Assembly: GCF_008065115.1 (NCBI RefSeq) | Contig: NZ_CP042913.1 | Span: forward strand, 4,909,257 to 4,973,256 | Direction of reading: 5' to 3' | Length of the DNA: 64,000 nucleotides | Source of the DNA: Bythopirellula goksoeyrii | GTDB taxonomy: Bacteria > Planctomycetota > Planctomycetia > Pirellulales > Lacipirellulaceae | Part shown: positions 1 to 64,000 of the stretch, in pieces | How positions within the stretch are numbered: the stretch's first letter is position 1 | How the letters are laid out: every line of letters starts with the position of its first letter | Program-made: the position numbers and the translations under genes | The notes under the pieces: generated by a model | What the model was told of the DNA's origin: nothing | Database searches by the model: none | Seen by the model: only the letters and a program-made list of their open reading frames with translations

Positions 1-1
1 C

Positions 2-1177
2 AATCCTGTGTCGCGTTTGCAAGCTCGCTTGGATAGCGGCGAGGTAGAATTAACCTACGACGAAAATCGTGGCTACCTGGCATCGGTACTTGAACAACTG
101 GGTATTTCACCCTCATCACAGATGCTTGTTTTCTCCAAAACGAGCTTCCAACCTCAGAAAATATCTCCGCGCCGACCTCGTGCCGTCTATTTTGGCGAAG
201 ATGCCTATGTGGGCTGGGTTCAAAGGGGAGACGTGCTAGAAATCTCGACGGTAGACCCTCAGTTGGGTGCAGTCTTCTATACTCTGGAACAGAAGGCGGC
301 AGCGAAACCGACTCTTGTACAAGACCGAGGGCAATGCATCGTCTGCCACGCATCTTCACGTACCGCCGATGTGCCAGGGCATCTGGTGCGCTCGGTCTAC
401 CCTGCCCCGTCAGGCCAGCCGTATTTTGGTGCTGGGACTTTCACGACCGACGATCGCAGTCCCTTTCACGAACGATGGGGGGGCTGGTATGTCACCGGCA
501 CCCACGGCAAGGAACGGCACATGGGCAACGTCGTAGTGCAAGGCAAAGACGATCCAGAAGAACTTGATCGAGAGGCGGGAGCCAACGTCACCGACCTCAG
601 CGAACTGCTAAACACCTCCCCCTATTTAGCTTCTCACAGCGATATTGTGGCGTTGATGGTCCTAGAGCATCAGACAAGGATGCACAACCTCATCACCCGC
701 GCTAATTTCGAAACGCGTGCTGCCTGCCACTACGACCGCATCATGAACAAGGCCTTGGAGCGCCCACTCGACCAACGCAGCGAATCGACCGAGCGCAGAA
801 TCGCTGCCGTGGTCGAAAAGCTGATCGATGGCCTATTGTTTGTCGACGAATATCCCTTGAATGATCCCATCGAAGGGAGCTCGACATTTTCTCAAGAATT
901 TTCCGAAATTGGCCCGCAAGATTCTCAGGGCAGATCACTCCGCCAGCTTGATCTCTCTCAGAGGTTGATGAAGTATCCCTGCAGTTATCTGATCTATTCC
1001 GAGCCGTTTGCAGGAATTCCTGTCGCAACACAAGAACAAATCTACCGCCGTTTGTACGACATCCTGAGCGGTACCGATACGAACGAAAAGTATGCTCACC
1101 TAACTTCTGCCGACCGCCGAGCGATTCTCGAAATCCTGCGGGAAACCAAAACCGATTTACCCGATTACTGGAAATAG
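2..1177 (+). CDS. Exported c-type haem protein, 5' end outside the window
   Basis: The reading frame is open to the left edge, so the first visible GTG (position 8) is probably internal and the N-terminus, including any signal peptide, is missing. The visible part is about 390 residues. One haem c motif, C-I-V-C-H, sits near residue 110, followed by a Gly/Tyr/His-rich stretch ending in a T-H-G-K-E-R-H-M-G-N segment around residues 155-170 that could supply the second haem ligand. Proteins like this are common and unnamed in planctomycetes; they resemble single-haem domains linked to periplasmic electron transfer. The next gene, 18 bp downstream on the same strand, also has a CxxCH motif, so the two are probably one operon. 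The redox partner and substrate are unknown. The haem assignment rests on the motif and context only. Confidence 0.75.
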   Translation, partial: NPVSRLQARLDSGEVELTYDENRGYLASVLEQLGISPSSQMLVFSKTSFQPQKISPRRPRAVYFGEDAYVGWVQRGDVLEISTVDPQLGAVFYTLEQKAAAKPTLVQDRGQCIVCHASSRTADVPGHLVRSVYPAPSGQPYFGAGTFTTDDRSPFHERWGGWYVTGTHGKERHMGNVVVQGKDDPEELDREAGANVTDLSELLNTSPYLASHSDIVALMVLEHQTRMHNLITRANFETRAACHYDRIMNKALERPLDQRSESTERRIAAVVEKLIDGLLFVDEYPLNDPIEGSSTFSQEFSEIGPQDSQGRSLRQLDLSQRLMKYPCSYLIYSEPFAGIPVATQEQIYRRLYDILSGTDTNEKYAHLTSADRRAILEILRETKTDLPDYWK

Positions 1178-1195
1178 ACAATCAAAGGAACTGAA

Positions 1196-1738
1196 ATGAA
1201 AACTGTGTTAGCGCCTGCTCTCTGCCTGACAATTACCCTGGCGATCTCTCTGGCCTTGGCCACTGAGAAGGAACAACCCATTGCCAACTCGAGTGACAAC
1301 GCCTCGCCAGCAGCTGTCGAGCAAGCCAGGGAGACTGTCGCCATGCTGGACAACATCTACAAGCAGGTGATTGTCCTGATCACCGATAAATACGTTCACG
1401 ATACCGACGATTTCGCAGCCGGCAGCGCGGCTGTCCTGCTGTTCAAGAACATCTCTGAGAACGGTTCCCATACAGTGCGGCTGATCGACGCCACCGGCGA
1501 ACCCTACAACCCGGACAACATCGCGGGCGACGACTTCGAGCGTGAAGCCCTCAAGCAAATCAAGGCTGGCAAGCAGACCTACGACCAAGTCGAGGCCAAA
1601 GATGGCAAACAGTTCTTACGATCCATGACCCCGGTACCTGTCGTCATGGAGCGCTGCATCATGTGCCACGACCACTATGGAGACGTAGAAAAGGGCGAAC
1701 CCATCGGCGCGATCAGCTACACGATTCCGCTGGAGTGA
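1196..1738 (+). CDS. DUF3365 (Tll0287-like) exported haem-binding protein
   Basis: 180 residues. An N-terminal signal peptide is clear (Lys at position 2, then a hydrophobic stretch to about residue 21 ending L-A-T-E). The rest resembles the DUF3365/Tll0287-like haem sensor domain: a long helix with N-I-Y-K-Q near residue 55, a phrase close to 'NP-N-A-D-D-FE' in the middle, and the haem motif C154-I-M-C157-H158 before a final strand I-G-A-I-S. Family members are periplasmic c-type haem proteins, either alone or as sensor domains of histidine kinases and cyclases. Here the domain stands alone, so a sensor or electron-carrier role are both possible. It follows another CxxCH protein by 18 bp with a plausible AAAGGA ribosome site before the ATG, which supports co-transcription. 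Confidence 0.75.
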   Translation: MKTVLAPALCLTITLAISLALATEKEQPIANSSDNASPAAVEQARETVAMLDNIYKQVIVLITDKYVHDTDDFAAGSAAVLLFKNISENGSHTVRLIDATGEPYNPDNIAGDDFEREALKQIKAGKQTYDQVEAKDGKQFLRSMTPVPVVMERCIMCHDHYGDVEKGEPIGAISYTIPLE

Positions 1739-2307
1739 GGCCAACCATTGCCTTCAAAAGGTGCACTATTAGCTCCCTTCGCCAGTTGCAATGGTGTTCA
1801 CGACTGATTTCGAAAAGAGTCCGCTGCCTCCAAGCAGACAACAGCCTCGTGGCAAGGTTATACTTTTGCCAGATGGATCAGCATCACCCAGTGCTGGAGT
1901 GCCAATTGCGGTTCGAGCCGGCGGGCATGGACACCTCCCGCACGAAAACTGTTCGTCCATTTGGCCGATTTGAGGCCAATTCGACCTCAGTTCCGGACGA
2001 ACCTTAGTAATGTGGGGGTGCACACCACCGATAGTTAGGAGCTGGACGAAAACAGCCTCGGGCCATGAAACTGAGGTAGGTTTGGGAGCTCCGGAACTGC
2101 CCGAGGTGAGCTGCACCGACGCGGATTCGGAAGTTCCGTGTCTGAAAGAGGTTGTGACATCCGACGCGACTTAGCGAGATCGGAAGCTGAGCGAGGTTGA
2201 TGCACCCGCCAGAAGTTTAATGGGACGCCGAATGCGATCGGTCGTCACACCTCTGCAGATTGCGGAGTTAGTGTTTACATGTCTTCATAGTTATCCACAA
2301 CAGGCCC
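1739..2307. other. Gene-free stretch
   Basis: About 570 bases between the haem-protein pair and the convergent kinase gene. Short open frames overlap on both strands, but none has a ribosome site, a recognisable domain or an N-terminus typical of a protein. I see no strong hairpin followed by a T run, so I do not call a terminator. Confidence 0.5.
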
Positions 2308-4692
2308 TTATTCGTTTGGGGCAGACCAGCGATTGCCCCAACCTGTATAAAGGTCGTGTAGAAACGCACGCCATTCTTCCGCTGTCCTCGAAGATGGATA
2401 GGGGCTAGGCGGCTCCGGCTTGGCGGCAGTCCAGACCACCTCGAATTGGCCATCGGACTTTACCTGGCCGATGCGGGGCGTCTTGAAGGTGTGTTGCGTC
2501 GCAGGGTCGATCCGCACCTCGCCACTAGGTGAGCTCATGCGTTGATTGAGCATGGCTCGGCGAATCTTACGCACGTTTGTGGTCCCGGCTTCAGTGACCG
2601 CTTGCGCCCAGAGCTTGACACCAAAGTAGGCGGACTCCATTGGGTCGGTTAAAACGCGCTGCGGCCCGTACTTCTTTCGGAAGCTGGCCACGAACAGCTC
2701 ATTTTCTTCCGAATCTATGCTCTGAAAATAGTTCCACGCAGCGTAATCGCCAGCCATTGCAGAGGCGTCCAGCTGGCGAAGTTCTTCCTCTTCAACGCTA
2801 AACGAGATCGTTGGGGTTGTTTCGGGAAGAATCCCTTCCGCGCGCAGGTCACTAAAGAACGCCCGGTTGGAGTCGCCGTTAATGGAGTTCAAGATTACGT
2901 CCGGCTTAGCGGCGATTATCTGTTCAATAATGGGTTGGACATCAGAGCTTCCGAGCGGTAGGAACGCCTCGCCAACAAGCTCTGCGCCAAGCTCTTTCAA
3001 CTGATCCTTGATAATGGCATGCGCCACTCGCGGAAAAACATAATCGGAACCTACTAGGAAGAAACGCCGCTTGTTCTCAAAGGCGTACGCCCACTTCACC
3101 GCGGGGATAATCTGCTGGTTGGGTGCAGCCCCCGTGTAGATGACATTGGAAGATTCCTCGATTCCTTCGTATTGCACAGGATAAACAAGCAGGTGGTCCA
3201 GCTCCTCAAACACAGGCACGACGGTTTTGCGACTTGCCGACGTCCAGCAACCGAAAACCGTGCAAACTTTTTCTTCCTCGATGAGACGCCTTGCTTCGCT
3301 CGCAAATCTGGCTGGGTCGGAACGACCGTCAGCCACTACAGCCTCCACTGGTCTTCCCAGCACGCCGCCACTACTGTTCAGTTCCTCCACTGCCAAAAGG
3401 GTGGCGTCAGCGACTGAAGTACCGCTGTGCCCCATTGTCCCGGTAAGCGATTGTAAGATGCCGATGCGAATAGGCTCTCCCGAGGGCGGGACTACGACGA
3501 TGGCGTCTTGCGTGATCTCTGAGGCCTTTGTATCAGCCAGTCCACGATCGCGTTGTCCAGAAGAAAAGACATAGGCGGCTCCTGCACCGATTAACGCAAG
3601 TAACCCTGCACCAGCAATGAGGGCAGTGGTAAAACTCCGTCTGCTCTTTGCAGTTGCTGCAGGCGCGGGTCGAACCAAGGTGGCAGACGACTGGCTCGGA
3701 AGCTGGATGCCCGCACCCGACATGGCTGCTAAAATGGCTTCCAAATCGCCACGCATTTCATCCATCGATTGGTATCGGTTTTCCGGATCTGTGGCCATCG
3801 CGCGCTGAATGATTGCTGCACAGGCCGCTGGAACCATCGCTCTCACTGCTCGTGGGTCAGGAGGCCCTGCGTGGCAGTGCGCAAACATCACTTGAACAAC
3901 GCTCCCGCTCTCCTGAAACGGACACTGACTCGTAAGCAAGCTATAGTAAGTGGCCCCCAGAGAATAGACATCGCTGCGGGCATCGACTTGCCCTGCCTCG
4001 CATTGTTCGGGACTCATGTAATAGGGAGTGCCGACGAGATGGCCAGCCTGGGTCATCATCATCGACTGATTTTCAGCTCGTTTTGCCAGACCAAAGTCAG
4101 CAACTTTTACCTCGCCATTTTCTGTCAGCAGCAAGTTCGCCGGCTTTACATCGCGATGCACGAGGCCCTGTTTATGCGCGGCAGCGAGTCCCTTGCAGGC
4201 TTCTATGGTCAGGCGAGTCGCTTCACTCACCGTGTAAGCGCCAGATTGTTCTAAGTGGTCTCCCGCGCTGCCCCCTGACACGACTTCCATGACGAGGTAA
4301 TACACTTCCTCCTCGTTGGCTACTTCGTAGATCGTGACCGCGTTGGGATGATTGAGCTTGCCGGCGCTTTTGGCTTCGGCGAGAAAGCGATGAAGTGCAT
4401 TCTTGTCGGCCGACAGCTCTGCAGGTAACACCTTGACTGCGACGTCACGTTCGATAGACGGATCGTAGGCCTTGAGCACAACCCCCATTCCTCCCAGGCC
4501 GAGAAGTGCTGTAATTTCGTACTTTCCAATCCGACGTCCCACCCACTCCTCTGGGCTGCGATGTAGCCCGCTCATAGACGCTGGTTTTGTATCGCCTCCC
4601 AAGAGCATTGTTTCATCGAGTGGACGCGGTGTCACAGGACTTTCAGAGTCGCTTTCAGGTCTTGCAGATTCGTCTGATGAAGATGGGTTCAC
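2308..4692 (-). CDS. Receptor Ser/Thr kinase with UrtA-like ligand-binding domain
   Basis: 794 residues in three parts. Residues 1-50 are a Ser/Pro/Glu-rich tail. Residues about 57-325 are a complete Hanks-type kinase: glycine loop G65-L-G-G-M-G70, Lys87, H179-R-D181, D199-F-G, and an A-P-E-like 'MSPEQ' near 226-230. A single membrane helix lies at about 354-376 after a basic cluster. Residues about 407-790 are a type 1 periplasmic binding protein of the UrtA/AmiC kind: 'GILQSLTG' opening, 'YPVQYEG' and 'TGAAPNQQ' signatures, and 'VGSDYVFPR'. The expected topology puts the kinase in the cytoplasm and the binding protein outside. UrtA proteins bind urea and AmiC binds amides, so the natural inference is a one-protein receptor phosphorylating on Ser/Thr in response to urea or a short amide. 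No urea ABC transporter genes are nearby. Confidence 0.9.
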   Translation of the reverse strand: MNPSSSDESARPESDSESPVTPRPLDETMLLGGDTKPASMSGLHRSPEEWVGRRIGKYEITALLGLGGMGVVLKAYDPSIERDVAVKVLPAELSADKNALHRFLAEAKSAGKLNHPNAVTIYEVANEEEVYYLVMEVVSGGSAGDHLEQSGAYTVSEATRLTIEACKGLAAAHKQGLVHRDVKPANLLLTENGEVKVADFGLAKRAENQSMMMTQAGHLVGTPYYMSPEQCEAGQVDARSDVYSLGATYYSLLTSQCPFQESGSVVQVMFAHCHAGPPDPRAVRAMVPAACAAIIQRAMATDPENRYQSMDEMRGDLEAILAAMSGAGIQLPSQSSATLVRPAPAATAKSRRSFTTALIAGAGLLALIGAGAAYVFSSGQRDRGLADTKASEITQDAIVVVPPSGEPIRIGILQSLTGTMGHSGTSVADATLLAVEELNSSGGVLGRPVEAVVADGRSDPARFASEARRLIEEEKVCTVFGCWTSASRKTVVPVFEELDHLLVYPVQYEGIEESSNVIYTGAAPNQQIIPAVKWAYAFENKRRFFLVGSDYVFPRVAHAIIKDQLKELGAELVGEAFLPLGSSDVQPIIEQIIAAKPDVILNSINGDSNRAFFSDLRAEGILPETTPTISFSVEEEELRQLDASAMAGDYAAWNYFQSIDSEENELFVASFRKKYGPQRVLTDPMESAYFGVKLWAQAVTEAGTTNVRKIRRAMLNQRMSSPSGEVRIDPATQHTFKTPRIGQVKSDGQFEVVWTAAKPEPPSPYPSSRTAEEWRAFLHDLYTGWGNRWSAPNE

Positions 4693-5803
4693 GACAAAGG
4701 CCTAGCGGTGCACGGTTTATTCATATAATCGTAATCGACACAATTCCTTATCGTACTATCTGCCGCTAGAAATGACTACTCACACACCCTAGAAGGATCG
4801 GGCCCACGAATTCCTGCTGACGCTCCACATGCGACATCGTTGAGAGACCAATAACCGACTACCTAGATTCTTCGCCCGGTGGTGAGCACACCGACCGCAT
4901 TTCCGCGTTCTCTAATTGCTGGCGACTGGACCAGCTTCAGCGTCTTAGCCAGCCGACTTAGCTGCTGAGGTCTTGTGCGAGATTTGACACCTGCGCTTTG
5001 GCAAACTCTCTTCTAGGGGACGGGTGATGCATCTTCGTTCAGTTGGAAATCGGCGTAAGTCGCATCGGACTGGTGCATGAAAAACTCTGGACGAATCTCC
5101 TAAGCCACACAGTTCACGCCCTCCTTGGACGGTTGGGAAGGGCTGAGGCGGATTGGCCATGGGATGTGAGTAAAGTGCCACCAAATGCACACTCGTGGAC
5201 CAGAATGCGCGTAATGCCCTAGTACGTAGCCGCCTGTGCTCGGCTTAGTTTAGACTAAGTTCCGACGTTCGATTTATCGTGCACGCCAAAATCCGGCCTA
5301 CAAACCAAGTGACCAATACGAAGCGAGCCATGATTGACTGACGGCGATCGGGGACCTATGATCAGGCCATCAGCATAATCCTTGCCGGTAGACGATTCGG
5401 TCGGCAGTCTCTAAATGCGGACCTTTTTGATGAAAGTTGGCATACTTTAAAGTCGGCGAGTCCCTAGTCTCAACTCCATACGCGGCGGTTTGTGCGAACA
5501 GCGCGCTTGCAGCTCGACGCGACGGCTCTCAATGGCACGCCGGCGGGCGAAAGCCATCGCATTGGCACTGACAAGATTCCGCTTTGCATGGGCGTTGATG
5601 TCGTTTATCGAAGGTGCAAGGCAGGAGGGCTGGCAGACCGTCACGTTCATTGCCCACGATGTTACGGCGAGGTGAAGAAGAAAGTCTCTTCCCCCGATTT
5701 TGGGAACTGTAGCGAATCTCTGAGTTACTTACACATGCGTCCACTTGGCGAACCCCATTGAACCCAGTTCGCCTGGCGACCTTAACATGAAGGAACAATA
5801 TAA
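4693..5803. other. 1.1-kb gene-free stretch
   Basis: The longest stretch without a credible gene. Small open frames of 60-90 codons lie on both strands at 4945-5190 and 5447-5798, but they overlap each other, lack ribosome sites and match no family I know. It lies between divergent genes (kinase to the left, repeat protein to the right) and must hold both promoters; I cannot place them confidently. An AAGGAA ribosome site just before 5804 belongs to the next gene. It could be a decayed gene or an insertion scar. Confidence 0.45.
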
Positions 5804-7156
5804 ATGTCTCGACAAATCAATCCTGTGAGAGTTCTCGTGGCGTGTCTGTCAATTTCTCTTGTATTCGCCTGTTGCCAATCTTTTGGGAGGGGCGGTAAAG
5901 GAGGTGGCGGAAGATCTCCTGGCGGATCCTGGTCGCAGAAATCTCATGGAGGGAGCCAGTCACGCGCGGGAGGACAAGCCCATACGGGCGGACAATATCA
6001 TTCTGGGGGACGCTCTGCTGAAAATCGAGGCGGTCGTAACGCTTCACAGGCCTCCCGGACGCAAGGTTTAGCAGGTGGTGCAGACTTCGCCAATCGTCGC
6101 GGGCCTCAGGCATCTGGTGCACAAGGTGCCGCCGGAGGTGCAGCCATTGCCAATCGTCGCGGGCCACAGGAATCCGGTGCAGAGGGTGCCGCCGGAGGCG
6201 CGGCCCTTGCCAAGCGTCGTGGGCCTCAAGCATCTGGAGCACAAGGTGCCGCCGCTGGTGCGGCCGTCTCTAAACGCAACGAGCCACAGTATAGCGGAGC
6301 ACAGGGCGCTGCTGCCGGTGCCGCTGTCTCCAATCGCAATCAACCTCAATACAGCGGAGCACAAGGTGCCGCCGCTGGCGCGGCCGTCTCTAAACGCAAC
6401 GCGCCACAGTATAGCGGAGCGCAGGGCGCAGCCGCTGGTGCGGCAGTTGCCGATCGCAATGAACCCGCAATGTCGGGCGCCGCCGGATATGCAGCGATTC
6501 AAAATTCGTTTGACAATCCGAATATGTTCGGCCGACAGTGGTATGGAAATCATCCGACCGCATGGGCTCCTTCAGCTTGGACTACCGGAGCAGCCTGGGC
6601 AGGGGTTTCACAAGCCGGAATAGCTCGTCACTTTGGCTACTCCGATGCTACCCCAATTTCATACGACTACGGAGTGAACGTGACTTGTGAGAATGATGAA
6701 GTGACCGTCGATGGCGAAAACATGGGGACGGCTGAGGAGTTCAGTCAGCAAGCTGCCGATCTCGCCAACCTGGGCTCTGAGGCGAGCGAAGTAGCAACCG
6801 ATCGATGGTTGGCCTTGGGCGTGTACGCAATGGTTCGCAACGAACAACAACATCCGCAACTGATTCTGCAATTGGCGATCAATGAAAAGGGCATCTTACG
6901 GGGCAATTTCACTGACGAAATCACCGATCGCATTTCACCGATCCATGGTGCAGTGGACAAAAAGACCCAGCGGGCCGCTTGGACCGTGGGCGACAACCAT
7001 CAAACCGTCATGGAAGCGGGTCTTAATAACCTCACTGATAGTTCAGCCCCTGCGCTCGTCCACAAGAATGGCAAGACCGACCATTGGCTGTTGGTGCGTC
7101 TCAACGAACCCCCGCAGAATGGCGACGTCGAGGCTGGTTCCGGACCAGCGGAATAG
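5804..7156 (+). CDS. Exported Gly/Ala-rich repeat protein, probable surface protein
   Basis: 450 residues. The N-terminus is a signal peptide (Arg at 3, hydrophobic to about residue 25, with a Cys pair at 23-24 that could be a lipobox-like site but is not a standard one). Residues 29-95 are very rich in Gly, Ser, His and Arg. Residues about 90-225 hold a 20-residue tandem repeat with consensus x-P-Q-x-S-G-A-Q-G-A-A-x-G-A-A-x-x-x-R-x. The C-terminal 200 residues are a separate folded domain beginning with aromatic W-Y-G-N-H-P-x-x-W. Planctomycete relatives are often labelled 'mu-protocadherin' or 'cell surface protein', but no function is established. I infer export and a structural or adhesive role. 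The repeat is DNA-level, so its number probably varies between strains. Confidence 0.75.
   Translation: MSRQINPVRVLVACLSISLVFACCQSFGRGGKGGGGRSPGGSWSQKSHGGSQSRAGGQAHTGGQYHSGGRSAENRGGRNASQASRTQGLAGGADFANRRGPQASGAQGAAGGAAIANRRGPQESGAEGAAGGAALAKRRGPQASGAQGAAAGAAVSKRNEPQYSGAQGAAAGAAVSNRNQPQYSGAQGAAAGAAVSKRNAPQYSGAQGAAAGAAVADRNEPAMSGAAGYAAIQNSFDNPNMFGRQWYGNHPTAWAPSAWTTGAAWAGVSQAGIARHFGYSDATPISYDYGVNVTCENDEVTVDGENMGTAEEFSQQAADLANLGSEASEVATDRWLALGVYAMVRNEQQHPQLILQLAINEKGILRGNFTDEITDRISPIHGAVDKKTQRAAWTVGDNHQTVMEAGLNNLTDSSAPALVHKNGKTDHWLLVRLNEPPQNGDVEAGSGPAE
6101..6460 (+). repeat. Six 60-bp in-frame tandem repeats
   Basis: Six consecutive 60-bp units (starts at 6101, 6161, 6221, 6281, 6341, 6401), each encoding 20 residues, with degenerate half units on both sides. 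Units 4 and 6 are nearly identical in DNA, so recent duplication is likely. All lie inside the exported repeat protein and keep its frame. Confidence 0.9.
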
Positions 7157-7554
7157 GCGTTTTGCGCGCTGCTCGACGGACTCCACCGTGCAGGTTGTCT
7201 CGCAGCCCGCTCTCGCAGATAACGGGTCCTACATCGGTCGGCAACACCGCCGGCAATTTGCCACAACTCAAACTAACAGCGGATGGACCAACCTCGGTCA
7301 CTTAGGCCACTCGGTAACTCCCCGCGGTGTACATCACCTCGGTGAGTTTGGGCTTGGCTGAGACCTGCCCCGCTAACATCCGGCGGGCACATCGACCCAC
7401 TTTACGGACGGCACTGCAACTTGGAATGCAATCGTGCTTTCTCAGACCGATCAGTAAAATCTGCCAATAGCTGGAAGTGAAATACGGCTCCGCACGAACC
7501 ACATTGCTGTGGCAAAGCTATGGGTTACCAAAACACGATTCCAAGTGAGTAACC
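7157..7554. other. Gene-free stretch between convergent genes
   Basis: About 400 bases between the stop of the repeat protein and the stop of the short-chain dehydrogenase. The open frames here are extensions or antisense shadows. No clear intrinsic terminator seen. Confidence 0.45.
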
Positions 7555-8298
7555 TCAGCCTTCATCCATCTCCGCTTCGATGACAGATTTAGCAAAACTC
7601 TCATAAGCCGCACCGATTTGCTTCGCCGTCGAATCGGGAAACGCATGGAACTTCCCCGTAGCCAACGCATCGACAATGGCATCTGCCACTAGCGCAGGTG
7701 GCTCGGCAACTTCGTCCAAACCGGCTTGGCTGCCCATGTCTGTCGCGATTGGTCCCGGGTGAACACTAACGACCTGGATACCCTCATCGCTCAACATCAC
7801 CTTGAGTGCTTGTGTGATGGAGTATGCAGCAGCTTTTGAGGCCGAGTAGGTCGCAAAGTCTGGAAAGCTCTTCAGCGACGCTACCGAATTGAGCTGCACG
7901 AACCCTCCTCCACCGTTCTTCTTCAGAACCGGCGCGAACGCCTGAGCCATTCGCATCAGACCATATACGTTTACGTTCATCTCGAAATTTAGCGCGTCGA
8001 CCGCTTCCTGAGAAAGCGGCGACTCAGTGCGCAGGACGCCCGCGTTGTTGACCACGAGTGTCACATCCTCAGCAGTCTTGGCCGCAGACTCAATCGTTGC
8101 TGGCTTCTCAAGATCAATCTCGATTGGCACAATCCGATCTCCATATTGATCGATTAGCTCTTCAACGGAGGATAGCTTGCGCACCGCGGCATAGACTTTC
8201 GCCGCACCACGCGCCAGCAATCCTTCTGTAATTGCTTTGCCAATCCCGCGATTCGCTCCAGTAACAAGGGCCACACAATCTTTAACCTGGTACCTCAT
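7555..8298 (-). CDS. Short-chain dehydrogenase/reductase (classical SDR)
   Basis: 247 residues, the usual length for a classical SDR. The nucleotide-binding turn T13-G-A-N-R-G-I-G20, the N84-N-A-G motif, and the catalytic Ser138, Tyr151-x-x-x-Lys155 are all present. Arg17 in the glycine-rich turn and Arg40 after the second strand suggest a preference for NADP(H), though this is an inference. The P-G-P-I-A-T-D-M segment near residue 187 is also standard. It is a soluble oxidoreductase acting on an unknown alcohol or ketone. It stands alone, divergent from the PEP carboxykinase-like gene, with a GGAGAT ribosome site just before its ATG. Confidence 0.92.
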
Positions 8299-8624
8299 GG
8301 CAATCTCCTTTTCATATGCTTATAGCCCGGAAAGGGGTAATGTAGACTAGCTTGACTGATCAGACGCACGTTCGTCTAGTTGACCGGGTAGCGAGGGAAG
8401 CGATACATTCTATAGGAGTTCCTGCTATAGGAGTTCCTGCCGTCTCTGGGGCCAATTTGATTGCCTCAGCTACAACGGAACAAAATTCGCACTACCCAGA
8501 ATTGACCCTCAGTTCTGCTAAACTGCGTTCGTGCTGCATGTTTGCGATGCAGGACAGGACGTTTTCTGCGCGCATATCAGGCAGCTGAGCTGTTTTTTTC
8601 ACACCTTTCAAACGAATATAATTC
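8299..8624. other. Divergent promoter region with a 15-bp direct duplication
   Basis: 326 bases between two divergent genes, so it should carry both promoters. A perfect 15-bp tandem duplication (CTATAGGAGTTCCTG twice) occupies 8410-8439. A small frame at 8352-8588 has no supporting features. A CAGCTGAGCTG sequence followed by seven T lies at about 8582-8599, but its one-base loop makes a terminator unlikely. Confidence 0.5.
8410..8439 (+). repeat. Perfect 15-bp tandem duplication
   Basis: CTATAGGAGTTCCTG occurs twice with no gap, upstream of the PEP carboxykinase-like gene. It may be a doubled regulator site or a slippage product; the sequence alone does not decide. Confidence 0.8.
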
Positions 8625-11600
8625 ATGTCGATGTCTATAGATCTCAGCAAGTCGTTGGGCATAAATAACAACTCAGATCCAGAAGAGATCGCGTCGATTC
8701 GTCAGCAATTGATTCGGTACATCAACCTGCAACTCATCGCTAGCGGGCTACCCCATGCCGCTGATGCGAGCGACAGCCCTTTTGCCGAGATGGCGCGCGG
8801 ACTCCTGGACCAACATCGAGCACAAACGCGTTTGTTGTCAGATCATCGCTGCCCGGTCGATGAGCGTATCGAATCTTTTCTTGAAAAGTACTTTGAGGAC
8901 TTGAATCTGTCTGACCCAGTTCGATTGCCATCACACACGCTGATAGTCGATCGGCATGGGATGGCTCGCGAAATGGCGCTGCCTGCGAATGAAGATGAAT
9001 ATCATTCAGATATTATTCAATCTTTTCGTGTGCGAAACGGTGTCCTGCACAATCCCAGACATGACAAAAGAACCACCAAGGGGACCTTCCATGTCACCGA
9101 AGGCGGGTTGCCGATTCCCTACGAAAAGCGCGCTGTTCCTAAACGCGCATTTGCTGAGTTGCTACGACGTGCCTTGGATCCTCCTGAGGAATTGAAACGC
9201 CTTCCGTTCACATCGCAACAAGAAGAGCAAGCGAGTTGCTTCGTATCGTTGCTACTGCGACCCTTAGTTTGTCCCGAGGTGAGAGGCGTTACCCCCGCCA
9301 AGTCGATGGAGGTGCGATTCTTCGCTCCAGGTACGTTGGTTAGCAATCTCGATTTCGTCGAGTCCATCTTCGGAAACGCGGGGGATCCCTATATTCCCGA
9401 AAACGATGCCGGGCTGGATGTCGAACATTGGACTGGGCACACGGGTGCCGTGATTCTCGCGCCGCATCTTGAGACGGTTACCAAGCAGGAAATCGGCCTC
9501 CCCCACTACGACGAAGCAACCGAGCGTCAGCGTCGTGACGAGATGTGTTGGCGAGAAAAAGATGAACTCTACAACGGGGGGCAACCGTTCAAGCTCACAT
9601 GCCGCGATGCATCGGGGGTAATTGTCACGCTGATCTCTGACAATTACTTTGGCTATTGCAAGAAAGAAGTGAAAACACAGATCAGCTATGCGGCCAATCT
9701 CTCGGGCAACTACGAGGAAGAACACGCTGGCGGTACGATCGCGTTTCCAAGCTACAACTTGGGCGACGAATTTCAGTTCAACAGCATTCGGTACAATGGC
9801 CGCACTTTTGCTGATGTCGTCAAAGATTATGGCACACAGATCAATGTGCACCAGGAAGGTTTTGCCGAAGATCAGCTATTTCCTGATCTGATTTATGTTC
9901 GCGAGGACGCTCGTGCTGACATTGTTCGTCAGCAAATCATCTGGGAGCACGAAGGAGTCGAACAGTCGATACCTTTGTTACCGGGAAAAGTCTACATGGG
10001 GCCCTCGGGGTACCAGCTACGAATGGAAAAGCATCCAGCGGCTCCGAGTTGGCGACTCGTCGGTACGATCGGCGAAGGAGTTTTCTGCCACAAGCCTTGC
10101 ACTGTGAGCGGTGGTGGAAAAAGCGAGATTAGCAAGTCGATTCGCGACTACATGCACTTTGGCCCGTTCTTCGTTGCCGATATCGACGAAGATGCCCAGA
10201 TGGTCAATGACATTTTTGCCCGCAACTATCAGAACCGCTGGAAGGTCGAGCGCGACTATTCCGAATCCCCGACTCGCAGCATACTGAGCCCAAGACGTTC
10301 ACTCGGCAGCGTAATCAAACTGCTAACCCCTTCGCCTGAGTACACCGACGAATACAACGACTGGCTGCAGACAATCCCGGCACATGTCTACGCGATGGTG
10401 TACATCATCAAGCGGTTCCATAAGCCAGAATGGGGCGACCAATGGCAAGATCACTTTGGCGTGGACGTGATCAATGGAGAGAGTGGGCATGAGCTGAAAT
10501 ACCATGGCCGCAGTCTCGTCGCATCGTATTTGAAAGTTGGGCTCGTAGAGCCGCAAGCCTGGCGAACATTCAAACTACGACAGGACTTCATCGCTTCGGA
10601 GAAGATGCAAGCCGAAGATGACATTAGCGCTTCGGTGGTCGTTCCCGCCGATCGGCTACAGTATCTAGCTGCTGGCAGTGAGGCGAACAGCTATAAATTC
10701 GTTGAAAACTGTGAGTATCGTTTCTTTCAACGTCCCGACGATGCGATCCATCGCGGACTCGACAAGCAAGCAGAATTTGATCTCTCCCAGCCAGGGAATT
10801 TCATTTCGAACTTCGAACCGCTTACCCTCAAGCAAGTCTCCGAAATGGCAAAGTACGTCGTCGACTTCGACGCTTTCAGCCAGCCGATGCAAGATCTTCT
10901 GACCGATTTGCAGAAGCAGGAAGATGGCTACGTGGTTTGCTCGGCCAACCCGCGACAAGTGGGCGGCAAGCCGACCCGCAATCCTCGCTACTTGCAAGTC
11001 CGCCCCGACTTGGTGCGGCCAATCGACGGCTATGTCGCCGAAATGGGAACGCGACTCTATCGGGCCGTGCCTGCCGATGCTCCCGTCCATAGGCCAGTTG
11101 GAGCGGTTTTGATGGGGCGCCGCAACAACCCGCCTGATCTTGCCCAGGGAATTCGAGGACTCGCCGTTTACAATCCGGTTCACTACCAGGAACTGCCCGA
11201 ATTGTTCATGGACCTGATCACATCACTGACAGGGCGCAGCCCATCGACGACCGGATTCGGCAGCGAGGGTGCCCTCACCAAAGGACCCTTCAATGCACTT
11301 CGCATGACGGCTGATCTCAATGCTGCACTCGTGAGCTTTATTCTGACAGGGCTCGGTGGGTTTTCGACCGCTGCTGGCCATATTGGTCCCAACGTACGCG
11401 TCGACCACGACATCAGTCTGTTGATCCCCGAAGTTTGGTGTCGCATGTCTGCCGAGGAACGTACGCCTGAGTTTTTGATAAAGAAACGGCTGCTCGAACC
11501 AGTCGAAGATTTCCAACACAACGGCCAAACAATACCTGCCGGAAGGTTGGGCTATCGCATCACCTATCGATTCGTCCGCTGGTTCTTCGCCCGCGTGTTC

Positions 11601-12092
11601 GACAATCCCAACAAGCTGTTCGATGAATCCATTTTGCGACCCGAGCTACAGGATCTCGATGCCTTTGCCGATGGAGTCCTCTACATAGCGGATGCCCAAA
11701 AACAAGTAGCCCAACAATATCTCGATGACGGCTCGATCGAAGATGCCTGCCCACCTCTACGGGCGCTCCTGCGAATCATGGCCGAAGGGTCCTTCGAAGG
11801 CAAAACCGAACGCGACCCCGAAATCCGTGAGATGTTTACTCTCCAATCACTCCTGAAAAGTGATTGGTATCAGAAGCGTTTGGAGGCGCGTCAACACCGC
11901 GATATCAAGTTGTGGTCAAGGCATGTCGACTACTTAAAAAACTTCAACGCGAATCCGTACAACAGTGAAGTCGTCAACCGCATGGACCTCGCCGCTCGAG
12001 AATCAATAGCTAAAGCAGAACTCGAAACCGTGAAGTCACCAAACTACATTTCATCCCTTATCGGAGCGATCGGCGCCGATTCGTTTGACTAA
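8625..12092 (+). CDS. Probable pyrophosphate-type PEP carboxykinase (large form)
   Basis: 1155 residues, much longer than ATP- or GTP-type PEP carboxykinases (about 530-620) and matching the PPi-dependent enzymes described from Propionibacterium freudenreichii and Entamoeba. Features I recognise: a segment near residue 235-250 reading [16 protein letters not shown], followed by [10 protein letters not shown]; a very conserved [12 protein letters not shown] block near residue 350; and [10 protein letters not shown] near residue 505 in place of the usual nucleotide P-loop. The reaction would be the reversible exchange of oxaloacetate + PPi for PEP + CO2 + Pi, in the cytoplasm. It would link PEP and C4 metabolism without spending ATP. 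The gene stands alone. Assignment is from remembered family motifs, not an alignment. Confidence 0.68.
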
Positions 12093-12177
12093 AGCGATGC
12101 AGTGGGGATTGCTCCTTAGCACAGGGGCAGCCATCAAGCCTGAAATGTGATCTCACTATACCCGATGGCTAATAGAC

Positions 12178-12194
12178 GCGACGCTACGCGTCGC
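12178..12194. terminator. Short perfect hairpin after the PEP carboxykinase-like gene
   Basis: GCGACGC, a three-base loop TAC, then GCGTCGC, about 85 bp past the stop at 12092. The stem is strong but there is no T run after it, so it is either a weak terminator or a REP-type palindrome. Confidence 0.35.
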
Positions 12195-12297
12195 AGGCCC
12201 CTTATCTCGCGCCTATCATTCCACTATATTCTGCACACCTACAAACTGCCATTTGACTTTCAACTCCTCTTAACTCTGCTTAGTCCACAAACCACCC

Positions 12298-13155
12298 ATG
12301 AATGAAGATACCCCCCCTGCTCTGAAACTCACTTCTGCAGCCATGCAGGAACTCAGCGAGGCGAAAGAAATCCTCGAACATCAAGGCCTCGCTGAAAGGC
12401 TTACTGAGTTGATAGGAGCTCCCATCACAGCGTCGCTCAAGTTGCTGCCGGATTCGGCCGAGCGGATTATCTACAGTGCCGTCGAAAAATCGTTGCAGAA
12501 GGGACTCGATCTAGCTGTCACCTCGTTGGGAAAAGAAGATGGCCTGATCAAGAAACCCCGGTTGATGTCACACAAGGTGTTGGCAGGACTCAGCGGTGCG
12601 GCCGGCGGGTCGCTGGGAGGGCTGACTGTCGCGGCGGAATTGCCCATCTCTACCGTGCTCATTCTGCGGAGCGTGGCCGACATCGCCCGCAGCCAAGGGG
12701 AAGACCTGAGTCAACTCGAGCCGCGGCTCGCCTGTTTGGAGGTACTCGCGCTCGGTCCCGCTCCGGCGGCAGCCGAAAAGATAAATGGCGACTCTGCCGA
12801 AGAAGGGGAAGACGCCGACATCGGATACCTAGCAGTGCGCATCGCGATGGGAAAACAGATCTCCGACGCCACGAAGTATGTCGCCAAGCACGGGCTAGTG
12901 AACCGTGCGGCACCCCCCTTGGTGCAACTTTTGAACATGATCGGCAAGCGGTTCGGCCTGGTGGTGAGCGAGAAGATGGCCGCCCAAGCGATTCCCGTGA
13001 TCGGAGCGGTTGGCGGGGCACTCGTGAACACTTACTTCATCGGCCACTTTCAAGACATCGCACGTGCCCACTTCACGATCCGTCGCCTGGAACGCGAATT
13101 CGGCACGGCAGTAGTGAAGGAGGCCTATCGCAGATTAGTGGTAAGTGGGGAGTAA
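12298..13155 (+). CDS. EcsC family protein
   Basis: 285 residues. It resembles the EcsC family (PF12787): an N-terminal helical region, a Gly/Ala-rich membrane-associating stretch near residues 95-125 (A-G-L-S-G-A-A-G-G-S then an alternation of small and hydrophobic residues), a central E-x-x-A-L-G segment near 150, and a second Gly/Ala-rich stretch near 235-250 (I-P-V-I-G-A-V-G-G-A). The C-terminus matches the family's 'FxxxA-x-x-HF-x-x-R-x-LE' ending. EcsC is associated with the Ecs ABC transporter of Firmicutes, but in most bacteria the family occurs without it and its job is unknown. No ABC genes are nearby. Start at ATG 12298 is chosen because no upstream frame extends it; the ribosome site is weak. 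Confidence 0.85.
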   Translation: MNEDTPPALKLTSAAMQELSEAKEILEHQGLAERLTELIGAPITASLKLLPDSAERIIYSAVEKSLQKGLDLAVTSLGKEDGLIKKPRLMSHKVLAGLSGAAGGSLGGLTVAAELPISTVLILRSVADIARSQGEDLSQLEPRLACLEVLALGPAPAAAEKINGDSAEEGEDADIGYLAVRIAMGKQISDATKYVAKHGLVNRAAPPLVQLLNMIGKRFGLVVSEKMAAQAIPVIGAVGGALVNTYFIGHFQDIARAHFTIRRLEREFGTAVVKEAYRRLVVSGE

Positions 13156-13327
13156 GTAGTAGTCAGTGGAGCGTAATACGACTTTCGAGTGTCCACTTTT
13201 TGATACTACCCCCTGTTCCTTGTCCCCATTCTCCCTTTTTTGACTTGCCACTGAGTAATAAAGAAGATTACATTGAAGGTAAGTTCGTTTTCCAATTCTA
13301 ATCCTGGGGAGGAAACGGAGCAGGAAC

Positions 13328-15289
13328 ATGAAAAGCTTAGCGCTCGTCTCTCGTGTGATCGCCATCTTGGCGATCGTTCTCAGTACGGTTCAACTCTCGG
13401 CAAAGTCAACCGACAACCCGGCCGCCGATGAAATATTTCGTCAGGCATTGGCCGCTGCAGTCCGGGGCGACTCGGCTCTGCACGACCGTCTGCTGGCCGA
13501 ATCACTGCAAAGGTATCCAGACTACGAATTGGCGCGGTGGTATAGCGGACAGGTCGAATACGATGGTCAGTGGAAGTCCATCGACTCCGTAAGTCAATCG
13601 GTTTCGACCAATCCACTGTGGCAGGAGTATCAAGCGCGACTGGCACAGCTTGGCGACTCCCTACAGGAGCAAACTGACATGGCGCGCTGGTGCCATTCCA
13701 ATGACCTTTCGTATCAGGAGAAATGGCATTGGCTCAGTGTATTGGCAGTCGATCCTAAGAATCGTGAGGCATTAGGCAGCCTGGGACTACGAATCTACAA
13801 AGGCCAATACTTAACTTCCGAACAGATTGACGAATACGAACGCAGCGAAGAACAGGCCGAGGCCGATTACAAGAAGTTCACCAAGCAATTCGATCGGTGG
13901 CTCAAGACCGCAATTCGTGGCAACTCTCAAGACATGCAGTCCCTTGTCAACAAGATAGCAGCCATTGAAGACAACGCGGCAATTCCTGCGCTAGTGGATA
14001 CGTTTTATCTCGACGGGAGTATCGACAAATCGGTTCAGAAGAAGTTGGGGAACGAAAAAGGTGACCAACTACTCGGCCAGTTGCGTCGGGCGGTTGTCCA
14101 GGCGCTCAGTGAAATGAAGCAGCCAGAGGCAACTCGGGCTCTCTTGGAAATAGCGGTCGAGTGGCCGCAACCGGACGTCGCAACACTTGCTGCCGAAGGG
14201 CTTAAGGAACGCGAGAAGACCAGCTTCATGCCTGCCTTGATGGGAGCCATGTCTTCTCCACTGGAAGCTGCCATTTCGATCCGAGTTGCCCCCAGTGGAC
14301 AGGTATCTGTCTACGAGGATATTGCGGAGATCCATCCACTTGCTGAGAAAAGCCATTTTCAAACCAGCAAATATCTCACGCAATATTCTCTGACGTTGAA
14401 CGACAGCAAGACAGTCACAGACTACCGAGGCATGAGAAGCTGGAGAGATGCTCCAAAGACGACGACTAATAGCCAGTCGGTAACAAAAGTCTGGTCGGAT
14501 CGAGTACGCGATTTTAACAATGCTACGGCCCAAGCAACCAGCACGCGCGAACGGGTCGATCAGGAAAACGCCCTGCGTGAACAGCGCAACTCGCGAGTCC
14601 AGGAGGTTCTCCAGATAGTCACGGGCAAGGATCTAGGTAGCGAACCCAAGGCTTGGTGGGATTCCTGGAAGCACTACAACGAACTCTATACGCCAGAACA
14701 ACTTCCCGTCTATGAAACGGCGGATAGTCGAGACTATTCACAGTATTACTACCAGTATCAATATCGTCACAGAAATTATTCGGTTGGCACCCCACCTCCT
14801 CCACCTCCTGTCCCCCCGGGGACATACTCTTGCTTTGTGGCTGGAACTCCCGTGTGGACTCAAACTGGGCCGGTTGCGATTGAAACGGTCCAGGTTGGCG
14901 ACATGGTGCTAAGCCAAGATCCTTTCACGGGAGAACTGGACTATCGCCCCGTGATGGAAACCAGTGTCGGCCCCCCCAGTCCCATCCTGAATCTCAAGAT
15001 AGAGAATGAAACACTTGGCACGACCCGTGGCCATCGATTCTGGGTCGCGAATAGTGGCTGGAAAATGTCGAAGTTCCTCAAACCTGGAAACCGCCTAGTC
15101 GCTCTCGGAGGTTACCCCGAGTTGCATCAGGTCGAAGAAGGAAAAGAGAGTCAAGCGTTTAACCTGGTTGTCGGTCAATTCCACACCTATTTCGTGGGCA
15201 ATCAAAAACTGTTGGTCCACGATAAGAATTGCCCGCTCCCCACGACCAACACCTTACCCGGCGTTGAGCAACTCGCGACCACCAACTAA
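13328..15289 (+). CDS. Exported HEAT-like protein ending in an orphan HINT autoprocessing domain
   Basis: 653 residues. A signal peptide (Lys2, hydrophobic to about residue 25, A-K-S cut region) follows a good GGAGG site. Residues about 30-320 are helical repeats of TPR/HEAT type (including A-x-x-A-L-V-D-T-F near 220). Residues 470-500 form a Tyr/Pro-rich linker with six consecutive Pro. From Cys502 the protein becomes a pretoxin-type HINT domain: C502-F-V-A-G-T-P start, T-R-G-H569 block-B histidine, H-T-Y-F-V near 620, and V-H-D-K-N634-C635 at the end, the splice-junction-like Asn-Cys. Only 18 residues follow. In polymorphic toxins HINT releases a C-terminal toxin; here no toxin domain and no immunity gene follow, so the toxin is lost or the domain does something else, such as surface anchoring. 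Confidence 0.85.
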   Translation: MKSLALVSRVIAILAIVLSTVQLSAKSTDNPAADEIFRQALAAAVRGDSALHDRLLAESLQRYPDYELARWYSGQVEYDGQWKSIDSVSQSVSTNPLWQEYQARLAQLGDSLQEQTDMARWCHSNDLSYQEKWHWLSVLAVDPKNREALGSLGLRIYKGQYLTSEQIDEYERSEEQAEADYKKFTKQFDRWLKTAIRGNSQDMQSLVNKIAAIEDNAAIPALVDTFYLDGSIDKSVQKKLGNEKGDQLLGQLRRAVVQALSEMKQPEATRALLEIAVEWPQPDVATLAAEGLKEREKTSFMPALMGAMSSPLEAAISIRVAPSGQVSVYEDIAEIHPLAEKSHFQTSKYLTQYSLTLNDSKTVTDYRGMRSWRDAPKTTTNSQSVTKVWSDRVRDFNNATAQATSTRERVDQENALREQRNSRVQEVLQIVTGKDLGSEPKAWWDSWKHYNELYTPEQLPVYETADSRDYSQYYYQYQYRHRNYSVGTPPPPPPVPPGTYSCFVAGTPVWTQTGPVAIETVQVGDMVLSQDPFTGELDYRPVMETSVGPPSPILNLKIENETLGTTRGHRFWVANSGWKMSKFLKPGNRLVALGGYPELHQVEEGKESQAFNLVVGQFHTYFVGNQKLLVHDKNCPLPTTNTLPGVEQLATTN

Positions 15290-15320
15290 GTCGGCATCAG
15301 AACATTTCTCATGCAAAGTC

Positions 15321-15403
15321 GTTAACCGCGATGCGAAGCCCCAGCGCAGCAGAGCGCGACCATTGTTAGCCGCGATGCGGAGCCTTAGCGCAGCAGAGCG
15401 CGA
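15321..15403 (+). repeat. Two 40-bp imperfect direct repeats
   Basis: A 40-bp unit beginning GTTAACCGCGATGCGAAGCC (15321-15360) recurs at 15365-15403 with a few substitutions, sharing the end GCGCAGCAGAGCGCGA. It lies between the HINT protein and the Tat-exported protein and looks like a REP-type spacer element. Confidence 0.8.
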
Positions 15404-15506
15404 ACTCCATCGCCCGCGACGCCCCGCCATTGCACTAGAAAACCGCTACAACAAGACTGTGGGAGACTCGCAAACCGCAAACCACGATCACAAGGGGAGA
15501 GCAATC

Positions 15507-17039
15507 ATGTCTCATTCCACCACCCGCAGGGCCTTCCTCGGTTCGACTGCCACGACGGGAGCGATGCTCGGCTTGGGCGATCTCGGGTTTCTCACTTCGT
15601 TGAAGTCTGTCTCTGCTGCCGAGGCAAACATCGATTCCAAGTTTGTCCAGCTGCGTCCCGAAATCGCACCAGTCGTTCGCTTGATCGAGGAAACGCCGCG
15701 TGATCGGCTGCTGGAAGACGTGGCCGGACGCATCCGCGAGGGTCTCAGCTATCAAGAATTACTGGCGGGCCTTCTGCTGGCCGGGGTGAAAAACGTCGAG
15801 CCCAGGCCGAGCGTCGGGCACCAGTTTCATACGGTACTGGTCGTCAACTCGGCACACCTGGCAAGTATCTCGTCTCCAGCAGAGCATCGCTGGCTTCCCA
15901 TCTTCTGGGCACTCGACTACTACAAGAGTGCCGCGGCAACCGATGCAGACAAGCGCCGCGACTGGACGATGCAGGCCGTCGACGAGTCCGCTCTCCCTTC
16001 GCCGCTACAAGCCCCGCAGGCCTTTACTCAGGCGATGGACAACTGGGACGAGGCCGCCGCCGATACGGCAATCGTCGGCATGGCCCGCTACGCCGGCGCC
16101 GTCGATGTCTACGAACAATTGTTCCGCTACGGCATGCGCGATTTCCGCTCCATCGGCCACAAAGCGATCTTCGTGGCCAACAGTTGGCGCACGCTGCAGT
16201 GCATTGGCTGGCAACATGCTGAACCGGTGCTGCGATCTCTCGCGTACGCCCTGCTCATGCACGAAGGAAACAATCCCAGCGAGCGGGATGCGGAGGCCGA
16301 TCGCCCCTATCGCCGCAATCTAGAGTTGGTGGACACTATTCGTGCCGATTGGCAAGCAGGAACGGTCGATCCCCAGGCAACCCGTGATCTCGTGACGACC
16401 TTGCGAACCGGCACCTACGAGGATGCCAGCGACCAGGTCGTCGAACTATTGAATCGTGGCGTTGGACCTCAGGCGGTCTGGGATGCCCTGTTCGTCGCGG
16501 CGGGCGAATTCTTAATGCGGCAACCAGCGATCGTCGCCCTCCATGGCGTCACCACAACCAACGCGCTGCACTTCGCCTACCAAACCAGCGGCAATGACCA
16601 GACCCGCCGCCTGGTGATGTTGCAGAACGCCGCCTTCCTGACCATGTTTCGCGAGGCAATGGAGGGGCGTGGTCGCGTGAAGGAAGTGAAATTCGAGGAT
16701 CTTCAGCCGCAGCAAACTAGTGAATCTGTAGAGACGTCCGTCGGCGAGATCTTTGCCGACCTCAACGACAATCCCGATGCAGCCGCGGCCAAGATGTTAG
16801 GCTATCTGGGACAGACACAGAACCCAAAGGACCTAATCGATGCGGCGCGCGTGCTGATCTTCCTCAAGGGCACCAACGCCCACGACTACAAATTCAGTTC
16901 CGCGGTGCTAGAAGATTACTACCACATCTCACCCCAGTTTAGGGACACCTACCTGGCCTCGAACATCTACATGCTCCGCGGCTCGCAACTCCCCGACAAC
17001 AAACTCGTCAACCGAACCCGCGCGGCGCTGGATACCTAA
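15507..17039 (+). CDS. Tat-exported protein of unknown function
   Basis: 510 residues from ATG 15507, which has an AGGGGAGA site 7 bp upstream; the frame is open back to 15168 but that part overlaps the HINT gene and encodes repeat DNA. The N-terminus is a twin-arginine signal (T-T-R-R-A-F-L-G at residues 5-12) ending near A-E-A at residue 38. The mature protein is helix-rich with no membrane segment. Recurrent features are H-Q-F-H-T near residue 114 and isolated His/Asp/Glu (for example M-H-E-G-N-N near 250 and A-L-H-G-V-T-T-T-N-A-L-H near 345-357) that might bind metal. I do not recognise the family. Tat export suggests the protein folds, perhaps with a cofactor, before export. The sulfatase gene converges on it 24 bp away. 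Confidence 0.85.
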   Translation: MSHSTTRRAFLGSTATTGAMLGLGDLGFLTSLKSVSAAEANIDSKFVQLRPEIAPVVRLIEETPRDRLLEDVAGRIREGLSYQELLAGLLLAGVKNVEPRPSVGHQFHTVLVVNSAHLASISSPAEHRWLPIFWALDYYKSAAATDADKRRDWTMQAVDESALPSPLQAPQAFTQAMDNWDEAAADTAIVGMARYAGAVDVYEQLFRYGMRDFRSIGHKAIFVANSWRTLQCIGWQHAEPVLRSLAYALLMHEGNNPSERDAEADRPYRRNLELVDTIRADWQAGTVDPQATRDLVTTLRTGTYEDASDQVVELLNRGVGPQAVWDALFVAAGEFLMRQPAIVALHGVTTTNALHFAYQTSGNDQTRRLVMLQNAAFLTMFREAMEGRGRVKEVKFEDLQPQQTSESVETSVGEIFADLNDNPDAAAAKMLGYLGQTQNPKDLIDAARVLIFLKGTNAHDYKFSSAVLEDYYHISPQFRDTYLASNIYMLRGSQLPDNKLVNRTRAALDT

Positions 17040-17063
17040 CCACAAAACACTATTCAACCCGCC

Positions 17064-18452
17064 TTAGGGCTTCGTAGCGGCAAAGGGGTTCGGCAGTCTG
17101 GCGATTTCTTCCACGTGCTGCTCAAACAGCTGGCGGAGTTCCGCTACGACCTCCGGGTGGTTTTCAGCAACGTTGTATTTCTCGCTCGGGTCTTTCTCCA
17201 GATGATACAGCAATGGTGGATCGTAATGCACAGGATCTTTGGTCGGATAAGAAGTTTGATTAATAAAGTGGGCTTTCCATGGACCCTTGCGAATCGCATG
17301 TGAATGAGCACCCCGGTGATAAACGAAAGTATCTCGCGGAGAATCCTCTTTGCCTTCAAGCAAAGGGAGCATGTTATATCCATCGAGAGGACGGTCGGGA
17401 AGTGGAGCATTGGCAAGCGCAGCCGCGGTAGGAAGCAAATCTAGAGAAGTGATAAGTTCTGCAGAAACTCGATTCGCCGGCACATGACCTGGCCACCAGG
17501 CGATCATTGGCTCGCGCATACCACCTTCCCAGGTAGAGCCTTTCCCTCCCCGCAGCAAGCCTGCCGATCCTCCCGCCTCGTTTTGGACGAGCCACGGCCC
17601 GTTGTCGCTCGTAAAGAGAACAAGCGTCCGTTGTGCACAGTTGGATTCTCGCAGTGCCTCTAGCACTTGCCCTACGCTCCAGTCGATTTCTTCGACAACA
17701 TCTCCATAGAGTCCCCGCAGGCTGATGTCGGTGAATTCTTTTGATCGAAACAAAGGAATGTGCGGCATCGTGTGGGCCAGATACAAGAAGAAGGGGTTCT
17801 CAGGATGTTCACGGACAAATTCCACAGCTTCGAGCGTGTAGCGCTTGGTGAGCGTATTTTGATCGGCAGGCCGTTCGACGATCTCGGAATCACGCATCAA
17901 CGGGACGTTCCAGTATGCGGGCCTTTCATCATTCCCCCTCACGTGGTCCATATCATTGGAATAGGGAACACCAAAATAGCTATCGAATCCTTGGGTAGTC
18001 GGGAGAAACTCGGGCAAGTGCCCCAGATGCCATTTGCCGATGGCCTTGGTGGCGTAGTTGCGTTGCTTGAGTACTTCGGCGATGGTAACTTCTTCGGCCG
18101 GCAGACCGATCGTGTCATCGGGGAAGAGCACGCGTCTGGGTATCATCCCCTCTACCATGCCCGAACGTATCGGATAGCGACCGGTCAGCAGACCCGCCCG
18201 GCTGGGAGTACACACGTTCGCCGCGACATAAAACTGGGTGAAGCGAGTTCCCTGCTGAGCCATGCGGTCCAAGTGAGGAGTCCGAATCGTCGGATGCCCA
18301 TAGCACCCCAGGTCGCCATACCCCAGATCGTCAACAAAGATCACCACCAGATTGGGCGGTGGTTCGCTGCTTGTGTCGTCACCAACCGAGAAAGCAACTG
18401 GAAGCACAAACAGGGTCAGCAGACTCCACCACAGGCAGACATTTCTTGGCAT
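17064..18452 (-). CDS. Sulfatase of the formylglycine-dependent (arylsulfatase) family
   Basis: 462 residues with a signal peptide of about 23 residues. The active-site sulfatase motif is C81-T-P-S-R, then A-G-L-L-T-G; Cys81 would be oxidised to formylglycine. Asp41-Asp42 near the start (F-V-D-D-L-G-Y-G-D) bind the metal, and the T-S-D-N-G-P segment near residue 270-275 supplies further metal ligands. Lys-His pairs (G-K-W-H-L-G-H, residues about 150-156) are typical of S1 sulfatases. The enzyme would act outside the cytoplasm, cleaving sulfate esters, probably on algal polysaccharides, the usual planctomycete target. It needs an FGly-generating or anaerobic maturase, neither of which is in the window. 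The exact substrate class cannot be read from the sequence. Confidence 0.95.
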   Translation of the reverse strand: MPRNVCLWWSLLTLFVLPVAFSVGDDTSSEPPPNLVVIFVDDLGYGDLGCYGHPTIRTPHLDRMAQQGTRFTQFYVAANVCTPSRAGLLTGRYPIRSGMVEGMIPRRVLFPDDTIGLPAEEVTIAEVLKQRNYATKAIGKWHLGHLPEFLPTTQGFDSYFGVPYSNDMDHVRGNDERPAYWNVPLMRDSEIVERPADQNTLTKRYTLEAVEFVREHPENPFFLYLAHTMPHIPLFRSKEFTDISLRGLYGDVVEEIDWSVGQVLEALRESNCAQRTLVLFTSDNGPWLVQNEAGGSAGLLRGGKGSTWEGGMREPMIAWWPGHVPANRVSAELITSLDLLPTAAALANAPLPDRPLDGYNMLPLLEGKEDSPRDTFVYHRGAHSHAIRKGPWKAHFINQTSYPTKDPVHYDPPLLYHLEKDPSEKYNVAENHPEVVAELRQLFEQHVEEIARLPNPFAATKP

Positions 18453-18572
18453 CAGTAGATTTCCCTCCAGGTTATCATTCCACCGCCTCTCTGCTCTTCA
18501 CTTCAATCGGTCCAGACAGAATGCGATAGCCCACTACTAGCAGACTCCTCAGGGTAAACTACGCGGCTACGG

Positions 18573-18977
18573 TCATTTAGGACCGGCACCAGGGAACCAC
18601 TCTGTGTGCTGATCGCCGGTGCGGCCAAAGTAGGTGACCCGCTGGCCGCGTAGGAACGCGAAATACCCTTGCACTCCGGCCCGCATCGCTCGGATGGAGA
18701 ATTCTCGGTAGTGCTGCCCACTCTGCTGACTGTCGCGAATGTCGTCACGCAACTCATCGAGATCCAACTCAGCCGCTATCGACGGAAGATCTTCGTACGA
18801 AATAGGCGTCACGACGCACGCCCCTAGCCCGTCGTAGAACCGCTTGCAGCCACCGACGTAGTCGACGTGATAGTATTCTACCCCCGCGTCCATCAGCTTC
18901 GCCACAATCTCGGGAAACGGCAGGGTTCCTGCCAAAGTCGCCAACGCCGCTTCGTAGATCGCAGTCGAGTTCATCAC
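18573..18977 (-). CDS. DUF1398 (YbcV-like) family protein
   Basis: 134 residues, near the usual length for the family. Matches include an N-terminal helix with L-P-F-P-E-I-V, the Y-Y-H-V-D-Y segment near residue 35, and the ending G-R-x-V-x-Y-F-G-R-x-G-D-x-H-x-E-W-F-P. E. coli YbcV and relatives are small and uncharacterised, and DUF1398 proteins occur in many bacteria as single genes. The first two codons are both ATG (18977 and 18974). It sits upstream of the sulfatase on the same strand, about 120 bp away, so co-transcription is possible but not obvious. No function is known. Confidence 0.85.
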   Translation of the reverse strand: MMNSTAIYEAALATLAGTLPFPEIVAKLMDAGVEYYHVDYVGGCKRFYDGLGACVVTPISYEDLPSIAAELDLDELRDDIRDSQQSGQHYREFSIRAMRAGVQGYFAFLRGQRVTYFGRTGDQHTEWFPGAGPK

Positions 18978-19574
18978 TTTACCTCTTGCCGCCTAACTTG
19001 TTGTTCGACACAGAATATGGAGATAAGACCTGCTCATGCACAAAGGGTGAGGATGAGTCCCCCCTTTCTGGCCAGCTTGAGTGAGCTTCCCCAGGGCCAC
19101 AGTCTATCCGGCGATATCTAACGCCACAAGCTGCGCTCGGTCTGTAGCTGATGCCACTTACCACGACCATCAAGCCACAGGCATCACCAAGACTCAAGGT
19201 ACATGCCAAAACTTATCAATACGAAATCACAAACTCCCCCCCTAGCCGCCGGGCAACGCCCGGCAGGTCTTTTCTGACGAGCACCCAAACAACAAGTGTC
19301 TAGCGCCTTCAAGACCTACAAACAACCGCGTACGACGGCAAGCGCGAGTTCGCTAGACTAAACTTCGCTTAGCCCGAAGGAGGAAAAGGACGGGCATAGT
19401 TCGTCCCAAGACTAACGGGCGGGTGAGCGGGATTTCCTATATACCCTTTCCAGGAAAAGGTTTACGACGACGTTCCTTAAAGATGCTTTCCGAAAGATGC
19501 CTGACCTTTTGTTCGTCCGAAAACATAGCGTCGCGAATATTAGCCGCTGGGCAACGAGGCGGCCTCCCTTCCCA
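18978..19574. other. Gene-free stretch carrying repeat element copy 1
   Basis: About 600 bases. The right part holds the first copy of a 127-bp inverted-repeat element (19384-19510). The left part has no gene-like frame. It probably also holds the promoter of the DUF1398 gene. Confidence 0.6.
19384..19510 (+). mobile_element. 127-bp inverted-repeat element, copy 1 (MITE/REP-like)
   Basis: The left end AAAAGGACGGGCAT and the right end ATGCCTGACCTTTT are terminal inverted repeats with a couple of mismatches. The body (CGGGTGAGCGGGATTTCC, then ACCCTTTCCAGGAAAAGG, then TTTACGACGACGTTCC) recurs at two further places. It has no coding capacity. Shared sequence extends a few bases outside the repeats on the left (AAGGAGG), so the true boundary is uncertain. 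Confidence 0.85.
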
Positions 19575-20747
19575 CTAACTCGATGAGGAGCTTTTCGCCC
19601 GCCGTTGCCACCGCCTCATCGAGGTCAATACCCCCGTCATGCCGAGGATTCCACCAGCTACCGACAATGTGCCCCACAGGCTCTTGGTAAAAAGATTGAA
19701 AGACAATGTGTGATATTTGAAGTAATTCTTGCGAAACCAGCTAACAGCTCCCTTCGGTCTGCCATCGTCTCGCGACATTTCGGTACCCGTATAAGGATTC
19801 ATACAGACTCGGTAATCTAGTCCATCGTTATTCACAAAGAACACATAAGGCGTCGAGCTCGACCCCGTTGGCTGGACTCCCGTGATCTTGCCATCGGGAA
19901 AATTCTTTTCAATCTCCCCTAGCGCCACCGACACAGGAAGCTTCTCTTGATCTTCGCCCACTTCGACGACAGGATCCTGCGGCTTCGATGGCTCGCTTTG
20001 CAGTTTGTCCAACACGGGAAATATATGACTTGAATAGGTCAGCAGCACCCCAGTGAGCGCCATGATGACCAGTGGCCCCAAGGTCACCAGGCCAATTGCA
20101 TTATGCCAATCGAGTGCCCTTCCACGCCTCCATGCCCGGGCAAACGTGCGACCCCGCATCGGCCACCACAACACCAGGCCGATGAAACAAGTAACCGCCA
20201 GAATCAAGGAACTGATCGCGACAATCTGCCGACCAACTTCCCCGGCGGCGAGATGTCGATGGAGTTCTTTCATCGAACCAGAGATCGTAAATTTTTCTCC
20301 CGCATAAGTGAGTTCACCTGTGTATTGATTCGCGATAACAAATCCACCGCCAGTCCGCTTTCCGTTATCGTCAAACATCGATACATAAGCCGTATAGGCA
20401 TGCGTCGGCAATTCAGGAAAACCGAGATGATGCACAACCAGCTTGGGTTTCGCACTGCGGTAGAGCTCGAGCACCTCGTCAACCGACATCGGATCGCTGT
20501 CGGCCACCAGGTCATATTGTTCAGGAAACTCCCATCTTCTGAGATACGATTCGAAGGCCAACACTCCGCCCGAGATACAAACCAATATCACAGGGATCGC
20601 CGTGATCCAACCGAGCCAGAAGTGCAGGTGAAACCAAATCGATCGAGGGACACCTTTTTTGGCAGCAGATCCCGATCGCTCGAAGTCAGAGTTTCGCTTT
20701 TCAGATGTATCCGAAGATTGGGTCACGTATACCAACTGCTCTGACAC
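19575..20747 (-). CDS. PepSY-associated membrane protein
   Basis: 390 residues with about four membrane helices: near residues 40-62 (W-F-H-L-H-F-W-L-G-W start), 170-192, 217-240 (D-W-H-N-A-I-G then hydrophobic) and 358-378. Large outside loops lie between helices 1 and 2 and between 3 and 4, and the second contains an F-P-D-G-K-I-T-G-V strand typical of PepSY domains. Conserved His in the helix starts (H-x-H near 41-43, H-R-H near 160, W-H-N-A near 220) is the family pattern and suggests haem or metal contacts. Family members are linked to iron uptake and siderophore-iron reduction at the inner membrane. No TonB receptor is nearby, so the iron link is family knowledge only. Start ATG 20747 is the best in frame. 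Confidence 0.9.
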   Translation of the reverse strand: MSEQLVYVTQSSDTSEKRNSDFERSGSAAKKGVPRSIWFHLHFWLGWITAIPVILVCISGGVLAFESYLRRWEFPEQYDLVADSDPMSVDEVLELYRSAKPKLVVHHLGFPELPTHAYTAYVSMFDDNGKRTGGGFVIANQYTGELTYAGEKFTISGSMKELHRHLAAGEVGRQIVAISSLILAVTCFIGLVLWWPMRGRTFARAWRRGRALDWHNAIGLVTLGPLVIMALTGVLLTYSSHIFPVLDKLQSEPSKPQDPVVEVGEDQEKLPVSVALGEIEKNFPDGKITGVQPTGSSSTPYVFFVNNDGLDYRVCMNPYTGTEMSRDDGRPKGAVSWFRKNYFKYHTLSFNLFTKSLWGTLSVAGGILGMTGVLTSMRRWQRRAKSSSSS

Positions 20748-20886
20748 TTACCGAGGGAATCGAATGCATCCATTATCGCGCATTCATGCGTTCCAATGCT
20801 ACACGACCCACATCCCAGACGAAAGTATCCCTCACCATCGCCACCTACTCGCCCTTCCCTGCCCTCCTGACTAGCATCTAACCAGG

Positions 20887-20973
20887 AACGGGCGGGTGAG
20901 CGGGATTTCCTATATGCCCTTTCCAGGAAAAGGTTTACGACGACCTTCCTAAAAGATGCCTTTCCTTCTGGTC
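20887..20973 (+). mobile_element. Truncated copy 2 of the 127-bp element
   Basis: About 87 bp matching the right two thirds of copies 1 and 3 (GGGCGGGTGAGCGGGATTTCC to GATGCCTTTCCTTCTGGTC). The left terminal repeat is missing and about 16 bp are deleted inside. It lies between the PepSY gene's start and the hydrolase gene's stop, so it looks like a decayed copy. Confidence 0.8.
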
Positions 20974-20995
20974 TGGTAAGCACGCCAACTCTGCC

Positions 20996-21829
20996 CTACT
21001 TGAGAAAGCCCAACAGATCGTCATTAATCCGTTCACTCTCCGTCGTAGCCATTCCATGAGAAAAACCCGGATAGACCTTCAGCTTCGCATCTTTCACCAG
21101 TTTGGCGGACAGCATGGCTGACGCTTCGATCGGAACAACCTGGTCGTCGTCTCCATGCATGATCAATGTGGGAACATCAAACCGCTTGAGATCCTCTGTA
21201 AAATCCGTTTCTGAGAATGCCTTGATACAATCGTGTGCGGCTTTGAGCCCGCACATCATCCCTTGCCGCCACCAATTGTCGATGATCCCTTGCGATACTT
21301 TCGCACCGGGTCGGTTGAAGCCGTAGAACGGCCCGGTGGGGATTTCTCGAAAGAACTGCGCGCGGTCTTTCAACAACTCCGTGCGGAAGCCATCGAAAAC
21401 CTCCATCGGCAGGCCTCCCGGATTCGAATCCGTCTTGAGCATCAGTGGTGGCACGGCGCCAATCAGCACTGCCTTGGCAATTCGACCCTTGGCTCTCCCC
21501 GTAGCGTGCCGGCCGATATATCTGGCCACCTCGCCGCCCCCCGTTGAGTGTCCGACATGAACGGCATCTTTCAGATCGAGCTCTTCCACCAAATCCATGA
21601 GATCGTCGGCGTACGTATCCATTTCGTTCCCGTGCCAGGTTTGGCTGGATCGGCCATGCCCCCGGCGATCGTGGGCAATGCAGCGAAATCCTCGCGACGC
21701 GAAAAAAAACATCTGCGCGTCCCAATCATCTGCACTCAGCGGCCAGCCGTGGCTAAACACAATCGGTTGCCCACTACCCCAATCCTTGAAATAAATCTGA
21801 GCGCCGTCGCGGGTGGTAACAAAGCTCAT
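20996..21829 (-). CDS. Alpha/beta hydrolase, non-haem haloperoxidase-like
   Basis: 277 residues, the standard size for the cofactor-free chloroperoxidase/esterase subgroup. The nucleophile elbow is G93-H-S95-T-G-G-G-E, the acid lies in H-G-D-D-D-Q-V-V-P (residues 225-233), and the base is His258 in G-F-S-H-G-M. The oxyanion region H-G-W-P-L-S near 28-32 and the H-D-R-R-G-H-G-R-S motif at 53-61 are diagnostic for this subgroup. Such enzymes hydrolyse esters and, with acetate and peroxide, form peracids that halogenate; in vivo they are probably esterases. Cytoplasmic, no signal peptide. Single gene. The substrate is unknown. Confidence 0.95.
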
Positions 21830-21994
21830 CGTTGAGACTCCATTGTTGGTGGGGAGAAGGGAATCTAGATTTCTCAGATCAGGAGGCAGGTCCTTCGCCA
21901 GGAAAATTCCGAACTCAGGACCCGCACAAAAATGAATTTACCACAAGCAGGATTCACTCCACAATCGGCCAAGTGGATGAATGACCTTCCTCAT

Positions 21995-22102
21995 AGCTGC
22001 ATAGGATGCAGCTTTCTGTGAGGCAGGCATCTTGCCTGTCTATCGTAATCACAGGCTACAAGCCTGCACCATGCTCCCAATGTACCACCACACTCCGTGT
22101 GG
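21995..22102. repeat. Cluster of four short palindromes
   Basis: AGCTGCAT-AGG-ATGCAGCT (21995-22013, perfect), GGCAGGCATCTTGCCTGTC (22022-22040), CAGGC-TACAA-GCCTG (22052-22066) and CCACAC-TCC-GTGTGG (22088-22102). They follow one another upstream of the small membrane protein. This is the REP-type spacer familiar in planctomycete genomes; the frame that runs through it is not a real N-terminus. Confidence 0.8.
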
Positions 22103-22125
22103 TATCCCACCAACTACCGCTTATA

Positions 22126-22599
22126 ATGAGTCACTTCTCTGCCCCCGCCAATAACCACCAACTTCTTCCTCCCATGCAAACTCACTGGTTGGATTGGATA
22201 GACGCTCACCAAACACCCCTGTGGTGGCTGGGCGGTATCTCGCTGCTGGTGTTCTTTGGCAGCTTGATCCTGATCCCAGTGGTCGTAGCCCGCATCCCCA
22301 GCGACTACTTTCAACACGTGCAACGTCCCCCTACAGAATGGTCCGCTGAGCATCCTGTGCTGCGCGCGATCCTTCTCGTGGCGAAAAATGCCGGAGGAGT
22401 TCTACTAGTTCTGCTCGGACTCGCGATGCTCGTGTTGCCTGGCCAAGGTCTCTTGTGCATTCTACTGGGTATCACCCTCCTAGATTTCCCCGGCAAGTTC
22501 CGGCTGGAGCGCCGACTGATCAGCCACCCCCCAGTACTCCACTCAATCAACTGGCTCCGCAGGCGAAGGAACAAAGCGCCTCTGGTTGTTGAGAAATAA
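22126..22599 (+). CDS. Small membrane protein, PGPGW-like
   Basis: About 157 residues from ATG 22126; a second ATG at 22174 would give 141. The frame continues upstream to 22006 but that part is palindromic repeat DNA, so I reject it. Two membrane helices are visible, one reading W-L-G-G-I-S-L-L-V-F-F-G and one reading G-V-L-L-V-L-L-G-L-A-M-L-V, the latter followed at once by L-P-G-Q-G and a further hydrophobic stretch. The P-G-x-G after a membrane helix and the basic tail resemble the PGPGW family of small transmembrane proteins. The role is unknown. Confidence 0.75.
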   Translation: MSHFSAPANNHQLLPPMQTHWLDWIDAHQTPLWWLGGISLLVFFGSLILIPVVVARIPSDYFQHVQRPPTEWSAEHPVLRAILLVAKNAGGVLLVLLGLAMLVLPGQGLLCILLGITLLDFPGKFRLERRLISHPPVLHSINWLRRRRNKAPLVVEK

Positions 22600-22611
22600 A
22601 GGAAAAGGAGG

Positions 22612-22738
22612 AAAAGGACAGGCATAGTTCGTCCCAAGCCTAACGTGCGGGTGAGCGGGATTACCTGTATACCCTTTCGAGGAAAAGGTTTACGACGACG
22701 TTCCTTAATGATGCTTTCCGAAAGATGCCTGTCCTTTT
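22612..22738 (+). mobile_element. 127-bp inverted-repeat element, copy 3 (MITE/REP-like)
   Basis: The ends AAAAGGACAGGCAT and ATGCCTGTCCTTTT are perfect 14-bp inverted repeats. It is exactly the same length as copy 1 and differs at roughly a dozen positions. It starts 12 bp after the stop of the small membrane protein. Confidence 0.88.
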
Positions 22739-22751
22739 GGTCTCTCTCCTA

Positions 22752-22819
22752 GAGAAAAAGAGAAAGGGACATTCTACTTTCTACTTTAACAAAAAGTAGA
22801 ATGTCCCTTTCTCTTTCTC
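22752..22819. repeat. Long inverted repeat (hairpin) next to copy 3
   Basis: Arms of 27-29 bp, of which AGAAAGGGACATTCTACTTT is a perfect 20-bp match, around a 12-base loop (CTACTTTAACAA). It is too long and A/G-asymmetric for an ordinary terminator and resembles the palindromes mobilised by REP-associated transposases. No transposase is in the window. Confidence 0.85.
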
Positions 22820-23140
22820 GTACGATGGCAGGAGCAAATTCGCAAGAATGAACTACGCTTTGCAGAGGCGAAGCACCAACCACCCTAACCATTCTCCTCA
22901 TCATTTGTCACATTTCCTCCGCAACTAACTTCTTTGCTCCTTATTGCCGACGCTACTGGGCAAGTTTACCACTGCGAGTCTGCCGTTGCGGACTAGAAGG
23001 GTTGCTGCAGAATCAATTACGCAATGACTATTCTAGTCCATCGAACTTCGCAACTTCATTACACTGAGACATTTATCTTGAACATCGGGCATCTCTTGGT
23101 ATACTCGATATAGACTTCTAATAGTGAATACGATGGTGCC

Positions 23141-24274
23141 ATGCGATTGCGACTTATCATCTGTTTCTTTGCGCATGCAATAATTCTTCTGGTATATAAT
23201 GTGTCTCTATGGGCGCAATATTCTACGGTCATAAACGTCCCACCCGTACCAAATCTTGGAAACGGTCAAGAGATCACTTCCGGAACCCAGCTCAATCTCG
23301 GACCTGGAGGTTCAGTGGGTACCAGCTTTCACGCCTGGAATGGCTCGGAGATTAGTATTTCAGGAGGAGAAATTGGTGGAGGTTTCAACGTTGAGCAAGG
23401 GGCGACTGCAAATATTAGCGGTGGAACGACTGGGAGTATTAGAGCCCACTCTGGCAGCAACGTAACTCTTTCGGGGGGAGCCATCGGTGACTATCTTCGC
23501 GCTGAAAGTCAGAGCTCTTTCACTATTCTCGGCGGCGACTTCTTGATAGATACTGTGCCAGTCGAGGGTCTGGTTAACGAGGGAGATTCCGCGACTATCC
23601 AAGTGCCATTTGAAACCTTGTTAAGCGGTGTGTTTGCCGACGGCACTCCGTTTGCATTTGTCGTGACAAAAGGATTCATTGCCGCTTTGGAACCTCACAA
23701 CACATTCTCACTTGTGCTATCACCATTACCGGACCCTGGGCCACCCGTGATTGACGTTAGTACGATTCCTGCACCAAAGGGTGCCCGAAATGACCAAATC
23801 ATTATCGTTCGTGACGGCGCTGAACTAGGCAAGAACTTCACGGCTATCCAAGGTAGTATCCTTTTGATTCAAGAAGGAGGCATAGTTCAGAACAACTTGG
23901 AAGTCGTCCGTTCGACTGTCAACTTGACTGGAGGAACGATTGTGTCTGACTTTGATGCCATTGCTGGAAGTAATGTCAAAATTTCAAGTGGCTTTGCTGA
24001 GGAAGTGATACTACTCGATAGCACCTTGACCGTCACCGGAGGAACAATTGGCCATGATCATCAAGGCTTGTTTATCGGTGGTGCAATCGATGCCAAACTC
24101 AACAGTACCGTCAATGTTTCGGGAGGAACCATCGGCGATGGCGTATTCATAGGAGAAGGCAGCGTCTTAGATGTAAGTGGTGGAACGATCGGCGATTTTG
24201 TGGACGTATTCATAGGTGGAACTGCCAATATATCGGGTGGCCTCTTTGGTGAGCGTTTTGATGCATTTTCATGA
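23141..24274 (+). CDS. Exported autotransporter-like protein, cut short by an in-frame TGA
   Basis: 377 residues to TGA at 24272. A signal peptide (R-L-R-L-I-I-C-F-F, cut after W-A-Q at residue 26) is clear. The body is made of short strands with the recurrent phrase 'V-x-I-S-G-G-x-I-G', a beta-helix pattern like autotransporter passenger domains and common in planctomycetes. The same frame continues after the stop with the motif N-F-F-G-T-E-F-Y-L-D-G, dockerin-like residues and a PEP-CTERM tail. The earlier half contains the parallel phrase 'F-T-I-L-G-G-D-F-L-I-D', so the stop most likely replaced a Gly codon (GGA to TGA). As it stands the product lacks its anchoring tail. Confidence 0.75.
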   Translation: MRLRLIICFFAHAIILLVYNVSLWAQYSTVINVPPVPNLGNGQEITSGTQLNLGPGGSVGTSFHAWNGSEISISGGEIGGGFNVEQGATANISGGTTGSIRAHSGSNVTLSGGAIGDYLRAESQSSFTILGGDFLIDTVPVEGLVNEGDSATIQVPFETLLSGVFADGTPFAFVVTKGFIAALEPHNTFSLVLSPLPDPGPPVIDVSTIPAPKGARNDQIIIVRDGAELGKNFTAIQGSILLIQEGGIVQNNLEVVRSTVNLTGGTIVSDFDAIAGSNVKISSGFAEEVILLDSTLTVTGGTIGHDHQGLFIGGAIDAKLNSTVNVSGGTIGDGVFIGEGSVLDVSGGTIGDFVDVFIGGTANISGGLFGERFDAFS

Positions 24275-24721
24275 AGCGAAATAAACTTTTTTGGAACCGA
24301 ATTCTACCTGGACGGCGAACCAGTTACTGAACTCACTCACAATTTGCAAACTCCTCTGTTGGCACGTGATCAAGTTTTAAGTGGCACTTTGGCGGATGGT
24401 ACGCCGTTTGACTTTCTCCTCAGCTCCAATCGACTTGATCTGGATGACTACTTTGATCCGAATGCGATGGTGACTTTAACATTGGTGGATTCTACGGCAG
24501 ATTTCAATAATGATGGCACTGTAGAAGGCCGGGATTTCCTGGAGTGGCAACGCGGCAACTCTCCAGATGCACTGAGCCTAGGCGATCTTGTCAATTGGCA
24601 GGCCAACTATGGCAAGACTTCTGTCGAGGCCGCATTGATTGTCCCAGAGCCGTTCTGTCAAACGTATTTCTTGACTTTACTTTTTCTTGGCTTTACTCGT
24701 CGGCTCAGCAAGAGCCGTTAA
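24275..24721 (+). pseudogene. C-terminal part of the split PEP-CTERM protein
   Basis: Continues the previous gene in the same frame, directly after its TGA. It encodes a segment with N-F-F-G-T-E-F, a 'L-S-G-T-L-A-D-G-T-P-F-D-F' phrase that also occurs in the first half, a dockerin-like A-D-F-N-N-D-G-T-V-E-G-R-D-F, and a sorting tail: V-P-E-P, a hydrophobic stretch, then R-R-L-S-K-S-R. The first ATG-like start is at 24344, but no ribosome site precedes it, so separate translation is unlikely. Its stop at 24719-24721 overlaps the stop of the next, convergent gene remnant. Confidence 0.75.
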
Positions 24722-24891
24722 ATATTCACCGCCAACACATTCACATCGACACCAAAACAAGCGGCCAACTTCCGAATCATCGGTCGACTCAGCGGTTTCT
24801 TGCCCGCTAAGACTTCGGAGATCGAAGACTTGGAAATACCGGTCGCTCGATGCAACTGAGCCCGTGAGACTCCCTTGGCTTCGAGCCGGGT
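24718..24891 (-). pseudogene. HTH (XRE/HigA-like) antitoxin remnant
   Basis: A 57-residue piece that reads L-E-A-K-G-V-S-R-A-Q-L, then G-I-S-K-S-S-I-S-E-V-L-A-G-K, then P-M-I-R-K-L-A: the helix-turn-helix pattern of HigA-type antitoxins. A TAG at 24892-24894 stops the frame upstream. Reading one frame over gives F-A-R-K-L-S-V-P-L-D leading into it, so a single-base indel near 24893 is a likely cause. No ATG start or toxin partner is seen. The family call is from the HTH pattern. Confidence 0.55.
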
Positions 24892-25057
24892 CTAGGGGGA
24901 CGCTGAGCTTTCTGGCGAAGATACGATTTATTTGATATCAAATTCAATTGTTCGCTACTGGCTCGATATTGTTCTTTATCAATGACCCAATTACGAATTT
25001 TTGCATAGCAAAGACTCAGCAGAGGTGATTTTTTGCCATCTGGAAGCAACTCTTACA

Positions 25058-25240
25058 GGCCGGTACGGCCGCGCTGTGATAGCCCGGGACGCAGTCCCGG
25101 GGGGAAGCGATCATGAAGGTTAGCCCTGCAAGGGCGCGCTGGCTCAAGCACTCGAGCGCGCCCTTTCAGGGCTAGATTCTTATGTGGCATCCGATACCCA
25201 GGACTACGTCCCGGGCTATCGCAGCGCACCCTTTCAGGGC
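25058..25240. repeat. REP-like palindrome cluster
   Basis: Four hairpins in a row: GGCCG-GTA-CGGCC (25058-25070); CCCGGGAC-GCA-GTCCCGGG (25083-25101, perfect); a 20-bp-arm hairpin with one mismatch, TAGCCCTGCAAGGGCGCGCT pairing with 25155-25174 around a 14-base loop; and CCCAGGAC-TAC-GTCCCGGG (25198-25216). The phrase CCCTTTCAGGGCTA occurs twice (25161, 25229). They are in the spacer between convergent-facing remnants and the desaturase. Confidence 0.85.
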
Positions 25241-25687
25241 TATCAAGTGAGGCGTGGCCCAAAAATCGTCGTGGAAATTATCTTTTCAATCACGATAATG
25301 GATGTCGCAGCACAACCTACGACGATCTTTGACAACCTGGCCATCCACAGAATACGTCTACCCCTGGCGGGCGGGGGACGTAAGTCCTTTGCATGCGCAC
25401 TTCCTTGCATAGATTCGCCACCAAGTTGGGTGGTAACATGCAGGGAACTAACGCTCGCCTGGGATGTCTCAAAGCAAAGAAGGTTGATGCGAGTTTTTTT
25501 TCAAAAACTACGTCGCAATCCTTGAAAAAACATTAGTTTTATAGAGTGCGTGCAATTAATTTTTTTTGCGTTTCTGGTTTTTCGACAAAAGAACCGAGAG
25601 ATTTCTCTCGCCGCAGTGCGCAAGATATTGCAAAGAATCTTGGTATGCGCAAGGCGCTAGTCAGAACGATGGCGAACTGTGAAGCAA

Positions 25688-25724
25688 CTCACCACTCACC
25701 ACTCACCACTGACCACTGACCCAC
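25688..25724 (+). repeat. Heptamer tandem repeat
   Basis: About five units of CTCACCA / CTGACCA directly before the desaturase stop codon. A simple slippage-prone repeat; similar 'ACTCACCACT' runs occur in planctomycete spacers. Confidence 0.7.
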
Positions 25725-26714
25725 TCACATCGCCGGCTTCCGCACATCCTTCAGGCGAATCACATCCCAAGCGAGGCCCGTTTTTTCCATCAGCAGGATG
25801 CACCAGTAGGTGAAGTCGATTTCCCACCAGCGATGGCCCTGGCTGGCGACGCGTTGATAGGCGTGGTGGTTGTTGTGCCAACCTTCGCCCCAGGCCAACA
25901 AACCAACCCACCAGAGGTTGCGGCTGTTGTCGCTCGTTTCGTAATTGCGATAGCCCCAGAGATGCGTGGCCGAGTTCACGAACCAAGTGATGTGCAGCAC
26001 ATAGACCATTCGCACACCCAGGCCCCAGAGGACCATCGACCAACCACCCCAGGCGGAGCCGAGGCCCCAACTTGTGGGACCGAAGTAGCCCATCAAGAAT
26101 AACACGGCGGCTAAAATCAAATGCGAGGGCAAGAACATGTGATGGATCACAACCATCATTTTGTCCTTGACCATATCAGGAGCATAACGGTGCAAGAGCT
26201 CGCGATGCCATTTGCGACCAAAGTCTGGCATGAACCACAGCAGGTGGCACCACCACTTACCATCTCGGGGAGAATGAGGATCGCCATCTTCGTCGCTATG
26301 GGCGTGATGCTTGCGATGTTGGGCAACCCAAGTCAGAGCCGAGCCTTCGCCCGACAGTCCACCCAAGAATGCGAGCAACCAACGAATTGGCTTGTAGGTT
26401 TGAAAACTCTGGTGCGTTAGCAAACGATGATAACCCATGCAGACACCCAAGCTGCCGGTCACAAACGCTAGGATGACGCAGGTAATTAGAGCCGGCCAAC
26501 TGAAAAAGAACGGTGCGGCAACAGCCAACGCATGCACCAGAGCAATCCAGATGACAATGGGCCAATTCATGCCCAACTCATCAAACGCCTGCTTGCCGCG
26601 CACATAGGCAGCATTAGCGGCAGCCACGGCAGCGGTGCCTGTTTGTTTGATCGAAGTTGACATTTCAGTTGTGCGGTTGCGGGGAGGGCGCTCACTTGGG
26701 GAAACAGTGGACAC
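25725..26714 (-). CDS. Membrane fatty-acid desaturase (delta-9 type)
   Basis: 329 residues. The three histidine boxes are intact: H96-R-L-L-T-H101, H133-R-K-H-H137 and H280-N-N-H-H284. Membrane stretches surround them (about 52-72, 75-92, 195-215, 225-247). The arrangement is that of acyl-CoA or acyl-lipid delta-9 desaturases, which insert a cis double bond using O2 and a di-iron centre at the inner membrane. The GTG start at 26714 is supported by AAGGAG eight bases upstream; an ATG 17 codons later lacks a ribosome site. A role in membrane fluidity is inferred from the family. The gene stands alone. Confidence 0.93.
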   Translation of the reverse strand: MSTVSPSERPPRNRTTEMSTSIKQTGTAAVAAANAAYVRGKQAFDELGMNWPIVIWIALVHALAVAAPFFFSWPALITCVILAFVTGSLGVCMGYHRLLTHQSFQTYKPIRWLLAFLGGLSGEGSALTWVAQHRKHHAHSDEDGDPHSPRDGKWWCHLLWFMPDFGRKWHRELLHRYAPDMVKDKMMVVIHHMFLPSHLILAAVLFLMGYFGPTSWGLGSAWGGWSMVLWGLGVRMVYVLHITWFVNSATHLWGYRNYETSDNSRNLWWVGLLAWGEGWHNNHHAYQRVASQGHRWWEIDFTYWCILLMEKTGLAWDVIRLKDVRKPAM

Positions 26715-27025
26715 TGTCGTGGCTCCTTAATGCGTTTCAGGCGGGAGGTTATATGTTTTTGTAAAACCGAAAGCTGGATTCGTTCCGTGCGGTCAAAGTT
26801 GAATGTGTCTTTGTATTTCGATCTTCACCTCAAGGCAAATATTAGCAGTTGAGACTCAATCTTATTTTATGCCGATAGCATAGAAAACCTGTGGGAAAGT
26901 CGCTAGGGCGTTGGGCCGGATATCCGCCAAAAAGTTCGGATTCCTCATGCGGGCTAGCACGGAAATAATGCCTGTTAATCTACGGGGTTTACCGCAGATT
27001 TACCGAATCCGAGGACAGTCTCGCA
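26715..27025. other. Spacer between desaturase and ComEC
   Basis: 311 bases upstream of the desaturase and downstream of comEC. It holds the desaturase ribosome site (CTCCTT on this strand at 26723-26728) and presumably its promoter. Nothing else recognised. Confidence 0.5.
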
Positions 27026-29539
27026 TTAAGGCAGATAGTTCCTCTGAGAGATGCCACCCGGGCCGATCACAAACTCCACCGCGCCAGTCTGGGCAGTATG
27101 CAAAATTTCGGCACCTTCAGTGCGGTACGAGGTGGAAGCAAAGCTCGTGGCGTCGATCGACGACCCGCCGCTCATCACGGCCCATTCCGGGGAACACCAC
27201 GCTGCAAATCCGGGAGGATCACTAAACCGACTGCCATGATGAGGGGCCAACAAGATGTCCGTATCAAGCGGTGGTTCCGCCATCACAGTTTCGATCCCCG
27301 GTGACTCAAGATCGCCAGGGAGCAGAATCCTGGCACCGGAGAATTCCACCGAGAGCAGGATGCTGTTCGCATTGTCGCGACCAGGTACCCCGTAGCGAGG
27401 CGGGTGGAGAATCTCAATCGTCACAGCTGTGTTTGCCACGCTCAGGCGGTCGTTCATCCATACTTCTCGCAAAGGGACGTCGGCCTCAAGCACCTTCTGT
27501 TTGAGAAGATTCGGGGCCGTGAGATCACCATCGTTCGCCCACGGATCGAACATGAGGGGTGACACATAGATTGCCCCCACTTCGAAGCGCTCAAGCAAAC
27601 CCGGCACACCGTTGTAGTGGTCCACATCGGCATGCGAGACCACGATCGCATCGATATGCGTGATGCCTCGCGACCAGAGAAAACCGGAGACCGTGTTCGC
27701 AGCACTCTCTGGCGAGCCGAGGCTCCCCGCATCGTAGAGCATGGTTTGCCCCCCCGGCAGTTCCAGCACAACACACGTGCCATGGCCTACAGCGAGAAAA
27801 GTACATCGCAACTCGTCAGAGCGCGTGGCCTGCCAGGCGGAAACGCCGAAACCAACCGCTACCCACAATGCAGCTGCTGCGACGAGTAGTTTTCTATGCA
27901 CTTGAAGCTGGGGGAAGATTGCTATCAGCCCCAATGCACCATAGAACACCGCGAGCCACCAGAGCGTGGGGCCGGGGGCGTAGGTGTGTCCCGCTGGTAG
28001 TTGACTGGCCCAAGCGACGGTGCCTTCGGTCACGTACAAGCAAGCCCCACAGATCTTTCCCAGCAGCCAGGCCACCGGCGGAAAGACAAAGCCCACCGTG
28101 CAAATTCCTAAACCCGCGATTAGCGCTAAGGCCACGAAGGGCCACAATACCGGAGTGATCAGGAAACCGCTGGGCGAGATGATATTGAAATGATAAAGCA
28201 CCAGTGGGGCAACAAAGAGCCACACCAAGAATGAGGCGATCGCCAGACTCTTGAAGCGGCTTGCAAGCCAGCGAATCGTCAGTTCCTGCCACGACATGTA
28301 GCTGGCGATCATCCGCTGGAGCGGATCGGGAGTCCCCTGTATCAGCCCCGTTTTTGCGCAGCCAACCACAACCGCCACGCCGAGAAAGCTCAGCTGAGTA
28401 CCCCCGCGAAACAGCTCGCTGGGACTCAGCGCCAACACCACCAGTGCCGATGCAGCAAGGAGATTGATAGCCGAAGCCCGCCGCGAACCTGCGATAGCCA
28501 ACAAGGTCGTCAACACCAGTACACTCGCCCGTACAACGGGTGGACCTGCACCGACAACGGCAGCGTAGAGAATGACCAGTGCGGCGGATAGGACCAGGCA
28601 CCATCGTTGCGAAACCTGGAACGCGCCAAGCAGCAACCACACGGCGCCTGCCAACAGGCCGACATGCAAACCAGAAACCACCAGCAAATGAATCGTGCCC
28701 GTCTTCATGAACGACTTGAGCGTATCGTCGCTTAGTTCCGAACGGGTTCCTAGCAAGAGGGCTTGGGCGATTGGTCCACTTGACGATCCTACGTAACGTG
28801 CAATCTGAGCCTGACATCGATTGCCAATCGCGGCCAACCAGCGTCCCGGACTAAAGGATCCTCCATTCTGAACCACGGTCACACACTCAGGCGAACCCGT
28901 AAAGAGTTCGCACAATCTGCCGCCTGAACGTTCGGCGGCCGCATAGTCGTATTGCCCTGGATTGAGGACCGGTCGAGATTTCCCCAATTGACCAAAGACT
29001 ATAATTCGGTCGCCGGGAGAGATCTCTCTAAGTGTGCCATTGATCCGGAGTCGCGTCTCGCCAGAAGTGTCGTGCCAGTTGGTGCCATCGCGAATGCGTG
29101 TGACCTCTACCAAGAGCTGACTCTGAGAATCTGCGGGGATCGCACGCAGAGGATTGGAGGGTGGGGCGGGAGAATGCTGCAGCGGACTTGTGACGATTGC
29201 TTCCAAACAAACGGGAGTCGCGACTGCAGGAGCGAACCGCACCAGTTCGTCTTGCCCAATGGTATTCCAGCGAAAATGATGCCATGCACCGCCAAGGGCC
29301 ACAACAGCGAGCAGGAGGGCAACCATCGATATCTGAGACCGTCCAAAATTCAGCAGAGTCATCGCTGCCGAGGTTGCCACGACTGCGATCAGCCACCAAG
29401 TGAGCGGTCCTGAGATCAGCCAATCTCCCAGAAAGCGATCTGCAGAAATCCCCATAATCAGGGAAATCGCTACCAGAAGCAGAGGCCACGAAGAGGGCGA
29501 AAAAACTGGCGAACGATCTTGCTTCGATTTCGTAGACAT
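27026..29539 (-). CDS. comEC: ComEC/Rec2 family DNA-uptake channel
   Basis: About 837 residues from ATG 29539; a start nine codons earlier (29566) is also open. Three regions are visible: N-terminal membrane segments with a soluble OB-like part, a Competence domain with many membrane helices (including H-L-L-V-V-S-G-L-H-V-G, the family signature, near residue 280), and a C-terminal metallo-beta-lactamase-like domain with S-H-A-D-V-D-H-Y and A-P-H-H-G-S. In competent bacteria ComEC forms the inner-membrane channel that takes up single-stranded DNA, and the C-terminal domain may be the nuclease that degrades the other strand. No other competence genes are in the window. The S9 peptidase is divergent. 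Confidence 0.93.
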   Translation of the reverse strand: MSTKSKQDRSPVFSPSSWPLLLVAISLIMGISADRFLGDWLISGPLTWWLIAVVATSAAMTLLNFGRSQISMVALLLAVVALGGAWHHFRWNTIGQDELVRFAPAVATPVCLEAIVTSPLQHSPAPPSNPLRAIPADSQSQLLVEVTRIRDGTNWHDTSGETRLRINGTLREISPGDRIIVFGQLGKSRPVLNPGQYDYAAAERSGGRLCELFTGSPECVTVVQNGGSFSPGRWLAAIGNRCQAQIARYVGSSSGPIAQALLLGTRSELSDDTLKSFMKTGTIHLLVVSGLHVGLLAGAVWLLLGAFQVSQRWCLVLSAALVILYAAVVGAGPPVVRASVLVLTTLLAIAGSRRASAINLLAASALVVLALSPSELFRGGTQLSFLGVAVVVGCAKTGLIQGTPDPLQRMIASYMSWQELTIRWLASRFKSLAIASFLVWLFVAPLVLYHFNIISPSGFLITPVLWPFVALALIAGLGICTVGFVFPPVAWLLGKICGACLYVTEGTVAWASQLPAGHTYAPGPTLWWLAVFYGALGLIAIFPQLQVHRKLLVAAAALWVAVGFGVSAWQATRSDELRCTFLAVGHGTCVVLELPGGQTMLYDAGSLGSPESAANTVSGFLWSRGITHIDAIVVSHADVDHYNGVPGLLERFEVGAIYVSPLMFDPWANDGDLTAPNLLKQKVLEADVPLREVWMNDRLSVANTAVTIEILHPPRYGVPGRDNANSILLSVEFSGARILLPGDLESPGIETVMAEPPLDTDILLAPHHGSRFSDPPGFAAWCSPEWAVMSGGSSIDATSFASTSYRTEGAEILHTAQTGAVEFVIGPGGISQRNYLP

Positions 29540-29594
29540 AAGAGAGTAAGACGAAAACCACCGCAAATGAGAATTTCAAAAGAACTGCCGCTGC

Positions 29595-29646
29595 CTAGTG
29601 CTTTGACAACTTCGTTTTTTTGGGGTGCCATCTGACAAAGCACTAG
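29595..29646. repeat. Inverted repeat in the comEC/peptidase spacer
   Basis: CTAGTGCTTTGACA (29595-29608) and TGACAAAGCACTAG (29633-29646) are 14-bp arms with one mismatch around 24 bases that include seven T. It lies upstream of both divergent genes, so it is not a terminator for either. Confidence 0.7.
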
Positions 29647-29775
29647 TGTAACGCAGTGGATTCCCCATTTGAACTATCTAAGCGTCCTCTATCCGACCTC
29701 CGCTTGATGCAATGGGCAAAAGCGGGAACAATACCACCACTGACGACCTTGGCCAGCCCTCCGGAGCAGACTCCC

Positions 29776-31923
29776 ATGAAGTGTTTTCAACCCGATTGTA
29801 TTCCCATGTCATTCCGATCTATGCTTTTGGTGATCGTTGCCGGTTTGGCGATGCCTCATTTTTTGTCCTCAGCCGAGGGCCAGACGTCTACTGCAGAACA
29901 ACCCACCTCCAATTCAACCGAGGAGCCTACCTTGATTCCCCGTAGTATTTTGTTCGGTAACCCCCAACGGGCCAATGCACGCGTGAGCCCCAATGGAAAA
30001 TGGCTCAGTTTCCTTGCTCCTGTCGATGGCATTCTCAATGTGTGGGTAGCGCCCATTGATGACCTGGAAAAAGCCAAACCGGTTACCAAAGACAAAGTGC
30101 GCGACATTCGTGGGCACTATTGGGCTTACACGGGTGATCACATCATCTACACCCAAGACAAAGCGGGTGACGAGAATTGGCACATCTATGTAACCGATGT
30201 CGCTACCGGTGAGACCAAGGACCTCACGCCCTTGGACAACATTCATGCCCAGGTCCAAGATGTCAGCCAAAAATTTCCGAATGAGATCCTCGTTGGCCTC
30301 AACGATCGTATCCCGCAACTTCACGACATCTATCGCGTAGACATTTTGACCGGAGACCGCGAACTCATCCAGCAGAACGAGGGAATGGCTGCCTATGTAA
30401 CCGACGATGATTTCGACGTCCGATTTGCCTTCAACTACACGCCCGAGGGGGGCACCGTGTTGATGAAGCCCAAACAAGCCGGCGAGACTGGTGAAGGGGC
30501 TGAGTGGGAGAATTTTATCGAAACGGGTCCCGAGGACGCCATGAACACCGGGCCCGCTGGCTTTGATAAGTCGGGCAATGTGCTCTACCTGCAAGACAGT
30601 CGCAAACGCGACACCGGGGCGTTGTTCGCGATCAATCTGGAAACCGGCGACAAGAAATTGGTGGCCGAGGATCCTCGCGCTGACGTCGGTAGCATGATCG
30701 TGCATCCCACCGAGAAAACGATCCAGGCCGTGAGCTTCAACTACACCCGCGACGAGTGGAAAATACTCGACGAGTCAATCCGTGCAGATCTGGAATATCT
30801 GGAATCAGTCGAAGATGGTGAAGTGCTCATCACGAGCCGCACATTAGATGACAAACTATGGACCGTGGCGTTTCTGCTCGATGATGGTCCGATCAAGTTC
30901 TACTTGTACGACCGTCCTAACAAGAAGGCGAGCTTCCTGTTCAGCAGCCGGGATGATCTGGACCAATACAAGTTGGCCAAGATGCACACCCCAGTGATCA
31001 AGAGTCGCGATGGACTCAATCTGGTATCCTATCTCACGCTTCCCGTTGGAAGTGACCCTGATGGGGACGGTGTACCCGACAAACCACTGCCCCTAGTTCT
31101 CGACGTCCACGGTGGTCCGTGGGCCCGCGATGAGTGGGGGTTCAACAGCACCCATCAATGGTTGGCGGATCGAGGGTATGCAGTGCTGAGTGTCAACTAC
31201 CGCGGCTCGACCGGCTTTGGAAAGAATTTCACTAACGCCGCCAACGGCGAATGGTCGCGCAAAATGCATGATGACCTGATCGACTCCGTCAACTGGGCCG
31301 TCGACGAGGGTATCGCCCAGCGTGATAAGATCGCCATCATGGGGGGCAGCTACGGAGGCTATGCTACCCTGGTAGGTCTGACCTACACCCCCGATGTGTT
31401 CGCTTGCGGGGTTGATATCGTCGGGCCTTCGAGCTTAGTCACTCTGTTACAAAATATCCCGCCCTACTGGGTGCCGTTTATGCCCGTGATGAAGGTCCGC
31501 GTAGGAGACGTCGAAACCGAGGAGGGTCAGGCCGAACTCTTGGAACGATCACCATTGACGCGAGTCGACAAGATCGCCCGTCCGCTATTGATCGGCCAGG
31601 GTGCCAACGATCCCCGCGTGACGCAACTTGAGGCCGACCAAATTGTCGGGGCCATGAAGATCAAACACATTCCCGTGACTTACGTGCTCTACCCTGACGA
31701 AGGCCACGGCTTTGCTGGTGAGCAGAACCGCATGTCCTTCAATGCCGTCACCGAGGCCTTCCTCGCTGAACACTTAGGAGGCGAGGTCGAGCCCGTAGGC
31801 GACGACTTCGAAGGCTCCAGCATCCACGTCCCCGTAGGTGCCGACGAGGTGACAGGAGTGGCGGAAGCACTTTCCAAAGATCGGCTTGAAATGCCTCCAA
31901 AGGAAGAAAAAGCAGCCGAGTGA
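29776..31923 (+). CDS. S9 family prolyl-oligopeptidase-like serine peptidase, exported
   Basis: About 715 residues. I choose ATG 29776 because GGAG lies nine bases upstream; an ATG at 29806 begins the clear signal peptide (M-S-F-R-S-M-L-L-V-I-V, cut near S-A-E-G), and the frame is open back to 29656. The first half is a beta-propeller built of short W/Y-D repeats (N-V-W-V-A, I-Y-T-Q-D and similar). The last 250 residues are the alpha/beta-hydrolase part with G-G-S-Y-G-G-Y (catalytic Ser, about nt 31345-31363), G-A-N-D-P-R-V (Asp) and D-E-G-H-G-F (His). These enzymes cleave short peptides, mostly after proline or as dipeptidyl/acylaminoacyl peptidases. The export signal suggests periplasmic peptide degradation. 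Confidence 0.92.
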   Translation: MKCFQPDCIPMSFRSMLLVIVAGLAMPHFLSSAEGQTSTAEQPTSNSTEEPTLIPRSILFGNPQRANARVSPNGKWLSFLAPVDGILNVWVAPIDDLEKAKPVTKDKVRDIRGHYWAYTGDHIIYTQDKAGDENWHIYVTDVATGETKDLTPLDNIHAQVQDVSQKFPNEILVGLNDRIPQLHDIYRVDILTGDRELIQQNEGMAAYVTDDDFDVRFAFNYTPEGGTVLMKPKQAGETGEGAEWENFIETGPEDAMNTGPAGFDKSGNVLYLQDSRKRDTGALFAINLETGDKKLVAEDPRADVGSMIVHPTEKTIQAVSFNYTRDEWKILDESIRADLEYLESVEDGEVLITSRTLDDKLWTVAFLLDDGPIKFYLYDRPNKKASFLFSSRDDLDQYKLAKMHTPVIKSRDGLNLVSYLTLPVGSDPDGDGVPDKPLPLVLDVHGGPWARDEWGFNSTHQWLADRGYAVLSVNYRGSTGFGKNFTNAANGEWSRKMHDDLIDSVNWAVDEGIAQRDKIAIMGGSYGGYATLVGLTYTPDVFACGVDIVGPSSLVTLLQNIPPYWVPFMPVMKVRVGDVETEEGQAELLERSPLTRVDKIARPLLIGQGANDPRVTQLEADQIVGAMKIKHIPVTYVLYPDEGHGFAGEQNRMSFNAVTEAFLAEHLGGEVEPVGDDFEGSSIHVPVGADEVTGVAEALSKDRLEMPPKEEKAAE

Positions 31924-31933
31924 AACAGGCGAG

Positions 31934-33508
31934 CTAGCTTATGGTATCAACGTTGTTTCCAAAGTTGGTGTAGTCCACCTTCTCTTGGGGATTCGTGCCA
32001 TTGAGATACTCTTCGACATTGGTGTAACCGTCACCATCCGTATCGATGTTGCCATCTTCTGCAGAGCTCGCATCCAGGCTGTATTCTTTTTCCCAAGCAT
32101 CGGGCATCCCGTCTTCATCGGTGTCGGCGGGTACGTCGTCAGGCGAAAACGCATAGTTGGGATAGCCACCGACTTGGTCGGGATTGAGCAGGATCCCATT
32201 GCCAGTGGACACCTCGCCGGTGCGAACCATCTTACTTACTCTTTCATCGACTGTGTCACGTCGAGGAAGGGTTGCGCCAGCCTTGGTCAGCACCTCTTCG
32301 AAGGCTTCCATGGCAGTTTGCTGATTGATCGGCCAACCTTCGAACGGGGTGTGGACTCTCGCGATATCCGATGTGCCAACTCTGTCCAGGAGACGCATAC
32401 CCTTCCAATTATCTGCGGTTACCTCTGGATCACCTTCAACAATGTTGCCAGCCACATACCATTTGCCCGGTCGCTTGCCCGTCTGGGGATACCAATTCCC
32501 CTCTTGGAAGCGTCTGGGGGGTGAGTACATGTCGCGCTGCTCGATCCGAGCGATGGTGCTGCGCATGTTGTCGTTGGTGGCCGGTCCGGGTTTGTAGTAG
32601 TTGTTGATCACATTGATCAAGGAAGTCTCGTCGCCACCGTCCATTGTGCGGTGACTCCAGTTGAAGAGAACGTTATTGCGATAGTCGAATTCTCCACTCA
32701 TACCGATCGAGGGGTTACGCCCCGTGTTGCAGGCGAAGAGGTTGTGGTGGAACGTTGAGTCCCGACCACCCCAGGTTCCGCCAAACTCATGGCCTGGCCC
32801 CAGTGCCTCACTCGAAATGCAGTATTGGATCGTCAGATTGCTGACGGGATGCTTGACTTGCTGAACCCTTCCGTTGACTTGCGGCAGATCCGGTCGATCA
32901 TGCATAAATCGGTAGAGTGAGAGATTCTCATCCCGACCCCAACTGGCTGTGCAGTGGTCAACGATGATTTGGCCTCTGGGATTCCCACCAATGTTGTCCG
33001 ACCCCTGCCCTCCCGAAGGGTTGCCCCGCCGCACACGCAAATGGCGGAGAATGACGTTGTAGGCGTTGATATTGAGTGAGTGGTTAGCGATGCAAATCCC
33101 ATCCCCCGGTGCTGACTGGCCGGCGATTGTAATATCGGAATTGTCTATGTCCAGGTTGGATTCAAGCGGGATGATGCCAGCCACACGAAAGACGACAATA
33201 CGCGGGCCATCGGCCTCGATGGCAGCTCGCAGGCTGCCCGGACCGCTGTCGTTCAGATTGGTGACAGCGATCACTTTTCCGCCGCGTCCCCCGGTCGCGA
33301 ACATGCCGCCCCCCCAGGCCCCCGGAAACGCCGGCACACCAAAGGGCATCTCGAATGGCAACGGTGGTGCCATACCGGGTTCAGGCTGCTGGATCTGCTG
33401 AGCAGATTTGTCATCACTTGTCGAGGCAATTTCTTGAGACTGTACCTTGCCTACAGCTAATCCAGTCACTACTAGGATGCCACAAATTAGTTGCTTCGAT
33501 AACGCCAT
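31934..33508 (-). CDS. Pectate-lyase-like exported polysaccharide lyase
   Basis: 524 residues with a signal peptide (cut after V-Q-S-Q at about residue 26) and an AGAGGA ribosome site. After a Pro-rich linker the start of the domain reads F-P-G-A-W-G-G-G-M-F-A-T-G-G-R-G-G, the family 1 polysaccharide lyase opening, followed by the T-N-L-N-D-S-G-P-G-S-L-R-x-A motif. The middle is a right-handed beta-helix, including W-G-R-D-E-N and H-H-N-L-F-A. The end has D-T-D-E-D-G-M-P-D-A-W-E and D-T-D-G-D-G-Y-T-N-V-E-E-Y, calcium-binding thrombospondin-3/dockerin-like repeats. It would cleave pectate or a similar uronate polymer outside the cell. A divergent DUF3826 gene and operator-like dyads lie upstream. 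Confidence 0.9.
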   Translation of the reverse strand: MALSKQLICGILVVTGLAVGKVQSQEIASTSDDKSAQQIQQPEPGMAPPLPFEMPFGVPAFPGAWGGGMFATGGRGGKVIAVTNLNDSGPGSLRAAIEADGPRIVVFRVAGIIPLESNLDIDNSDITIAGQSAPGDGICIANHSLNINAYNVILRHLRVRRGNPSGGQGSDNIGGNPRGQIIVDHCTASWGRDENLSLYRFMHDRPDLPQVNGRVQQVKHPVSNLTIQYCISSEALGPGHEFGGTWGGRDSTFHHNLFACNTGRNPSIGMSGEFDYRNNVLFNWSHRTMDGGDETSLINVINNYYKPGPATNDNMRSTIARIEQRDMYSPPRRFQEGNWYPQTGKRPGKWYVAGNIVEGDPEVTADNWKGMRLLDRVGTSDIARVHTPFEGWPINQQTAMEAFEEVLTKAGATLPRRDTVDERVSKMVRTGEVSTGNGILLNPDQVGGYPNYAFSPDDVPADTDEDGMPDAWEKEYSLDASSAEDGNIDTDGDGYTNVEEYLNGTNPQEKVDYTNFGNNVDTIS

Positions 33509-33585
33509 GATTCTTATTCCTCTATTTGAAATGACTCCACAATGATCACCACGAATTGATCGTGGGAGTGACGAGTGACTTGTTC

Positions 33586-33617
33586 ATGGTATCACCATTT
33601 CGCGATCATGGTACCAT
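33586..33617. promoter_or_regulatory. Two operator-like dyads between pectate lyase and DUF3826 genes
   Basis: ATGGT-ATC-ACCAT (33586-33598) and ATGGTACCAT (33608-33617) share the half-sites ATGGT/ACCAT, and their starts are 22 bp apart, about two helical turns. The T-G-G-T-n-A-C-C-A form is the shape of FadR-type GntR operators, the same class as the hexuronate regulators UxuR/ExuR. They lie about 80-110 bp upstream of the pectate lyase start. No GntR gene is in the window. Confidence 0.5.
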
Positions 33618-33817
33618 AAAGACTTCACTTTTCTTGGCGAGGGTCCGAATGGGAGTGCTGGACTTCCTCTTTCAATGCAAAAAATGGTGCAATATTCGCA
33701 CCAGGGTGTTCGATAGTTCTTGCGACTGTAGGTTGTATAGATTCTCTTTTAGTACACTCGTTCCAATCGACCGATGATTTGACATTCACATCCCTGCTAC
33801 TCAATCGGAAGTCTAAC

Positions 33818-34567
33818 ATGCACAACTTAGTTTTGTCTGTTGTTTCACTGCTCGCCGTAAGTTTGTCTCTCTCATCCGCAGTGGCTGAGACAGCGGCGGT
33901 TGTCGCGGCCAGAACACAAGCCGCTATCGATAAAGGCAACGCGCCGACATGGTGGGCTCCAAAACTGCCAGAAGAAATCCAACGCGACGTGGAAGGAAAA
34001 GGAAAGCAATTGGCGGACAGATTAGATCTAAAACACGAGTCCAAGACACAAGAAACTGCTGCACTCGTCAGCCAGCACTTTGCCAGGGTGTGGGCCTGGC
34101 ACCAGGAAGTTGACAAAGAATTAGACGCCGCATGGGACGCATGGGATGCAGCACGCGGGGGCGGCGGTGGTCAGAAGGACGAACTGAAGGCACTGACGAT
34201 TATGACCGAGCAGATTGATCCGATCTATGCACAATTCACTCCGCAAATCCAAGGACTACTGATCGCGCTCAAGGAACAGATCGGGGAAGAAAAAACGACC
34301 AGGCTGCTGGACATCATCACTCGCTCCCCCGGCGCTGAGCGGACTTTCAACGCCTACGTCGGCATGGTCCCAGAAATGACCGACGAGGAAAAGGAAATCC
34401 TCTGGAATCGCATGGCTCAAGCACGCGAGGATTCACTGGCAGCATGGACCGATGGGAGGATCATCAAGATCTTTAAGAAGTACAAGATTCGCAATGAGTT
34501 CTCAATCGACTATTTTGGCTACGATTATCGCAAACGATACACAGAGTGGGCGAAAGGGCAAAGGTGA
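33818..34567 (+). CDS. DUF3826-like exported protein
   Basis: 249 residues from ATG 33818, chosen because it begins a signal peptide (M-H-N-L-V-L-S-V-V, cut near A-V-A-E at about residue 24); the frame is open 13 codons upstream from a TTG. The protein is helical. Features close to DUF3826 are T-F-N-A-Y-V-G-M-V-P near residue 180, E-K-E-I-L-W and the ending K-K-Y-K-I-R-N-E-F-S-I-D. A D-A-A-W-D-A-W-D-A repeat occurs at about residue 104. DUF3826 genes are often found with polysaccharide-lyase or pectin-use genes; this one is divergent from a pectate-lyase-like gene, which fits. No catalytic activity is known for the family. Confidence 0.7.
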   Translation: MHNLVLSVVSLLAVSLSLSSAVAETAAVVAARTQAAIDKGNAPTWWAPKLPEEIQRDVEGKGKQLADRLDLKHESKTQETAALVSQHFARVWAWHQEVDKELDAAWDAWDAARGGGGGQKDELKALTIMTEQIDPIYAQFTPQIQGLLIALKEQIGEEKTTRLLDIITRSPGAERTFNAYVGMVPEMTDEEKEILWNRMAQAREDSLAAWTDGRIIKIFKKYKIRNEFSIDYFGYDYRKRYTEWAKGQR

Positions 34568-34858
34568 AACTCCACGGACCTCTTCGCGTTCTCTCACTGG
34601 CCACTTGGTGATCGATTACCATAAACGCTAAGTCTGGCGGGAACATATCGCTGCCCCAACGGATGAGGCGAATTATCATCCTAACTTCCCTAGTCTTGCA
34701 GAGCCTTTTCAAAAACTGAAGACTGTTTGCAGTATCGATGTGGAATCACGTTCCGATTTTATGAGTTAGGGATGCAGCTGATGGCTTTATCTGTCAGAAA
34801 GCCAACAAATAGTTGACGCAATGGTGTAAAATCGACTGGCGAGGAGCATAGGTTCTTG

Positions 34859-35500
34859 CTACTTGATCGGGAGGCGCACAATCAAGCCAATCATACACAT
34901 GCCTGCCAGTGCGAGAGCGCTAGGCTCGGGACAAATGAAATCGAACGGATAGCTTTCAAACCGCGAACCGTCCTGAAGACCCACACTAAAAGAAAAACGC
35001 CAACTCAACGAGTCCTGTGGGCCGAATGTCAACTGTGCAAACTTGAAATTGCTTTGAGCTCCATTGTTGTCTAAGTCAAACCAAGCACTGTTCGGAGTCA
35101 AAAAAGGAGCATGATAATCATCAGCACCTATTGGAACTGTGTCGCCAGGAGTGGTGATCCAAGAATCCGCTGTTATGGACGGGAAAAACGGCGTTAATAC
35201 TTCATTTGGAGGACTTACGTCTGAAGACATTGGGGCTTGAAACAACCTCTCTGCTGGCGAAACAATGACATTGTGAATCCCCACGATGTCAAAATCAGTC
35301 GTCACAAAGAACTCAAAAACGGTTCCTCCGGCAGGTGCGGGATCAACCATAGCCCCAGCCTCTTCCGCAGTTACAGGTCGCGACGAGTAACAGGACCACA
35401 CATGACCATTAGATGTACAGGAGTGAATACCGGCAGAGGATTCAGGAATTAAAAAGAGAACGTAGGAAATCAGAAAAACGAGACAAGCAGTCTTACTCAT
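34859..35500 (-). CDS. PEP-CTERM exported protein of unknown function
   Basis: 213 residues from ATG 35500, which opens a signal peptide (M-S-K-T-A-C-L-V-F, hydrophobic, cut near S-S-A-G). A longer frame starts 16 codons earlier but lacks the signal. The middle has Asp/Asn-rich loops and an F-F-V-T-T-D-F-D segment. The C-terminus is C-P-E-P-S-A then a hydrophobic stretch and a short basic end, the sorting tail processed by exosortase. No exosortase gene is in the window. The role is unknown; such proteins are usually surface or biofilm matrix components. Two Cys near residues 44-53 could form a disulfide. Confidence 0.8.
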   Translation of the reverse strand: MSKTACLVFLISYVLFLIPESSAGIHSCTSNGHVWSCYSSRPVTAEEAGAMVDPAPAGGTVFEFFVTTDFDIVGIHNVIVSPAERLFQAPMSSDVSPPNEVLTPFFPSITADSWITTPGDTVPIGADDYHAPFLTPNSAWFDLDNNGAQSNFKFAQLTFGPQDSLSWRFSFSVGLQDGSRFESYPFDFICPEPSALALAGMCMIGLIVRLPIK

Positions 35501-35646
35501 GAATTCTCTTTCCGACAATTGAATATCTAACGTAAGTGAAAATCTCACGTTTATTCAACGCTTCAGCTTACATACTAGATAAGGACTTCATGGCAACTGA
35601 AATCTTTCTATCTTCAATTGTACATAGGGAGGGTTAATTGTCCAGG

Positions 35647-35949
35647 TTATTGCGTTAATGATCCATCTGCCAATTCCCACGTATCGAGCTGCTTGTCGGC
35701 AATCCATGGACCAGCCGTGTCGCCGAACCATTTGAAGTGATCAGAGGCGGTGTGAACGTCGAAAGCGGCGCGGTCGTCGTATTGTTCGTAAATCAAAACT
35801 CGCGTGTCGTTATCGGGATCAAAACTAACATCAAATCGGCGGCATCCTTCTTCTTTCGTCAGCGAGTTGTTTGCATGCTTTAGCACAGTTTTCCTAAAGG
35901 AGGCTACTTGCTGGGGATCGATTGACAAATACACGGTTACGACAAACAT
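35647..35949 (-). CDS. Antibiotic-biosynthesis-monooxygenase-fold protein
   Basis: 100 residues, the normal size of a single ABM domain. The N-terminal strand is M-F-V-V-T-V-Y-L, then E-E-G-C-R-R-F-D-V near residue 35-43, Y-E-Q-Y-D-D-R-A-A-F near 54-63, and H-F-K-W near 71-74. These are the pattern of YgiN-type quinol monooxygenases and related small enzymes, which need no cofactor. It lies about 74 bp downstream of the ATP-grasp gene on the same strand, so it may be transcribed with the three-gene operon, or from its own promoter. Confidence 0.88.
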   Translation of the reverse strand: MFVVTVYLSIDPQQVASFRKTVLKHANNSLTKEEGCRRFDVSFDPDNDTRVLIYEQYDDRAAFDVHTASDHFKWFGDTAGPWIADKQLDTWELADGSLTQ

Positions 35950-36023
35950 GTTTTTACCTTTCTCGGATCTCGCTCCGCTTTGGACTCGTGCTACTCGCCC
36001 GCCGCGTCGCGGCTAATAATAGC

Positions 36024-37070
36024 CTACAGCGACGCCATATCCACGTTGTTAAAGTTGCGTTGATAGTGACCCATGTATTGCACTTTGCGTTCCAGGGCTT
36101 CAATCACTGGGGTGGTGAAGTTCACATTTTCAAAGCTTTGAGCACTTCCTAAACCGCCGGGGCTGAACACGTTGATCTCCATCAGTTTGTCGCCCACGAT
36201 GTCGAGGCCGACAAAGAACATGCCGTCCGCCACTAACTTGGGACGCACGATCTCTGCGATTCGCAACGCCTTATCGTCAACGATTGCCTGTGCCTTCTTA
36301 CCACCAGCATGAATATTGCTGCGGATATCGTCGCCGGAACGAACCCGGCGAAACGCGGCGTACTTGCCTTTGTAGCGCAGAGGCTGCCCATTCATCATGA
36401 ATAATCGCATATCTCCCTCGGCGGCAAGAGGCAAGTATTGCTGTGCGACAACATAACCATCGCGAGAAATCGACTCGATCATTTGATTGAGGTTTCCAAG
36501 TTGATCGCCGACAATTCGAAAGACCCCCTGCCCTCCCGAACCTTGTAAGGGTTTGATCACAACATCGTTGGAATGTTTGCGAGCGAACTCTTTGATCTCA
36601 TCACGATCTCGCGTGATGAGCGTGTCAGGCCTCACTTCCTCGGGAAACAACTGGAAATACATCTTGTTGATGGCATTGTTGAGACCCTCCGGATCATTGA
36701 GCACAATCACACCCCGACGCATGGCCGCCCGTCCAAACACGATCCCCGCCTGCTGGGCCCAGCTGCGACGACCCAGATCTTGCGAAGGGTCATTTCGCAA
36801 CATCAGGATATCCAAATCGTCCACTGTAATCCGCTGGGCTTTACCGCGCGGACCGCGCAGATCGTGTAGAAATGTCTTTGTAGATTTGTACTTCGAACCT
36901 GGAGCAGATCGAGCTCTGGCGCGTACGTAGTCATCAGGGTCAAAGGCAAAATCGCCTGTGCCAATCAACCAGGCTTCATGCCCCCTATTGACAGCGGCCA
37001 TGGCGAGACGCGTAGTTGTGTAGCCTTCTTCTTCGGTAGCAACATCATTTACGACAAATCCAATACGCAT
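36024..37070 (-). CDS. GshB-like ATP-grasp ligase
   Basis: 348 residues. The N-terminal third begins M-R-I-G-F-V-V-N-D-V, as in glutathione synthase (GshB) relatives. The ATP-grasp core has V-I-K-P-L-Q-G-S-G-G-Q-G-V (phosphate loop), an R-L-F-M segment, and E-I-N-V-F-S-P-G-G (the Mg-binding E-x-N). Enzymes of this fold join a carboxylate to an amine using ATP. The partner genes are an N-formylglutamate amidohydrolase-like protein and a DUF1704 metallopeptidase, so the ligase may build a peptide or amide that the others trim. It begins 12 bp after the DUF1704 stop. It is not an ordinary glutathione synthase by context: no gshA is nearby. Confidence 0.88.
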   Translation of the reverse strand: MRIGFVVNDVATEEEGYTTTRLAMAAVNRGHEAWLIGTGDFAFDPDDYVRARARSAPGSKYKSTKTFLHDLRGPRGKAQRITVDDLDILMLRNDPSQDLGRRSWAQQAGIVFGRAAMRRGVIVLNDPEGLNNAINKMYFQLFPEEVRPDTLITRDRDEIKEFARKHSNDVVIKPLQGSGGQGVFRIVGDQLGNLNQMIESISRDGYVVAQQYLPLAAEGDMRLFMMNGQPLRYKGKYAAFRRVRSGDDIRSNIHAGGKKAQAIVDDKALRIAEIVRPKLVADGMFFVGLDIVGDKLMEINVFSPGGLGSAQSFENVNFTTPVIEALERKVQYMGHYQRNFNNVDMASL

Positions 37071-37082
37071 ACAAATTCCTTG

Positions 37083-39005
37083 TTAAGTTTTACCTTTGAT
37101 CAATTCTAGCACAGACATTCCCGCCCCTAGCTTTTCTAGTCTTCCCTGTACTCCAGGCATCTGTAAATACCGAGGGAGCAAAGCGGGAGGTTCAATCATC
37201 CGGCGGTGCAATAATTCGCGGATGAACCGTATATGTTCGCTGGCAATCTTGCCCACGAACAGGGGGTCCAGCTTGCCACCATCACCCAAGTAGTCCAATA
37301 TCTCAACTAATCCACGCAAATACACGGCATCTTTGGTAAAACCGCCCCCGCGAAAAATCCGCATCGTGATGGTATAGGCCGTCCTCCGGCGAAAGCCGTA
37401 CTGCTTGGTTAAAGTGCGAAACGTCTCCACAAAGTTTGCTCCCGAGAGTAACATCTGCACGGCCACCACGCGGGCTGCCAGCAGTCGCAGTCGTGGCCTG
37501 CTAAGTCCACCAACCAAATACTCGGTCAGCACAGCTATGCCCTCTTGCAATGAATCGTAGCCAGCGAGCCCCGTATGCAGAAGCTGAAAAGGTTCTACTA
37601 ATCCGTTGTAGTAGGTCAGCAGATGCGTACCAACTTCGTGTTGCAGCAGGGCTTCCACACGGCTATGTGGGATACGCGTCTCACGTCCGATCAAGAGGTG
37701 CCCATCAGAACACATAAGTCCTGAGTACATGTCTTCGCGTACAATCGCTTCGGCTGCAAACTCGGGTAGCTGTGCGCGGTAGTATTCTATTTCTTGCGTG
37801 GCTCGCTCGGCAAATGCAAAAGCATCTAGCTCGCGTTTGCTACGATCCTCTCCACTGCGAGGGCTGATGTGTTCGAGTAGGTTGCGAGCCAGGACAAGCA
37901 AATCCGTATTGATTTCGCCATAGACTTGTCGACTTCCGAGCACGAAACGCTTGGTGCCGATATCACAAAGCATCGTAATTTTTCGATCGAGTTCATCCTG
38001 CCGCTGGTGGAAGAGTTCACCAAGAGTGGGGTCTTCAATACTTCCGGTAGGAATCGAAAACAATTGCCGTTTCAACTCAGTGGCATCGATCGATAAGGGG
38101 CGATAGTAATAGCGTGGCTCACTTTCGAATCGTCCCCGCTTAAACTCCTCCCAGGCCGCATCCGCATTCACAGGGGTAACTTGCAACAGGAAACTGAAGC
38201 TCTTGCTGATTTCATTGAGTCGACGATCAATCATCTTGACTGACTTGAAAATGGTTCGTCGGCCAAGCGAGTAAAAATGCTCCGGGGTTGTATTCGTATG
38301 TGTCTTGGAGAAGGTAAAGAAGGCTTGTTTGAGTGCCCGTCCGATACTTCTCTTAAGGGATCGGATTACGGCGGGATAGAGTTCGCCAGTTTGCGGATTG
38401 CGGTAGATGGGTCGCACACTAAGTCCAATAACTTCACTGCCCCATTGCCGCAGGCTGTTGGAGGTGAGCAATGTAGTCAGACTCCCAGCGAATGCGTCGG
38501 AACTAGTGTCGACATGGACGGTTGAATGTTGCTTGAGATAGGTCACACGCTCAAGCTGGCGGCGAAGGGTTTCTATCGTGCGCATCGGTGCGTTGGGGCC
38601 ACGGGCGACAATCGAGAAGTTCGGTCTTAGCTCGGTGGGCTCCATCTCACTTTCAGCAAACGCCGCTTGGACGTCGCTGTCGGCGGAAGACCAGATTTCC
38701 ACGATTAAGAATCCATTGAATCGATTACGAAGAGTCTTCACGATGGTCTCAACGAGTGGACCGATCTCCTTTTTCGTCGCACTCTGAGGGACCACTAGGT
38801 ACGCTGCTTCACCCTGCACCAAGGCACGGGTCCCCAGATCATTGTGAGGTGGTTCGCGATAGACACACAAAAATGGGAGTGGCCGATCCATGTAGATCAT
38901 CCCCCCCTCAGGCAGTTCAGTCCTCACGGACTGCCCTGCCTCGAGTCGCTTTCGGACTTCCTGAATATCTCCCTTGGTTAACGGCAAGTTGGGTGCTTGA
39001 GTCAC
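37083..39005 (-). CDS. DUF1704/QEGLA metallopeptidase (MATCAP-related)
   Basis: 640 residues. The zinc site is H456-E-V-G-T-H461 with the third ligand E488 in L-Q-E-G-I-A-V, the 'QEGLA' motif after which this family is named. The same motif architecture occurs in eukaryotic MATCAP, a tyrosine carboxypeptidase that removes C-terminal residues from tubulin. In bacteria the proteins were called 'flavohaemoglobin expression-modulating QEGLA motif protein', a label without much support. The N-terminal 300 residues are a separate helical region. The gene overlaps the upstream amidohydrolase-like gene by four bases (ATGA) and is followed 12 bp later by the ATP-grasp gene, so the three are one operon. 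I infer a carboxypeptidase, target unknown. Confidence 0.9.
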   Translation of the reverse strand: MTQAPNLPLTKGDIQEVRKRLEAGQSVRTELPEGGMIYMDRPLPFLCVYREPPHNDLGTRALVQGEAAYLVVPQSATKKEIGPLVETIVKTLRNRFNGFLIVEIWSSADSDVQAAFAESEMEPTELRPNFSIVARGPNAPMRTIETLRRQLERVTYLKQHSTVHVDTSSDAFAGSLTTLLTSNSLRQWGSEVIGLSVRPIYRNPQTGELYPAVIRSLKRSIGRALKQAFFTFSKTHTNTTPEHFYSLGRRTIFKSVKMIDRRLNEISKSFSFLLQVTPVNADAAWEEFKRGRFESEPRYYYRPLSIDATELKRQLFSIPTGSIEDPTLGELFHQRQDELDRKITMLCDIGTKRFVLGSRQVYGEINTDLLVLARNLLEHISPRSGEDRSKRELDAFAFAERATQEIEYYRAQLPEFAAEAIVREDMYSGLMCSDGHLLIGRETRIPHSRVEALLQHEVGTHLLTYYNGLVEPFQLLHTGLAGYDSLQEGIAVLTEYLVGGLSRPRLRLLAARVVAVQMLLSGANFVETFRTLTKQYGFRRRTAYTITMRIFRGGGFTKDAVYLRGLVEILDYLGDGGKLDPLFVGKIASEHIRFIRELLHRRMIEPPALLPRYLQMPGVQGRLEKLGAGMSVLELIKGKT

Positions 39006-39799
39006 AGCTTAGCCAATTCCTCTCGCACTCCAGGGAGTGTCGACTCCAATGCCGACTTGATGGCGCCAACCGTTTCTTCCTCAGCGACGCCAGTCCACTC
39101 ATCCATAAAAAACTTCTTAAACTCAATCGACAACACACATACCGAGTCTGGATAGTGCTCGTGGATCCATTTTCCGAAGTTGCCGCCGCGAAACTTTACG
39201 TTCTCACGTACATCAAGTCGACCACCAGGGAAATCGAACTCCTGTAGATCTTCAAGAAATCGATCAACCACAACTGCCCAGCGGGAACGATCCATCGTGC
39301 CGGTACCCAGATTCACCTGAGGATTGAGAGAAGGGTCGTCATATGGAGCATCTGGGCCAGCACGGTGATGGTTGTAAGTATGCAGATCGTAGACGACAGC
39401 GCGACCCTCGCGTTTCACCGTATTGTCGAGCAATTGGCCCACTGCAGAGTAAAACTGATCGTATTCCTCCAAAGACCGCTCCAATAGATCGGGCGGCAAA
39501 GGTTCGTGCCAAACTTTGAGTCCCCAGGCATCCTCGGGCACCTGATAGACCGCCTTCTCCCGGGGACGATTGAGATCAACCTCGAACCGAGATCGTTTTC
39601 CTATAATGCGTGAAGGTGCGACGTTTGCCCAAACAGAGGTATGTGGATCTTCTTCGTGCAGCCGATCAGCCTCCGAAAGCGCAATCAAGCTCAATAGCTC
39701 CTCACGCACGGCATGGCCGTCGTGTATCGCCGCTGCAATGATCGGTCCACTTCCTTCGACAATTTCCCAGGCGTTTTGAGTTTTAATTGCTATTTCCAC
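39002..39799 (-). CDS. N-formylglutamate amidohydrolase family protein
   Basis: 265 residues. The family's metal-binding motif H26-D-G-H29 is present near the N-terminus, then D-L-N-R-P-R-E near residue 73 and V-Y-D-L-H-T-Y-N-H-H near 140-149. FGases hydrolyse N-formyl-glutamate in histidine degradation, but no other hut genes are here, and this subgroup is often found in operons with DUF1704 proteins and ATP-grasp ligases. The last codons overlap the next gene by four bases, so translation is coupled. I infer a role in hydrolysing an amide made or exposed by the ATP-grasp/DUF1704 partners. Confidence 0.85.
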   Translation of the reverse strand: MEIAIKTQNAWEIVEGSGPIIAAAIHDGHAVREELLSLIALSEADRLHEEDPHTSVWANVAPSRIIGKRSRFEVDLNRPREKAVYQVPEDAWGLKVWHEPLPPDLLERSLEEYDQFYSAVGQLLDNTVKREGRAVVYDLHTYNHHRAGPDAPYDDPSLNPQVNLGTGTMDRSRWAVVVDRFLEDLQEFDFPGGRLDVRENVKFRGGNFGKWIHEHYPDSVCVLSIEFKKFFMDEWTGVAEEETVGAIKSALESTLPGVREELAKL

Positions 39800-39977
39800 C
39801 TACTACAAGAAATTGATCCTTCAGGTATTCTATTTCCGCTGAGTCAGTGCGCAAAGGGAGGCTTTCAATGATCGGCATACTTGCGACCTAGACTACCTTC
39901 CTAGATTTTTAGCCAATTCTATCTATTGGAAGAACGTGCTAGACTAGCCGTGCCGACTCATTAATAACTCTACTTTC

Positions 39978-39985
39978 TAGGAGAC
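39978..39985 (+). promoter_or_regulatory. Ribosome site supporting a TTG start
   Basis: TAGGAGAC lies about seven bases before TTG 39992 and is the reason for taking that TTG as the start of the DUF6807 gene, whose signal peptide begins there. Confidence 0.65.
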
Positions 39986-39991
39986 ACACAA

Positions 39992-41014
39992 TTGTTACGC
40001 TATCCAGTATCGCGATTATTGCTTGGCCTTGCCACGATTTGCTGCTCTTCAAATTTAGTATCCCTCACCTGTTCGCCAGCAAACGCTGCAGAGGATGAAC
40101 CCTCTGGCAAAATGTCGGTTACCGAAGAAGCTGACGGCGTCACGGTCAATATCGATGGTGAGTTATTCACCCGCTACCTGACGAACTCCGAAAACAAACC
40201 CGTGTTGTGGCCAGTCATCGGCCCAACGGGGGAGCCCATGACCCGCGCCTGGCCAGTTGGTCCTACCAAACTTGAAGAAGCCAAGGACCACCCCCACCAC
40301 CTTTCAGTTTGGATCGGATACGAGGGGATAAACGAAGCGGACTTTTGGCATACAAAAGTAGAAGGTGTTAACCGTCCCTTCCCTGCTGGCAAGCAGGTAC
40401 ACCGATCGTTCGATAGGGTTGATTGCGATGGTGATTCTGCCATCGTTGTCGCAACGACGGATTGGCTGGATAGCGAAGGCAATAAAATCTGCGGAGATGA
40501 GCGAACCTGGACTTTCGGCACCGATGGAGATCAGCGGTGGCTCGATTGCCGACTTGTCCTCACGGCGAGCGAGGGTGAACTCCGGCTCTCTGACAGCAAA
40601 GAAGGCTTCTTCGCCGTGCGAGTAGCCGACAGCATGAATGTCGACCACAAGCAGGGAGGGCGTATTGTTTCAAGTCGTGGATTGACTGACGGCGCTGCAT
40701 GGGCACAACCGGCAGAGTGGGTCGATTATCAAGGGCCTGTTAATGGCGAGAAGGTCGGCATGGCTATTTTCTCCCATCCTGAGAGCCTCGATTATCCTGC
40801 CCCTTGGCACGTGCGGACCTATGGCCTTTTCGCAGGCAACCCTCTGGGTAAGCTTGCCTTCACGAATGAAAAGGGCGGAGTCCGTGAACGACCGCTCCGG
40901 ATGACGTTGGCTTCGGGTGAATCCCTTATATTGCACTATCGCATCGTGCTACACCGTGGAGATGAGAATCAAGCCAAACTCGCGGAAAAGTACGCAGAAT
41001 ATATCGCCGAGTAG
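39992..41014 (+). CDS. DUF6807 (PmoA-like) exported protein
   Basis: 340 residues from TTG 39992. A signal peptide runs to about A-N-A-A-E at residue 34. The domain begins with 'L-F-T-R-Y-L-T' and holds D-H-P-H-H-L-S-V-W-I-G near residue 95, then G-I-N-E-A-D-F-W-H and, at the end, Y-R-I-V-L-H-R-G. This is the DUF6807 family (annotated 'methane oxygenase PmoA' in databases, a misleading label). Family members are frequent in planctomycetes and Bacteroidetes near sugar genes; none has a known activity. His-rich motifs could bind metal. The following gene converges on it with 4 bp between stops. Confidence 0.88.
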   Translation: MLRYPVSRLLLGLATICCSSNLVSLTCSPANAAEDEPSGKMSVTEEADGVTVNIDGELFTRYLTNSENKPVLWPVIGPTGEPMTRAWPVGPTKLEEAKDHPHHLSVWIGYEGINEADFWHTKVEGVNRPFPAGKQVHRSFDRVDCDGDSAIVVATTDWLDSEGNKICGDERTWTFGTDGDQRWLDCRLVLTASEGELRLSDSKEGFFAVRVADSMNVDHKQGGRIVSSRGLTDGAAWAQPAEWVDYQGPVNGEKVGMAIFSHPESLDYPAPWHVRTYGLFAGNPLGKLAFTNEKGGVRERPLRMTLASGESLILHYRIVLHRGDENQAKLAEKYAEYIAE

Positions 41015-41018
41015 GCGA

Positions 41019-41966
41019 CTATCGGCGGCGTGTCGCGAGAAACAAACAGCCAAGGGCAGCGAGTATCGCAGTGGCTGGCTCAGGAATGGATCTGATGGCA
41101 CCAAGCGGAGGTGCCGGCTGGCCAAAACTACGCTGCCAGAGCAGGTAGTCAGCACCATCAACATCGCCATCCATATCAGCATCTCCATCGTCGAAGAATG
41201 CCCCCTGAGACATACCGTAATTGTTTCGAAGAATTGTTAGGTCAGCTGAATTCACCACGCCGTTGCGATTAAAGTCTCCAGGAGCCAGTGCCAACTGCGT
41301 GACACTGTTGACTGTCACAGTATTCGCAACGCGAATATCGGAGATCGAGCTTCCAGAAAAATTCCTAAGTGGTAAGTCATTAAACGGTGCACCGATCGAG
41401 AATCCAAAATCGGATGGCAATGGCAAGTCGCCTATTGCATCAACCACATCCATCCCGTTGCCTAGGACCATTCCAAAAGCTGAAAAGCCGCCATCCGGTC
41501 GAGTAGGACTATCAAGTACTGAGTTGTCTCCTTGGTTGATAAACCATTGGCTTGTCACGGTGTTCGGACCTGATTTGGCCATAGCAATCGTCCCTCGAAC
41601 ATTTGATGGCCCTGTGACTCCACTGCCTGGTTCATCATTGATCGGAGGATCCGTAGTTACCGATGAGTAAGTAATAGTCGTACTTGGAGGATTGGGATCG
41701 TGTAGAGTAAATCCTCCTCCTTGGATTACAAAATCCCTGAACCCCCCTAGTCCCGAGTCAAATGTGTCACTATTGCGATGGACTACCGTGCCGTCGTAGC
41801 GATCGGTATTCACATAATTGAGAAAATTCTGCACAGTGTTTGGCATGACATCGGCAAACAACTGAACATCGAAACTTCCTAGTACCGTATTAAAGCGCAC
41901 AATTTCAGCCGACGCAGAACACGCCATTGCCAGAATGGCTAGAGCGACACACAGTCGTTTTAACAT
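41019..41966 (-). CDS. Secreted cyclophilin with dockerin-like domain and PEP-CTERM tail
   Basis: 315 residues from ATG 41966, with a GGGA site and a signal peptide (M-L-K-R-L-C-V-A-L-A, cut near S-A-S-A-E). The cyclophilin-type peptidyl-prolyl isomerase domain comprises residues about 24-200: F-D-V-Q-L-F, V-Q-N-F-L-N-Y, V-I-Q-G-G-G-F, I-A-M-A-K and S-Q-W-F-I-N are all recognisable. It is followed by two dockerin-like calcium loops (D-F-N-R-N-G-V-V-N-S-A-D-L and D-A-D-M-D-G-D-V-D-G-A-D-Y), then I-P-E-P, a hydrophobic stretch and R-R-R. It should act on surface or periplasmic proteins and end up anchored at the surface. The combination of isomerase and PEP-CTERM tail is unusual. Confidence 0.9.
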   Translation of the reverse strand: MLKRLCVALAILAMACSASAEIVRFNTVLGSFDVQLFADVMPNTVQNFLNYVNTDRYDGTVVHRNSDTFDSGLGGFRDFVIQGGGFTLHDPNPPSTTITYSSVTTDPPINDEPGSGVTGPSNVRGTIAMAKSGPNTVTSQWFINQGDNSVLDSPTRPDGGFSAFGMVLGNGMDVVDAIGDLPLPSDFGFSIGAPFNDLPLRNFSGSSISDIRVANTVTVNSVTQLALAPGDFNRNGVVNSADLTILRNNYGMSQGAFFDDGDADMDGDVDGADYLLWQRSFGQPAPPLGAIRSIPEPATAILAALGCLFLATRRR

Positions 41967-42306
41967 TGCCAAGCTTCCCACTTCTCTGTCCACATGCCCC
42001 ACCAGGATCGGTCAACGCGAATGAGAGATTCGCTGCCTCTGTCCGACCTGTTCGTTCATTCTAACTTGCCTAACTGAGAAGGTCTACCAAATGGCACTGC
42101 CAGGCGGGTGGAGTATTGCTAGTGCGGTACGATTCGGGCCATAAACTCCGCGTTTACCTATGACAACACAGATTTCCCACAGATTCGCCACTGGCCCTAG
42201 GACACTTGCTACCGCTATATTCATACGTTTACGTGCCTGTCACAAAGAATCGCTGCGACAGGACTGGACTTGAAATTGGTTGCACTAACGAGAGACTCAC
42301 TGATCC
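41967..42306. other. Divergent promoter region, cyclophilin/xylA
   Basis: 340 bases between divergent genes, presumably holding both promoters. A possible frame leading into the cyclophilin gene is not convincing. No regulator site is obvious. Confidence 0.45.
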
Positions 42307-43617
42307 ATGACTGCCTTCCCCGAAATCGAACGTATCCCTTTCGAGGGTCCCCAGAGCAAGAACCCCCTCGCCTTTCGATATTACGATGCCGACGAAAAAG
42401 TCGAAGGCAAAACGATGCGAGACCATCTGCGGTTTAGTGTCGTCTATTGGCATACCTTCCGCGGACAGGGCTCCGATCCCTTTGGACCTGGTACAGCTGT
42501 CAGGCCTTGGGACGACGGTTCGGAGTCCGTTGAGAACGCACAAAATCGAGCCCGGGTGGCTTTTGAGTTTTTTGAAAAACTCGGCAATCCGTTTTATGCA
42601 TTCCACGACCGCGACGTTGCTCCCGAAGGGGCTTCGCTTGCTGAGTCGAACAAGAATCTCGATGCGGTCGCCAAGGTGCTCAAAGAAGAGCAGCAGCGAA
42701 CCGGTATCCAACTGCTCTGGGGCACAGCCAATCTATTCAGCAATCCTCGGTACATGCATGGTGCCGCGACGAGCCCCAACAGCGATGCGTTTGCCTATGC
42801 CGCGGCTCAAGTCAAAAAGGCCTTGGAGGTAACGCTCGAACTAGCTGGAGGTGGCTACACTTTCTGGGGTGGTCGCGAAGGTTATCAAAATTTGTGGAAC
42901 ACCAATATGGGCCGGGAGCTGGATCACCTGGCCCAGTTCCTGCACATGGCCGTTGACTACGCCAAGGAAATTGGCTTCACCGGGCAGTTCTACATTGAGC
43001 CGAAACCGAAGGAACCCACCAAGCATCAATACGACAGCGACACGTCGGCCTGCCTGAATTTCTTGCGGCAGTATGATTTGATCGACCACCTCAAGCTCAA
43101 TCTCGAGACCAACCACGCGACATTGGCGGGGCACACAATGCAGCATGAAATGGATCTCGCAGGGGCTTCGGGGGCGCTTGGTTCCATCGATGCCAACACG
43201 GGCGATATGCTGTTGGGTTGGGATACCGACCAGTTTCCTACCGACATCTATCTCACAACCCAATGCATGCACACGCTGCTGAAGTATGGTGGCTTTACCA
43301 CCGGCGGCGTCAATTTCGACGCCAAGGTCCGCCGAGAGAGCTTCGAGCCCATCGATCTGTTCTACGCCCACATCGGCGGTATGGACGCCTTCGCCCGTGG
43401 CCTGAAAATCGCCGCGGCGATTCGCTCTGATGGCCGGTTGGAAGGACTACTCAAAGAACGTTACGCCAGTTGGGACACCGGCCTGGGCGCCGAGATCGAA
43501 GCCGGCAAACACAACTTCGCTTCGCTGGAGAAGATCATGCTGGACAAGGGTGAAATTTCCGCCAACCGTAGTGGACGGCAGGAGATGATTGAGAATTTGA
43601 TTAATACGTATTTGTAA
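42307..43617 (+). CDS. xylA: Xylose isomerase
   Basis: 436 residues, the length of the class II (long N-terminus) enzymes. The catalytic His100 and Asp103 in F-H-D-R-D are present, along with the W-G-G-R-E-G-Y motif near residue 193, the Y-I-E-P-K-P-K-E-P metal ligand strand near 229-237, and the D-T-D-Q-F-P segment near 309. The enzyme interconverts D-xylose and D-xylulose (and glucose with fructose) with Mg or Mn in the cytoplasm. No xylulokinase or xylose regulator is in the window. Start is ATG 42307; the ribosome site is not obvious, but no earlier start is in frame. Confidence 0.97.
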
Positions 43618-44212
43618 GTGGGTGAGAAGAATTGAACGCGGGTGAACCCTGATCGAGCGGATTTCCGCCGATTGGCAAATTGTCGTTACTAGCGGCGGTG
43701 TGGCACCACCGCGTCCTGGCCCTTACCGTATCTGCATCGGTTATTTTCACCGCCGCGGATTCGGAAAAATCGCTTCTGGGGGAGGTCAGATACACCCTCG
43801 GACCGAAGTAAAATGCTGTTTATGGCTGGGGCGTGTCACACCCGAGGCTGCTAGACAAATGCCGTTCGAGCCGTCGGTCATCGACACTAGCCTCTCTATT
43901 TAGCGGATTTCTATAGTCCGTTTCGTACGGTGCGCAGATTCAACGCCGCTAATTAACAATCTGCTGAAATAGAAATCTGAAGACGCCAAGTAGTGTGTAT
44001 CCAGGCAATCCCAAATAGGAAATATCGGCTAAAATTCCTTGAATTAGTACTTCTACCTCAGTAGACTGTACTTCTGGCAGGCCGAAATCAGATCTCCTAT
44101 CAGATATCGGTATAACTTGTAAGCCGGATGGCGTGACCTGGTAAGCTTGAGGGGCAGAGTCGCTATTGGCCATTCCAACTCGCAAATCACTGAAAGACTT
44201 GGAGCAAGAATA
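43618..44212. other. Gene-free stretch
   Basis: About 595 bases after xylA and before a PEP-CTERM gene. Small frames only, none supported. It contains the GGAGCAAG ribosome site of the following gene at 44201-44208. No terminator hairpin with a T run seen. Confidence 0.5.
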
Positions 44213-45088
44213 ATGAAGAAAAAACTTGGATTGTTAGTATTTGGAGTATTGCTCTTTCTTGATGGTTCTGCTTTTGCGACTCCTTATCAAATCTCTTACG
44301 TGTTTTCAGGAGCGGACCAGTATGGCCGAGTTAACGGGTCGGACACGTCACTGACCGTTGTGGATGATCCTGGTGACACGAATGATGCCTACGCTGCCAT
44401 TAGCGAATGGGGCGAGGACTATGCTTTGGCTTCCATTCAGGGAACACATTCTAGCGTTGTTGCAACAGCCAAACAGCAATCCGGATTCACATTGCAGGGC
44501 ACCGGTAATGTTGATTTGGAGATATCTTATAACCTCTTGGTTGAAATATTTTCTATTAACCAGGCTTCGGTGAGTACAAGCGCTATAGTAGGTATCTATC
44601 AATACTTTCCAGCTGCATTTGGGGGGAACATCGTCAATGGTGCGCCTGTTTGGTACGATTCAGTATCCACATATCTCGACGAACCTCTTCCAGGAGTGAC
44701 CTATGACCAACGTAGTGAAAAGCTGAACGCAACAGCCACAGTGACTCTACCTGCAGTCTATCAACTTGGCGGGAACTATCAGTACATGGTCGAGTTATAC
44801 GCGTTCGTTAGGGGAGAAGACACTTATCGGATTCAATTTCAGCCTGGAGTGCATGAGAATCCCGATGCATTTTACAGTGCAGCCGCTTACGCTGACCCTA
44901 CCTTTACCGTTCTTACACCAGGCGCAAGCATCAATGAGTTTGCGATCAATCCACAAGGACCATCTTCACTAACAGGAGGCACCCTGGACCCTCCACCTAG
45001 ACCCGAAATCCCCGAACCAGCCTCCATGCTCCTACTTGGGGCAGGCGTAGTCGGTCTCGCAGGTTTCAGGAGGACGTTCAAGAGGTAA
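44213..45088 (+). CDS. PEP-CTERM exported protein of unknown function
   Basis: 291 residues from ATG 44213, with GGAGCAAG upstream and a signal peptide (K-K-K-L-G-L-L-V-F-G, cut near A-F-A). The middle is beta-rich with a Y-Q-I-S-Y-V-F-S-G opening and several Asn/Gly loops; no enzyme motif is visible. The C-terminus is E-I-P-E-P-A-S, a hydrophobic stretch L-L-L-G-A-G-V-V-G-L-A-G, then F-R-R-T-F-K-R, a textbook PEP-CTERM sorting tail. Surface display through exosortase is expected; the function is unknown. The frame continues 22 codons upstream from a GTG but without a signal. Confidence 0.85.
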   Translation: MKKKLGLLVFGVLLFLDGSAFATPYQISYVFSGADQYGRVNGSDTSLTVVDDPGDTNDAYAAISEWGEDYALASIQGTHSSVVATAKQQSGFTLQGTGNVDLEISYNLLVEIFSINQASVSTSAIVGIYQYFPAAFGGNIVNGAPVWYDSVSTYLDEPLPGVTYDQRSEKLNATATVTLPAVYQLGGNYQYMVELYAFVRGEDTYRIQFQPGVHENPDAFYSAAAYADPTFTVLTPGASINEFAINPQGPSSLTGGTLDPPPRPEIPEPASMLLLGAGVVGLAGFRRTFKR

Positions 45089-45625
45089 ATCCCGCACCGA
45101 ACTGGTGAAGCGCCACCGCTTGCGGCTTGGCAATAATGTCGCCGTCACCTTACTACTGCTCTACCTCTCACCTTATAGCATTCTATTACCCCCGACTTTG
45201 TACGTATCGCAGGAGCGGTGGCGTCTCATTGGCCCCGAGTTTCTGCGATGCGGAATCACAAAGCCGCGCGTGATATTCTGTGAAAACGGTAGCCAGCGGG
45301 GCGTTACTGATGAACTCAGATGTCTCTGGTTGCACAACCTTAGCCGAATTGGGCATCAGCTAACTAGCATCGGTGTGCACGTCCTCAGTTAGAAACTGTC
45401 TGCCGCGTAGTTCCGAGGTTTTATCGAGCGCCGCTAGAAACTGGACAGAACTCTCCAGCGATATGTTCCCAAATTCTGGGATTCCCCAGCATCACTTTTA
45501 CGTGCATGTGATAGTGATAGGAATTACTTTTGATGGCAAGGCTTGGCAGCTACCGCGAAGACGAGAACTACAACAACGTGAGGTTCACTTCGGTTTGACC
45601 GGGGTCGAGGACGACGCGGCTCGCT
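45089..45625. other. Gene-free stretch
   Basis: About 535 bases between the PEP-CTERM gene and the convergent WD40 kinase. Small frames overlap here but have no recognisable features or ribosome sites. It should contain 3' ends of both genes; no clear terminator. Confidence 0.45.
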
Positions 45626-48600
45626 TTAGTTGTCCCAGTGGGTTGCTGGCCAGAGGATGGTTTGGCCGTCGCGGCCGCTGGAGAGTACCGTCTGGCCGTC
45701 GGGGGAGAAGGAGACACTCGTCACCGCTTCGCGGTGGCCTTCTAGCGTGAGAATCTCTTTGCCGGTTTGGGCATCCCAGAGTTTGACCGTATTATCTTGG
45801 CTGCCGGTCAGAGCGCGAGTGCCGTCGGGGGAGAATGCGACGGCGGTCACGCTGTCGGTGTGACCGGGGAGTTTGAGAATTTGCTCGCCGGTGGTGGCGT
45901 CCCACACGATCGCTACGTTGTCTTCACTACCGGTGATAATGCGTGTGCCGTCCTGAGAAAACTCGCCACAGAGCACGGCCCATTCGTGACCTCGCAGGAC
46001 AAGTTGCTCTTGGGCTGAATCAGTGTCCCACACGCGGGAGGTCTTGTCGTTTGAGGCCGTAACGATCCGTGAGCCATCGCTACTGAATCTAGCCTGGCGC
46101 ACACGGTCTTCGTGCCCCACCAAGGCTGGATCGAGCGGCTTGCCAGTGGCTGCATCCCAAAGTTGTGCCTTGGAATCGTCACTTGCGGTGAGCACTTGTT
46201 TGCCATCAGGCGAGAACTGCACGCTGTTGACATATCCTTCGTGCACTCCTTCAAGCTTGCGGATCGCCTTGCCAGATTGGACATCCCAAATCTTGGCGGA
46301 TTGGTCCCAGCTTCCCGTAACGATCCATTGGCCATCGGGCGAAACGTCGGCATCGGCCACGGCACCATGAGGGCTAAAACTCACAAGCTGCTTGCGCGAA
46401 TCAACGTCCCAGAGCCGTGCATCGTTCCCACCTATGGTGATCAAGCTCTCACCTGAAGGTGCAAAACTCGCTGCCCAAACACCCTTGCCCAAGTCAAGCC
46501 AGGAACTCTCAGGGCCAATCTCCTCCTGGGAAGTGAGATCCCACAGATATACTTTGCCCGTTGCGGCACAAGTCACCAGGGCAGTCGAGCCATCGGGCGA
46601 CAAATCGACTGCCGTGTAAACGACATCTTCTCCCGCTGGAGAAAAAGTGGACAACAATTCGGCATCATCCACAGACCACAGCCGCACTCGACCATCGTCG
46701 CAACTGGTCAGCACTTGGGTGCCATCGTCCGAAACATCCATCGCGTTGATCCACTCCGGATGCTTCAGTACCCGATCACGTAGCTCGGTGCCTGTGGCGA
46801 CATCCCAAATGCCGCAGGTGTTGTCGCCACTGGCTGAGACAAGCAAACGGTCTCCTTGTGCAAATGCCACATCCACGATCGAACGGCTGTGGCCCGACAA
46901 CTGATGCGTGATCGACCAGTTTCCTGATTGCGGATCACGCTGCCAGAGCAGTATTCGCCCGCGATCGTCGCCGCTGGCCAACATGTTGCTGTCTGAGGAA
47001 AATGACAAAGATGTTACTGGTGCTTCGTGCCCTGCGAGCGAGATGATAGGCTGCCCTGTGTTGGCATCCCAAATCTGCAGTTCGTTCTCCGCACCTCCCG
47101 AAGCGATCCACCTCCCATCTGGCGAGACTGCTAAAGCAGCCGTATAGCCAGTCCCTTCCAGCACTTGTAACTCAGTTCCTGTGGCAACATCCCAGATACG
47201 CACCGTGCTATCCCCGGCACCTGTTGCCAGACGTGACCCATCATCAAAAAACTGGGCTATCGAAGCCAGGAACTCATGGCCCTCGGCAAAATGCTGAAGT
47301 GGTTTGCGATCAGCGACACTCCACAGCGTTGAGGTGCGATCACGACCAGCGGTAACCACTTCTTCCCCATCCCGTGAGAAACTCGCAGCAAGCACCGCAT
47401 CAGCTTCGCCCCTTGGTCCCTCTTCGAGAACCACCATCTCTGCATAGCGTTGCGGTTGCCAAAGTTTGACCTGAGCATCACGACCAGCCGAGAGCAGCGA
47501 TTCGCCATCGGGTGAGAAAACACAATCACGGACATGACTCGCATGTCCGCGCAGTTGTGCGACCTGAGTGCCAGAGGCGAGTTGCCAAATCCGAACGACA
47601 TTGTCTTGTCCGCCGGAAGCTAATGTTTCCCCGTCAGGTGCAAACGACAAACCTCGCACTGGACCTTCGTGTATGCCTAGCTCAACAAATGGCGAAGGCA
47701 GGTCAGGCAAGGAATCGAGTCGGCGAGCAATATCCGGGGGATGAACCTTTTCAGGATTCCACAAGAGAACACGGCGATCATAGCCTGCAGTCGCTATCTG
47801 TGAGCCGTCCGGAGAAAAGCGTGCCGCATAAACAGGCCCGCGATGTTGCGTGAACTGGGTCGACTCAACGTAGGGGCCTTCTTCATCAGCTTGCTCCCAG
47901 ACGATTGCTTTGCCATCCTGACTAGCAGTCACAATGCGACGCCCATCAGGTGAGAACTGTGCTGACCAGACCCACCAATTGTGACCCTGTAAAGTTTGCA
48001 ATACTTCGCCGCTCGTCACATCCCACAGACGGGCCGTGTTGTCGTAGCCTGCCGAGAGCAATTGGCCGCCGTCCTCGGAAAACTGCACACTAAGCACCGC
48101 ATCGGTGTGACCTTCAAGTGTGGAAAGCAACTGACCGTCAGAAACCCGATAGATGCGGATCTTGTTGTCACTACTGCCGACGGCGAGCCGCTCTCCTGTT
48201 GGATCGAATGCGACGCCATGCACGTACTGACCTGCGTCAAGTGTGTGAAGTTCTTCTCCAGATGAGGCATCCCACAGCGTGACTTTGCCGTTTAGATCGC
48301 CACTGGCAAAGTTTTTGCCAGAAGGCGAATAGGCTACGGCTTCAACCGGTCCGCCCAATTGCCAGGTCTCATTACTGAGATTACATAAATACGAGAGCCT
48401 GCCCCATTCCCAGTTGGTCAGAGCCGGATTGCACTCATCGAGCAAAGTCTGCGCCCGATCGAAGGCATTCTCCTCGATTTTCGCATTGGCAAGCCCAATG
48501 CGAGCCACGTAAGCCTCATATTCTTCGGCTTGCTTGGCTTCAAGAGCTTTTGCTTCTTCGGTTTCAGCTCGGTTCCGTTGGGTAACAGCAATCTGGCGCT

Positions 48601-50572
48601 GTTCTTCGGCACGAGTCCGTTCTTTTACGGCAATCTGGCGCTGCGTTTCTGCCACCTGACGCGCCGATTCCGCTTCACGATAGTTCTCTTGAGCAACGCC
48701 TTCAGCATCTTCCGCCCGCACTCGTTGCACGACCGCTTCGTCCCGCTCCGCTCGCACGAACACATAGGCAACCGACACGATTCCAACGACAGCCAAGAGC
48801 AGTGCCGCCACCATTTTTTTCAACAGTGCGAGCCGACGACCACGTGATGCACGTTCTTTGAGTCCCGCCTGAAGCTGTTCGAGGAGAGGGCGATGCTCGG
48901 CATTCTCTGGATCCAAGAGCGTAACACCGAGCTCGTAGTCACCTCGTCCAAGTGCCGTCGAAGCATATTCCATGCGAGAACTTGAGAGCAGACCCTTGGC
49001 CCGCTTGTTTTCGTTCCACAGCGAGAGGGCTTCTTCAAAACCATAGAGTGCGCGGGAAAACAGTTCATAGTCCCCGGCCTCTTTGGCCGAACGAAGATTC
49101 TTCTCAGCGCTATCGGTGAGAAGAATACTCTCAGAGTGCGATTGATACTGCCGTATGGCGGCTTGGAACTCTTGCACTGATTGGTATCGGTCGGCCGGCT
49201 TGGTTGCCATCGCCTTCAGAGCAATGTCACTCAGTTCGTTGGGATGATCGATAACGGGAATCTGGTTCTTAGCTGCCGCCATCAAGCATGCCATCACGGT
49301 CTTGCCTGTGTGGGGGGTCTTGCCCGTGACAATCTCATAGAGCATGGCCCCCAGCAGATACACATCGCTTGCCGGAGTGACCAGTTCAATCGGCCCCGTG
49401 GCCATTTCAGGCGACATATAGGCCGGTGTGCCACCCATGACATCCGACTGACTCACTGACGATGCGTTGGGAAAATTGGGGCTAATCCGGGCCAGTCCCC
49501 AGTCCATTACCAGTACTTCGCCGTAGTCACCCAGCATGATATTTTCGGGCTTCAAATCGCGGTGAATGACGCCATTGGCGTGCGCAAAGGCCACCGCGTC
49601 TGCTGCACGGAGCAGGATGCTCAGGTTTTCATCGAGCGACCGCTTCTTGAGAACGTCATCCCAGGGCGTCCCTTTTACTCGCTTCATCGAATAGAAGAGC
49701 GCTCCGCTGTCGTTGGAACCTAAATCATAGATCGGCACGATATTAGGGTGATCGAGTTCCCCTGTGACGACCGCCTCGGAGATGAATTTCTCGCGTTGCG
49801 AGGCGTCATCGGCATCCTTCTTCTTGAGCATCTTGACCGCGACGGTCCGTGCAATGGCAGACTGCTTCGCAGAGTAAACAACTCCCATGCCCCCTTCGCC
49901 GATCTGGTCGAGCAATTCGTAGTCAGGTGCGTCAGTCTCAGAAAAAACGGGCCTCTCGCTATCACTCTTTTCCCGAAACTGGCGTGACTTCACTACCACC
50001 GAGGAACGTTTTACATCGGAGTCTTTGGTGGTGTCTTTCTGCTTGATCGTGAATCGCTCGTTGTCAACACTGCTTGCCATGCTGCCTTGCCATTGGGCGG
50101 TGGCCAGACTTTCTGCCGCTGAAGGGTCGGAAACTCCGGGAAGAAACTCGATGGTTTGCTCAGGACCAATAGGAACCGTCTTAGGTTTCTTTCCCGAAGG
50201 GGGGTCTACTGAGGAAGAGAACTCGATGGTTTGTTCAGGTGAGAGGGGAACCGTTTTAGGTTTCTCACGCACCGGCGGTTCGTCTGAAGAGTCACCGGAA
50301 GATTCATCGCTAGGAAGCGAACTCAGATCGACTGTCCGAATCGTGTCTGGGGTATCATTCGTGTCCCCGACCAAAGGTATATCGATGGACCCCAATTCTC
50401 CGATCGTGTCCAAGTCGAGCGGAGGTTGTGGACTCACGGTTCCCTGATGAGCAATATCAGAAATCGTGCGTTTCGGCACGCGATGCAAAGCCGCTCCACA
50501 CTTGCTGCAGCGCTGCGCAGCAATGGCTTTCTCATCTGCAACGGTTTGGCACGCGGGACAAGTTCGCATCAA
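45626..50572 (-). CDS. Receptor Ser/Thr kinase with 21 WD40 units
   Basis: 1648 residues. A zinc-ribbon-like N-terminus (Cys5-x-x-Cys8 and Cys22-x-x-Cys25) precedes a Ser/Asp-rich tail with two copies of K-P-K-T-V-P-x-x-P-E-Q-T-I-E-F (about 104-117 and 129-143). The kinase spans about 218-475: G225-E-G-G-M-G230, Lys247, H337-R-D339, and D357-W-G instead of the usual D-F-G. One membrane helix lies at about 588-605, followed by a Glu/Arg-rich coiled coil to about 690. From about 735 to the end there are 21 WD40 units, counted by their closing W-D/W-x strands, i.e. three seven-bladed propellers. The kinase is cytoplasmic and the propellers are outside, where they probably bind a large partner. 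The next gene upstream on this strand encodes the giant surface repeat protein. Confidence 0.92.
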   Translation of the reverse strand: MMRTCPACQTVADEKAIAAQRCSKCGAALHRVPKRTISDIAHQGTVSPQPPLDLDTIGELGSIDIPLVGDTNDTPDTIRTVDLSSLPSDESSGDSSDEPPVREKPKTVPLSPEQTIEFSSSVDPPSGKKPKTVPIGPEQTIEFLPGVSDPSAAESLATAQWQGSMASSVDNERFTIKQKDTTKDSDVKRSSVVVKSRQFREKSDSERPVFSETDAPDYELLDQIGEGGMGVVYSAKQSAIARTVAVKMLKKKDADDASQREKFISEAVVTGELDHPNIVPIYDLGSNDSGALFYSMKRVKGTPWDDVLKKRSLDENLSILLRAADAVAFAHANGVIHRDLKPENIMLGDYGEVLVMDWGLARISPNFPNASSVSQSDVMGGTPAYMSPEMATGPIELVTPASDVYLLGAMLYEIVTGKTPHTGKTVMACLMAAAKNQIPVIDHPNELSDIALKAMATKPADRYQSVQEFQAAIRQYQSHSESILLTDSAEKNLRSAKEAGDYELFSRALYGFEEALSLWNENKRAKGLLSSSRMEYASTALGRGDYELGVTLLDPENAEHRPLLEQLQAGLKERASRGRRLALLKKMVAALLLAVVGIVSVAYVFVRAERDEAVVQRVRAEDAEGVAQENYREAESARQVAETQRQIAVKERTRAEEQRQIAVTQRNRAETEEAKALEAKQAEEYEAYVARIGLANAKIEENAFDRAQTLLDECNPALTNWEWGRLSYLCNLSNETWQLGGPVEAVAYSPSGKNFASGDLNGKVTLWDASSGEELHTLDAGQYVHGVAFDPTGERLAVGSSDNKIRIYRVSDGQLLSTLEGHTDAVLSVQFSEDGGQLLSAGYDNTARLWDVTSGEVLQTLQGHNWWVWSAQFSPDGRRIVTASQDGKAIVWEQADEEGPYVESTQFTQHRGPVYAARFSPDGSQIATAGYDRRVLLWNPEKVHPPDIARRLDSLPDLPSPFVELGIHEGPVRGLSFAPDGETLASGGQDNVVRIWQLASGTQVAQLRGHASHVRDCVFSPDGESLLSAGRDAQVKLWQPQRYAEMVVLEEGPRGEADAVLAASFSRDGEEVVTAGRDRTSTLWSVADRKPLQHFAEGHEFLASIAQFFDDGSRLATGAGDSTVRIWDVATGTELQVLEGTGYTAALAVSPDGRWIASGGAENELQIWDANTGQPIISLAGHEAPVTSLSFSSDSNMLASGDDRGRILLWQRDPQSGNWSITHQLSGHSRSIVDVAFAQGDRLLVSASGDNTCGIWDVATGTELRDRVLKHPEWINAMDVSDDGTQVLTSCDDGRVRLWSVDDAELLSTFSPAGEDVVYTAVDLSPDGSTALVTCAATGKVYLWDLTSQEEIGPESSWLDLGKGVWAASFAPSGESLITIGGNDARLWDVDSRKQLVSFSPHGAVADADVSPDGQWIVTGSWDQSAKIWDVQSGKAIRKLEGVHEGYVNSVQFSPDGKQVLTASDDSKAQLWDAATGKPLDPALVGHEDRVRQARFSSDGSRIVTASNDKTSRVWDTDSAQEQLVLRGHEWAVLCGEFSQDGTRIITGSEDNVAIVWDATTGEQILKLPGHTDSVTAVAFSPDGTRALTGSQDNTVKLWDAQTGKEILTLEGHREAVTSVSFSPDGQTVLSSGRDGQTILWPATHWDN

Positions 50573-50685
50573 GTATTGACTGCTTAGGGCTAGGAGAATC
50601 TACGGGAACGAGTGGAGGCGGTATCTCTTGGGATGGGTGGTCACCATCTCTGATTGTATTTGAGAAGTAGGCGTCATGCAGAAAA

Positions 50686-53600
50686 TTACTGCTTTTTCCG
50701 CTTCTTCGGGTTATGCACCTGTAATTTCCGCCATTGGGTTGCCGTTGCTTGGGCCAGTGCCTGGTCAATTTGCCGCGCCCAATTCTGTGTCGCAGGGCTA
50801 GCCGCAAGCCCTAACGCCACTGCTGTCCAGCGGGATGGGCCAGACTTCCAGGAACTTTTGGGCATGACCGCACTAAATCCACTTACACCTGTCGACACGG
50901 GGAACGTCTTGATCGATGGCAGTGTTGCACTCGACTGAGAGGGTAACGAAGCAGCTGCAGGGACACTTTCAAGATCCACATTTTCAACTTTCTCAGGCGC
51001 TGGTTCTTGCGTTTGCTTGTCAGTCGGCGGACGGTCGCGGGTTCCTTCCGAGTCATCCCCGGGATCTATCAATTTGCCATTGCGGACATAGACTTCGATC
51101 ACCAAGCGGCGAGTATTCGTTTCCAGATTGACCACGTACAGGGCGTAATGATTATCCGGCAAGGTCCGGAACAAGGCCGGTAGATCCTGGAGTACCTCTG
51201 GCCGCAAACGAAACCCCTCGCTGAAACTCCCATCGGCACTGATCACACGCAACTCGAGAAACCGCTCGGTGGTGGCATTCAGCTCTCCAGAGCCTGACTG
51301 CACATTGAGTCCCTGCTGGAACAGGAAGTTTGTGTTCGAGGCATTCTCGAGGTCGACCATCTGGGTCCGTTCGGGAAACGACAGCTGTGGTACATAAACT
51401 GTTGTGTCAATACGGATGAATTGCTGCCCGATTCCTGGGTTTGCAATGGTCACCGTCTGAAGATTGCTTTCCCCGTCTTCGACTACGCCAAGAGTCCCAA
51501 AATCGTCGTCCAGAATTTTGACGCGGATATCGATGTCAGCAGCCGGGTGCAAAGGATCAGGCGGACCCAGGTATTGGTGCGTAAGAACATAAGTTGTCGG
51601 AGTGGGTCCGACATGGGCTGTTTCCACGACAAACCGTTGGTCGGGTGGCAAAGCGAGTTGGTCACCCCAATCAACCAGTATCTCAAATGAGTCCGTCCCT
51701 GGATCAGCAAATGAGAGCGTGAGAATGGTAGTGCCTTGCGGCGTCACATCGGTTGCAATCAATGGATCGAGAGTCGGATTCACATTCAGCACTCGGACTT
51801 GAATCGAATGCTGATCGAAACCGCCATCGTCGTCAAACAAAGTGACCGTAATAGTGTAAGTGTTGTCAGCGTCGTTGTCCTCATACAGGTGGCTGTCGGA
51901 CAGTGTTCCGCTGGTCGCCACTCCTTGCTGGCCATCAATTGCTGTTGCCGGAGCTTGGGCCATTTCAGTCGGAGTGCCGTCGCCCCAATCAATCGAATAG
52001 TGGAAGCTCTCAACCGACGCCCCATTGGGATTCAACGGATTGTTGTAGCCGGGATCGGTGAATACACCCAAATCATTGAGGTCCAGTGTATCTCCTTCAT
52101 CGATTTCGAAAACGCCATCAGTGAGCGTCAGTGTCGGCGACACATTCGCAATAACAATCGTAAAGGTACGAGTGACAAGGCCACCATCATCGTCACTCAC
52201 CACTACGGAGACGGTATAGGTACCGTTGTCGGCGTAGGCATGGGCCATGTGCGAAAACGTGGCTTTGGTAGTCACGTTCTCGCCTCCATTGGTGCGAGTG
52301 TCGATCATGAGACTGTCAGGCGTCGAGCCATCGCCCCAATCAACCGAAACCGCCGTAAATGTTTCGACGGTCCCTCCGGCCAGTAGAGGATTGGCAGGAT
52401 TATCAAAGCCAGGATCCTCGAGGCCAACCCCGAGACCACTGAGAGTAAAAATCTGGCCTTCGTCAACTTGCAGCGGGTCACTCACGCCAGTTAGGGTTGG
52501 ATCGACGTTGAGCACGGAGACTTGAAAGGATTTCGAGTCGCTATCGGTATCGTCGTCCGTGACAGTCACTGTGACGGTATAAACACCGTTATCTGCATAG
52601 ATGTGGCTAGCACCTAACACTCCATTACCACTGGCCTCTGTCACGGCAACCACTGCCACGGGACTCCCATCTCCCCAGTCCACGGTAGCTGTGTGGCTGT
52701 CTAGAGACCCAACGTCGGTAAAGGAACCCAACCTATCGCCAGTAAGATCCAACAATGCACCTTCATCGATCGTCTGATCATCAGCAACGGTCAGCTGCAA
52801 CTGCACATTATTGACCCTGACCGAAGCCGTGGAACTACCGACCCCTGTATCATCGTCGGTGACCTTGGTCGAAATCGTATAGATATCGAATGCCGTTCCC
52901 GATGGATTCTCGTCGAGGTATTGGTGCTCGATGGAAAAGGTACGTGTCGTCGGATCCCACTCAATTCCGTCAGCAGACATGGTCAGTGCTGTCGTTCCCA
53001 AGCTAAAGGTCTGAGTATTCTCGGGACTTAACGGATCACCCCAGTCGACTTCCAAAGTGAAAGTATCAAGTGTCCCGACGTCTGAGATCGAACCATTGAG
53101 CGTGGCAATCTCGTTCTCATTGATCATCGCTACCGGATCTAGTGCAACCGTCGGCGCGACATTGTTCACAGTCAGTGGGACACTTGCCGTGGTCTGCCCT
53201 GCGTCGTCGTCTCGCAGTTGCACATTCACATTAAATGTATCGCTTGCTGTCCCGGTAGGATTATCGTCGAGATATTGGTGATTAATTGAGAACGTTCCAC
53301 CTGTGACGACCACCGTCTGGTCATAAGTGCCATCGCCGTCCCAATCGATATCTAGCTGGTGTGTATCGAGTGTGCCGACATCAGAGTAAGTACCCGATAG
53401 TGTCGTCGTACCATCTTCGTTGATCGGAGTAGTGATCGTAAGAGAATCAATAGTCGGCGCGACATTGTTGACGGAAAGCGGGACACTTGCCGTGGCCTCC
53501 CCCGTGTCGTCATCCCGCAGCCGCACATTCACGTTGAACGTATCGCTCGGTGTCCCGGTAGGATCATCATCGAGATATTGGTGATTAATTGAGAACGTTC

Positions 53601-56547
53601 CACCTGTGACGACCACCGTCTGGTCATAAGTGCCATCGCCGTCCCAATCGATATCTAGCTGGTGTGTATCGAGTGTGCCGACATCAGAGTAAGTACCCGA
53701 TAGTGTCGTCGTACCATCTTCGTTGATCGGAGTAGTGATCGTAAGAGAATCAATAGTCGGCGCGACATTGTTGACGGAAAGCGGGACACTTGCCGTGGCC
53801 TCCCCCGTGTCGTCATCCCGCAGCCGCACATTCACGTTGAACGTATCGCTCGGTGTCCCGGTAGGATCATCATCGAGATATTGGTGATTAATTGAGAACG
53901 TTCCACCTGTGACGACCACCGTCTGGTCATAAGTGCCATCGCCGTCCCAATCGATATCTAGCTGGTGTGTATCGAGTGTGCCGACATCAGAGTAAGTACC
54001 CGATAGTGTCGTCGTACCATCTTCGTTGATCGGAGTAGTGATCGTAAGAGAATCAATAGTCGGCGCGACATTGTTGACGGAAAGCGGGACACTTGCCGTG
54101 GCCTCCCCCGTGTCGTCATCCCGCAGCCGCACATTCACGTTGAACGTATCACTCGGTGTCCCAGTTGGGTTATCATCTAGATACTGGTGTGTGACCGAAA
54201 ACACCCCACCTGCTACGGCCACCATCTGATCATACGTACCGTCACCGTCCCAGTCGATATCCAACTGGTGTGTGTCGAGCGTGCCAATATCGGAATAAGT
54301 ACCCGATAGTGTCGCCGTACCGTTCTCATTGATCGGTGTGGTAATCAAAAGAGAATCGATGTGGGGCGCGATATTGTTCACAGTCAATGGGACGCTTGCC
54401 GTGGCCTGTCCCGTATCGTCGTCTCGCAAACGGACATTCACATTAAACGTGTCGCTCGGAGTGCCTGTAGGGTTGTCATCGAGATATTGGTGAACAACCG
54501 AGAACGTTCCGCCCGTGACGACTACCGTCTGGTCATACGTACCGTCACCGTCCCAGTCGATGTCTAACTGGTGTGTGTCGAGCGTACCAACATCGGAATA
54601 AGTACCCGATAGTGTCGCCGTACCATCTTCGTTGATCGGAGTAGTGATCGTAAGCGAATCAATTGTCGGCGCGATATTGTTGACGGAAAGCGGGACGCTT
54701 GCCGTGGCCTGTCCCGTATCGTCGTCTCGCAAGCGGACATTGACATTAAACGTGTCGCTCGGAGTGCCAGTAGGGTTGTCATCGAGATATTGGTGAACAA
54801 CCGAGAACGTTCCGCCCGTGACGACTACCGTCTGGTCATACGTACCGTCACCGTCCCAGTCGATATCCAACTGGTGCGAGTCGAGTGAACCAACATCAGA
54901 GTAAGTTCCCGAAAGCGTTGCTGTGTCGTTCTCGTTGATCGGAGTAGATACCAAGAGCGAATCGATTTGGGGTGCGACATTGCTCACAGTAAGCGCCACA
55001 CTTGCTGTGGCTTGTCCCGAATCATCATCCCGCAGTCGAACATTCACATTTAATGTGTCGCTCGCTGTGCCAGTAGGGTTGTCATCGAGATACTGGTGCG
55101 CGATGGAAAATGCACCACCTGCCACGGCTATTGTCTGGTCATAAGTGCCGTCGCCATCCCAATCGATATCTAGCTGGTGCGTGTCGAGTGTACCGATATC
55201 CGAATACGTACCGACTAGAGTCGCTGTACCATTCTCGTTAATTGGTGTAGTAACCCAAAGCGAATCAATACTCGGCGCAACATTATTCAGTGTCAGTTCT
55301 ACACTTCCAGTATCCTGACCCGTGTCATCGTCTCGCAAGCGAACATTGACATCGAACACATCGCTCGCAGTACCTGTGGGAACATCGTCGAGATACTGAT
55401 GCGCGACGGAAAATGTCCCTCCGCTGACGGAAATAGTCTGGTCGTAGGTCCCATTCCCGTCCCAGTCGATATCCAATACGTGAGTGTCGAGGCTGCCTGG
55501 ATCGGAATAAGTGCCCGTCAATATCGCCGTGCCGTTCTCGTTGGTTGGCGTAGTAATCGAGAGCGAATCGAATCTGGGGGCAACGTTTTGCACCGTTTGT
55601 TGGAGAGTCGCTGTAACTTGTCCCAGGTCATCATCCTGCAGCGATACTATTACATTGAAAGTATCGCTTGCGGTGCCGGAAGGGCTATCGTCGAGGTACT
55701 GGTGCGATACAGAAAATGTTCCGCCTGAAACAGTCACAGTCTGGTCGAATGTGCCGTTTCCGTCCCAGTCAATCCTTAGCAGGTGTGTGTCAAGACTACC
55801 TACTTCGGAATACGTGCCGGCGAGAGTGGCAAAACCATTTTCGTTAGTCGGACTGCTGAGCGAGAGTGAGTCAAATTGCGGTGCGATGTTCTTCACCAAG
55901 ATGTCGGCCGACGCACTGCCAGACTCGCCAAATGAGTTTGTCATCGTTGCCGTTACGGTATTCACATCTGATGAGGTGCCAGTAGGGTTGTCGTCCAAGT
56001 AGCGGTGCACGAGAACAACCCGCTCGATACTTGCTGCCGGAAGTGGAATTGTTTGAGTCGTGCCATCCCCCCAGTCCATGTGAAGTAGATGAGGTTGTGG
56101 TTCGCTATCGGTGAATCGGATTTCGGCTTGAACTAAGCCGTCCTCAAAAACCTCTACACTGTTGAGAGTAAGAGAAACCTGTGGAAACTGCGCAACCAAT
56201 GAGGCGTCGGGCAGTGGTGGAGACAATCCTGCAGTGGGGTCGCCGGTCGAATTCGAATCAGTCGGCTCCACCATGAACGCAAGATTCTCGCCCACCTGAA
56301 CATAGGGTTGATCTTCGACTATGGCGTCCAGCGCAACCCCCGCCCCAGCGGCATCAAGAACTCGGCGGCGTTCTAGTTTGCGAGGTCCACGGGGATTTAC
56401 CGCGAAGTTGACCCGCTCCTTCCGCCGGCGCGATTCAGGCAACCAGCGAGTAATCAGTGCGAACAGTCCCATCGTAATTGCTATCCCGAAATTATCAGAC
56501 CGGCTCCGTCCAGACGCTTTACATGCGCCGGCAAAGAAGCGAGACAT
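50686..56547 (-). CDS. Giant surface repeat protein (about ten 101-aa repeats)
   Basis: 1953 residues. The N-terminus has an unusual long leader, with a hydrophobic stretch at about 24-35, then P-R-K-L-E-R-R-R-V-L-D-A, a planctomycete export-associated phrase. Next come tandem beta-sandwich repeats of about 101 residues, with a conserved I-D-W-D-G-D-G-T-Y-D-Q calcium-like loop; I count nine close copies and a tenth more distant one. Three units are identical at DNA level. They are followed by three PKD-like domains (V-D-W-G-D-G-S-P). The last 250 residues form a different domain and a Lys-rich tail. Repeats of this kind form surface filaments or adhesins. The kinase gene follows 113 bp downstream, so they may be one transcription unit. 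No cleavage or anchor motif such as PEP-CTERM is visible. Confidence 0.85.
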   Translation of the reverse strand: MSRFFAGACKASGRSRSDNFGIAITMGLFALITRWLPESRRRKERVNFAVNPRGPRKLERRRVLDAAGAGVALDAIVEDQPYVQVGENLAFMVEPTDSNSTGDPTAGLSPPLPDASLVAQFPQVSLTLNSVEVFEDGLVQAEIRFTDSEPQPHLLHMDWGDGTTQTIPLPAASIERVVLVHRYLDDNPTGTSSDVNTVTATMTNSFGESGSASADILVKNIAPQFDSLSLSSPTNENGFATLAGTYSEVGSLDTHLLRIDWDGNGTFDQTVTVSGGTFSVSHQYLDDSPSGTASDTFNVIVSLQDDDLGQVTATLQQTVQNVAPRFDSLSITTPTNENGTAILTGTYSDPGSLDTHVLDIDWDGNGTYDQTISVSGGTFSVAHQYLDDVPTGTASDVFDVNVRLRDDDTGQDTGSVELTLNNVAPSIDSLWVTTPINENGTATLVGTYSDIGTLDTHQLDIDWDGDGTYDQTIAVAGGAFSIAHQYLDDNPTGTASDTLNVNVRLRDDDSGQATASVALTVSNVAPQIDSLLVSTPINENDTATLSGTYSDVGSLDSHQLDIDWDGDGTYDQTVVVTGGTFSVVHQYLDDNPTGTPSDTFNVNVRLRDDDTGQATASVPLSVNNIAPTIDSLTITTPINEDGTATLSGTYSDVGTLDTHQLDIDWDGDGTYDQTVVVTGGTFSVVHQYLDDNPTGTPSDTFNVNVRLRDDDTGQATASVPLTVNNIAPHIDSLLITTPINENGTATLSGTYSDIGTLDTHQLDIDWDGDGTYDQMVAVAGGVFSVTHQYLDDNPTGTPSDTFNVNVRLRDDDTGEATASVPLSVNNVAPTIDSLTITTPINEDGTTTLSGTYSDVGTLDTHQLDIDWDGDGTYDQTVVVTGGTFSINHQYLDDDPTGTPSDTFNVNVRLRDDDTGEATASVPLSVNNVAPTIDSLTITTPINEDGTTTLSGTYSDVGTLDTHQLDIDWDGDGTYDQTVVVTGGTFSINHQYLDDDPTGTPSDTFNVNVRLRDDDTGEATASVPLSVNNVAPTIDSLTITTPINEDGTTTLSGTYSDVGTLDTHQLDIDWDGDGTYDQTVVVTGGTFSINHQYLDDNPTGTASDTFNVNVQLRDDDAGQTTASVPLTVNNVAPTVALDPVAMINENEIATLNGSISDVGTLDTFTLEVDWGDPLSPENTQTFSLGTTALTMSADGIEWDPTTRTFSIEHQYLDENPSGTAFDIYTISTKVTDDDTGVGSSTASVRVNNVQLQLTVADDQTIDEGALLDLTGDRLGSFTDVGSLDSHTATVDWGDGSPVAVVAVTEASGNGVLGASHIYADNGVYTVTVTVTDDDTDSDSKSFQVSVLNVDPTLTGVSDPLQVDEGQIFTLSGLGVGLEDPGFDNPANPLLAGGTVETFTAVSVDWGDGSTPDSLMIDTRTNGGENVTTKATFSHMAHAYADNGTYTVSVVVSDDDGGLVTRTFTIVIANVSPTLTLTDGVFEIDEGDTLDLNDLGVFTDPGYNNPLNPNGASVESFHYSIDWGDGTPTEMAQAPATAIDGQQGVATSGTLSDSHLYEDNDADNTYTITVTLFDDDGGFDQHSIQVRVLNVNPTLDPLIATDVTPQGTTILTLSFADPGTDSFEILVDWGDQLALPPDQRFVVETAHVGPTPTTYVLTHQYLGPPDPLHPAADIDIRVKILDDDFGTLGVVEDGESNLQTVTIANPGIGQQFIRIDTTVYVPQLSFPERTQMVDLENASNTNFLFQQGLNVQSGSGELNATTERFLELRVISADGSFSEGFRLRPEVLQDLPALFRTLPDNHYALYVVNLETNTRRLVIEVYVRNGKLIDPGDDSEGTRDRPPTDKQTQEPAPEKVENVDLESVPAAASLPSQSSATLPSIKTFPVSTGVSGFSAVMPKSSWKSGPSRWTAVALGLAASPATQNWARQIDQALAQATATQWRKLQVHNPKKRKKQ
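53278..54150 (-). repeat. 303-bp perfect tandem repeat inside the giant gene
   Basis: Period exactly 303 bp (101 codons), with units starting at 53278, 53581 and 53884 on this strand. By eye units 1 and 2 are identical throughout, and the third is identical through 54150, where it first differs. Over 870 bp without a difference points to recent duplication or gene conversion; the flanking copies are clearly diverged. Confidence 0.9.
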
Positions 56548-56883
56548 TTGCAGACTGTCGCCGAACAGCCACCGGCTCCATTATCCGGAGAAAGCGGTAG
56601 GATTGTCAAATATTTGGCAGCTTACCACGATGATTCTGGGCGATTCTGGACATTCGACAGCCGACTCTCGACCGTCTAACCGTTACAATTCGACCGCCGA
56701 AATTCGCAAATGCGGCTGGACGCTTAGCGTAACACACGGCCACTAGAGGAACGAGAGTCGGAGCTTAAGAGCTGATTGCCAGAGGACTGCCCCCATGCAG
56801 CATCCGTCAACAATAGTGAAAGTGGCATGGAATTGCCCGACAAGCACCAATCCATTGAGCCAGACTTCGTAAACGCAATGCAG
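56548..56883. other. Gene-free stretch
   Basis: About 336 bases upstream of the giant gene and after the CorA stop. GATTCTGG occurs twice 10 bp apart near 56631-56649. It should carry the giant gene's promoter. No other feature recognised. Confidence 0.45.
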
Positions 56884-57993
56884 CTAACCTTCTTCTCTTT
56901 GCTTCCGACTTGTAGTGCTCGCTCCTCCAAAGCTGATCCAGCCTTTGCGCCAGAAATAGATGAGCATCCCTGCGGCGGTGCCGAGCATAGTGATCCACAC
57001 CGCGGGGTAAGCCCATTTGACATGCAATTCGGGCATGTGTTCAAAATTCATACCGTAGATGCCCGCCAGAAAGGTTAGCGGGATAAAAATGCTGGCCATG
57101 ATCGTGAGCACTTTCATCACTTCGTTCGTACGATTGGCAATCGACGAAAGATAGGTGTTCATGAGTCCCGTGACCATTTCTCGATACATCTCGGCAACCT
57201 CCGAGGTCTGCACGCAATGGTCGTAGGTATCGCGCAAGTAGATCTGCACTTCCGAGCTTATAGCGGGATGATCGCCCCGGACCATGGTGTTGACCGCCTC
57301 GCGCTGAGGCCAGATTCCGCGGCGCAAGTTTATTAGTCGGTTTTTGATTTGATTAAGTTCGATCAATAAGTCCGGTGTTGGATCAGTGACGACGACATCT
57401 TCGAGTTCTTCAAGATGCTCGCCGATTGATTCCAAGACGGGATAGTAGCCGTCAATGATGGTGTCGGCGATTGCATAGGCGAGAAAATCAGCCCGGTGCT
57501 GGCGGATAACACCTTTTCCGGAGCGAATACGGCGGCGAACGGGGTCCAACACATCGCCATAGCGTTCCTGAAAAGTAAGCACGTAATTCTTACTCAACAC
57601 GATGCTTACTTGTTCCATGTCGATTTCACCCGGACCGTCAACACGAACCATTCGCACCACCGTCAACAGCTGGTCGCCATAAGCTTCAGTTTTTGGTCGT
57701 TGCGGAATGTTAACCACGTCTTCCAGTAGCAACGGATGCAGCTTAAACAGATCGCCAATGCTTTGAATAAGAGCCTTATCACCATACCCTTGAATATCGA
57801 TCCAGGTGACTGCCTCCTCGTCGAACGCTGCTTTGAGTTCGTCGACTTCGCTGACGTCGGATTCAGTGACGTCCTCCGCTCGGTAGCGGATCATATAAAT
57901 CCTAGGGGTGGGCGCTTCCTTGGGGATAACAAGCGTACCCGGTCGGGCACCGCTCTGAGGGTGGCGTTTGTCAAAAATCGCGGAAAACATCAT
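56884..57993 (-). CDS. corA: CorA-type magnesium/cobalt channel
   Basis: 369 residues. The G314-M-N316 selectivity motif ends the first of two C-terminal membrane helices (F-I-P-L-T-F-L-A-G-I-Y-G-M-N), and a basic tail follows the second (W-R-K-G-W). The N-terminal 250 residues are the cytoplasmic helical funnel, including the P-L-L-L-E-D-V-V-N segment near residue 82, which is diagnostic for the family. CorA is a homopentameric channel for Mg2+ and also Co2+ and Ni2+. Start is ATG 57993. It stands alone, and no Mg riboswitch is visible upstream. Confidence 0.95.
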   Translation of the reverse strand: MMFSAIFDKRHPQSGARPGTLVIPKEAPTPRIYMIRYRAEDVTESDVSEVDELKAAFDEEAVTWIDIQGYGDKALIQSIGDLFKLHPLLLEDVVNIPQRPKTEAYGDQLLTVVRMVRVDGPGEIDMEQVSIVLSKNYVLTFQERYGDVLDPVRRRIRSGKGVIRQHRADFLAYAIADTIIDGYYPVLESIGEHLEELEDVVVTDPTPDLLIELNQIKNRLINLRRGIWPQREAVNTMVRGDHPAISSEVQIYLRDTYDHCVQTSEVAEMYREMVTGLMNTYLSSIANRTNEVMKVLTIMASIFIPLTFLAGIYGMNFEHMPELHVKWAYPAVWITMLGTAAGMLIYFWRKGWISFGGASTTSRKQREEG

Positions 57994-58121
57994 ACGCTCC
58001 CAGAGTATGTGGAGATTTGCCTACTTCGCCGAAAAGCTATTATGCCAGCGAACTTGCAATGAGCGCACCCCAGTTGGAAGCGATAAATGAAACACGCTCA
58101 ATGTGTAAGACATTAATCGAG

Positions 58122-58658
58122 CTACTGCGATGCAATCAGCCCCGGGCGCGGAGTGCGATCTGGAAACTCTACAGCTGGCAAGCCAGCAGCTCGTCGCCAG
58201 ATGCTCAACTGGCCTATGTGGATGTTTTCATGAAGGATCAACAGATCGGGTAACATGAATTCCACCGTGGGATACATTTCCGCCCAGCGAGGCAAACTTG
58301 GGGCCTGATTCAACTGTTCTTTCGTCGCAGAGAGCAGCGACTGGGCAACCAATTCATGTCCCTCACTCATTCGATCAAGCTGCGACTCTTTACTGCCATA
58401 AATCGTGTGGTCAGCCAAGGGGCCTCGGCCTCGAAACCCAAATAGATCATCGTCGGCTGGGTCAGCGAAAGATTCGCTCCTGAGTAGTGCTGGTACGATC
58501 GGATAGTAGAGCCCGATATGGCCCAGAATCCAAGCGGGGTGGTTCATGTTCCCGCCGGGGCGCAATACCATTTGCTCATCGCTCAAATCATCCAGCAATG
58601 CTAAAGCGTAGCGCAGCCCATTGTCCCAGGCATAGACAACCGATTGAGTGGAGAACAT
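58122..58658 (-). CDS. DinB-fold protein
   Basis: 178 residues from ATG 58658, chosen because AAAGGA lies six bases upstream; the frame extends 24 codons further but without a ribosome site. The four-helix DinB fold is suggested by M-N-H-P-A-W-I-L-G-H-I near residue 40 (first metal-binding His), a central S-E-G-H-E-L near residue 98, and H-E-N-I-H-I-G-Q near residue 144 (H-x-x-x-H pair). DinB-like proteins bind metal and include bacillithiol and mycothiol-dependent transferases, but most are uncharacterised. Cytoplasmic and single gene. The assignment is by motif and size. Confidence 0.85.
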   Translation of the reverse strand: MFSTQSVVYAWDNGLRYALALLDDLSDEQMVLRPGGNMNHPAWILGHIGLYYPIVPALLRSESFADPADDDLFGFRGRGPLADHTIYGSKESQLDRMSEGHELVAQSLLSATKEQLNQAPSLPRWAEMYPTVEFMLPDLLILHENIHIGQLSIWRRAAGLPAVEFPDRTPRPGLIASQ

Positions 58659-59051
58659 CGTAAATCCTTTTGGTGAGAGATCTGTCCAGGTTCTCGCGGG
58701 ACACGAAAACGAATTGTTTGGTTCACACAATGTTCGCTCGAAGCGCTCCGCTCTGAAATGAGGCAGAGATCTGCCGGACCTGAGCGGGTAGTCGCAGCTA
58801 ACAAGAAGCGTTGATAAGCCTGGTAAACTTTGCCGGTTTTGCCACTTCTGCTGGTCGTAGGGCGTGTCGCGAATCTACTTGAGAATCGGGTTGTGAGACG
58901 TCGAAATCAACTATCAGCGTGCTTCGATATCGTATCGACATGCGATCCCCACCAGGCTTTGCGCGACGGGACCCGTTCGATGTTCTCCGAAACCCACCGC
59001 TGCCTCGTTCGCCCGGCTCGAGCATACTACGTGGCCAATTCACCCGCAACA
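58659..59051. other. Divergent spacer, DinB-fold/planctomycete family
   Basis: About 390 bases between divergent genes. The frame of the downstream gene is open back to 58830, and a second possible start for it is ATG 58980. Apart from promoters, nothing is recognised. Confidence 0.4.
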
Positions 59052-59867
59052 ATGCCTTTGACTTTGTTGTTGGCCCTCGTACTGTCGATGCTCGCCCCAG
59101 CCGGTCGCAGAGCCGCTGCCGATGAGTCCCCCATCCGTTTCGTTGGATCCCCCAGCCGGCTGCAGCAACGGCTAACCAACGAGACGGGGACTCCAGCGGT
59201 GCCTATGCAGCCTGCCGCTGAAGCGACACTTCAAACAAAAGATCCCGCTCCCGACCTACCCCACAATCTCTTGGCGGCTGCCAATCTGACTAGTGGCGGG
59301 AAGATCCTACTCACTCAGGACTACACACAATCGGAAGCTGAAGTAATACCCACTCCGTTTCAGCAGCCCATCGAAGTAGATGGCATTGGGCCAGGAGGCA
59401 TGGTCGAAGTTCCGTGTTTTGTTGCACCACCTCTGTCTCAGGTCAAAGCCAACATCGCTTTTCCCGCAGGAGACCTCCCTTCCGACAGAGCCCGCTTCTG
59501 CTCGGCAGACACTCCGTATGTGATGGATTCTCGATTGGACTTTGGTTGGGCCCAGTTCAATTTCCAATGGTCTGCCACCTGCCTCTGCCACAAGCCGCTC
59601 TATTTTGAAGAAATCAACGCCGAGCGCTACGGCTACACGGTCAGCCGCGTCTTGCAGCCTGTCATATCTGGGGGCAAGTTCTTCCTAACCATCCCCGCCC
59701 TGCCCTACCTAATGACAGTGGATCGCCCCTGCGATTGTATTTACACCTTGGGACAGTACCGCCCGGGAGACTGTGTCCCCCGTCGCTGGAACCGCGTACC
59801 ATTGCAGGCCTGTGCCGCGATCGTAGAAGTTGGCACCATCGCAGGCCTAATCCTGCTGATTCCATAA
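59052..59867 (+). CDS. Exported planctomycete protein of unknown function
   Basis: About 271 residues from ATG 59052, chosen because it opens a signal peptide (M-P-L-T-L-L-L-A-L-V, cut near R-A-A-A); ATG 58980 and an open frame back to 58830 are alternatives, and no start has a good ribosome site. The protein has several Cys in C-terminal pairs (for example D-R-P-C-D-C-I-Y, G-D-C-V-P) and the phrases L-Y-F-E-E-I-N-A-E-R-Y-G-Y and L-G-Q-Y-R-P-G. I recognise these phrases from unnamed planctomycete proteins (the usual form is 'E-D-V-N-L-E-R-Y-G' and 'Y-T-L-G-x-Y-R-P-G'). No enzyme motif is visible. Disulfides in the periplasm or surface layer are plausible. Confidence 0.75.
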   Translation: MPLTLLLALVLSMLAPAGRRAAADESPIRFVGSPSRLQQRLTNETGTPAVPMQPAAEATLQTKDPAPDLPHNLLAAANLTSGGKILLTQDYTQSEAEVIPTPFQQPIEVDGIGPGGMVEVPCFVAPPLSQVKANIAFPAGDLPSDRARFCSADTPYVMDSRLDFGWAQFNFQWSATCLCHKPLYFEEINAERYGYTVSRVLQPVISGGKFFLTIPALPYLMTVDRPCDCIYTLGQYRPGDCVPRRWNRVPLQACAAIVEVGTIAGLILLIP

Positions 59868-59921
59868 AAGCATCGCATGCTTATTCGATGTAGGCCGGAA
59901 CAAGACGTGCGCAGTTCCGGC
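59868..59921. terminator. Two hairpins between convergent genes
   Basis: AAGCAT-CGC-ATGCTT (59868-59882) directly follows the stop codon of the exported protein. GCCGGAAC (59894-59901) pairs with GTTCCGGC (59914-59921) around 12 bases. Position favours termination for both converging genes, though there is no long T run; the second is also typical REP sequence. Confidence 0.5.
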
Positions 59922-59975
59922 GCTGCATAGCGATCTAGGACGCCCGGCAGAGACATCACTACCGCTCGTTGCGGC

Positions 59976-62153
59976 CTACCATGGTAAACGCAACTTCCTC
60001 TTCACGAAATCAGTCGCGAGCTGGGCAATCGTCGCTCGATTGGCATCGATCTTGGCCTTTCCAGTCGATCCCAATAAGGCTTGGCCATCCTGTTGGTCGA
60101 GTTGCACTTCGACCACGTGAAATCGATTGGCGTCGATTTCTGATAACTCTGAATCGGTGCGAGTTGCTCGACTGGCAACTTGTGATACCGTGCCCGTGAG
60201 AATTCGCACAGGGGCAGAGCCGAGAAGAATTCGCACGTTGTCGCCAACTTCAACTTCAGCGATGTCGCGTTCATCGACCGTGACTAATGCGGACACTCGT
60301 TCAGGATCGCCAATCGTGCAAAGCACGGTTCCCGGCTCAACCCAGCATTGCTGATTTTTCGAATCCAGCGGTGTACCACTCCAAGTCGGGAGTCGGTTAG
60401 ATGAGCGTTTGTGTTCGACAACGGGCGGGGCGATCACCGTCCCTGCGATGGGTGCTTGCAGATCTAGCGTTGACGCCCGTTGGTTGTACTGGGCGAGTTG
60501 CGATTCAGCGTCTCGTAGTTCCGATTCAGCGGTGGGGAGTTGAAGTGACATGCGCGGATCCAGGGCTCGCAAGGTCTTCAGTTGATCGACATGCATCCTC
60601 TTTTCTGCCAGTTCCCCCCGGTACTCGACTAGTGAAAGTTCCACCTGGGGATCGACCAGGCGCGCGATCGTATCCCCCGGCTGGACCTGGGTTCCAGCAG
60701 AGAGTGCAAATTCTAATTGCCCCGGTTCGGTGGCATAGATGGCATGTCCCTCGGCAGGTACGAAAACCACAGAACCTTCGACTGTGTGCCGAATTGGATA
60801 GAAAAACAAGAGCCCGGCCACTCCGGCCAAGAAGGCACTAAGGAGAGAAACCCGCAGCTTGCGGAGCCGATAGCGATTGATGGGATTGCGGATCACCCTC
60901 CAGATCCCCAGGCAGGGACCGACGATCATGCCGACAACCGTCACTCCTGCGAGCAGAAACACTATTTTTTCTAGATGATAGGGCCTCGCTACGGCGAGCA
61001 GCATCGCAAAGATCGCCAGCAGAATCACCACGCTATAGATCCGCGCCGCTACCGCATAGATCGCCAGACGTCGCTGCTGGATTGTGCTAATCAAGGGATC
61101 AGCCGTGTGCGGCTGGCCAAGCAACCAGTCTCGCAAACGTTCGCCCCACAGACCGGAGGCACGTCCCGAGAGATTGGGGATTTCCAATAAGTCGGCGAGC
61201 AGATAATAACCATCGTAGCGCAGCAATGGATTGGCATTCACAGCCAAAGTGCTGATCGAACAAATGATCGCCAACCCCAACAGCCACGTGTGCAGCAGCC
61301 CAGGTTCGGTGTGCCACCACAGGATGACTGCCCCAGCCGCAATAACCAATTCGACGATCATCCCCGCCGCCGAGACGGCCATCCTCTGCCACTTGCTCGG
61401 TAACTTCCACACGTCGGATACATCGCAATAGAGACAGGGCAGCAGCGCCAACAGCATGATCCCCATTTCGTGACAGCGGGAACCCACATGGCGGCATGTG
61501 ACCGCGTGCCCCAATTCATGCAGCACTTTCACCCCAGCGATGGTCAAGAGCCACAATAGCAAATAGTTCGGGGTGGTCAGTTCACTGATCGAAGGCATCC
61601 GCGCAGCGAATTGAGTCCAATGTCCAACTAGCAGCCAGATTGCATAAACCACCATGGTGACGGCTGCCACGCCGACCACTGGAGAGAATAACCAGCGCAC
61701 GTTCGAGTAAAGCGATTCGATTGTTGCCGTAGCGTCCCAGCTCGCAACGCGAAAAGACAAGACTCGGACCAGACTTTGCCAACGTTCATTCCGGCGACGC
61801 TTGGTGGCACGATCCAGCAGCTCCCGACCTTGTCCAGCGGCGGTACTCACCAAGAGACCCTGATCAAACAATTGAGCTACTGCCTGCTGTAGGGCAGCAT
61901 GCGTAATTGTGCGAGGGGCAAACTTCGCTTCAAAGCATTTCTGTAGGTCTGCCAGGGAATTTTCCTTGCGGAGTTCGTCGAAAAGAAACATCTCCGCAGC
62001 AGAAAGCTGAAAGACCTCCAGCGTAAGCGGATCCTTCAAAACAAAACTCTCTTGGCCTCCATACGACACCGCGACCGGAGCGATGTCCCCCCGGGAGCGC
62101 AGCCCCAAAAGACGGTTTGCGGTCGCCAAAAGATAGTCAGTGGGATTGGACAT
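59976..62153 (-). CDS. M50 membrane metalloprotease fused to a HlyD-type arm
   Basis: 725 residues. Residues about 25-105 look PqqD-like (P-L-T-L-E-V-F-Q-L, then helices). The M50 protease region lies within membrane helices from about 155-440: H212-E-L-G-H216 is the zinc motif, and the third ligand is D314 in Y-D-G-Y-Y-L. After a membrane helix near 445-465 comes a HlyD/RND-adaptor-like part from about 470: a lipoyl-like beta domain, a coiled-coil hairpin (S-L-V-E-Y-R-G-E-L-A-E-K), and a beta-barrel. Site-2 proteases with this arrangement resemble YydH-type peptide maturases and bacteriocin secretion proteins. Last gene of an operon with two further adaptor genes. Confidence 0.9.
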   Translation of the reverse strand: MSNPTDYLLATANRLLGLRSRGDIAPVAVSYGGQESFVLKDPLTLEVFQLSAAEMFLFDELRKENSLADLQKCFEAKFAPRTITHAALQQAVAQLFDQGLLVSTAAGQGRELLDRATKRRRNERWQSLVRVLSFRVASWDATATIESLYSNVRWLFSPVVGVAAVTMVVYAIWLLVGHWTQFAARMPSISELTTPNYLLLWLLTIAGVKVLHELGHAVTCRHVGSRCHEMGIMLLALLPCLYCDVSDVWKLPSKWQRMAVSAAGMIVELVIAAGAVILWWHTEPGLLHTWLLGLAIICSISTLAVNANPLLRYDGYYLLADLLEIPNLSGRASGLWGERLRDWLLGQPHTADPLISTIQQRRLAIYAVAARIYSVVILLAIFAMLLAVARPYHLEKIVFLLAGVTVVGMIVGPCLGIWRVIRNPINRYRLRKLRVSLLSAFLAGVAGLLFFYPIRHTVEGSVVFVPAEGHAIYATEPGQLEFALSAGTQVQPGDTIARLVDPQVELSLVEYRGELAEKRMHVDQLKTLRALDPRMSLQLPTAESELRDAESQLAQYNQRASTLDLQAPIAGTVIAPPVVEHKRSSNRLPTWSGTPLDSKNQQCWVEPGTVLCTIGDPERVSALVTVDERDIAEVEVGDNVRILLGSAPVRILTGTVSQVASRATRTDSELSEIDANRFHVVEVQLDQQDGQALLGSTGKAKIDANRATIAQLATDFVKRKLRLPW

Positions 62154-62238
62154 TAGTAGCGAATCTCTTTGATAGCCCTCGGAGTCAAGCCGATGGTTCT
62201 CACGGTATCGAACTACCGCTGCCTTCCGGCGACGGCTA

Positions 62239-63102
62239 TTATTTTTCTATTTCTAAGGTCCCCTGTTGTCCGGCGCGAATTTCTCCAGACGGATTGTCAA
62301 TTTCCGCCCAAACTCGCACCTGGCGGGTCACAGGGTCCATCTCGGGGCTTACGAACCGCAAGGTGCCTCGTGCGGTGGTTGCTTGATCCCCCTCGCCACA
62401 ATGAAAAATGATTTCTTTGCCAACGAGGTTTTCAGTCAATAAGTCAACATCTAAAAAGCCCTCAGCACGCAATTTATCGATTGCGACAAGCCGAACCACT
62501 GGTGCGCCCAATTCAACCCACTCGCCTCGACGAGCCCAGATCAAAGCCACGGTCCCCGCAAAGGGCGCCTGCACTTCATGCTGGGCTAGCCTCAATTTGG
62601 CTTCGGCCACTTCTTGTTGCTTGAGTTTCCACGCAAACTGGTCGAGTTCCAACTCATGCTCGGCTTGGGCAGCTTCGAGCGAGAGTTTCTCAACGGTGAG
62701 CCTTTCTACATCAAGTTGCGATTGAGAAATACTTTTGGCAAACTGTGAGATCGATTCCTGGGAGCGTTCTAACTCAGCCTGGGCGACCGCGAGCGATTTC
62801 TCGGCGAATTTCACGCGGATGCGATTGGTTGCCTTGGCCTCGGCTTGGGCACTTTCCAGATCCGCCTTGGCTACATCCAGTTTTGCTTGACGACTGTCCA
62901 GTCGGGCAAGCGTTTCCCCTTCGGAAACCACGGCCCCTTCTTTCACTACGATTTCTTTTAACACACCTGTTTGTTGGGCGGGGACCTCAGCCGCATCCAG
63001 GGGGCTCAAAACCACTTCGACAATGAGTGGTTCGCCCTGCACAGTCACAGGAACTGATGCCGCAATACTGAACAGACAGAATAGTAGTCTCTGATATGTC
63101 AA
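62239..63102 (-). CDS. HlyD-type periplasmic adaptor
   Basis: About 287 residues. I take the TTG at 63102 (with GAAAGG nine bases upstream) as the start; the frame is open to 63195 but that would overlap the preceding gene by more than 70 bases. The N-terminus is a signal or membrane anchor (R-L-L-F-C-L-F-S-I-A). The lipoyl-like half motif E-V-P-A-Q-Q-T-G-V-L-K-E-I near residue 35-47 and V-Q-A-P-F-A-G-T-V-A-L near 176-186 flank a coiled-coil hairpin of about 110 residues. The end is a beta-barrel. Such adaptors join an inner-membrane exporter to an outer-membrane channel. 17 bp after the previous gene and 85 bp before the M50 gene. Confidence 0.85.
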   Translation of the reverse strand: MTYQRLLFCLFSIAASVPVTVQGEPLIVEVVLSPLDAAEVPAQQTGVLKEIVVKEGAVVSEGETLARLDSRQAKLDVAKADLESAQAEAKATNRIRVKFAEKSLAVAQAELERSQESISQFAKSISQSQLDVERLTVEKLSLEAAQAEHELELDQFAWKLKQQEVAEAKLRLAQHEVQAPFAGTVALIWARRGEWVELGAPVVRLVAIDKLRAEGFLDVDLLTENLVGKEIIFHCGEGDQATTARGTLRFVSPEMDPVTRQVRVWAEIDNPSGEIRAGQQGTLEIEK

Positions 63103-63119
63103 AGCATCGCACCTTTCAA

Positions 63120-64000
63120 TTAGAAAGCCATCCAGCTGTAGAGATTGTCCCAGACATCGTGCAGCCATACGTAGCCCAGTGATTCCTTGCCACATAACAG
63201 GCGTACCTTGGCTTCCATCCCGGGTCGCGCCGCGGGGAGCTTCTCCTCATTCACGGCAATATCCACTTGAATGTCGGGCAATTCTTCGGCGAGCTTCTCT
63301 GGATCAAACACCGCAATTTCACATATCTCGGCAACGTGGCCCCGGTAGACCTCGTCAGAGTCGCCAGCGAGTTTGAAACGAACAGGCAGAGGAACATCGG
63401 TCCGACCTTCCGCGGCAAGTACATACCCTATCTGATCCTGCGGCACGCGGGCCTTGAGTTGCCAGCCTGAGTGAGTATCTGCCACGGTGAACAGCACCTG
63501 CCCTCGTTCAACTGGCCGCGTGCGGAGCAAGTGCTGTACGTCGAGCGTGAGCACCATTCCAGTGAGCGGACTACGAAGAGTGAGCGCCTGCTCTCGCCTC
63601 TCAAGAATCGCAGCTTGTTCTATTAGACTTGCCAAACGCAATTCAAGTTGCTTGGCTTCAGCTGAGAGAGGTAATCGGTCTGTGCGTGGTTCTTCACGAG
63701 CTTGTCGATCCGTGCGAGACACGGCAATTGCTTCAAGCCGTTTGCGAACCGTGGCGATTTCGCCTCTTACCCGTTCACTATCCAGTGCCAACTGGGGATC
63801 GTCGAGAACGCAAAGTACATCGCCTTTGGCAACTTGATCGCCATGGTAAACTAGGATTTCCTTCACCGTGCCATTGGCAGTGGCGAACACGTCTTGTTCA
63901 ACCAGCGGCGTGAGCGTTGCCGGGGCTTCGATTTCAAAATCGGTCTTCACGAACACCAGGGCCGCCAATGCAAGGGCGATTGCCGTGGCGGCTAGTGCCA
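63120..64000 (-). CDS. HlyD-type adaptor, 5' end outside the window
   Basis: The frame is open to the right edge of the window, so the N-terminus is missing; the first visible residues are Ala/Leu-rich and form a membrane helix (T-A-I-A-L-A-L-A-A-L-V-F). Then come the lipoyl-like segment (V-F-A-T-A-N-G-T-V-K-E-I-L-V-Y), a coiled-coil hairpin (R-V-R-G-E-I-A-T-V), the second lipoyl half (L-R-S-P-L-T-G-M-V) and a beta-barrel ending in P-A-A-R-P-G-M-E-A-K-V. A first, probably membrane-bound adaptor of the operon. The next gene begins 17 bp later. The absence of an RND pump or ABC exporter in the visible part leaves the energy source unknown. Confidence 0.9.
   Translation of the reverse strand, partial: ALAATAIALALAALVFVKTDFEIEAPATLTPLVEQDVFATANGTVKEILVYHGDQVAKGDVLCVLDDPQLALDSERVRGEIATVRKRLEAIAVSRTDRQAREEPRTDRLPLSAEAKQLELRLASLIEQAAILERREQALTLRSPLTGMVLTLDVQHLLRTRPVERGQVLFTVADTHSGWQLKARVPQDQIGYVLAAEGRTDVPLPVRFKLAGDSDEVYRGHVAEICEIAVFDPEKLAEELPDIQVDIAVNEEKLPAARPGMEAKVRLLCGKESLGYVWLHDVWDNLYSWMAF

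Follow-up and report, generated by a model that had tools for sequence, protein, structure and literature searches.

A planctomycete receptor Ser/Thr kinase with a UrtA-type sensor domain and a urea-type pocket

Which compound does a membrane-bound Ser/Thr kinase perceive when its outer half resembles a urea-binding protein? The question is raised by a gene in a 64,000-nucleotide stretch of the Bythopirellula goksoeyrii genome, referred to here as the window. One open reading frame, at exactly 2308-4692 on the reverse strand, encodes a PF00069 kinase domain, one membrane helix and a PF13433 sensor domain, which bears out the fusion claimed in an earlier note on this DNA; the motifs YPVQYEG, TGAAPNQQ and VGSDYVFPR listed there are all present in the translation. 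Dozens of planctomycete genomes encode the same kinase-helix-sensor architecture, and this recurrence, together with an E-value of 8e-153, indicates that it did not arise by chance. Rhodopirellula maiorica SM1 (L005), which is in culture, is one of the relatives that carry the fusion. The protein is the only one in the 6.47-Mb genome that matches PF13433. In RefSeq, such proteins go by the name 'bifunctional serine/threonine-protein kinase/ABC transporter substrate-binding protein'. The coordinates of the features are collected in Table 1.

Table 1. Features of the receptor kinase gene, with positions in the window; aa, residues of the encoded protein.
Feature	Position	Strand	Basis
Whole gene, receptor Ser/Thr kinase with UrtA-type sensor	2308..4692	-	ORF, 794 aa, GTG start; architecture recurs in many planctomycetes
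Hanks-type kinase domain, aa 58-309	3766..4521	-	PF00069, 174.8 bits
Activation-loop stretch, aa 201-222, candidate phosphorylation sites (S, T)	4027..4092	-	sequence; low-confidence, flexible in full-length model
Single transmembrane helix, aa 353-377	3562..3636	-	hydropathy maximum 2.06 at aa 358; sequence
UrtA-type periplasmic sensor domain, aa 404-794	2311..3483	-	PF13433, 509 bits at aa 408-769; model pLDDT 94.7; urea-binding proteins closest, Z 57-58
Pocket W483, S485 (UrtA W120, S122)	3238..3246	-	alignment to 8hic; roles from PMC10392092
Pocket Y504, Q507, E509 (UrtA Y141, Q144, E146)	3166..3183	-	alignment to 8hic; roles from PMC10392092
Pocket Y551, F553 (UrtA Y190, F192)	3034..3042	-	alignment to 8hic; roles from PMC10392092
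Pocket N605 (UrtA N246)	2878..2880	-	alignment to 8hic; roles from PMC10392092
Pocket S632 (UrtA S274)	2797..2799	-	alignment to 8hic; roles from PMC10392092
C-terminal signature, aa 765-793, YPSSRTAEEWRAFLHDLYTGWGNRWSAPN	2314..2400	-	alignment of fusions; typical of signalling branch

The hydrophobic segment assigned as the membrane helix is the only such peak in the protein, and a basic AKSRR stretch lies on its N-terminal side. The predicted topology, with the kinase in the cytoplasm and the binding domain outside, fits the single helix and its basic inner flank and is consistent with the extracytoplasmic C-terminal half proposed in the earlier note. The neighbouring genes give no functional hint, and no conserved neighbourhood was found across 22 fusion loci and the window locus. 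The kinase gene is adjoined by a gene for a Tll0287-like protein (PF11845; window 1196-1738, forward strand), with no sign of a functional link. Three further forward-strand genes of the window encode a 450-residue protein of degenerate repeats of about 20 residues (SGAQGAAAGAAVSKRN...; 5804-7156) and an ORF of 1155 residues (8625-12092), both with no Pfam match, and a 653-residue protein (13328-15289) that combines weak HEAT repeats with a PT-HINT domain near its C-terminus (61.8 bits) and ends shortly after the Hint domain.

The kinase half displays a complete set of motifs, comprising the GLGGMG loop (residues 65-70), Lys87, HRDVKPANLL (residues 179-188), DFG (residues 199-201) and SPEQ (residues 227-230), which is the APE-type motif of this kinase. 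A comparison of 20 fusion kinases shows 13 key residues to be conserved in every one. A degenerate kinase is ruled out by the integrity of every catalytic motif, and the domain is predicted to be an intact enzyme with Ser/Thr activity.

The sensor half scores 471.5 bits against the NCBIfam model of UrtA (TIGR03407), below its curated cut-off of 492.75. A search of solved relatives by sequence places 8tg1 first (417 bits), followed by three UrtA structures (333-317 bits), AmiC (196 bits) and a long tail of other binders. The closest folds to the sensor model are 8tg1, 7s6e, 8hic and 7s6f, each of which bears a title that names either a urea-binding protein or urea-bound UrtA. AmiC (Z 52.5), the 4-hydroxybenzoate binders (about 44) and LivJ/LivK (about 42) are weaker matches. 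A grouping with the branched-chain amino-acid binders, which according to the earlier note would have spoken against a urea sensor, was not found: these proteins have far weaker sequence E-values and Z values of about 42 against 57-58 for the urea binders, and the sensor groups with urea-binding proteins by sequence, fold and tree, in a comparison set compiled without the formamide-binding FmdD proteins. A branched-chain amino-acid binder is thus ruled out by the pocket, the tree and the fold.

The name 'urea' in a family model is no guarantee of the pocket, as illustrated by a Methylobacterium gene named urtA beside urease genes (L169:4863-6095, forward strand), in which the urea pocket is replaced (FSYFEYWVS). 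In the structure of UrtA from Prochlorococcus, nine residues lie close to urea, each of which was mutated; eight of them are strictly conserved in UrtA, and mutation of any main contact cuts or abolishes binding (PMC10392092). We mapped the pocket of the window protein by alignment to 8hic, and the spacing of the residues agreed with the published numbering (PMC10392092). All nine residues are identical to those of Prochlorococcus UrtA, at an overall identity of 44%, and the same nine are found in 8tg1, the nearest relative by sequence. The chance that nine random residues would all match is 5e-4, a figure that makes the case look stronger than it is, the pocket columns being conserved family-wide; the identity of the pocket partly reflects this conservation. 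The lining of the AmiC pocket is different, reading YSYPEYYVT against WSYQEYFNS in the window protein, with substitutions at five of the nine positions (W120 to Y, Q144 to P, F192 to Y, N246 to V and S274 to T). The comparison with UrtA and AmiC called for in the earlier note therefore reveals no loss of urea-contacting residues, and an AmiC-type amide receptor is ruled out by the pocket, as well as by the tree and the fold.

The pocket is not uniform among the fusions. Five of them have a common replaced pocket, in which W120 is changed to C or F, Q144 to N, N246 to S or T, and S274 to G, and Q144 is E, A or W in further fusions; these positions are thus free to change. G016, L087, G028 and L084 are among the relatives with an altered pocket. 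The eight strictly conserved residues are intact in 13 of the 22 fusions of a first set, and 17 of the 21 new members of a later set of 27 loci have an intact pocket; the counts are biased toward intact pockets, as similarity to the window set the ranking of the fusion loci.

A careful tree of 61 sensor domains unites all 22 kinase fusions in one clade (bootstrap 100, SH-aLRT 97). Around this clade is a larger group (96/96), to which stand-alone UrtA-like proteins also belong and whose members come from Planctomycetota, Chloroflexota and Pseudomonadota; the urtBCDE-linked UrtA proteins lie apart from it, and a quick tree of 99 rows agrees on the main points. In the eight of the 12 stand-alone rows that were checked, the next gene encodes a dCache histidine kinase or a chemoreceptor (the other four rows are L107, L108, L110 and L094); at L156, the UrtA-like gene is followed by genes for an MCP, CheW, CheR and a CheA-receiver protein. 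In Shewanella hanedai, the gene of the UrtA-like sensor (L007:6905-8119, forward strand), which lies ahead of that of a dCache histidine kinase, is broken into two ORFs, perhaps owing to a frameshift. A third set, with a tree branch of its own, consists of fusions between UrtA-like domains and histidine kinases that carry receiver domains; in L148:7686-10526, L149:5639-8848 and L150:5542-8379, the domain is fused directly to a histidine kinase and two receiver domains, with an Hpt domain in one of them. Most members of the signalling branch carry the C-terminal signature R-x4-W-x-x-h-L-x-x-L-x-x-x-W-x-x-x-W, which is absent from the transport UrtAs inspected, the C-terminal ends of which differ. 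Judged from sequence, the sensor is a member of a separate signalling branch of UrtA-like proteins. Capture of a transport UrtA by a kinase is ruled out, the nearest relatives being signalling proteins that are not linked to urtBCDE.

The kinases attached to this single sensor clade occupy three separate places in a quick tree of 72 rows, built without bootstraps: a main group that includes the window kinase, a pair within another kinase family (G053:C116 and G055:C142), and a pair at a third position (G055:C187 and G053:C30). The sensor has thus become attached to at least three kinase lineages, of which the main one is also found fused to an unrelated solute-binding domain, SBP_bac_11 (L197:286-2535, reverse strand). 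Domain shuffling on both sides, sensor and kinase, is what these alignments and trees indicate.

These features lead us to propose that the protein is a single-pass receptor Ser/Thr kinase, the periplasmic, Venus-flytrap domain of which probably binds urea. The proposal is built, from sequence and structural model, on the intact kinase, the single helix, the UrtA fold, the intact urea pocket and the descent from a signalling branch. Binding of urea would close the flytrap, and closure would be relayed across the single helix by a change in how the receptor is arranged or dimerised, probably in the geometry of the dimer, as is the case for single-pass receptor kinases elsewhere. As a result, the kinase would autophosphorylate its activation loop (residues 201-222) more or less strongly, and the phosphorylation of cytoplasmic targets might change likewise. 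The urea- or amide-controlled phosphorylation suggested in the earlier note is therefore retained in part: the pocket is urea-type at nine of nine positions, the amide half of the suggestion is weaker, the pocket being not AmiC-type, and control of the kinase by urea is presumed.

The gene content of the fusion genomes bears on the role of such a ligand. Urease alpha was found above the cut-off neither in the window genome nor in 29 other fusion genomes; it is present in 3 of 45 non-fusion genomes and is rare in the group anyway, so that its absence is weak evidence and does not amount to an anticorrelation. Neither UrtB above the cut-off nor a full-length urea carboxylase was detected in 16 fusion genomes, that of the window included, in which the urea carboxylase (TIGR02712) matches are partial and correspond mostly to biotin-carboxylase parts. 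Of 11 fusion genomes searched for arginase-family enzymes, 10 have none, the window genome among them. No enzyme of these kinds is thus there to account for the sensing of urea in the window genome. The absence of urease, UrtB and urea carboxylase argues against a simple circuit in which urea is sensed and then eaten; because the window genome lacks urease and UrtB, urea is here more probably a cue from the environment than a source of nitrogen to be imported.

The same gene content favours the strongest alternative, in which the receptor-kinase mechanism is the same and the natural ligand is another compound that fits the pocket, for instance formamide, a short amide or a different molecule similar to urea. 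The window genome, devoid of urease, UrtB and arginase-family genes, contains one ORF of the formamidase/acetamidase family (PF03069, 68.5 bits), as do five other fusion genomes, which keeps a short-amide ligand in consideration, and the altered pockets of sister fusions show that specificity moves within the clade. The alternative is nevertheless rather unlikely, given that all nine residues of the urea pocket are identical to those of UrtA, that five of these are different in AmiC, the amide receptor of solved structure, and that PF03069 is a broad family present in just 6 of the 16 fusion genomes; a link of FmdA/AmdA to the sensor is weak. It is improbable that the main signal of the sensor is not a free small molecule, the domain docking a periplasmic protein or serving as a structural or constitutive module. 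The conserved C-terminal signature lies outside the pocket and could be a docking or coupling element, and the binding protein of the PknG system works through protein contacts (PMC6069109); however, most fusions have selectively retained the complete pocket and one sub-clade has replaced it in a coordinated way, a pattern expected of evolution driven by a ligand. A dual role, in which the domain also delivers urea to an ABC permease, is suggested by its homology to UrtA and is hardly credible, as the genome has no UrtB above the cut-off, no permease genes (and no UrtBCDE) lie among the unrelated neighbours of the gene, and the domain is membrane-tethered and belongs to the signalling branch.

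Returning to urea as the ligand, a wider reading is offered tentatively. External urea may serve as a cue for a receptor Ser/Thr kinase in bacteria without urea hydrolysis, UrtABCDE import or visible production of urea, and a dedicated signalling branch may have been linked successively to histidine kinases, to chemoreceptors and to no fewer than three lineages of Ser/Thr kinase, with ligand specificity shifting in some members of the branch. If urea is confirmed, it would be a signal for organisms that apparently do not feed on it. The pocket is so near to the crystallised urea site that one ligand can be named for testing, and the clade supplies natural controls, namely the same kinase lineage with altered pockets and the same sensor with other kinases.

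The earlier note regarded this signalling form as not known to be described, which holds in one respect and not in another. Fusions of kinases with solute-binding domains were noted in 2018, with MSMEG_1200 as the example and about 260 more in InterPro (PMC6069109), whereas no description of a urea-sensing Ser/Thr kinase, of a urea-type sensor on such a kinase or of this planctomycete fusion was found in the open-licence literature, a scope that does not extend to the full domain list of the kinase survey PMC11032199. As in the MSMEG_1200 (StpK7) class, kinase and solute-binding domain share one polypeptide (PMC6069109); the halves of the window protein are joined by a membrane helix, and the StpK7 model NF052427 matches residues 53-395 with 206.6 bits, far below its cut-off of 900, and does not reach the sensor domain. 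The GlnH-GlnX-PknG system of mycobacteria and corynebacteria demonstrates that a nitrogen compound can act on a Ser/Thr kinase through a periplasmic binding protein that controls it (PMC6069109), but it consists of three separate proteins, with aspartate/glutamate as ligand and a soluble kinase.

AmiC of Pseudomonas (1pea) resembles the sensor in fold and in its sensory rather than transport role. Its target is the antiterminator AmiR, however, and the AmiC pocket is unlike that of the window protein; an AmiR partner with an ANTAR domain is present beside the AmiC-type proteins of L171 and L172 and was not found among the neighbours of the window gene. UrtA (8hic, 7s6e, 7s6f) and the Caldicellulosiruptor urea-binding protein 8tg1 share both the fold and the nine pocket residues with the sensor, but UrtA is a free periplasmic transport protein encoded beside urtBCDE, whereas the window protein is tethered to a kinase in the membrane, differs from it at the C-terminus and falls outside the branch linked to urtBCDE. 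The pairs of an UrtA-like protein with a dCache histidine kinase or chemoreceptor (for example, L006, L008, L156 and L158) belong to the same sensor branch as the window protein and in most cases carry the C-terminal signature. In contrast to the window protein, they have the sensor on a polypeptide of its own and a histidine kinase or a chemoreceptor as output.

Follow-up and report, generated by a model that had tools for sequence, protein, structure and literature searches.

The window, a stretch of 64,000 nucleotides from contig NZ_CP042913.1 of Bythopirellula goksoeyrii, carries three genes arranged head-to-tail on the minus strand. The first gene of this operon (39002-39799, minus) is an ORF of 265 aa encoding an N-formylglutamate amidohydrolase-like (FGase-like) protein of PF05013. 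It is followed by a two-domain MATCAP/QEGLA gene (37083-39005, minus; 640 aa, GTG start) and by an ATP-grasp ligase gene (36024-37070, minus; 348 aa) of the glutathione-synthetase-like subfamily NF009110/PRK12458. The FGase-like and MATCAP ORFs overlapped by 4 bp, and 12 bp separated MATCAP from the ligase. All three ORFs lay exactly where the initial annotation had placed them, with the overlap and spacing that it gave.

The FGase-like protein scored 76.5 bits against PF05013 (cut-off, 28.9) and had no match among the NCBIfam profiles. Its nearest folds were the N-formylglutamate amidohydrolases 2q7s (Z 24.0, 3.0 Å over 238 residues) and 2odf (Z 22.5), followed by M14 carboxypeptidases and poly-gamma-glutamate hydrolases with Z scores of about 11-13. 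Residues H26, E49-E50-D51, R71, N77-R78, D138, H140 and E226 were invariant in all 64 aligned sequences. In M14 enzymes, Asn-Arg pairs bind carboxylates; such a pair is retained in this protein, which is predicted to be an amidohydrolase with the M14 fold. It shares the fold of the N-formylglutamate amidohydrolase family but was only 16-17% identical to 2q7s and 2odf, its gene is tied to a ligase gene, and its genome gave no urocanase match.

The MATCAP protein scored 302.2 and 357.5 bits against PF08014 and TIGR02421 (QEGLA), with cut-offs of 27 and 338.65, respectively. The peptidase domain (37086..38189, minus; residues ~273-640) contains both the HExxxH zinc motif (H456-E457-V-G-T-H461) and the third ligand in the [EQ]EG motif (Q487-E488-G). 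The zinc set H456-E-V-G-T-H461/E488 was thus present as first described, and H456, E457, H461, N467, Q487 and E488 were invariant in 72 of 72 aligned relatives, with G459 kept in 71 and T460 in 69 of them. Human MATCAP/TMCP enzymes (KIAA0895L, KIAA0895; PF08014) are carboxypeptidases of tubulin tails and have the HExxxH motif, the third ligand lying within [EQ]EG (PMC10499314). The window domain superposed on human MATCAP (7z6s) with a Z score of 24.3 and 3.4 Å over 295 residues, and it is clearly a MATCAP homologue and a putative carboxypeptidase. The window protein differs from the human enzymes in being bacterial, in having QEG in place of EEG, in carrying an additional N-terminal domain with a dead FGase fold, and in that a ligase gene usually adjoins its gene.

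This N-terminal domain (38298..38912, minus; residues ~32-236) aligned with 2q7s (Z 13.6, 3.4 Å over 181 residues). In an hhalign comparison it matched FGase with an E-value of 1.8e-5 and a probability of 77.9, the alignment covering FGase only from residue 71 on. The MATCAP profile also matched the FGase of S. meliloti at an E-value of 8.7e-4, a limit at which the Pararhizobium FGase was not matched. The two-histidine metal site was not kept in residues 1-240, where only one His column was found among the 72 relatives at a 40% limit; this column is position 38, which is His in 63 of 72 relatives and Tyr in the window protein. Based on the fold comparisons, the unannotated N-terminal ~240 residues are predicted to be an FGase/M14-fold domain whose metal site has been lost.

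The ligase scored 171.9 bits against PF02955, 40 bits against PF02951 and 473.2 bits against NF009110, a subfamily (cut-off, 408) named glutathione synthetase. It fell under the glutathione synthase equivalog cut-offs, with 196.1 of 299.05 for TIGR01380 and 210.1 of 272 for NF003573. Among solved structures glutathione synthetase was the nearest: E. coli GshB (1gsa; TIGR01380), with which the ligase shares Pfam domains and ATP-grasp core residues, matched at 138 bits. K136, K173, D290, E298 and N300 aligned with lysines and acid or amide residues of known role in GshB. Known glutathione synthetases join small peptides. Two features set the ligase apart from GshB: five additional residues ahead of the R250 loop, and an extended, conserved C-terminus that finishes with N-x-x-M-A-T-L. 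Its last seven residues are encoded at 36027..36047 (minus). The window ligase ends in N-N-V-D-M-A-S-L. In 99 distinct complete tails of trio-type ligases, position -7 was N in 98, the final residue was L in 90 tails and I in 6, and the end coincided exactly with the last position of the profile in 90. Ligases that neighbour a fused FGase–MATCAP gene (in L049 and L203) or a short MATCAP gene (in L055) lacked the tail, as did the other ligase relatives listed apart from the trio-type ligases. The tail is also kept in the orphan ligases L048 and L056, whose stretches showed no complete MATCAP gene.

All three genes were present together in 66 loci out of the 80 related ones that scored best, over about 14 phyla by record title; these 80 were picked from at least 572 for their similarity to the long MATCAP, and they do not count as independent (L095, L098 and L100, for example, are near copies). 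Among the best 80, the simple order FGase-MATCAP-ligase was found in 45 loci. The MATCAP stop and ligase start shared 4 bp in 39 of 77 junctions measured. At least one partner was missing in 14 of the 80 loci, including L082, L102, L106 and L122, in which the stretch stops right at MATCAP; in L089 neither MATCAP partner was found within the stretch. The ligase/two-hydrolase association proposed in the initial annotation was therefore conserved in the best loci, and the absence of a partner from most genomes, named there as an argument against it, did not arise. In a sample of 199 genomes of the window's phylum, the ligase subfamily exceeded its cut-off in 12, all of which also had MATCAP and FGase matches; overall, such matches occurred in 38 and 67 of the 199 genomes, respectively. 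By the listed coordinates, 11 of the 12 genomes had MATCAP no more than 5 kb from such a ligase, and 11 of the 12 had FGase within 5 kb of MATCAP or the ligase, the exceptions, G177 and G132, having these genes split over contigs. The association within the phylum is more than chance. The trio is one widespread, overlooked module across many bacterial phyla, in which one enzyme probably joins peptides and two probably cut them. In Sinorhizobium meliloti strain Ak57 the three genes are carried on pSymA.

L049 and L203 carry FGase–MATCAP fusions, with a ligase gene immediately ahead of the fusion in both; in L147, FGase is fused to the ligase. In the order of G036, in which two genomes were examined, the other genome held no further FGase–MATCAP fusion. 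In the MATCAP-domain tree, which used 41 of 109 long rows, was rooted at the midpoint and contained one long branch, the fusion type (three rows) stood beside the long type (98/83), with the short forms outside. Loci carried one to three ligase paralogues. The ligase tree carries long-branch warnings and was used for paralogue clades only; in it, loci with several ligases mostly held members of separate deep paralogue clades and not recent copies, as expected for stepwise assembly. Trio ligases did not form one clean group, with the orphan relatives L209 and L210 among them, and the fusion-type ligases were weakly placed outside the trio group (87/21).

A small antibiotic-monooxygenase gene (35647-35949) had been put forward as a candidate fourth member. 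No homologue turned up at E<=0.01 or at E<=10 when the ORFs of 100 related, partly overlapping stretches were searched; the gene itself was recovered as a positive control, and its membership is not supported. ORF clustering across loci found no conserved small protein substrate near the trio. Recurring clusters of at least 60 aa were mainly ion, regulator or transport genes or ORFs antisense to them, and clusters of ORFs of 20-75 aa spanned at most 4 loci, mostly near relatives. Each of the three proteins matched 0 families of PADLOC-DB 2.0.0 at E<=0.001, and an anti-phage defence system was rejected as a reading of the trio.

Genes for MscS, SLC12-like, CorA or CNNM proteins were found in 33 of the 80 best-scoring loci and in 1 of 40 random 20-kb stretches (Fisher p 2.5e-6), the random stretches being from Planctomycetota only and the four ion-gene profiles having been built from trio neighbours. 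For MscS, 26 genes in 20 loci were found in 841,453 flank bases, compared with 0.5 expected from a Pfam background of 37 matches in ~62.7 Mb. When 183 near neighbours were scanned with Pfam in sets of 93 and 90, the numbers of matches were 4 and 6 for PF00924 (MscS), 3 and 2 for CorA, and 3 and 2 for MgtE_N, respectively. CorA or CNNM was also present in 4 of 19 short-MATCAP loci without the trio. None of the four ion genes lies directly beside the window trio, and the CorA gene of the window is 17 kb away. In a published Photobacterium RNA-seq study, a 'GshB' gene (A0J47_RS17020) and a QEGLA gene (A0J47_RS17025) were upregulated 38.42- and 27.51-fold, respectively, at 1% relative to 3% NaCl (PMC10308900). 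The two genes have neighbouring locus tags. By analogy with Photobacterium sp. GJ3, these P. damselae genes may be read as the fusion form. The flanks and this single expression study point towards osmotic or ion adaptation. A protective solute that simply accumulates at high salt would be hard to reconcile with induction at low salt.

Our preferred reading, held tentatively, is that the trio builds and breaks down, in the cytosol, a short amide-linked peptide of non-ribosomal origin, or a modification of a peptide, as osmotic or ionic conditions change. The ATP-grasp enzyme would ligate amino-acid-like building blocks using ATP, and the FGase-like amidohydrolase and the MATCAP-type zincin would hydrolyse amide bonds of the compound made by the ligase. 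The dead FGase-fold copy in the MATCAP protein would probably bind a substrate or partner and may have been inherited from an FGase–MATCAP fusion. We infer that all three proteins act on one compound, that this compound is a small peptide, and that the role is osmotic or ionic. According to the deposited annotation, the ATP-grasp enzyme would instead be a second glutathione synthetase in the metabolism of glutathione or a glutathione-like thiol, with the hydrolases turning the thiol over. The name of the NF009110 subfamily, the match and aligned core residues of GshB, and a GCS2-family match elsewhere in the window genome agree with this, but the ligase lies under both curated equivalog cut-offs, 5 of the 13 ligase-plus-MATCAP genomes searched (one of them, G127, a single contig) gave no GCS2 match, and none of the 13 gave a Glu_cys_ligase match. 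To our knowledge, no role of FGase or MATCAP in glutathione turnover has been described. We consider this explanation unlikely, and a glutathione synthase role for the trio ligase is not supported by the profile scores. It is far less probable still that the FGase-like gene is HutG of histidine breakdown, a chance neighbour of unrelated genes. The PF05013 match, the nearest folds and a urocanase match in 7 of the 13 genomes searched would suit HutG, but the operon is kept across phyla, some loci have FGase joined in one protein with one or the other partner, and 6 of the 13 genomes had no urocanase match. These include the window genome (G000, listed as 96% complete), in which Hut-type breakdown of N-formylglutamate is therefore unlikely; histidine breakdown, the other counter-argument named in the initial annotation, was thus disfavoured.

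The initial annotation had also proposed a cycle of residue addition and removal at the tail of a peptide or protein, resembling tubulin modification. The ligase/two-hydrolase coupling behind this idea held, but a tail target and a tubulin-like cycle are no more than possible. The ligase belongs to a glutathione-synthetase-like subfamily, no conserved small ORF was found near the trio, and the flanks and the expression study point to osmotic or ion adaptation. In a related proposal, residues at a protein C-terminus would be added by the ligase and removed by MATCAP; it stays under consideration because the C-terminal tail of the ligase is almost invariant. This tail would be the best candidate target, with the dead FGase domain as its reader. 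The MATCAP homology, the near constancy of the tail and its absence from ligases beside fusions or a short MATCAP speak for the proposal. However, a conserved C-terminus can simply serve the ligase's own active site or a subunit contact, the orphan ligases L048 and L056 retain it, and the nearest solved structure is glutathione synthetase; we judge such a cycle improbable. In it, the ligase C-terminus would be docked or clipped by the MATCAP protein. A bolder and quite doubtful extension would be a self-tailing cycle in bacteria that predates the tubulin code. Here the dead M14 domain would read the N-x-x-M-A-T-L tail, the MATCAP domain and the ligase would trim or re-extend it, and the tail state, or the short peptide made by the system, would tune the response to osmotic and divalent-ion change.

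Under the preferred reading of a peptide-making and peptide-cutting module, three families that go by separate names (glutathione synthase, N-formylglutamate amidohydrolase and flavohemoglobin-expression QEGLA) would unite in one module, and bacterial relatives of a tubulin-modifying enzyme would gain a testable context. The trio suggests an undescribed peptide in bacterial salt and water stress, and the strong low-salt 'GshB' response in the Photobacterium study may be that of this module. The NAGGN osmolyte operon consists of asparagine-synthetase-like, ATP-grasp/GNAT and M42 peptidase genes. Like the trio, this osmotically regulated operon combines an ATP-grasp ligase with a metallopeptidase, but the trio has other ligase and peptidase families and no amidotransferase gene. 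We found no description of the trio operon as a unit among the papers surveyed on DUF1704/MATCAP/QEGLA and ATP-grasp/N-formylglutamate amidohydrolase operons; a 2009 survey of ATP-grasp amidoligases by Iyer and colleagues may mention it. COG3930 is presumably the DUF1704 family. VV2_1203 (COG3930) and VV2_1204 (glutathione synthetase) adjoined each other in a table of specific genes (PMC3091676).

The three genes of the trio are on the minus strand of the window: an FGase-like (N-formylglutamate amidohydrolase-like) gene at 39002-39799 (PF05013), a MATCAP/QEGLA zinc peptidase gene at 37083-39005 (PF08014/TIGR02421), and an ATP-grasp ligase gene at 36024-37070 (PF02955+PF02951/NF009110). The positions and spacing in the initial annotation were exact, with an overlap of 4 bp between the FGase-like and MATCAP genes and a gap of 12 bp before the ligase gene. 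Because promoter-like and terminator-like matches in 35500-40100 were near the shuffled expectation (5 versus 3.7 and 3 versus 4.4, respectively), the operon bounds were judged by spacing and conservation. ARAGORN found no tRNA gene in the window. An antibiotic-monooxygenase-fold protein gene (35647-35949, minus strand, PF03992), proposed as a possible fourth member, was not conserved alongside the trio.

Among 199 genomes of the phylum Planctomycetota, FGase matches were found in 67, MATCAP matches in 38, and the ligase subfamily above its cut-off in 12. All 12 ligase genomes contained the MATCAP and FGase families; by coordinates, MATCAP was within 5 kb of the subfamily ligase in 11 of them, and FGase was within 5 kb of MATCAP or the ligase in 11. 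Genome contigs were searched with a profile built from 15 long MATCAP proteins (N-terminal FGase-fold domain plus C-terminal peptidase domain), and the best 80 of at least 572 confirmed relatives were kept. The three genes shared a stretch in 66 of these best 80 loci, 45 in the simple order FGase–MATCAP–ligase and the remainder with extra ligases, extra MATCAP–ligase pairs, or different orders. A partner was missing in 14 loci, and in four of these (L082, L102, L106, and L122) the stretch stops right at MATCAP. As labelled in the sequence records, the best 80 cover about 14 phyla: Planctomycetota, Poribacteria, Calditrichaeota, Proteobacteria classes, Gemmatimonadota, Verrucomicrobia, Bacteroidetes, Acidobacteria, Myxococcales/Deltaproteobacteria, Campylobacterales, Ignavibacteria, Kiritimatiellae, Balneolaceae, and Actinobacteria. 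On Sinorhizobium meliloti pSymA, the three genes carry the annotations N-formylglutamate amidohydrolase, QEGLA protein, and glutathione synthase.

The FGase-like protein belongs to the FGase-fold family and fell outside HutG, the amidohydrolase of histidine utilisation. The structures nearest to its predicted model (mean pLDDT 95.5) were 2q7s at Z 24.0 and 2odf at Z 22.5; M14 carboxypeptidases came next, along with poly-gamma-glutamate hydrolases, with Z values of about 11-13. Candidate catalytic residues were retained in 64 of 64 separate FGases, and N77-R78 is presumably, from M14 chemistry, the counterpart of the M14 carboxylate-binding Asn-Arg pair. Other FGase-family genes adjoin genes for GCS2-type ligases and form, by their coordinates, a second kind of FGase-ligase pair (G137:C11:67978-69826, G150:C104:11860-13685, and G191:C1105:10612-12494, given as genome, contig, and position).

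The ligase aligned with E. coli GshB at 138 bits, with presumed functional residues of GshB among those aligned. Glutathione synthase is not supported as its identity, the score being under the equivalog cut-offs. In 13 genomes picked for ligase and MATCAP, GCS2 matches were found in eight, including the window genome, and Glu_cys_ligase matches in none. Where a locus carried two or three ligases, the copies were mostly in separate deep clades of the ligase tree. Among 99 distinct complete tails of trio type, the last residue was Leu in 90 and Ile in 6, 98 had N at -7, and all 99 had K at -20; exceptions to the usual ending include an orphan Ensifer ligase (L160) ending in His. The conserved ending was absent in ligase relatives by gene fusions (L049 and L203) or a short MATCAP lacking the N-terminal domain (L055), and in other relatives set apart from the trio type.

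The MATCAP protein belongs to the MATCAP family, and residues 273-640 of its model (mean pLDDT 94.5) matched human MATCAP 7z6s (Z 24.3, 3.4 A, 295 residues). Residues 32-236 matched N-formylglutamate amidohydrolase 2q7s (Z 13.6, 3.4 A, 181 residues), and profile comparison of this domain with the operon's own FGase agreed (E 1.8e-5, probability 77.9), the alignment starting only at FGase residue 71 and the register of the first part being unsure. The M14-type two-histidine metal site is gone from this domain, since only one column of residues 1-240 has His in at least 40% of rows (63/72; Tyr in the window protein). A single ORF joins FGase and MATCAP, both parts above Pfam cut-offs, in genome G036 (L049) and in Photobacterium sp. 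GJ3 (L203); a ligase gene immediately precedes each fusion, and the FGase motifs AIHxG, EEDP, DLNR, and DIHSYN are retained. Vibrio sp. HDW18 carries a comparable fusion (L202, 7311-9302) that has DMYAYN in place of DIHSYN, losing the histidine, and neither annotation nor profile gave a ligase in its 17-kb stretch. In a Myxococcales record (L147), FGase and ligase form one 654-aa ORF. The fusions were placed beside the long form in the MATCAP domain tree (98/83), with short MATCAPs outside. We infer an ancestral FGase–MATCAP fusion, the FGase half of which would have decayed where a separate FGase gene stayed. Short MATCAP genes (L059-L077, about 400-590 aa) without this N-terminal domain are mostly without ligase or FGase close by and form separate branches in the MATCAP tree.

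Clusters of flanking ORFs included MscS, SLC12-like, CorA, CNNM, and sigma-54 regulators, and profiles for the first four were built from trio neighbours. At least one of the four was found in 33 of the 80 trio-set loci (best 80 of at least 572) versus 1 of 40 random 20-kb stretches (Fisher p 2.5e-6), the loci not being independent and the control stretches being from Planctomycetota only; short-MATCAP loci gave 4 of 19. In the same best 80, 26 MscS genes were counted by our own profile in 20 loci (841,453 flank bases, about ten phyla as labelled in records) against 0.5 expected from a Pfam-counted background of 10 genomes (about 62.7 Mb; 37 MscS and 14 CorA matches). Among 183 near neighbours scanned with Pfam, there were 10 matches to MscS, 5 each to CorA and MgtE_N, and at least 6 to AA_permease.

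A study of Photobacterium damselae reports the neighbouring locus tags A0J47_RS17020 ("GshB") and A0J47_RS17025 (QEGLA) as upregulated 38.42-fold and 27.51-fold, respectively, in 1% versus 3% NaCl, and its authors discuss GshB together with other low-salt functions that bear on virulence (PMC10308900). By likeness to L203, this pair may be a two-gene form of the trio module. The best reading of the trio, at slightly under an even chance, is a module that makes and unmakes a peptide and is tied to osmotic or ionic state. The boldest reading, a cycle in which the trio adds and removes a residue on a tail as the initial annotation suggested, is less likely. On a Pseudoalteromonas plasmid (L204, 1233-8759), a short MATCAP gene adjoins a BCCT transporter, betA, betB, and betI, another osmotic link in a single case. 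The only gene of the four flank families in the window encodes a CorA-type Mg2+ transporter (56884-57993, minus strand), at a distance of about 17 kb; at other loci, CorA is among the families enriched next to trios.
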